The notes: generated from the letters alone by a model not told the origin. Shown: positions 1-20,639, numbered from the stretch's first letter. The stretch is 20,639 nt of DNA from a virus (IMGVR_UViG_3300023174_000746:1-20639), one strand, 5' to 3'. Made by a program: numbers and translations.

Positions 1-543
1 AATATTCCCGGCAGTATTATTGTAATTAGGAGTAAAACTTTCTTTACTAAACACTCCCAATAACGTATTTCCAATTTTTAATTTTACTATAGTTTTTGTT
101 GCATCAGCAGTGTCTTTTAGGTCAACAACTTCATACCCAGAGGTGCCTTGTTGTGCTGTATAAATGGGGCCAGCTAGTCTTGTGCCTTGCCCATCATTAA
201 AATATAGTTGTCTTCTTGCACTGTCAATCCATAAATCACCTGGGCTTAACACTGGCTCAATGTTACCAATTTGTGGTCTGTTTGGTTCTTTAAAGACACT
301 GCCATTAAAAATTCTAATTTTTTCTTCGCTAGTGTCATACCAAATTTGACCTGTAATAGGAGCAATTGGTTCTGTTGTGCTGGCAAAATTTTCTAATAAT
401 TTAACAAAATTTTGATTAAATTCTAAGCCATAATTTTGTGTACTTTTACCAACCAAAGTTAAATCTGTGCTGACTTTATCAACACTGTTATCTAAAATAT
501 CTGTTAGTACAGTACCATCGGTTTTAATTATAGTATATGGCAT
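1..543 (-). CDS. Tail-fibre-like virion protein, N-terminal part (runs off window)
   Basis: An open frame starts at an ATG whose first base is 543 and stays open for 181 codons to base 1, so the 3' end is missing. The start overlaps the stop of the upstream fibre gene by one base (TAATG), and GGAAGAA at 548-554 is a suitable ribosome binding site. The protein begins MPYTIIKTDGT and carries, in order, LTLVGK (about 29-34), a VKLLENFAS block (about 47-55), GQIWYD (about 64-69), then a second module with GDLWIDS followed by RRQLYF, and finally an FSKESFTPN block. The same blocks in the same order occur at the N-terminus of the upstream 599-residue protein, so the two are paralogues. In that family this part is likely to attach or trimerise the fibre, with the receptor-binding or collar end distal. 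Role is inferred from the paralogue; the missing C-terminus could hold a different tip. Confidence 0.85.
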   Translation of the reverse strand, partial: MPYTIIKTDGTVLTDILDNSVDKVSTDLTLVGKSTQNYGLEFNQNFVKLLENFASTTEPIAPITGQIWYDTSEEKIRIFNGSVFKEPNRPQIGNIEPVLSPGDLWIDSARRQLYFNDGQGTRLAGPIYTAQQGTSGYEVVDLKDTADATKTIVKLKIGNTLLGVFSKESFTPNYNNTAGNI

Positions 544-2342
544 TACGTTCTTCCAGTGTAAATTATGTAATTCATACCAGCAGGAGCATTAGTTCTTAGA
601 TCGGGAAGATAAAATTTAAAAATTCCATTATCTAAGAAAGGTGTAACACCTAATACATCAACCAAATATTGATATTCGTTTCTAGGTAACGAACGACCAT
701 CACATAAAATATATCCTGAGGGAATTGTAGAAATATTTGGCCATACTATAATAGAACCTAGTTGTATTGTGGCCCTACTGAATGAGCTGAGTACCTGAGC
801 TCCGGTTAACTTAACTAGTTGTTGGGTATTGTCTTCAGGATTATTATTTAATTTTCTACTAACTAATAGTAGATCCGTAGTAAGTAAAGATAAATTAGCA
901 GGACTAGGTTTTGTAAATATAATTTGAGAATTTAAAGTAGCTACTAGAGTGCCTGCTAAATTTTGTAGACTATCGCCCACAATTACAGTTTCAGCATTAA
1001 TATCACTCGATGTCATAGTAATACTAACACCGTCTTTTATATATTTCGCAGAATCTGCCACCCCAGTTAAAGAACCTCGAAAATTTGTTGCCCATATAGT
1101 ATTAAATTTTAAGGATGTAGACCCTATATCATTCATACTGTCATTCATCGGCAATAACACCGGGCCTGATGTTTTTTCTAAGAAAAGTTGGCCCTGAATT
1201 ATAGTATTATCACTTAATATACTAGTGCCGTCTACAGATAAATTACCACCAACAACCAATGATTTATCAATCCATGCTCCGCCAAGTGTTTTAAAACTCG
1301 GTACATCTGGATTTATTACATCGTTATCATTGGTTCCTGTAATTATTACAGAAGAATCTGTTTTAATATTGCCTGCTACATCCAATGCTTCGTCTGAAGC
1401 TGTTTTGTTTATGCCTACTCTTCCTATGGCATCTAGGGTCATGACTGACTTACTTTGACCGCTATCAAATAACTTGAAAGTTATTCTTGACCCAGAAGTT
1501 TTATTATAAATTACAGAAGTATTAGTTGTTGGTTCGATTCCTATGCTCAAAGACAAATCTGATCCGATGCTTAGACCATTATTATTTCTAACATTAAATC
1601 CTTGATTAGTTGTGCTTACAACGTCAGATCTTAAAAAATTAATCGCGTCTACTGTGGCATCTCCTATTATCAGAGATTCTGCTTTTTCGCTAACGCCCCA
1701 AAATTTGTTTATTTTTGTTGCTGTTTGAAATTTTGTCGAACTTAAGGTGATACCTTGTTTAATTAAAGCAAATCCGTCAATCACAGATTTAGGAATAAAT
1801 TCTCTATCACTAAGTATAGCTACTCTATTATTTTTAACAAATAAAGTTAATATTGCTCTGGGAATATTACCCACAGCATCTATAATTGTTTCAACTTCGG
1901 CTGTAGTTTTATCCCCTGTTTGATATTTGGGTCCTACTAATGTCCAATTACGTTCATTGAAAATATATAACTGTTGTTTAGTAGTGTCCACATAGAGATC
2001 ACCGAGTTTAAAAGGAAGACTCGGTGAAATAGGAGGAGGATCGCCTACTCCTTTTTTTATTACGCCTAATGGTGCCCAATTTGTTCCATCAAATACTTTT
2101 AGTCCTTTTTCTATAGAACCTTCTGATAAATTATACCATAATTGACCTTCGATTGGAGTTGTCGGCGGTGTAGAATTTGCAAAGTTTTCTAGTAGATGTA
2201 GAAAATTTTCTCCTATAATACCGCTGTAACTTTGATTATAGTTTTTACCTATAAATGTCAAACTGGTTTCCTGATTCAAATCTCCGTCAACGACTGAGAT
2301 CGGTTCTTTGGAAGTATCAGAATATTGAATATTATAAGGCAT
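543..2342 (-). CDS. Tail fibre protein with C-terminal phage tail-collar domain
   Basis: This 599-residue protein looks like a tail or short-tail-fibre component. The N-terminus (about 1-145) has two copies of a W/Y-D module: GQLWYN...LKVFDGTNWAPLG, then GDLYVDTTKQQLYIF...NWTLVGP. A middle part (about 150-520) is beta-rich and fibrous, with IGRVGINKTASDEALDVAGN near 305-325 and IGSTSLKFNTIWATNF near 407-422, a segment style common in trimeric phage fibres. The C-terminus (about 526-599) resembles the phage tail-collar domain: LGSIIVWP, IPSGYILCDGRSLP, then FYLPDLR. The start lies one base after the preceding stop (TGATATG), with GGGAACC upstream as a weak ribosome site, so translation is probably coupled. 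It most likely forms trimers at the baseplate and may bind host surface. T4 gp12 also carries a collar domain, but I do not claim orthology. The downstream partial gene is a paralogue. Confidence 0.85.
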   Translation of the reverse strand: MPYNIQYSDTSKEPISVVDGDLNQETSLTFIGKNYNQSYSGIIGENFLHLLENFANSTPPTTPIEGQLWYNLSEGSIEKGLKVFDGTNWAPLGVIKKGVGDPPPISPSLPFKLGDLYVDTTKQQLYIFNERNWTLVGPKYQTGDKTTAEVETIIDAVGNIPRAILTLFVKNNRVAILSDREFIPKSVIDGFALIKQGITLSSTKFQTATKINKFWGVSEKAESLIIGDATVDAINFLRSDVVSTTNQGFNVRNNNGLSIGSDLSLSIGIEPTTNTSVIYNKTSGSRITFKLFDSGQSKSVMTLDAIGRVGINKTASDEALDVAGNIKTDSSVIITGTNDNDVINPDVPSFKTLGGAWIDKSLVVGGNLSVDGTSILSDNTIIQGQLFLEKTSGPVLLPMNDSMNDIGSTSLKFNTIWATNFRGSLTGVADSAKYIKDGVSITMTSSDINAETVIVGDSLQNLAGTLVATLNSQIIFTKPSPANLSLLTTDLLLVSRKLNNNPEDNTQQLVKLTGAQVLSSFSRATIQLGSIIVWPNISTIPSGYILCDGRSLPRNEYQYLVDVLGVTPFLDNGIFKFYLPDLRTNAPAGMNYIIYTGRT

Positions 2343-2343
2343 A

Positions 2344-2952
2344 TCAGGTTCCCATTAACCCAGTTAAACTTTGTATTCTAACTGTGTAATCTATTTGAAT
2401 AAGTCTATTCAAACTTTTTTGTACTGGATGAAATACCACGTGGGTTAGTAATCTACTTTGAGTTGTTTCACTGTACGATTTTAATCCTAATTCATCAAAT
2501 ACATATTGAGCTTCGTTGTTAGTTGTATTATCAAATGCTTCTTGCCCACTAGGCTCGCCATAATCCAGTAAACAAGTAATAAACACGTCAGTATAATTAG
2601 TACCTGTAACGTGCCTAGTTTCTATATAATTTCTTACAGGATCTTTATTGTTTACGCTTTGATCATCTACAACTTTAGAATATGTAGGGTTATATAAATC
2701 AGCATTAATACCAGTAGTATTTGGCGTCAAATATGTAATAATTCCTGTGGGGTCTACTGCTGTGCCTCCGTTGCCAAAGGCCATTTCATAGATATATCCC
2801 TGGCTAGAATTAGCTATACTTTTGGCCAAAGCTACACTCATATTTTCATAATGTATAGCGTTACGTTTATTGATGTAGACTTCTTTGGAACTTGGGTCCC
2901 AAATCTTAATATGTCCTTCTATATGTATTCCGCTAAAATCTTTGTTTTGCAT
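2344..2952 (-). CDS. Conserved virion structural protein of T4-like phages (baseplate/tail associated)
   Basis: A 202-residue protein without signal peptide or membrane segment. Visible motifs are IHIEGHIKIWD (about 9-19), KRNAIHYENMSVALAKSIA (about 29-47), EMAFGNGGT (about 56-64), a LYNPTYSKVVDD block, TDVFITCLLDYGEPSGQ, then YVFDELGLKSYSE and LLTHVVFHPVQKSLNRLIQI in the last third. From memory, the FDELGL plus LTHVVFHP combination is typical of small structural proteins encoded beside baseplate and fibre genes in large marine myoviruses; that is recognition, not a search result. It lies between the giant protein (27-base gap) and the collar-domain fibre (1-base gap), so a role as connector between baseplate and fibre or as a small wedge protein is plausible. 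No specific T4 gene can be assigned. The ATG at 2952 is preceded by a weak purine-rich stretch (TAGAGA) and a late-promoter-like word. Confidence 0.8.
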   Translation of the reverse strand: MQNKDFSGIHIEGHIKIWDPSSKEVYINKRNAIHYENMSVALAKSIANSSQGYIYEMAFGNGGTAVDPTGIITYLTPNTTGINADLYNPTYSKVVDDQSVNNKDPVRNYIETRHVTGTNYTDVFITCLLDYGEPSGQEAFDNTTNNEAQYVFDELGLKSYSETTQSRLLTHVVFHPVQKSLNRLIQIDYTVRIQSLTGLMGT

Positions 2953-2971
2953 GATTATTTCTCTATCAAAA

Positions 2972-2979
2972 TATTTATT
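2972..2979 (-). promoter_or_regulatory. Possible T4-type late promoter (AATAAATA) upstream of the 202-residue virion gene
   Basis: The minus strand reads AATAAATA, one mismatch from TATAAATA, in the 27-base gap after the giant gene and 19 bases before the next ATG. That spacing is nearly the same as for the promoter before gp6. It would let the small virion protein and fibres be made independently of the 12.7-kb message. The composition of the DNA makes chance matches common, so this is tentative. Confidence 0.35.
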
Positions 2980-5900
2980 TTATCCGTTATCTAGTTTTCT
3001 TGGGTTAGTTTTCAAGAAATATGCTACTTCATTCGTCGAATCAGCTAGGTTTTTTCCCGGGTCATTCCATGGCGTAAGAACTTTTCTAACAACCTGTATT
3101 CTTATTCCCGGTACATCTGGTATATTCTCTAATCTTACATTTGTTGTCATGTTATCTACAGTAAAATCTGCAGGGTATTCAATATCACCCTCGGGGCTTT
3201 CTGGATGAATTTCGTCACGGTGCAGTACGTATGGATCCTTTCTTTGTCTAATGCCGCCAACAAATACTTCAATCCCGTCCTTTTTCGGTATGTATGGCAA
3301 TTCTATTAAATGTGTACTGTCCAATAAAGCATCGGGATATTCTTCTGGCGGCCATACTGTAATTTCTTCTCTATCCCGATACGGTATAGCTTCATTTCCA
3401 CTGATATCGAATACTTTTTCGTTTATTACATGAACGTTTGCTATACCAGTACCCCATGTTCCTCTTCGAAGCTGACTCAATGTATTTCCATTTTTAATAA
3501 AATATTCTATTCTTTCTCCATTTACATAGATAACGCCCGGAATATTTGATTCAATTAAAGGGTTGTTTAATGTAGTACCATCTTCAACTATTATTTCTTT
3601 ATCGAAATACTGTAAATTCTCTGCCAAAATAGTAGTTCTATTTTTACTAATTCTTCTATAATGAACTCTATTTAACATATCTTTGAATTGCATAAAGGCA
3701 ATATTGTCTCTTACTATGTTATTAGAAAAAGTTAAAATTGAAAATTTATCTGATTCTAAAGGAAGTAAGTTGACTATAATTTCTGTTTTGTCTTCTGATA
3801 GTACATAATCTATATTAGGTGTTAATAGAATTTTATTTTTAATGACCCAAGCATAATTAGTATCGATAATAGGTCTACCAAGTTTAAAGATTCCAGCATT
3901 AACTCTAACAGCATCTACATAATATATACTATTTTGATATCGATCTACTGTATGGTAAACTCTGTAGTCTGTTCTTTGAATATCTAAAATATCATGATTA
4001 AACATAGAAATAATTTCTATTTTGGTGCCATTTGGGAATTGATTCTTAAATTCAATGTAATTTACACGATTTTCAGTACCTATCATATATTCGGTATATT
4101 TTGTTATAGTAACCAATAGTTTGGCATTTTCTATATAAAAATTATCTTGAACTATGATTTTTGAATTTAATAAATCTAATTTATATCCATTTGCTAGAAA
4201 CACTTGTACATCATTAATATAAACTTTAAAATCTGTTACAGCATATTGATTAATATCAGATTTGCCCAATGGAATATCATATTCATATACAAAATCTTTT
4301 AATATAAAATAAAACGAGTCAACGGAATTTAATATTTCATTACCTACTTTAACAATAGCATTATATTCTAACGGTAAAAGATTACCAATAGGATTGATTA
4401 AATTATATCTAGAAATATCTTCATTATATGTAATTGTTTCTCTAGAAACAATACTGGTTGTTCTAGACGAATTACCAAATATTAGATAATTTATTATTTG
4501 TCCAGGGTTCAGATCGAATGTAAATCTTAATCCCACTTTATTGTTTATTTTGAATAAACTATAGTTTTGAACTTCGCCTGATATTAATACTAGTAAACTT
4601 ATACCTTCTTCCCAAGGATAATCTGTTATTATTTCATTAGTTTTGTTTTCTACGATTTTATAATTATTATCTAAAACATCTACACCATTAAACCCTAAAC
4701 TAATAATAGAAATATATTTGTTCGCAGCCGGTGTTTGAGATAATGTTACCAATGAATTGTCAAAGTCTATAATATAATCAACATCTGGCTGTAGTATAAT
4801 CGTGTCTAACTTTACTATAACAGCAGACTTACTATTAGGATACTGCCCTATTTTAAATTCGCTATTAACACCGTCTGTCAAGTAATTCTCACAAAGTATA
4901 TCACTAGACCCAGAAAGATTACTATCAATTACTTTTATAACTAATGTATCTACTAGATGTCCCGGCAGCATTTCCTCTGGTGCGGGGCTAGTTGTTGGAC
5001 TGACAAATCTGTCACCATCGACAATAATATCTTCTGCTGTTAATCCAGTAGCAGAAGTATATGCTATATTACCACCTTGCAATAATGTATCGTATATTTT
5101 ATTGTCATTCTGTATAGGATCCCACCCTTTGTCGCCCCAAGTATTATTATCACTATCCCATGCTGTGGGTTGGGCGAAATTTATACCAACTATACTGACA
5201 CCGCCGTAATCTATTCCGCTCATTAATTGAGCAAAATCTTTACCTATCATACCGGATTCTGGGTCATAATAATGTTTAATTCTATCCAATGCCGAGTGAT
5301 GGTAAAAATCTTTTTCGTATGTTACTGTTATGATAGTGCCTGTAGCAGGGGGTTGAAGGAATGTTATTTGGCCATAATAAACCGTATAATCTTTTTCTTT
5401 TGATGTTGTTTTAATTATAGTATAGTTTTCACTAATTACATCAATAGTTCTTTCATCAATAGTAAATTGTACTAGAATTTTTTTATATTCAGTATTAGGA
5501 CTATACATTAAATCAAAAGTAATTTTGGCATCATCACCATTAAAAATATCTATTTGTTTCAGTGGTAGTATTTGATCTAATGTTTTTTTAGTGTAACGAT
5601 CAAATTTTAATGCTATAAGATTACTTCTAACAAGATCATTTTTTATAATAGCCACTGCTTGTGCTTGAGTACCCCCAACACTCAAATGTCCTTCTATTAT
5701 AATTTCAGGTGCTTTTAAATATCCGGCACCTTGATCTAATATTTCAATTTTTGCCACGTGATTTTTGGCTATAAATGCTCTAGCTCGAGCTGGTCTTGTA
5801 CAATTTCCTATAATTTTTATCAAAGGTCTGGAAGTATATCCTTTACCTGGATTCGAAATAACTATATCTTTTATACTAAATCCTATGTTATCACGCCATA

Positions 5901-8900
5901 AACTCCACGGATATTCGTTTACAATATTATCATAATAATATAGCTCATCATCATTAATTTTGGTAGCAATTGCTTCTATGGTGCCATTACTAATATATGA
6001 CGGTAAGTCGAAATCAGTTACCATACTTTGAGTGTTTTCCATGTTATTATAAACACTGACAAATTCTCTAATTTTGGTACGATAGGGTTTAACTTCAGAA
6101 ATATAGTTTTCAAAATCTTCTAAATTGTCATTACTATATGTTATTTTTTGTTTTAGTTTACCTACATTATGTAATGCCTTGACAAAACTAGATTTAAAAA
6201 TCCAATCCAAGTATGGCTGTTCTTGTAATGCATATTTGATGCTAAGGAAAAATAAATTCAAATATAATATTCTTCGATCATCTATCAAAATTCTATCTTT
6301 CAAACTGTTTAAAATTATGCGTAGTTCAGTGGTCCCAGCATTATCAAATTTATTAGAATCATATAAGCCACTATCATATCCTAATTTATTTTTAACAAAA
6401 TTATAAAAATTAGTTGATATCTGAATAGATCCGTTTTGCCTTCCTACTACTTTATAACTTTGTGTATAATCAATAGACTCAACATTGGAATATTTTACCA
6501 ATAACATCCATCCTGAATTGCCTACATTATTGACCTTTACTGTTTGGCCTATTTTGCTATCATGAGTAAAGAGTTGATAAGTGCCATCTACTACATGATC
6601 AATTTTACTATATTGATCATATGTATGTTCTCTACCGGTTACTGGGTCTATATAGGATCCATACCAATCGATATAATTCCAAAAAGCAGTAACATCATAT
6701 TCTTGAATCTTTACTTTGCTCCATATTTCACCAACAGGATCATAAGCATAAATGGCCCAATTACCAAAAATTGTACTATCACTTCTTACTAATACACTTA
6801 AAGGCCTTAGTGATAAACTAGTAGTGCCGATATCATATCCTTTACCACCGTTTATAATTTTAATAGAAGATATGCCTCCATTAGTAGTTAACGTTGTTTT
6901 AACTTCTGCTGATTGCCCGGATCCTGATATACTTACAGGGGGAGAATTTTTATATCCGTACCCAACAACATCTACATTAATGGATATAATAGTACCATTT
7001 TCTATTTTAACTGATAATACAGGCTTTTTAAATAGATTTACATTAATAAATCTTAATTCACTTTCGGTGTCGATTACATAGTCATACACTCCAGAAAGAG
7101 CTGTAGGAGGTAAATCTTTCTTTAGTAAATCAGTTAAATCTAGATTATCTATTTGAATTGTTTTAAATTCACTATTAATTCTTTCAATTATTTGTTTAAC
7201 AGCTTCTAATCTATTGACGAACATACTTTGACGCGGGTTTGATTCTACACCATATCTTTGTTTTGGTGCTAATGTAAGATCTGGCACCATTTTACCATTG
7301 CTGTCAAACCCTACTAAACTGTCAATCCATTTCTTTTCAATATGTTTAGGGATTTCAGTTTTTTCATTTTCACTAATAATTTTCCATTGACTATGAATGT
7401 TTATATCATGTTGTGGAATATTCCAATATTGAATAGCTAATACTATGTCACGATCTGTTAAAACATCTTTAACATTAGTTAAACTAAAACTATTTGTATT
7501 AGTAAATTCGATAAACTTTAAAGCTGCACCTTTTGGATTGCTAATAATATTAGCAATGTCAGCAGCTGAATTAGTTCTGCCTATTACTGTTGGCACTGTA
7601 GATTTATTTTTTACCCAATAATAGTATGTGGAACTAAACGTTTTAGCTACAGTATCATATTTTCTTTTAATACTATAAACATCGTCGCCATATAAGCTTT
7701 TTCCACTAATGCCTTTTGCAATTCCCTGTTCAGTGTCGGCAATTTTATCCCATTCGGAAGGAGTATATTTAGAAGAAACCCATTCATAGACATCGATACT
7801 AGCTGTATTATATAAAGTATTCCAAACAGTATTTTTATAAACAATATCGCTTAAATGTGCATCTAAAAATTTAGCTCTACGTAAATCCCACCATAAGGTG
7901 CCCACTTCTGCATCTACCCAGGCCATGCCATCGTCCACGATTACTTCTATTTCTGATGCAGCAGAACGGAAGGAATATGTAGCAGGATCATAATAAGTTT
8001 TAAACTTAATTTGTTCTTCGGCAATACCTGATATTTTTCCTTGGGTCGGATCTATAATATCCAAGTAGGTGACTAATTCATTTGTTCTTTTATTATATAA
8101 AAAGATTTTTTTGAATACGCTTAAATCTATCTTGGCTGTTTCTTCTTGAACAATTGCCCAACTATAAGTGTCAGCTTTTCTTTTATGTGTATAAACAGTT
8201 CCACTATTTTCTAAAGGAGCAGAAATTACTATGCTATTATCTGATGCATCTACAACATATCCATATTGTTGTGCTTGTGCTTGATCATTAGCCACATCTA
8301 GGCTTTCAGAAAATATAAATTTAGTATCATAGATGTCATAAACATCTACTCTGCCCGAGTCTATAACGGTGCTATCATCGTAATTTACTAAATGTCCTTT
8401 AGAAGCATCACCTAAAGAATTAAAAATTATCAATGTTTTTTCATTATTAACAAATTTAGTATATTTGCCAAATATTTCATTAGTATCAGTTACCTTATTT
8501 CTATCGATTAATGTTTGTAATAATTGATAATTTTTGTAAATGCTTACTGCTTGATCTGAAGATATAGCCAAGTAAGTTGCATTTTTTGATAATGAAATTT
8601 CTTTTCCAAAATGTGTTAAATTTAAATTTTCTATTTGATAAACCATTGACTGATCTTTATCAAACTGATCGCCTGTTCTTTGAAAGATTAAAACTTTACC
8701 GTGTTGACCATGAGTTAATGATATAGAAATTGCCAGTGTTTTGGCTTTTTGATCAATATCAAATTCATAGGCAAATGGTTGATTTTCACAATCTACGTCA
8801 TTTGGGGTTATAGTATCAAGACATTGCCAAACATTTGTAGAATCTTCAACAAGTTTATAATAGTAAATTATACCAGAAATATTCAGACCATTAGTACTGC

Positions 8901-11900
8901 TAATTGTTAAAGAATATGTTTGATCATAAGCAAATTTAATTTTGAATCCAAAATAAGGATCTGGTTCTGTGCTTGATAAAGTTGTAACAAACTCATATTC
9001 TTTTTTGTCGCTTAATTTGTATAACTTAACAACTTTATTATTTGACAAAGTTGTACAGCCAACAGCTAACCAGTTTTTATCTTCGCTGAATGCTAGATTA
9101 TTAGCAAAAGTTGTTAATCCGGACGGCATAAAAATTGTTTGACGTTTAGTCCATCCTGAATCATTAGAAAGTGATGTATAGATAATTACTTGTTGGGTTG
9201 TGTTTTGACCCATGCCCACAGCCATAATATCACCAGCATTATTAGTAGCCAAACTTCTACCAAATCTAGAAGTATTACCTAATAAAGGATCATATAGCTT
9301 GTGTCGTGTATAAACAGTATTATTTTGCCAAACTGCATATTTGTTGTTGATAGATTTGTTAATCCAAGCAAGTTCGCCTTTTTTAAGATGTTGTGGAACT
9401 ATTAGATCATCTACTGTGGCAAATCTTTGTGGTAAAATTTTAAAAACTTTAGTAGTGTTTATAGTTCCAGAATCAATATTTGACACCCAATTAATAAGTC
9501 TAATATTAATTTCAACTATCCTTCCATCTATTGCATTAATTTCAAAAAATGAGTTAACTTTATCGTAATCTGATTTTATACCAATTATTTGGCCTACTAC
9601 AAAATTTATATCATTGGCAAAAGATATGTATAAAGTATTGTTTGAATATGCCATGCTATTAATCGCATAGTCTGTTTCAGTAAACCGATATACGTTCCAA
9701 TCGTCATTGAAATTGTTTATTTTATCTTCGAACGCACACCAAATATAATCACCTGAAACAAAATTATCTATATCTTCTGTTAGTAAACTAGATCTTGAAT
9801 CAACAGCCAATTTAATCTGATCATATTTGACAAATCCTGGTGTACGTAAAAAAGGTCTATAGTTATTGTTAATTGGCCATAGATCATTTTTATACAGTTT
9901 GGGTTTTAGATATATGTCATTTTTAGTTTGTCTAATTACAAAATCTACCAACGTATTATCAACGGTGCTGACTAATTCAATTGCTTGAGGATTCACTTTA
10001 AACGCAGCTTCGTCTAATATAAATTCTACTTCATCAAAAGCGTCACTGGCTCCATATTGCCCTACTCTAATAGCCCATTCCTCAATGAAATCAATACTAT
10101 CTTCGTTAGCTGCACTTAACACATCAAATAATTTATTCAAAGAATTAACCGTACCTTTTTCCTGTATCATTCCTTGATAAAATTTAAATTCACTTACATC
10201 ATTTTTAATGATATTACTCAAGTACTGTCGTTTTTGATAGCCAATTAAATGTTGTGCTATTTTTTGTTGTCCAACATCAAAATTGTCGCTATCTAAATCG
10301 TAAAAATCTGTAAACTGTAAAGCCTTGTAATCCCAGTTAGGCAATAATCTACTAGTTGGTTTAGTGTCTTGCCTTATCCATTTATTTTTTTCAAATTCTT
10401 CCACACCTGGTAAAAAGGTGCTAGCCGAATAATAAAATTCTTTATATTTGACAATGTCTCCAAGATTATAATCCATCCAAGGTTGCCAATCGTTAATATA
10501 GGCCCTATCATAAATGAATCCCGGAGCATCAAGGCTACCATTCCAATTTAATGTTTTATAACCCGAAATTTTAATTCTTTCTTGTCTATAACCTGTTTCG
10601 GGGCTATAAATTACGTCATTAAATTGTGTGGAGTTATCGATTATTAATACATGTTCTTTTTGTATTAGATAGAAACTTGCTCCATATACGCCAATGTTTT
10701 CGTTTTTTGGACTTAAACTAAAAATATCATCATATCTAGAATAATTTAAAAGATTAGGTTCGTATTTTTGCCCATCTGCTGAAAATATTTCATAATCTCC
10801 AATATGTTCTCTAAGATCATCCACTGTGGTATAACTTAAATTTAAATCTAATCTTAAAGCCGCAGGGCTTAAACTGATTGCCGATGCTCCATCTTGATTT
10901 AAATTATCTAATTTTATGTATAAATTAGCATCAAAATAATTACTAGATGTATGATCTTGTTTTACCCTATAATAGTCCCCGTTATAAAGAATAACAGATC
11001 CCAATTTATAGGAAGTGTCAAAATCCCAATCTTGATATTTTTCTGATCCCGAACTCCAATTTTGAGTGGTCCAAAATAAAAATTCTTTAACACTGACATC
11101 CCAACTAGCTACTGCTTTTAAAGTTGGATTAAACTGATCAAAAGCAAATCCTTGATCTTTTAGATACTCCCCATGCCCTTGTAGAAAATCTACTACGTCT
11201 TGGATCGATTCTAAAGTAGTTCCGTAATTTAAAAGAATAGGAATTCTTTGCCATTTTTTTCTAACAATAGCATTAGCACCGCCAATGATAGGTAATGCTG
11301 CTAATTTTTGGAGTAGATCAAAATTAGGATTGTCACTGCTAGTATGCGAAGTTTTTACTCTATAATAACTACCGTTAATTTCTAAAATATTTCCAACTAC
11401 GTATTGTTGATTAGAATTCCAATTAATATAATTTTCACTAATTCCGCCTATATTAATTCCATGTCCTGACTGCGTCCAAACATAGTAGTAAAAATAAGGT
11501 TGAGTTTGACTATAACCTTTTATTTCATATCCTATACCAGTTTTAGTTAAAACTTTAGTTACTATAACACCACTATATAATATTTTTTTAATAGGACTAC
11601 TAGTGTTTAAAAATATTTTATAATTCTCATTAGGCACAAACACGCCTGATTTGGATGAACTACTTTTACTATCTAGTATTAAATTATATTTTTCCTTACT
11701 AGTAAATGCTGCTAATCTATGACTAATTTTATTATTAATAGTTGTTAAGTCATTTTTATATGTGTCTAATCCTGTAGAATTTGCACCTTGTAAATAATCA
11801 ACTACATAATTAATTAATCCTGCTGTTAATGTTCTTACACTATCCGAAACAGTATTTGGTACTAACAAATCCTTTAGTCTTAATCTCACACCTGTTTCTG

Positions 11901-14900
11901 AATAGATCAATTGGTTGTTTCTATTTTTAACTATCCTTGATCTATCTAGTAAACAACCTAATACTCGATTGGGCTGCATTAGAATCATGGTCATAATCAA
12001 ACTAAATGGATAATAACTACTACGACGCCATGCTGTTTCTACTGGGTTCTGGTCTCCGAATACATATGTATACGATGTATTACTGTTAAAAATGCCTTTT
12101 GCTAAATTAGCACGTAAAGGATTTATTAGTAGACCGTCTTCGCCTACAGGAATATTTTTAAGTGCAGGTCTAGCAAATTTAGGATTGCGTGTTACAGGTT
12201 TGCCTGGCTCTTTAATAATCCCTTCCGTTAGATCTTGCCAAAGAATTAAATTATCACTAGTATATGGTGCAGGGCCGTATACACTTTTCCACCATCTTGG
12301 CTGCGTACTAAAACCTAAACTTTCCCATGGTGTTAAGTGAATACGATCTGTATCGAAATACCATTTGTAAATTCCACGCCAATATCCTGGAACGTTATTT
12401 CCATCTATGCCAACTGCTTCCCTATAGTTATAAGTAAAAGGATTTGTTGAATCATATTTCAAAGGTCTAGTAAAATCTGTGTCAATTAGCCCAGCCCAAC
12501 GATAAAAATTAGGTGCAAGAATTTGATTAAATTCGTCTAAACTATAAATGGTAGATCTATTAGAGCCTGGAATAAAATCATATATGTCTAAAATTTGTGG
12601 ATCGTACTTAACTTTAATATTATTAAAAAATCGTTTTTCTAATTCTAATATTAAATCATCTCTATAATCATTATAGGCCAATATAACACTGCCATCATGT
12701 CCCTGTATAATGTTTTTTGGGTTAAGTAACGTGGTATCTAAATAAATTTTTGGTTCGAACTTTGGATATAATCCTAAGCTTGTAGGAGTAGAAGGAATAT
12801 AACAACCATCTGTTGACTCGTATTCGTAGACTGTTAATACATCATCTTCTTTTATATCTGTTAGTATTTCTAAAAATCCATCGACACCAAATATATAATC
12901 ACGCTCATGTAATAATTGACCATTATTCAAATAAACGTTAACTGATTTATTACTTAAAATTTCCAATGTAAATGGCGCAGCTAATGGATATTTTTTAACT
13001 CTGTAATCCTGTACTGTAAAATCAGTTTTTTTAGCTGCACCATAACCTAGCATGTCACTGAAATAGTAAGGAGCTTTTTTAGGTTTTCCTTGATTAATTT
13101 CAAATAAAATTAAGTCAACAGCTTCCTTGACCGATATGTCATTGTTTAAAAGAGTAGTATGATTTATAAAATTTCTTTTAAACACACCAAAATCATCTCT
13201 GGCTTTTTCTAAACCTTTTATTATGTTAGCGTCTTTATTGCATAAATGATATAAAGATAAATTTATACTTCCGCTATGTTGAATAAATTTAGTACCATGG
13301 CTACTAAGATTACCAATGTCCCGTAGATTACCAACTCCCGGATAAGTTCCTTCAAAGTTATCTAAATTATCTACTATAGAATCTACGTGATCAATGACCT
13401 CGCCTAAGGTAAAATCATTAATATTACTGTTTAACGGGTTATTTTGTAAATTGATAGGGAATTCATAATAACCGTTATCATTTTTAGATTGCTTAGAATA
13501 ACATTTTAATGTGACTACATCTGTTTGTGCCACATCTTGTGCCAATACTATTTTTTTATAAACAGCAGAATCTTCTAAATCAAATTGACTTTTATCAAGT
13601 CTTTTGCCATTTATATAAACTTTTACTAATAAATCATCGAGATCATCTTTATCATCATAAACATCTATAGAAAAATTGTTAACAAGATCCGAATCTTTAT
13701 AAATTCTCACAATAGGTTGAACATTTTTTACAGTATTTTTAGTCCACCCATTAATATATTCTGTGCTTAATTTGGAATACTTTTTAAGAAATTTATTATC
13801 TGTATTTTCAGTTATTACATCGGCTTGTTGTTTGTAACTAAAACTTTCCTGTAATAAATTGTAATTAAAAACAATATCTCCAACATTATTGATATTTTTA
13901 TAACTTAATGCAAAACCTAATTCACTATCTTTAACACCAGTTCCTACTTTATAAGAAAATATTTTATTTCCTGTAAAGGTAGTACCTATATATTTGTCAG
14001 CATCTGTTAAACTAACTTCTTCGTTATCAAATAAATCAAATAAAGGTGGCTGATTTTGCCCAGTTTTAATTTGACCTAGTACCCATTTAGTTCCATTAAA
14101 CCATAAATGTTTACTTTTATAATTAATGCCATTCTTAATTAAAATAATTTCTTCTAGCACTGGATTACTATCTGTTTCTTCAGCTAGATGAATTCTTCTT
14201 TGACCAACATCATTGGCATCATCGTGAATAACTGTAAATTCTACTTTAAAAATTTTATTACTTACTAAAGGATCTTTATCACCTGTAAACAATATACGAT
14301 GACCATTAAGTAATTGAACACCATCGATATTATATCCCAATGATCCTTCTATAATAGAAAACACATCATTAGTAAAGTCGTCGACTAGATCTACATCTTT
14401 TTTAGGGGCTATTCCAAAGTTATAAAGTTTAATATTTGCATTAAATTCTATAATAGGTCTTTTAGCTCGCTGGGCTTGATCAAATACTGCTTGTATACCT
14501 AAGCAATCTGCTGTTTTTTGTATGACATCTTGATGAACCCAACGATTATATCTAGACCAAGGATTACGATCAAAACTAGCTCTGTTAATTGTAATATAAT
14601 CCTTTTGCTCGGCTGAATATATAACATCATTATAAGGCAAATCGTCGAAGCCAGAAGTATCGAAATCTACATCATATTCTGTAGTATACGGTGCTACAAT
14701 TTCTAATTGTTTTTCTGGTACAAGTTGAATTTTATCCCCTACACCTTCTACATAAAAGTCGCCTTCACTATATGAACTAGGAGTAACACGACCTTTAAAA
14801 TTAATTTTCATACCATTGCTTAAAGATATTCCGTTAGGCAATGTGTAAGTTTTTGCGTTTATAATTTCATTTTCGACATCTATGGCTGTATTTTCTTTTA

Positions 14901-15717
14901 TATCAAATATTTTAATAATACCAAATGTATCTGCTGAATTTTCACTGGTATAATACAATACGTCCGGACTTTGCAATGGTACTGTAAAAGTTATTGATCC
15001 GTTTTCTACAGCATGGTTGTCAAGATCAGGATATCTAAATAATGTGCCTGTTTCACGTTGAGTTTTAATGCTAAATGGTTCTGTAGGAGTATCTATTTCG
15101 AATGTATAAGTTTGTCCACGATATAAAGTTAAAGATGGATTTCTTGTCAAACCGTCTGGGGTGAAAAGATATGCTCTATTATCCCCTTCGTCAGATAATG
15201 TTACTTTAAAAGTTCTGGTTATTTCTTGCTGTTGTCCATAAATTGTTACGGTCTTAGGCCCGAATGGTAACCAATAATAATGTAAAAAGTTAACTATCTT
15301 ATCCCAGTCGATATGCGGTTCCCAACTATAAAATTCTTGTTGATTAAGTCTTTGATGATTATTTGCAATGCCGCCTGCTACATTTACAGTATTAACATAA
15401 TCTAAATAATCTTTAAAAAATGTAACATTACCTAATGTATCCTCAACGACTAAACTTGGTTCTAGTTGATAATTTTGTCTATCTACCAATGGCTCTTTAA
15501 GGAAAACATCATTAGCTGTTACAGCTTTAGCATTTTGTCTCCCAATAAATCCATTAAGTCTTTTTACAGTTCCATTTTGAACAAGTTGATCTATAGTGCC
15601 GGCAATGAATTTTCTATTGCTATCGGTTCTATAAAATTTAGGCAGTAATGATTCAGTTTTTCTTTTTTGATTTCCATCAATAGGAGGTGCATTTTCTGTT
15701 TGATCTTCAGACATCAT
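2980..15717 (-). CDS. Giant mosaic virion structural protein, probable baseplate/tail periphery component (4245 aa)
   Basis: One uninterrupted 4245-codon frame, starting inside the gp6 stop (ATGA overlap) behind a strong AAGGAGG site. It is placed as T4 gp7 is, directly after gp6, but T4 gp7 is only about 1030 residues, so equivalence is positional inference. Recognisable blocks: a conserved N-terminus (about 20-160; LLPKFYRTDSNRKF, RLNGFIGR, HYYWLPFGP); a cupredoxin-like beta-sandwich (about 186-271; LYRGQTYTFEID); RWVHQDVIQKTA with KRPIIEFNANIKLYNFG (about 385-450); three W/Y-x-x-G-x-x-V-Y modules (about 1430, 1562 and 1742); a seven-blade FG-GAP-like propeller (about 2150-2520); GxGY repeat pairs (about 2916-2962 and 3288-3339); a helical YLDWIFKSSFVKALHNVG and EVKPYRTKIREFVS segment (about 3150-3235); and a C-terminal VNGERIEYF...LRRGTWGTG domain (about 4056-4102). 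There is no signal peptide or membrane segment. It probably assembles into the outer baseplate and may bind surface glycans. Confidence 0.85.
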   Translation of the reverse strand: MMSEDQTENAPPIDGNQKRKTESLLPKFYRTDSNRKFIAGTIDQLVQNGTVKRLNGFIGRQNAKAVTANDVFLKEPLVDRQNYQLEPSLVVEDTLGNVTFFKDYLDYVNTVNVAGGIANNHQRLNQQEFYSWEPHIDWDKIVNFLHYYWLPFGPKTVTIYGQQQEITRTFKVTLSDEGDNRAYLFTPDGLTRNPSLTLYRGQTYTFEIDTPTEPFSIKTQRETGTLFRYPDLDNHAVENGSITFTVPLQSPDVLYYTSENSADTFGIIKIFDIKENTAIDVENEIINAKTYTLPNGISLSNGMKINFKGRVTPSSYSEGDFYVEGVGDKIQLVPEKQLEIVAPYTTEYDVDFDTSGFDDLPYNDVIYSAEQKDYITINRASFDRNPWSRYNRWVHQDVIQKTADCLGIQAVFDQAQRAKRPIIEFNANIKLYNFGIAPKKDVDLVDDFTNDVFSIIEGSLGYNIDGVQLLNGHRILFTGDKDPLVSNKIFKVEFTVIHDDANDVGQRRIHLAEETDSNPVLEEIILIKNGINYKSKHLWFNGTKWVLGQIKTGQNQPPLFDLFDNEEVSLTDADKYIGTTFTGNKIFSYKVGTGVKDSELGFALSYKNINNVGDIVFNYNLLQESFSYKQQADVITENTDNKFLKKYSKLSTEYINGWTKNTVKNVQPIVRIYKDSDLVNNFSIDVYDDKDDLDDLLVKVYINGKRLDKSQFDLEDSAVYKKIVLAQDVAQTDVVTLKCYSKQSKNDNGYYEFPINLQNNPLNSNINDFTLGEVIDHVDSIVDNLDNFEGTYPGVGNLRDIGNLSSHGTKFIQHSGSINLSLYHLCNKDANIIKGLEKARDDFGVFKRNFINHTTLLNNDISVKEAVDLILFEINQGKPKKAPYYFSDMLGYGAAKKTDFTVQDYRVKKYPLAAPFTLEILSNKSVNVYLNNGQLLHERDYIFGVDGFLEILTDIKEDDVLTVYEYESTDGCYIPSTPTSLGLYPKFEPKIYLDTTLLNPKNIIQGHDGSVILAYNDYRDDLILELEKRFFNNIKVKYDPQILDIYDFIPGSNRSTIYSLDEFNQILAPNFYRWAGLIDTDFTRPLKYDSTNPFTYNYREAVGIDGNNVPGYWRGIYKWYFDTDRIHLTPWESLGFSTQPRWWKSVYGPAPYTSDNLILWQDLTEGIIKEPGKPVTRNPKFARPALKNIPVGEDGLLINPLRANLAKGIFNSNTSYTYVFGDQNPVETAWRRSSYYPFSLIMTMILMQPNRVLGCLLDRSRIVKNRNNQLIYSETGVRLRLKDLLVPNTVSDSVRTLTAGLINYVVDYLQGANSTGLDTYKNDLTTINNKISHRLAAFTSKEKYNLILDSKSSSSKSGVFVPNENYKIFLNTSSPIKKILYSGVIVTKVLTKTGIGYEIKGYSQTQPYFYYYVWTQSGHGINIGGISENYINWNSNQQYVVGNILEINGSYYRVKTSHTSSDNPNFDLLQKLAALPIIGGANAIVRKKWQRIPILLNYGTTLESIQDVVDFLQGHGEYLKDQGFAFDQFNPTLKAVASWDVSVKEFLFWTTQNWSSGSEKYQDWDFDTSYKLGSVILYNGDYYRVKQDHTSSNYFDANLYIKLDNLNQDGASAISLSPAALRLDLNLSYTTVDDLREHIGDYEIFSADGQKYEPNLLNYSRYDDIFSLSPKNENIGVYGASFYLIQKEHVLIIDNSTQFNDVIYSPETGYRQERIKISGYKTLNWNGSLDAPGFIYDRAYINDWQPWMDYNLGDIVKYKEFYYSASTFLPGVEEFEKNKWIRQDTKPTSRLLPNWDYKALQFTDFYDLDSDNFDVGQQKIAQHLIGYQKRQYLSNIIKNDVSEFKFYQGMIQEKGTVNSLNKLFDVLSAANEDSIDFIEEWAIRVGQYGASDAFDEVEFILDEAAFKVNPQAIELVSTVDNTLVDFVIRQTKNDIYLKPKLYKNDLWPINNNYRPFLRTPGFVKYDQIKLAVDSRSSLLTEDIDNFVSGDYIWCAFEDKINNFNDDWNVYRFTETDYAINSMAYSNNTLYISFANDINFVVGQIIGIKSDYDKVNSFFEINAIDGRIVEINIRLINWVSNIDSGTINTTKVFKILPQRFATVDDLIVPQHLKKGELAWINKSINNKYAVWQNNTVYTRHKLYDPLLGNTSRFGRSLATNNAGDIMAVGMGQNTTQQVIIYTSLSNDSGWTKRQTIFMPSGLTTFANNLAFSEDKNWLAVGCTTLSNNKVVKLYKLSDKKEYEFVTTLSSTEPDPYFGFKIKFAYDQTYSLTISSTNGLNISGIIYYYKLVEDSTNVWQCLDTITPNDVDCENQPFAYEFDIDQKAKTLAISISLTHGQHGKVLIFQRTGDQFDKDQSMVYQIENLNLTHFGKEISLSKNATYLAISSDQAVSIYKNYQLLQTLIDRNKVTDTNEIFGKYTKFVNNEKTLIIFNSLGDASKGHLVNYDDSTVIDSGRVDVYDIYDTKFIFSESLDVANDQAQAQQYGYVVDASDNSIVISAPLENSGTVYTHKRKADTYSWAIVQEETAKIDLSVFKKIFLYNKRTNELVTYLDIIDPTQGKISGIAEEQIKFKTYYDPATYSFRSAASEIEVIVDDGMAWVDAEVGTLWWDLRRAKFLDAHLSDIVYKNTVWNTLYNTASIDVYEWVSSKYTPSEWDKIADTEQGIAKGISGKSLYGDDVYSIKRKYDTVAKTFSSTYYYWVKNKSTVPTVIGRTNSAADIANIISNPKGAALKFIEFTNTNSFSLTNVKDVLTDRDIVLAIQYWNIPQHDINIHSQWKIISENEKTEIPKHIEKKWIDSLVGFDSNGKMVPDLTLAPKQRYGVESNPRQSMFVNRLEAVKQIIERINSEFKTIQIDNLDLTDLLKKDLPPTALSGVYDYVIDTESELRFINVNLFKKPVLSVKIENGTIISINVDVVGYGYKNSPPVSISGSGQSAEVKTTLTTNGGISSIKIINGGKGYDIGTTSLSLRPLSVLVRSDSTIFGNWAIYAYDPVGEIWSKVKIQEYDVTAFWNYIDWYGSYIDPVTGREHTYDQYSKIDHVVDGTYQLFTHDSKIGQTVKVNNVGNSGWMLLVKYSNVESIDYTQSYKVVGRQNGSIQISTNFYNFVKNKLGYDSGLYDSNKFDNAGTTELRIILNSLKDRILIDDRRILYLNLFFLSIKYALQEQPYLDWIFKSSFVKALHNVGKLKQKITYSNDNLEDFENYISEVKPYRTKIREFVSVYNNMENTQSMVTDFDLPSYISNGTIEAIATKINDDELYYYDNIVNEYPWSLWRDNIGFSIKDIVISNPGKGYTSRPLIKIIGNCTRPARARAFIAKNHVAKIEILDQGAGYLKAPEIIIEGHLSVGGTQAQAVAIIKNDLVRSNLIALKFDRYTKKTLDQILPLKQIDIFNGDDAKITFDLMYSPNTEYKKILVQFTIDERTIDVISENYTIIKTTSKEKDYTVYYGQITFLQPPATGTIITVTYEKDFYHHSALDRIKHYYDPESGMIGKDFAQLMSGIDYGGVSIVGINFAQPTAWDSDNNTWGDKGWDPIQNDNKIYDTLLQGGNIAYTSATGLTAEDIIVDGDRFVSPTTSPAPEEMLPGHLVDTLVIKVIDSNLSGSSDILCENYLTDGVNSEFKIGQYPNSKSAVIVKLDTIILQPDVDYIIDFDNSLVTLSQTPAANKYISIISLGFNGVDVLDNNYKIVENKTNEIITDYPWEEGISLLVLISGEVQNYSLFKINNKVGLRFTFDLNPGQIINYLIFGNSSRTTSIVSRETITYNEDISRYNLINPIGNLLPLEYNAIVKVGNEILNSVDSFYFILKDFVYEYDIPLGKSDINQYAVTDFKVYINDVQVFLANGYKLDLLNSKIIVQDNFYIENAKLLVTITKYTEYMIGTENRVNYIEFKNQFPNGTKIEIISMFNHDILDIQRTDYRVYHTVDRYQNSIYYVDAVRVNAGIFKLGRPIIDTNYAWVIKNKILLTPNIDYVLSEDKTEIIVNLLPLESDKFSILTFSNNIVRDNIAFMQFKDMLNRVHYRRISKNRTTILAENLQYFDKEIIVEDGTTLNNPLIESNIPGVIYVNGERIEYFIKNGNTLSQLRRGTWGTGIANVHVINEKVFDISGNEAIPYRDREEITVWPPEEYPDALLDSTHLIELPYIPKKDGIEVFVGGIRQRKDPYVLHRDEIHPESPEGDIEYPADFTVDNMTTNVRLENIPDVPGIRIQVVRKVLTPWNDPGKNLADSTNEVAYFLKTNPRKLDNG

Positions 15718-18700
15718 GCCCCTCCTTGACTACTTGTAATATTTTGTTGGGATACTACAAAATTACTAGAATTAATAGACCCTGCTGCTGAAATCGTATT
15801 AGCTGTTATAGTTGTAATCACTTCAATATCATCACTAGTGGCGCCATTAATAAAAATTTGATCGCTTTCTGCTTTAATTTCAAATAAACTACCGAAATAT
15901 AAGTTGGGTTGTCTAGGAACTATGACCATATTAACTAAGTAAGGAGCAGTTCTTGCCATAACATACGCCACCAATTCACTGAAATAAAAACTATCTCCAA
16001 AGTCCCAGTTTTCCAAAGCAAAAAATTCATTTATTGATGTTAATACATATGTTCTTAATTGATTATCACTAATAGTCTGTTCTGCATTTTTAATTAATTT
16101 AAAACTGGCTCTTAAATTTAAACTAGCTTTAGGACCAAATAAAACTTTATATTTCACAGGATGATATATAATTTCATCACTCATTGCTTTAATATTATTT
16201 AAACTAGGTGACAACAACAAGTTTAATTGGTCCGAGCTAGGCGGCAGGGGTTCGTCATCGAGATTACCTAATAGCCATTTTCTAAATTCTAAATCATATT
16301 GTTTGGTTAATACAAATAAATCCATGATATTAATTTGCCCTGGATCTATTCTTGCTTCGTAGTCTGCACTATGAACATATTGAAATTTTAAGCTTTCCCT
16401 TCCTTGATAAACTTTATAGTCTAAATTGGCTATAAATCTTCCTTGAACATTATCCCAGCGAGCAACCGTGTCTGTAACTATAAAATAAAAATATTGATTG
16501 TTTATTTTTTCACTTAATAATACATCAGTTGAGCTATTTCTAATTTTAATTAAATTATTATTAGTAATATGTCTATAATCTAGCTGCCCATTTCCTGTTT
16601 CGTATCTTTCTAAAATTATATATTTTGATTGATTAGTACTAGGAGCCACAATAATATCAAAAATATCAGGATCGTCGACTACCCCGTCGTCATTGCTATC
16701 GTTAAATGTTAATTCTATTTTTTTAGAATCTACATAACCGTCTGAACCTAAAAATTCTTTGCTAACTTCCCAATCTAAGTTATAGGTAAAAGGATTTATG
16801 CTGTCAGGTTTAGTGTTAATATTTAAAATGCTTATTTTATCTTTGACAACTTTGTTACTTCTACTATCATAAACTTTATTATTAACATCGAAATAAAATC
16901 TTATTTGTTTATCACTTTCAAATATGTATTTTAATTGTCTTGTTTTAACAGTATAGTATTCAGTGTCGGTAGTGAATAATATGAGCCAACTAGCATCTAA
17001 CTTTTGATTACTGCTATCTCCTGATTTTCCTGTACTGAATAATCCGCTTAGGTCAAGATTTGCTTCATAAATTAATATCCAAGTTTTTGTAATTAGATCG
17101 TATCTTAGGCCAAATGGCTTATTAGAAAAAATCAAATCTATCATAGTAGATATAGTTGTGGCATCTAAACTAGTTCGCCATTTTGGTATAACTTCGACTA
17201 ATTTTGCGTCTGTTGGTATTTCTACATTTAACGTGACTGGTCCTTGTCCGGTAGTCAGTGCAGCAACGGATCCATTTTCACTAACACTAACAACTTTAGC
17301 CCATAGATATGAAGCCGAATTTGGCATAGAAGTAGTGCCAGTTACTAGAGCATTAGTATTAGTTTTCAAAAATACTTTGCCATTTGGCGGTACAAATTTT
17401 AATAAAGCCCCTGGCTCTAAATGTTTTAAATCATTACCACTACTATAACCCACAATTAAATTGAGTTGATTTTTAAAATATCCGGTACTTTGATTAGTAT
17501 CTTGTGTTACTTGATTCCAAGTATAGGTATCAGCTGTAATTGATATTTTTCCAAATTTATCATAGTAAAAATTGCGTATATTAATATCTTTAATAATGCC
17601 TAATACTTGATTGTAAATTATTGCTTCAATGTCAGTTTTTCCAACATAATTAAATCTAAAACTATCTTCGTATTCTTCTTTATAAATTATACCGTCATCG
17701 GCAAATAAATTAGTACTACTATATTTTCCTGTAGGATCATTTAGATCAAAATATCTACTAATACCGCTACTGGTTCTATTAATAGTTTTTATTTTGGCTA
17801 CGTCTTGACTAACGCTTAGGGGACTAATGTTATAGTCCTCTGCTGTGATCATACGATTTTGTGTATAATATGTAGCAGGTGCTTTGGTCTTAATTTCATC
17901 ATTGCTTTCGCTTAAAGAGCTATTGCTAACGCTGGATTGTAAACCTAAAGTAATACTTAATGTTTCAATTTGTCCTATATTAGACACATAAGGAATGGAA
18001 ATGGAAATATTTCTCATGTCTTTAGGATTTATAGTGTAATTAATTCCATTACTCACACGATAATAAACTCTAAAAGTACCTAAAGGCAATGTGCCAAACG
18101 TTCCATCACTAAAAGTTAAACTAATTCTGTCTTCTGCCCTAGTAACAACACCATATATATTTCTGATATTTTTCTTTAAACTATTGTAAATTATATTATT
18201 GCCTTCAAAGCTAGGAACTTTAGCCCAATATTCTTGTTCTATTCCATTAGTGTCTAATTTATAAAGCCAAACATCGGTATCATTAATATTAACAGCATCG
18301 ATGTCGACAATTTCATTAGTACTTGGTTGTGTAATTGTAAAAGCACCAGTGTTTAAGCTACCTTGTCTAAAATGTAAAAAGAATCCGGTAGCAGGACTAG
18401 CAGCACCACGGCCGTCATCCCTGTAAAGAAAAGCCAAACTTTTTCCTGCCTGAGGAGGATCTTCCACTATGTCCATACCGTCTTTAATGATAGTACTGAC
18501 TATTTCAAAATTCATATTTCTGCCATCGACTACTTTGGTAAATCCATATACTGGTATATTTCTACTGGCTGTTTGTACTCGATATTCTTCTGTAGGTATA
18601 CTATAAACAACTGCTTTGTTATCAGGATTACCAAATTGTTTATTTGCAGGCATTGCGGAATTAATAACTTTTATAAATTGATCATACCAATTACTATTTG

Positions 18701-19142
18701 CTGTATCATTCCAAATTATTTCTTGTCCTGATAAATTTCTTCCATTGCTATCTATCACTGCTTGAGTTGTAGAAATGCCAGTGAATTTTAATAATCCATT
18801 TGCTGTTTGATTACGATTGGCATTATAGCCTAACATTCTAGACAGTCTTAATACACTTTCTCTACGTTCAGCAAGTTCTAGGAAATTTTCACGGGCATTT
18901 AAGTCTACTCTAAAAGCAATACTTTGCCCTAAAAAAGCAATCATATCTATTAATGCTAGATATTCACTGCTTTCAATATAATCATTAAAATCTTCAGGAT
19001 AATTTTGTCTTAAATAATCTACCATTACTCTACGCAGATTTTCAAAATCATAACTTTGAAAGTCAGCGTTTCTGTAGCTTTGATAAATTCTTTTCCAATC
19101 TTCGGCTACGAGTAATCTATTTTGTCTGTCGGTAGATGACAT
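15714..19142 (-). CDS. gp6: Baseplate wedge subunit gp6 (Baseplate_J family)
   Basis: An 1142-residue homologue of T4 gp6, the wedge protein that forms the continuous inner ring of the contractile baseplate. The N-terminus (about 1-115) has DWKRIYQSYRNADFQSYDF, then SEYLALIDMIAFLGQSIAFR and NFLELAERRESVLRLSRMLGY, typical of marine gp6. A Baseplate_J core follows: FSDGTFGTLPLGTFRVYYR (about 340-360), then IKTKAPATYYTQNRMITAEDY (about 418-438). The C-terminus keeps SINEFFALENWDFGDSFYFSELVAYV (about 1030-1055). T4 gp6 is 660 residues, so the middle is expanded; residues 815-826 form an EF-hand-like loop. The ATG at 19142 is supported by AAGGA six bases upstream and by the late promoter just before it. 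The gene ends in a TGA overlapping the giant gene's ATG, so the two are probably translationally coupled. With gp25 and gp5 next to it, this is the inner-baseplate cluster. Confidence 0.93.
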   Translation of the reverse strand: MSSTDRQNRLLVAEDWKRIYQSYRNADFQSYDFENLRRVMVDYLRQNYPEDFNDYIESSEYLALIDMIAFLGQSIAFRVDLNARENFLELAERRESVLRLSRMLGYNANRNQTANGLLKFTGISTTQAVIDSNGRNLSGQEIIWNDTANSNWYDQFIKVINSAMPANKQFGNPDNKAVVYSIPTEEYRVQTASRNIPVYGFTKVVDGRNMNFEIVSTIIKDGMDIVEDPPQAGKSLAFLYRDDGRGAASPATGFFLHFRQGSLNTGAFTITQPSTNEIVDIDAVNINDTDVWLYKLDTNGIEQEYWAKVPSFEGNNIIYNSLKKNIRNIYGVVTRAEDRISLTFSDGTFGTLPLGTFRVYYRVSNGINYTINPKDMRNISISIPYVSNIGQIETLSITLGLQSSVSNSSLSESNDEIKTKAPATYYTQNRMITAEDYNISPLSVSQDVAKIKTINRTSSGISRYFDLNDPTGKYSSTNLFADDGIIYKEEYEDSFRFNYVGKTDIEAIIYNQVLGIIKDINIRNFYYDKFGKISITADTYTWNQVTQDTNQSTGYFKNQLNLIVGYSSGNDLKHLEPGALLKFVPPNGKVFLKTNTNALVTGTTSMPNSASYLWAKVVSVSENGSVAALTTGQGPVTLNVEIPTDAKLVEVIPKWRTSLDATTISTMIDLIFSNKPFGLRYDLITKTWILIYEANLDLSGLFSTGKSGDSSNQKLDASWLILFTTDTEYYTVKTRQLKYIFESDKQIRFYFDVNNKVYDSRSNKVVKDKISILNINTKPDSINPFTYNLDWEVSKEFLGSDGYVDSKKIELTFNDSNDDGVVDDPDIFDIIVAPSTNQSKYIILERYETGNGQLDYRHITNNNLIKIRNSSTDVLLSEKINNQYFYFIVTDTVARWDNVQGRFIANLDYKVYQGRESLKFQYVHSADYEARIDPGQINIMDLFVLTKQYDLEFRKWLLGNLDDEPLPPSSDQLNLLLSPSLNNIKAMSDEIIYHPVKYKVLFGPKASLNLRASFKLIKNAEQTISDNQLRTYVLTSINEFFALENWDFGDSFYFSELVAYVMARTAPYLVNMVIVPRQPNLYFGSLFEIKAESDQIFINGATSDDIEVITTITANTISAAGSINSSNFVVSQQNITSSQGGA
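15721..15727 (-). promoter_or_regulatory. Strong Shine-Dalgarno (AAGGAGG) for the giant gene
   Basis: The minus strand reads AAGGAGG-GGC-ATGATG. The site lies within the last codons of gp6. It is three bases from the first ATG (15717) and six from the second (15714), so the second Met has the more usual spacing. The first ATG overlaps the gp6 TGA. Either start gives the same protein apart from one Met. It is the best ribosome site I noticed in the window, placed before the longest gene. Confidence 0.75.
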
Positions 19143-19148
19143 GTCTAA

Positions 19149-19153
19149 TCCTT
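19149..19153 (-). promoter_or_regulatory. Shine-Dalgarno (AAGGA) fixing the gp6 start
   Basis: AAGGA lies six bases before the ATG at 19142 on the minus strand and just downstream of the late promoter word. This spacing supports the chosen start, which is also the start that gives the family-typical N-terminus. Confidence 0.7.
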
Positions 19154-19160
19154 GTTCTGA

Positions 19161-19168
19161 TATTTATA
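19161..19168 (-). promoter_or_regulatory. T4-type late promoter (TATAAATA) upstream of gp6
   Basis: The minus strand reads exactly TATAAATA in the only sizeable gap of the window, 18 bases before the gp6 ATG. This is the consensus late-promoter word recognised by the T4 gp55-type late sigma factor. Initiation a few bases downstream would give a short leader holding the AAGGA ribosome site. Eight-base AT-rich words occur by chance in DNA this AT-rich, so its strength comes from position: intergenic, correct strand, ahead of a late structural gene. Confidence 0.65.
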
Positions 19169-19186
19169 GCATAGAGTAATATGCTA
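19167..19186 (-). other. Perfect 7-bp hairpin between gp25 and gp6
   Basis: TAGCATA at 19167-19173 and TATGCTA at 19180-19186 are exact reverse complements around a six-base loop (GAGTAA on the plus strand). The arm nearest gp6 shares two bases with the TATAAATA promoter word. The stem has only two G:C pairs and no U-tract follows it, so it does not look like an intrinsic terminator. It could be a processing site, a message-stabilising stem or an operator-like element. Confidence 0.5.
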
Positions 19187-19188
19187 GT

Positions 19189-19629
19189 TTATCCTATCAA
19201 TCCATTATCTTGATCAAATTTAAATTTTATGGCTTCTGAAATATTATAAGGAAGATAAGTGAGATCACATTCAATTTGTATGCCGCTTTCATAAGCAGTA
19301 ATACTGATATCATTTACCCGAACCCTGGGGTCATAATTAATGACATTTTCAACATTTTTTATTATTAAATTTTTTAAATCTTCAGTTAATGGTTCAAAAA
19401 TTACGTCCCAAATTATAGTGCCAAATTCGGGATTCATTAATCTTTCTCCCTGTCTTACTTGAAAATGGTTAATAATATCTTGTTTGATCAAAGCAAGATC
19501 ATATAAAGTATAACTTTCACTATCAGGACTTATAGTGCTAAATCCTCTATATGTCCTAGGCAAGGGAGGCTCTGCTTTTAAATTGTTTCCTTTGACAATT
19601 AATTTTTCATATAATCTTTGAATACTCAT
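19189..19629 (-). CDS. gp25: Baseplate wedge subunit gp25 (gp25/TssE-like sheath initiator)
   Basis: A 146-residue member of the gp25 family; T4 gp25 is 132 residues. This protein joins gp6 in the wedge and provides the first docking strand for sheath assembly. Visible family features are YDLALIKQDIINHFQVRQGERLMNP (about 43-67, quoted in part) leading into FGTIIWDVIFEPL, and the core motif near residue 100, which reads YDPRVRV; it corresponds to the conserved E-P-R core, with Asp in place of Glu. The last third (NDISITAYESGIQIE...) forms the usual terminal strands. The ATG at 19629 lies eight bases after the gp5 stop. Its best ribosome binding site, AAGGA, sits within the last codons of gp5 about 12 bases upstream, which suggests coupled translation. 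Known structural roles come from T4 and type VI secretion homologues; placement here is supported by both sequence and neighbours. Confidence 0.93.
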   Translation of the reverse strand: MSIQRLYEKLIVKGNNLKAEPPLPRTYRGFSTISPDSESYTLYDLALIKQDIINHFQVRQGERLMNPEFGTIIWDVIFEPLTEDLKNLIIKNVENVINYDPRVRVNDISITAYESGIQIECDLTYLPYNISEAIKFKFDQDNGLIG

Positions 19630-19637
19630 AAAAATAT

Positions 19638-20639
19638 TTAATCCTTTTTGCTCTTAGCGAATGTATCAATAGCAGTAGTGTACACGCTCCATGCATCAGG
19701 AACAGCGATATCGTCATCAGCATCTCTGTCCGTCATGTCTGATTTAAAATTTAAAGGATCTAAATTTTCATGATGCGGCCACGGTTCGGCAGTCGGTACA
19801 CGTTGCATTATAGTTTGTACAAATTCTTCTCCTTCTTCGTCTGGAACACTATGAGTTGATAGAGGCTCTGGCAATTCAGCTTTTTCTGCTGTTTCGGCTG
19901 TTTCTGCTTCCGGGGCTGCTGGGCCATTAAGATTAATAGTACTAGCACTAAGAACTAAGCTTGCTCCACCGATGCTAGTTGCGCCGCCACCAGTCCATCT
20001 GCTAGCTCCGCCACTTTTAATATCAAGTGCTCCTCCTGCTGTGATAACATTATTACCGCCAGAGTTAAGTTCCGAATTGCCTCCCGCGGTTAATTTATTA
20101 TTTCCCTCAGTATTTAAATCAAGATTTCCACCTATTGTATGCAGGTAATTACCGTCAAATGTAGTATTAACATCGTCCTTAATATGATTAGATTGAAGCC
20201 CATTAACTATTAAAGTTTGATCGCCGATTACTTCTGTTTGCATACTATCGCCAACTTTGATATTAAGATTACGTCCACATTCCATATTAATATCACGATC
20301 AGCATAGAAATTAAAATCATTACCGGTATGGATGCTAATACTGTCCTGAGCAAAAATATCTATTTTTCCATCACTGGTTAATTCTATCCACGTTGAACCA
20401 CGTGCATTACCAATATAAATTAAATCTTCACTGTTATGCAATAATATTTGATGACCAGTCCTAGTTCTTAATCTTATTAATTCATTATGTGGAATAGTAA
20501 CATCGCCTGTTTCGCCTTCTTCAACACTGGCATATTCAGGTGGACCCTCACTGGGCGGGCTCTTTCTAAGAAATTTATCATCGCCATCGTCCATTACAAA
20601 ACTTGAGCCGCCTAACCTTCCTACAAAAGCAGTGGTTTC
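19638..20639 (-). CDS. gp5: Baseplate hub/spike protein gp5, C-terminal part (5' end outside window)
   Basis: The frame is open to the window edge. Upstream of the first in-window ATG (20594) it continues as ETTAFVGRLGGSSFV before MDDGDD, matching the usual VgrG/gp5 GGxSFVMDDGD block, so that ATG is internal and the gene is 5'-partial. Downstream come IRLRTRTGHQILLHNSED and GSTWIELTSDGKIDIFA, which form the OB-fold-to-spike junction, and DFNFYADRDINMECGRNLNI. A triple-stranded beta-helix follows, with seven perfect eight-residue turns at 19965-20132 (GGNLDLNT to GGATSIGG). An Ala/Glu-rich linker (AETAETAEKAELPEP) leads to RVPTAEPWPHHENLDP, which I recognise from marine T4-like gp5 proteins, and a lysine-rich end. 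The trimeric spike punctures the outer membrane. No lysozyme domain is visible in this part; in T4 it lies before the helix, so its absence upstream cannot be judged here. Confidence 0.92.
   Translation of the reverse strand, partial: ETTAFVGRLGGSSFVMDDGDDKFLRKSPPSEGPPEYASVEEGETGDVTIPHNELIRLRTRTGHQILLHNSEDLIYIGNARGSTWIELTSDGKIDIFAQDSISIHTGNDFNFYADRDINMECGRNLNIKVGDSMQTEVIGDQTLIVNGLQSNHIKDDVNTTFDGNYLHTIGGNLDLNTEGNNKLTAGGNSELNSGGNNVITAGGALDIKSGGASRWTGGGATSIGGASLVLSASTINLNGPAAPEAETAETAEKAELPEPLSTHSVPDEEGEEFVQTIMQRVPTAEPWPHHENLDPLNFKSDMTDRDADDDIAVPDAWSVYTTAIDTFAKSKKD
19965..20132 (-). repeat. Seven perfect octapeptide repeats of the gp5 beta-helix
   Basis: Seven in-phase 24-base units encode GGNLDLNT, EGNNKLTA, GGNSELNS, GGNNVITA, GGALDIKS, GGASRWTG and GGATSIGG. 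The repeat is at protein level; the DNA units have diverged. Eight-residue turns are the hallmark of the gp5/VgrG triple-stranded beta-helix needle. Confidence 0.8.

Follow-up and report, generated by a model that had tools for sequence, protein, structure and literature searches.

A predicted seven-bladed FG-GAP_2-type beta-propeller in a variable slot of a giant baseplate-region protein of an uncultured jumbo phage

Gene order and baseplate setting

The window is the whole 20,639-base stretch of an IMG/VR virus record (IMGVR_UViG_3300023174_000746:1-20639). Its minus strand displays, in order, genes for a gp5-like spike, a gp25-like protein, a gp6-like wedge subunit, a giant protein at the position of T4 gp7, a 202-aa protein and fibre/collar proteins (Table 1). 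The phage is an uncultured jumbo myophage related to RaK2 and PA5oct. The giant protein matches phrog_10938, "virion structural protein", with 1055 bits over five stretches, all outside of the variable slot described below. RaK2 ORF070, PA5oct gp355 and phAPEC6 gp245 (phrog_10938) have the same gene position and the same flanking domains, and their downstream flank shows 25–34% identity. Synteny with the gp6-like gene is likewise found for the giant proteins of PA5oct and RaK2.

The giant gene and the gp6-like gene share 4 bases, at the start of the former and the end of the latter, and both this overlap and the gene order are the same in T4 genes 6 and 7. An hhalign comparison of the giant-family profile with T4 gp7, where the T4 side is a single sequence, gave a probability of 0.1%, i.e. 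no homology was detected. The PA5oct relative of the giant protein has been detected in virions by mass spectrometry, as has phAPEC6 gp245 (381.88 kDa; PMC7247149), which is taken as a relative by its size and its position beside the wedge gene. A baseplate setting is supported by the gp25-like and gp6-like neighbors, the T4-like 4-base overlap and the virion mass spectrometry of relatives.

Upstream of the propeller the giant protein has three CBM5/12-like modules. Pfam CBM_5_12 is matched there with 42.1 bits (cutoff 26.2); the positions given for the three modules come from a profile of our own in whose training these modules were used.

Table 1. Positions of the features of the giant gene and its neighbors, counted from the first base of the window
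Feature	Residues	Nucleotides	Strand	Evidence or remark
gp25-like baseplate wedge protein		19189..19629	-	Pfam GPW_gp25, 39.6 bits
gp6-like baseplate wedge subunit, 1142 aa		15714..19142	-	phrog_10646, 983 bits
Giant virion structural protein, 4245 aa, T4 gp7 position		2980..15717	-	ORF; phrog_10938
Three CBM5/12-like modules	1432-1471, 1562-1602, 1740-1782	span 10372..11424	-	CBM_5_12
Upstream half of slot, poorly conserved	1901-2127	9337..10017	-	Family alignment
Predicted seven-bladed FG-GAP_2-type beta-propeller	2128-2530	8128..9336	-	AlphaFold2, Pfam, VIA-align
Blade 1, FGRSLA	2148-2199	9121..9276	-	18.2 bits; 0/125 tiles as high
Blade 2, FANNLAF	2200-2251	8965..9120	-	12.8 bits; 0/125 tiles as high
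Blade 3, FGFKIKF	2252-2310	8788..8964	-	4.7 bits, weak; four strands predicted
Blade 4, FAYEFDI	2311-2365	8623..8787	-	16.0 bits; 0/125 tiles as high
Blade 5, FGKEISL	2366-2411	8485..8622	-	28.9 bits; 0/125 tiles as high
Blade 6, FGKYTKF	2412-2480	8278..8484	-	4.4 bits, weak; long 2-3 loop
Blade 7, YGYVVDA ... ISAP	2481-2527	8137..8277	-	23.0 bits
Conserved downstream flank	2531-2870	7108..8127	-	Common to RaK2, PA5oct, SCTP-2, Atu_ph07

Blades, predicted fold and family

The AlphaFold2 model of the propeller, for which the input was an alignment of 17 homologues, has a pLDDT of 85 and a pTM of 0.86. It displays 28 strands, four to each of seven sets, together with two N-terminal strands, and these sets form a closed ring of seven four-stranded blades with VIA-align Z values of 27–29.6 to many solved seven-bladed propellers. 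Integrin alpha headpieces lead the ranking (alphaM, Z 29.6; alphaL, 29.5; alphaX, 28.5), with 332–348 residues aligned at about 3.4 A. The seven-bladed toroidal fold that the initial annotation had proposed is well supported by this model.

The seven motifs that led to the proposal are all present and at most one residue off, at positions 2152, 2204, 2256, 2315, 2370, 2416 and 2485. Their measured spacings (52, 52, 59, 55, 46 and 69 residues) agree with the 46–69 first reported. An aromatic-Gly pair opens strand 1 in most blades, and blade 7 is the most canonical repeat. The span first assigned to the propeller, 8160–9270, is the right region but cuts off the end of blade 7; the repeats extend from 9276 to 8137.

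Each blade was scored with a held-out profile to which 13 homologues contributed their six other blades, and 125 tiles cut from the remainder of the giant protein served as background. Blades 1, 2, 4, 5 and 7 of the window score above all of the tiles. Blades 3 and 6 alone are weak and are matched by 1/125 and 5/125 tiles, respectively. Among the homologues, the median is 10.0 bits for blade 3 (best tile 6.0) and 11.9 bits for blade 6 (best tile 8.9). The repeats exceed chance resemblance; blades 3 and 6, weak in the window, are clear across the homologues.

The Pfam family FG-GAP_2 (PF14312) is matched by all 17 aligned homologues, with a best E-value of 1.7e-13, and the bit scores are above the cutoff in L032 (67.7), L035 (31.5), L037 (30.6) and L028 (29.3). 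The window alone gives 22.4 bits at blade 7 against a gathering score of 23. When the homologue profile is compared with PDB sequences, integrin alpha-6 is found in register (E = 1.1e-5) and no other sequence is below 0.05.

Integrin alpha propellers display DxDxDG calcium loops in blades 4/5–7 and the Cage motif, which in its strict form is aromatic-aromatic-G-aromatic, 13–20 residues, P, 2–15 residues, G; integrin-type propellers have also been described in bacteria (PMC3192720). The strict Cage motif was found neither in the window nor in the other 16 aligned rows. A relaxed form, FG..P..G, is present once in the window propeller and up to seven times in L035. A motif search found no DxDxDG loop in the window propeller, as had been noted from the start, and six of the 17 aligned sequences have a degenerate Dx[DN]x[DN]G in their blade 4. 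Proteins of the FG-GAP_2 family similarly have FG-GAP-type repeats without DxDxDG.

The sequence is a predicted FG-GAP_2-type propeller whose fold is akin to that of integrin propellers, and it is outside of the integrin subgroup because the Cage motif and the calcium loops are missing from the window. The original label of FG-GAP/integrin-like stands with respect to the FG-GAP fold and to the integrins having the highest Z; however, the nearest family is FG-GAP_2 and not the calcium-binding integrin type. The propellers of the window and of integrin alpha share seven four-stranded blades, the aromatic-Gly of strand 1, the top Z values and the alpha-6 profile match. Unlike integrin alpha, the window propeller lacks the calcium loops and the strict Cage motif and has no known beta-subunit partner. 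Common ancestry with integrin propellers is probable. Fold, blade number and family are all results of computation.

The variable slot and its distribution

The propeller is located in a slot at residues ~1915–2530 of the giant protein. Sequences on both sides of the slot can be aligned with those of RaK2, XbC2, Vibrio phage 2.275, PA5oct and SCTP-2. The slot itself does not align with any of the five, and no blade is found in their slots. Slot length is 217–220 residues in RaK2 and XbC2, 280 in Vibrio phage 2.275, 333 in PA5oct and 521 in SCTP-2. In Atu_ph07 and Phosso it is about 1550 residues, again without blades, and the Atu_ph07 slot consists largely of GYxxxP-type repeats. On visual inspection the SCTP-2 slot seemed to hold a LamG-like domain, but domain checks did not bear this out.

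Within the family of the window, the upstream half of the slot shows 40–54% identity to six homologues and 78% to the nearest one. There are no invariant columns in the family alignment from residue 1993 to 2556. Few 403-aa stretches of the protein diverge as fast as the propeller, which has 64% identity to the nearest relative compared with a mean of 80%. This fast divergence fits host-driven change and relaxed constraint alike; loops that tolerate insertions and deletions, together with fast divergence, are also expected of a domain under relaxed constraint.

The downstream flank is present in 57 INPHARED records, and for seven of these phages the slot sequence was inspected. INPHARED searches with the propellers of the window, L035 and L032 gave no match in any isolate giant protein. 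The propeller is not essential, i.e. it is dispensable for a baseplate of the RaK2/PA5oct type, because seven isolate relatives do without it. In RaK2 and PA5oct the giant protein differs from that of the window in this respect.

Two IMG/VR scans were made: the downstream flank as anchor found at least 576 relatives and the propeller as anchor found 356, and from each scan the best 80 entered the survey. Anchoring on the flank involves no selection for the propeller, although the best 80 of that scan are biased to the window's own clade. Blades are present in 106 of the 112 non-redundant slots obtained from the best 80 of each scan, two of them weakly. The six slots without blades in this sample are from five isolates and one metagenomic contig. 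The survey of homologues that the initial annotation suggested thus finds the propeller in nearly all of the sampled slots, and it is missing from the seven isolates checked. In a tree built from the downstream flank, the rows with a propeller are on one side of a branch with a support of 99/88; the outer placements depend on long branches. Presence of the propeller involves one change on this unrooted tree, either a gain in the clade or a loss elsewhere.

Grafted modules, one variable face and possible function

CBM5/12 modules are nested in the propeller or beside it in 46 of the 112 slots (best 80 of each scan). Automatic placement over the 112 slots gives 31 clearly placed modules, 16 of these in 2–3 loops and 15 in 4–1 loops, with none in loops 1–2 or 3–4. 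Another 11 are after strand 2 and seven are before blade 1. The remainder are ambiguous, and about six of these follow strand 3, where they could be in either the 3–4 or the 4–1 loop. In cases checked by hand, the module either splits the blade match at profile positions 24–26 (2–3 loop) or sits between blades (4–1); some of these placements are also ambiguous, and loci of close relatives do not count as independent cases. The counts come from a profile of our own, for which some of the same sequences were used. Pfam CBM_5_12 independently matches in L010, L030, L032 and L037, and L010 has collagen-like stretches along with the CBM, in agreement with Pfam. CBM presence has changed about 20 times on the tree, and at least 11 of the changes are forced by supported branches.

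In the model of the decorated L032 propeller, two blades have CBM strands between their strands 2 and 3, and another blade has them after its strand 4. The confidence of this model is moderate (pLDDT 67.6), and it backs the loop placement, not the geometry. The 2–3 and 4–1 loops form one face of an antiparallel propeller. The 1–2 and 3–4 loops constitute the calcium-holding face in integrins (PMC3192720).

Loop lengths vary mostly in the 2–3 loops. The summed ranges over 17 homologues are 201 residues for the 2–3 loops, 33 for 1–2, 32 for 3–4 and 42 for 4–1. The 2–3 loop of blade 6 is 21 aa in the window and up to 50 aa in homologues, and model confidence is low there. It displays a 21-bp tandem unit that codes for NYDDSTV-like repeats, of which the window has one unit (NYDDSTV). 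No CBM is inserted in the propeller of the window itself. The insertion of the integrin I-domain parallels the inserts at the 2–3/4–1 face. The variability of the slot, the variation of one face and the repeated gain and loss of CBM modules are, as with the fold, computed results.

We propose that the FG-GAP_2-type propeller has been inserted as a display domain into the variable slot of the giant protein at the gp7 position. The propeller would act as a rigid scaffold, and the face of the 2–3 and 4–1 loops, opposite to that of the integrin calcium loops, would be free to vary. In relatives this face bears grafted CBM5/12 modules, in one case with collagen-like stretches. Probably located on the baseplate, the propeller would most likely bind glycans or proteins of the host surface multivalently at adsorption. 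That it is a display scaffold with one variable face for elements that bind the host surface is the reading we favor and appears probable. A rack for adhesion is suggested because the scaffold is kept while one face has been repeatedly rebuilt with sugar-binding modules, and the CBMs on one face in relatives give indirect support to the adhesion or docking platform suggested in the initial annotation. We infer exposure on the outside of the baseplate, a ligand and an adhesive role.

It may also be, although this is put forward tentatively, that a large uncultured jumbo clade has evolved an "integrin-like" adhesion head on the baseplate, i.e. a propeller rack with one exposed face that is repeatedly re-armed by CBMs, tandem-repeat loops and collagen-like stretches, so that host contact is altered while the fibres remain untouched. 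The tail fibres are mostly held responsible for host contact in jumbo phages. If the proposal is true, there would be a second, modular route to altered host contact, and with 356 relatives in one IMG/VR scan it would concern hundreds of environmental phage contigs. CBM5/12 (PF02839), which scores above the cutoff both in the grafted modules of relatives and in the modules of the window protein, is in the relatives nested in propeller loops of a virion protein and not attached to a chitinase.

A propeller at this position could instead be an internal docking hub for a fibre, whisker or decoration protein, with the variable face following that partner. Propellers commonly act as protein–protein scaffolds, every sampled member of the clade has one, as a required structural contact would predict, and in Phosso and Atu_ph07 propeller proteins are encoded by separate genes. 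However, recurrent gain and loss of CBMs and the collagen-like insert suit outward display better than a packed interface, and the slot is without a propeller in the seven isolate relatives. A hub of this type is considered unlikely, and the display scaffold is preferred.

The nature of the block itself has also been considered. WD40 proteins are close behind the integrins in the VIA-align ranking (Z about 27–28, within about 2–3 of the integrins), the best Foldseek matches in the PDB are WD40 proteins, and neither method decisively separates integrin from WD40 propellers. Weak WD40 matches are seen in 8 of the 17 homologues (best 0.0048), but PF00400 gives 14.1 bits on the window, which is below its cutoff of 27. 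With FG-GAP_2 matched throughout the homologues, integrin alpha-6 in register and aromatic-Gly at strand 1, a WD40-type propeller is very improbable. It is slightly less probable still that the propeller degrades capsule or slime as a glycosidase, lyase or sialidase-like enzyme domain: the Pfam GH32 echo in the window (0.048) and the paraoxonase propellers in the PDB profile search (E about 0.1) are insignificant, and the 17 homologues display no significant glycosidase or lyase family. Chance resemblance without true repeat structure, to which the weakness of blades 3 and 6 in the window could point, is refuted by the structure prediction and the family matches and has almost no likelihood.

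FG-GAP propeller proteins are already known from annotation in phages and giant viruses, e.g. the BFVD entries "FG-GAP repeat" of an uncultured Caudovirales phage and "hemagglutinin" of Atu_ph07. No FG-GAP domain in a phage baseplate was found in the literature searched, which took in few subscription papers. Such a propeller is easily missed, as giant proteins are annotated merely as "virion structural protein" or "hypothetical protein", and the present locus adds a clear virion case of a fold best known from integrins. The single weak match in INPHARED led to two stand-alone FG-GAP_2 genes of Sinorhizobium phage Phosso, proteins 129 and 130. In Phosso and Atu_ph07, genes of their own encode the propellers (about 393 aa), whereas here the propeller is a domain of a 4245-aa baseplate-region protein, and its relatives bear nested CBM5/12 modules.

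Repeats and inserts in and around the propeller

The blade 6 loop of the propeller contains NYDDSTV-like repeats encoded by a 21-bp tandem unit, which is present in one copy in the window and in several copies in the relatives L008, L011, L012, L013 and L015. Slippage might be the source of such length variation in this loop. In L010, a close relative, blades 4 and 5 are separated by two CBM5/12 (carbohydrate-binding) modules and by collagen-like Gly-X-Y arrays, the latter encoded by 18-bp and 9-bp DNA tandem repeats. In Atu_ph07 the variable slot is filled not by a propeller but largely by GYxxxP-type repeats, a kind also found in the window giant protein.

Coordinates of features in the window and in relatives
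Feature	Bases	Residues
Three CBM5/12-like modules, same giant protein, upstream of propeller	window 11424-10372	
GYxxxP-type short beta repeats, window giant protein	6963, 5847, 5730	2919, 3291, 3330
Blade 6 loop repeats	window 8362-8400; L015:9674-9747	
Insert between blades 4 and 5	L010:8975-9418	
Giant ORF frame breaks	L013:10975-11060; L042:6250-6340	
Adjoining Phosso propeller genes	L204:7374-9782	

The giant protein in related phages

The giant protein is encoded on 356-400 kb contigs (L057, L106, L111, L203), thus the clade includes jumbo phages. In two metagenomic relatives, L013 and L042, the giant open reading frame is split into two frames, at differing sites; this is due either to assembly error or to real interruption.

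Stand-alone propeller genes

Sinorhizobium phage Phosso has a pair of adjoining stand-alone FG-GAP_2 propeller genes (98 and 63 bits). An Atu_ph07 protein named hemagglutinin has a predicted fold similar to these.
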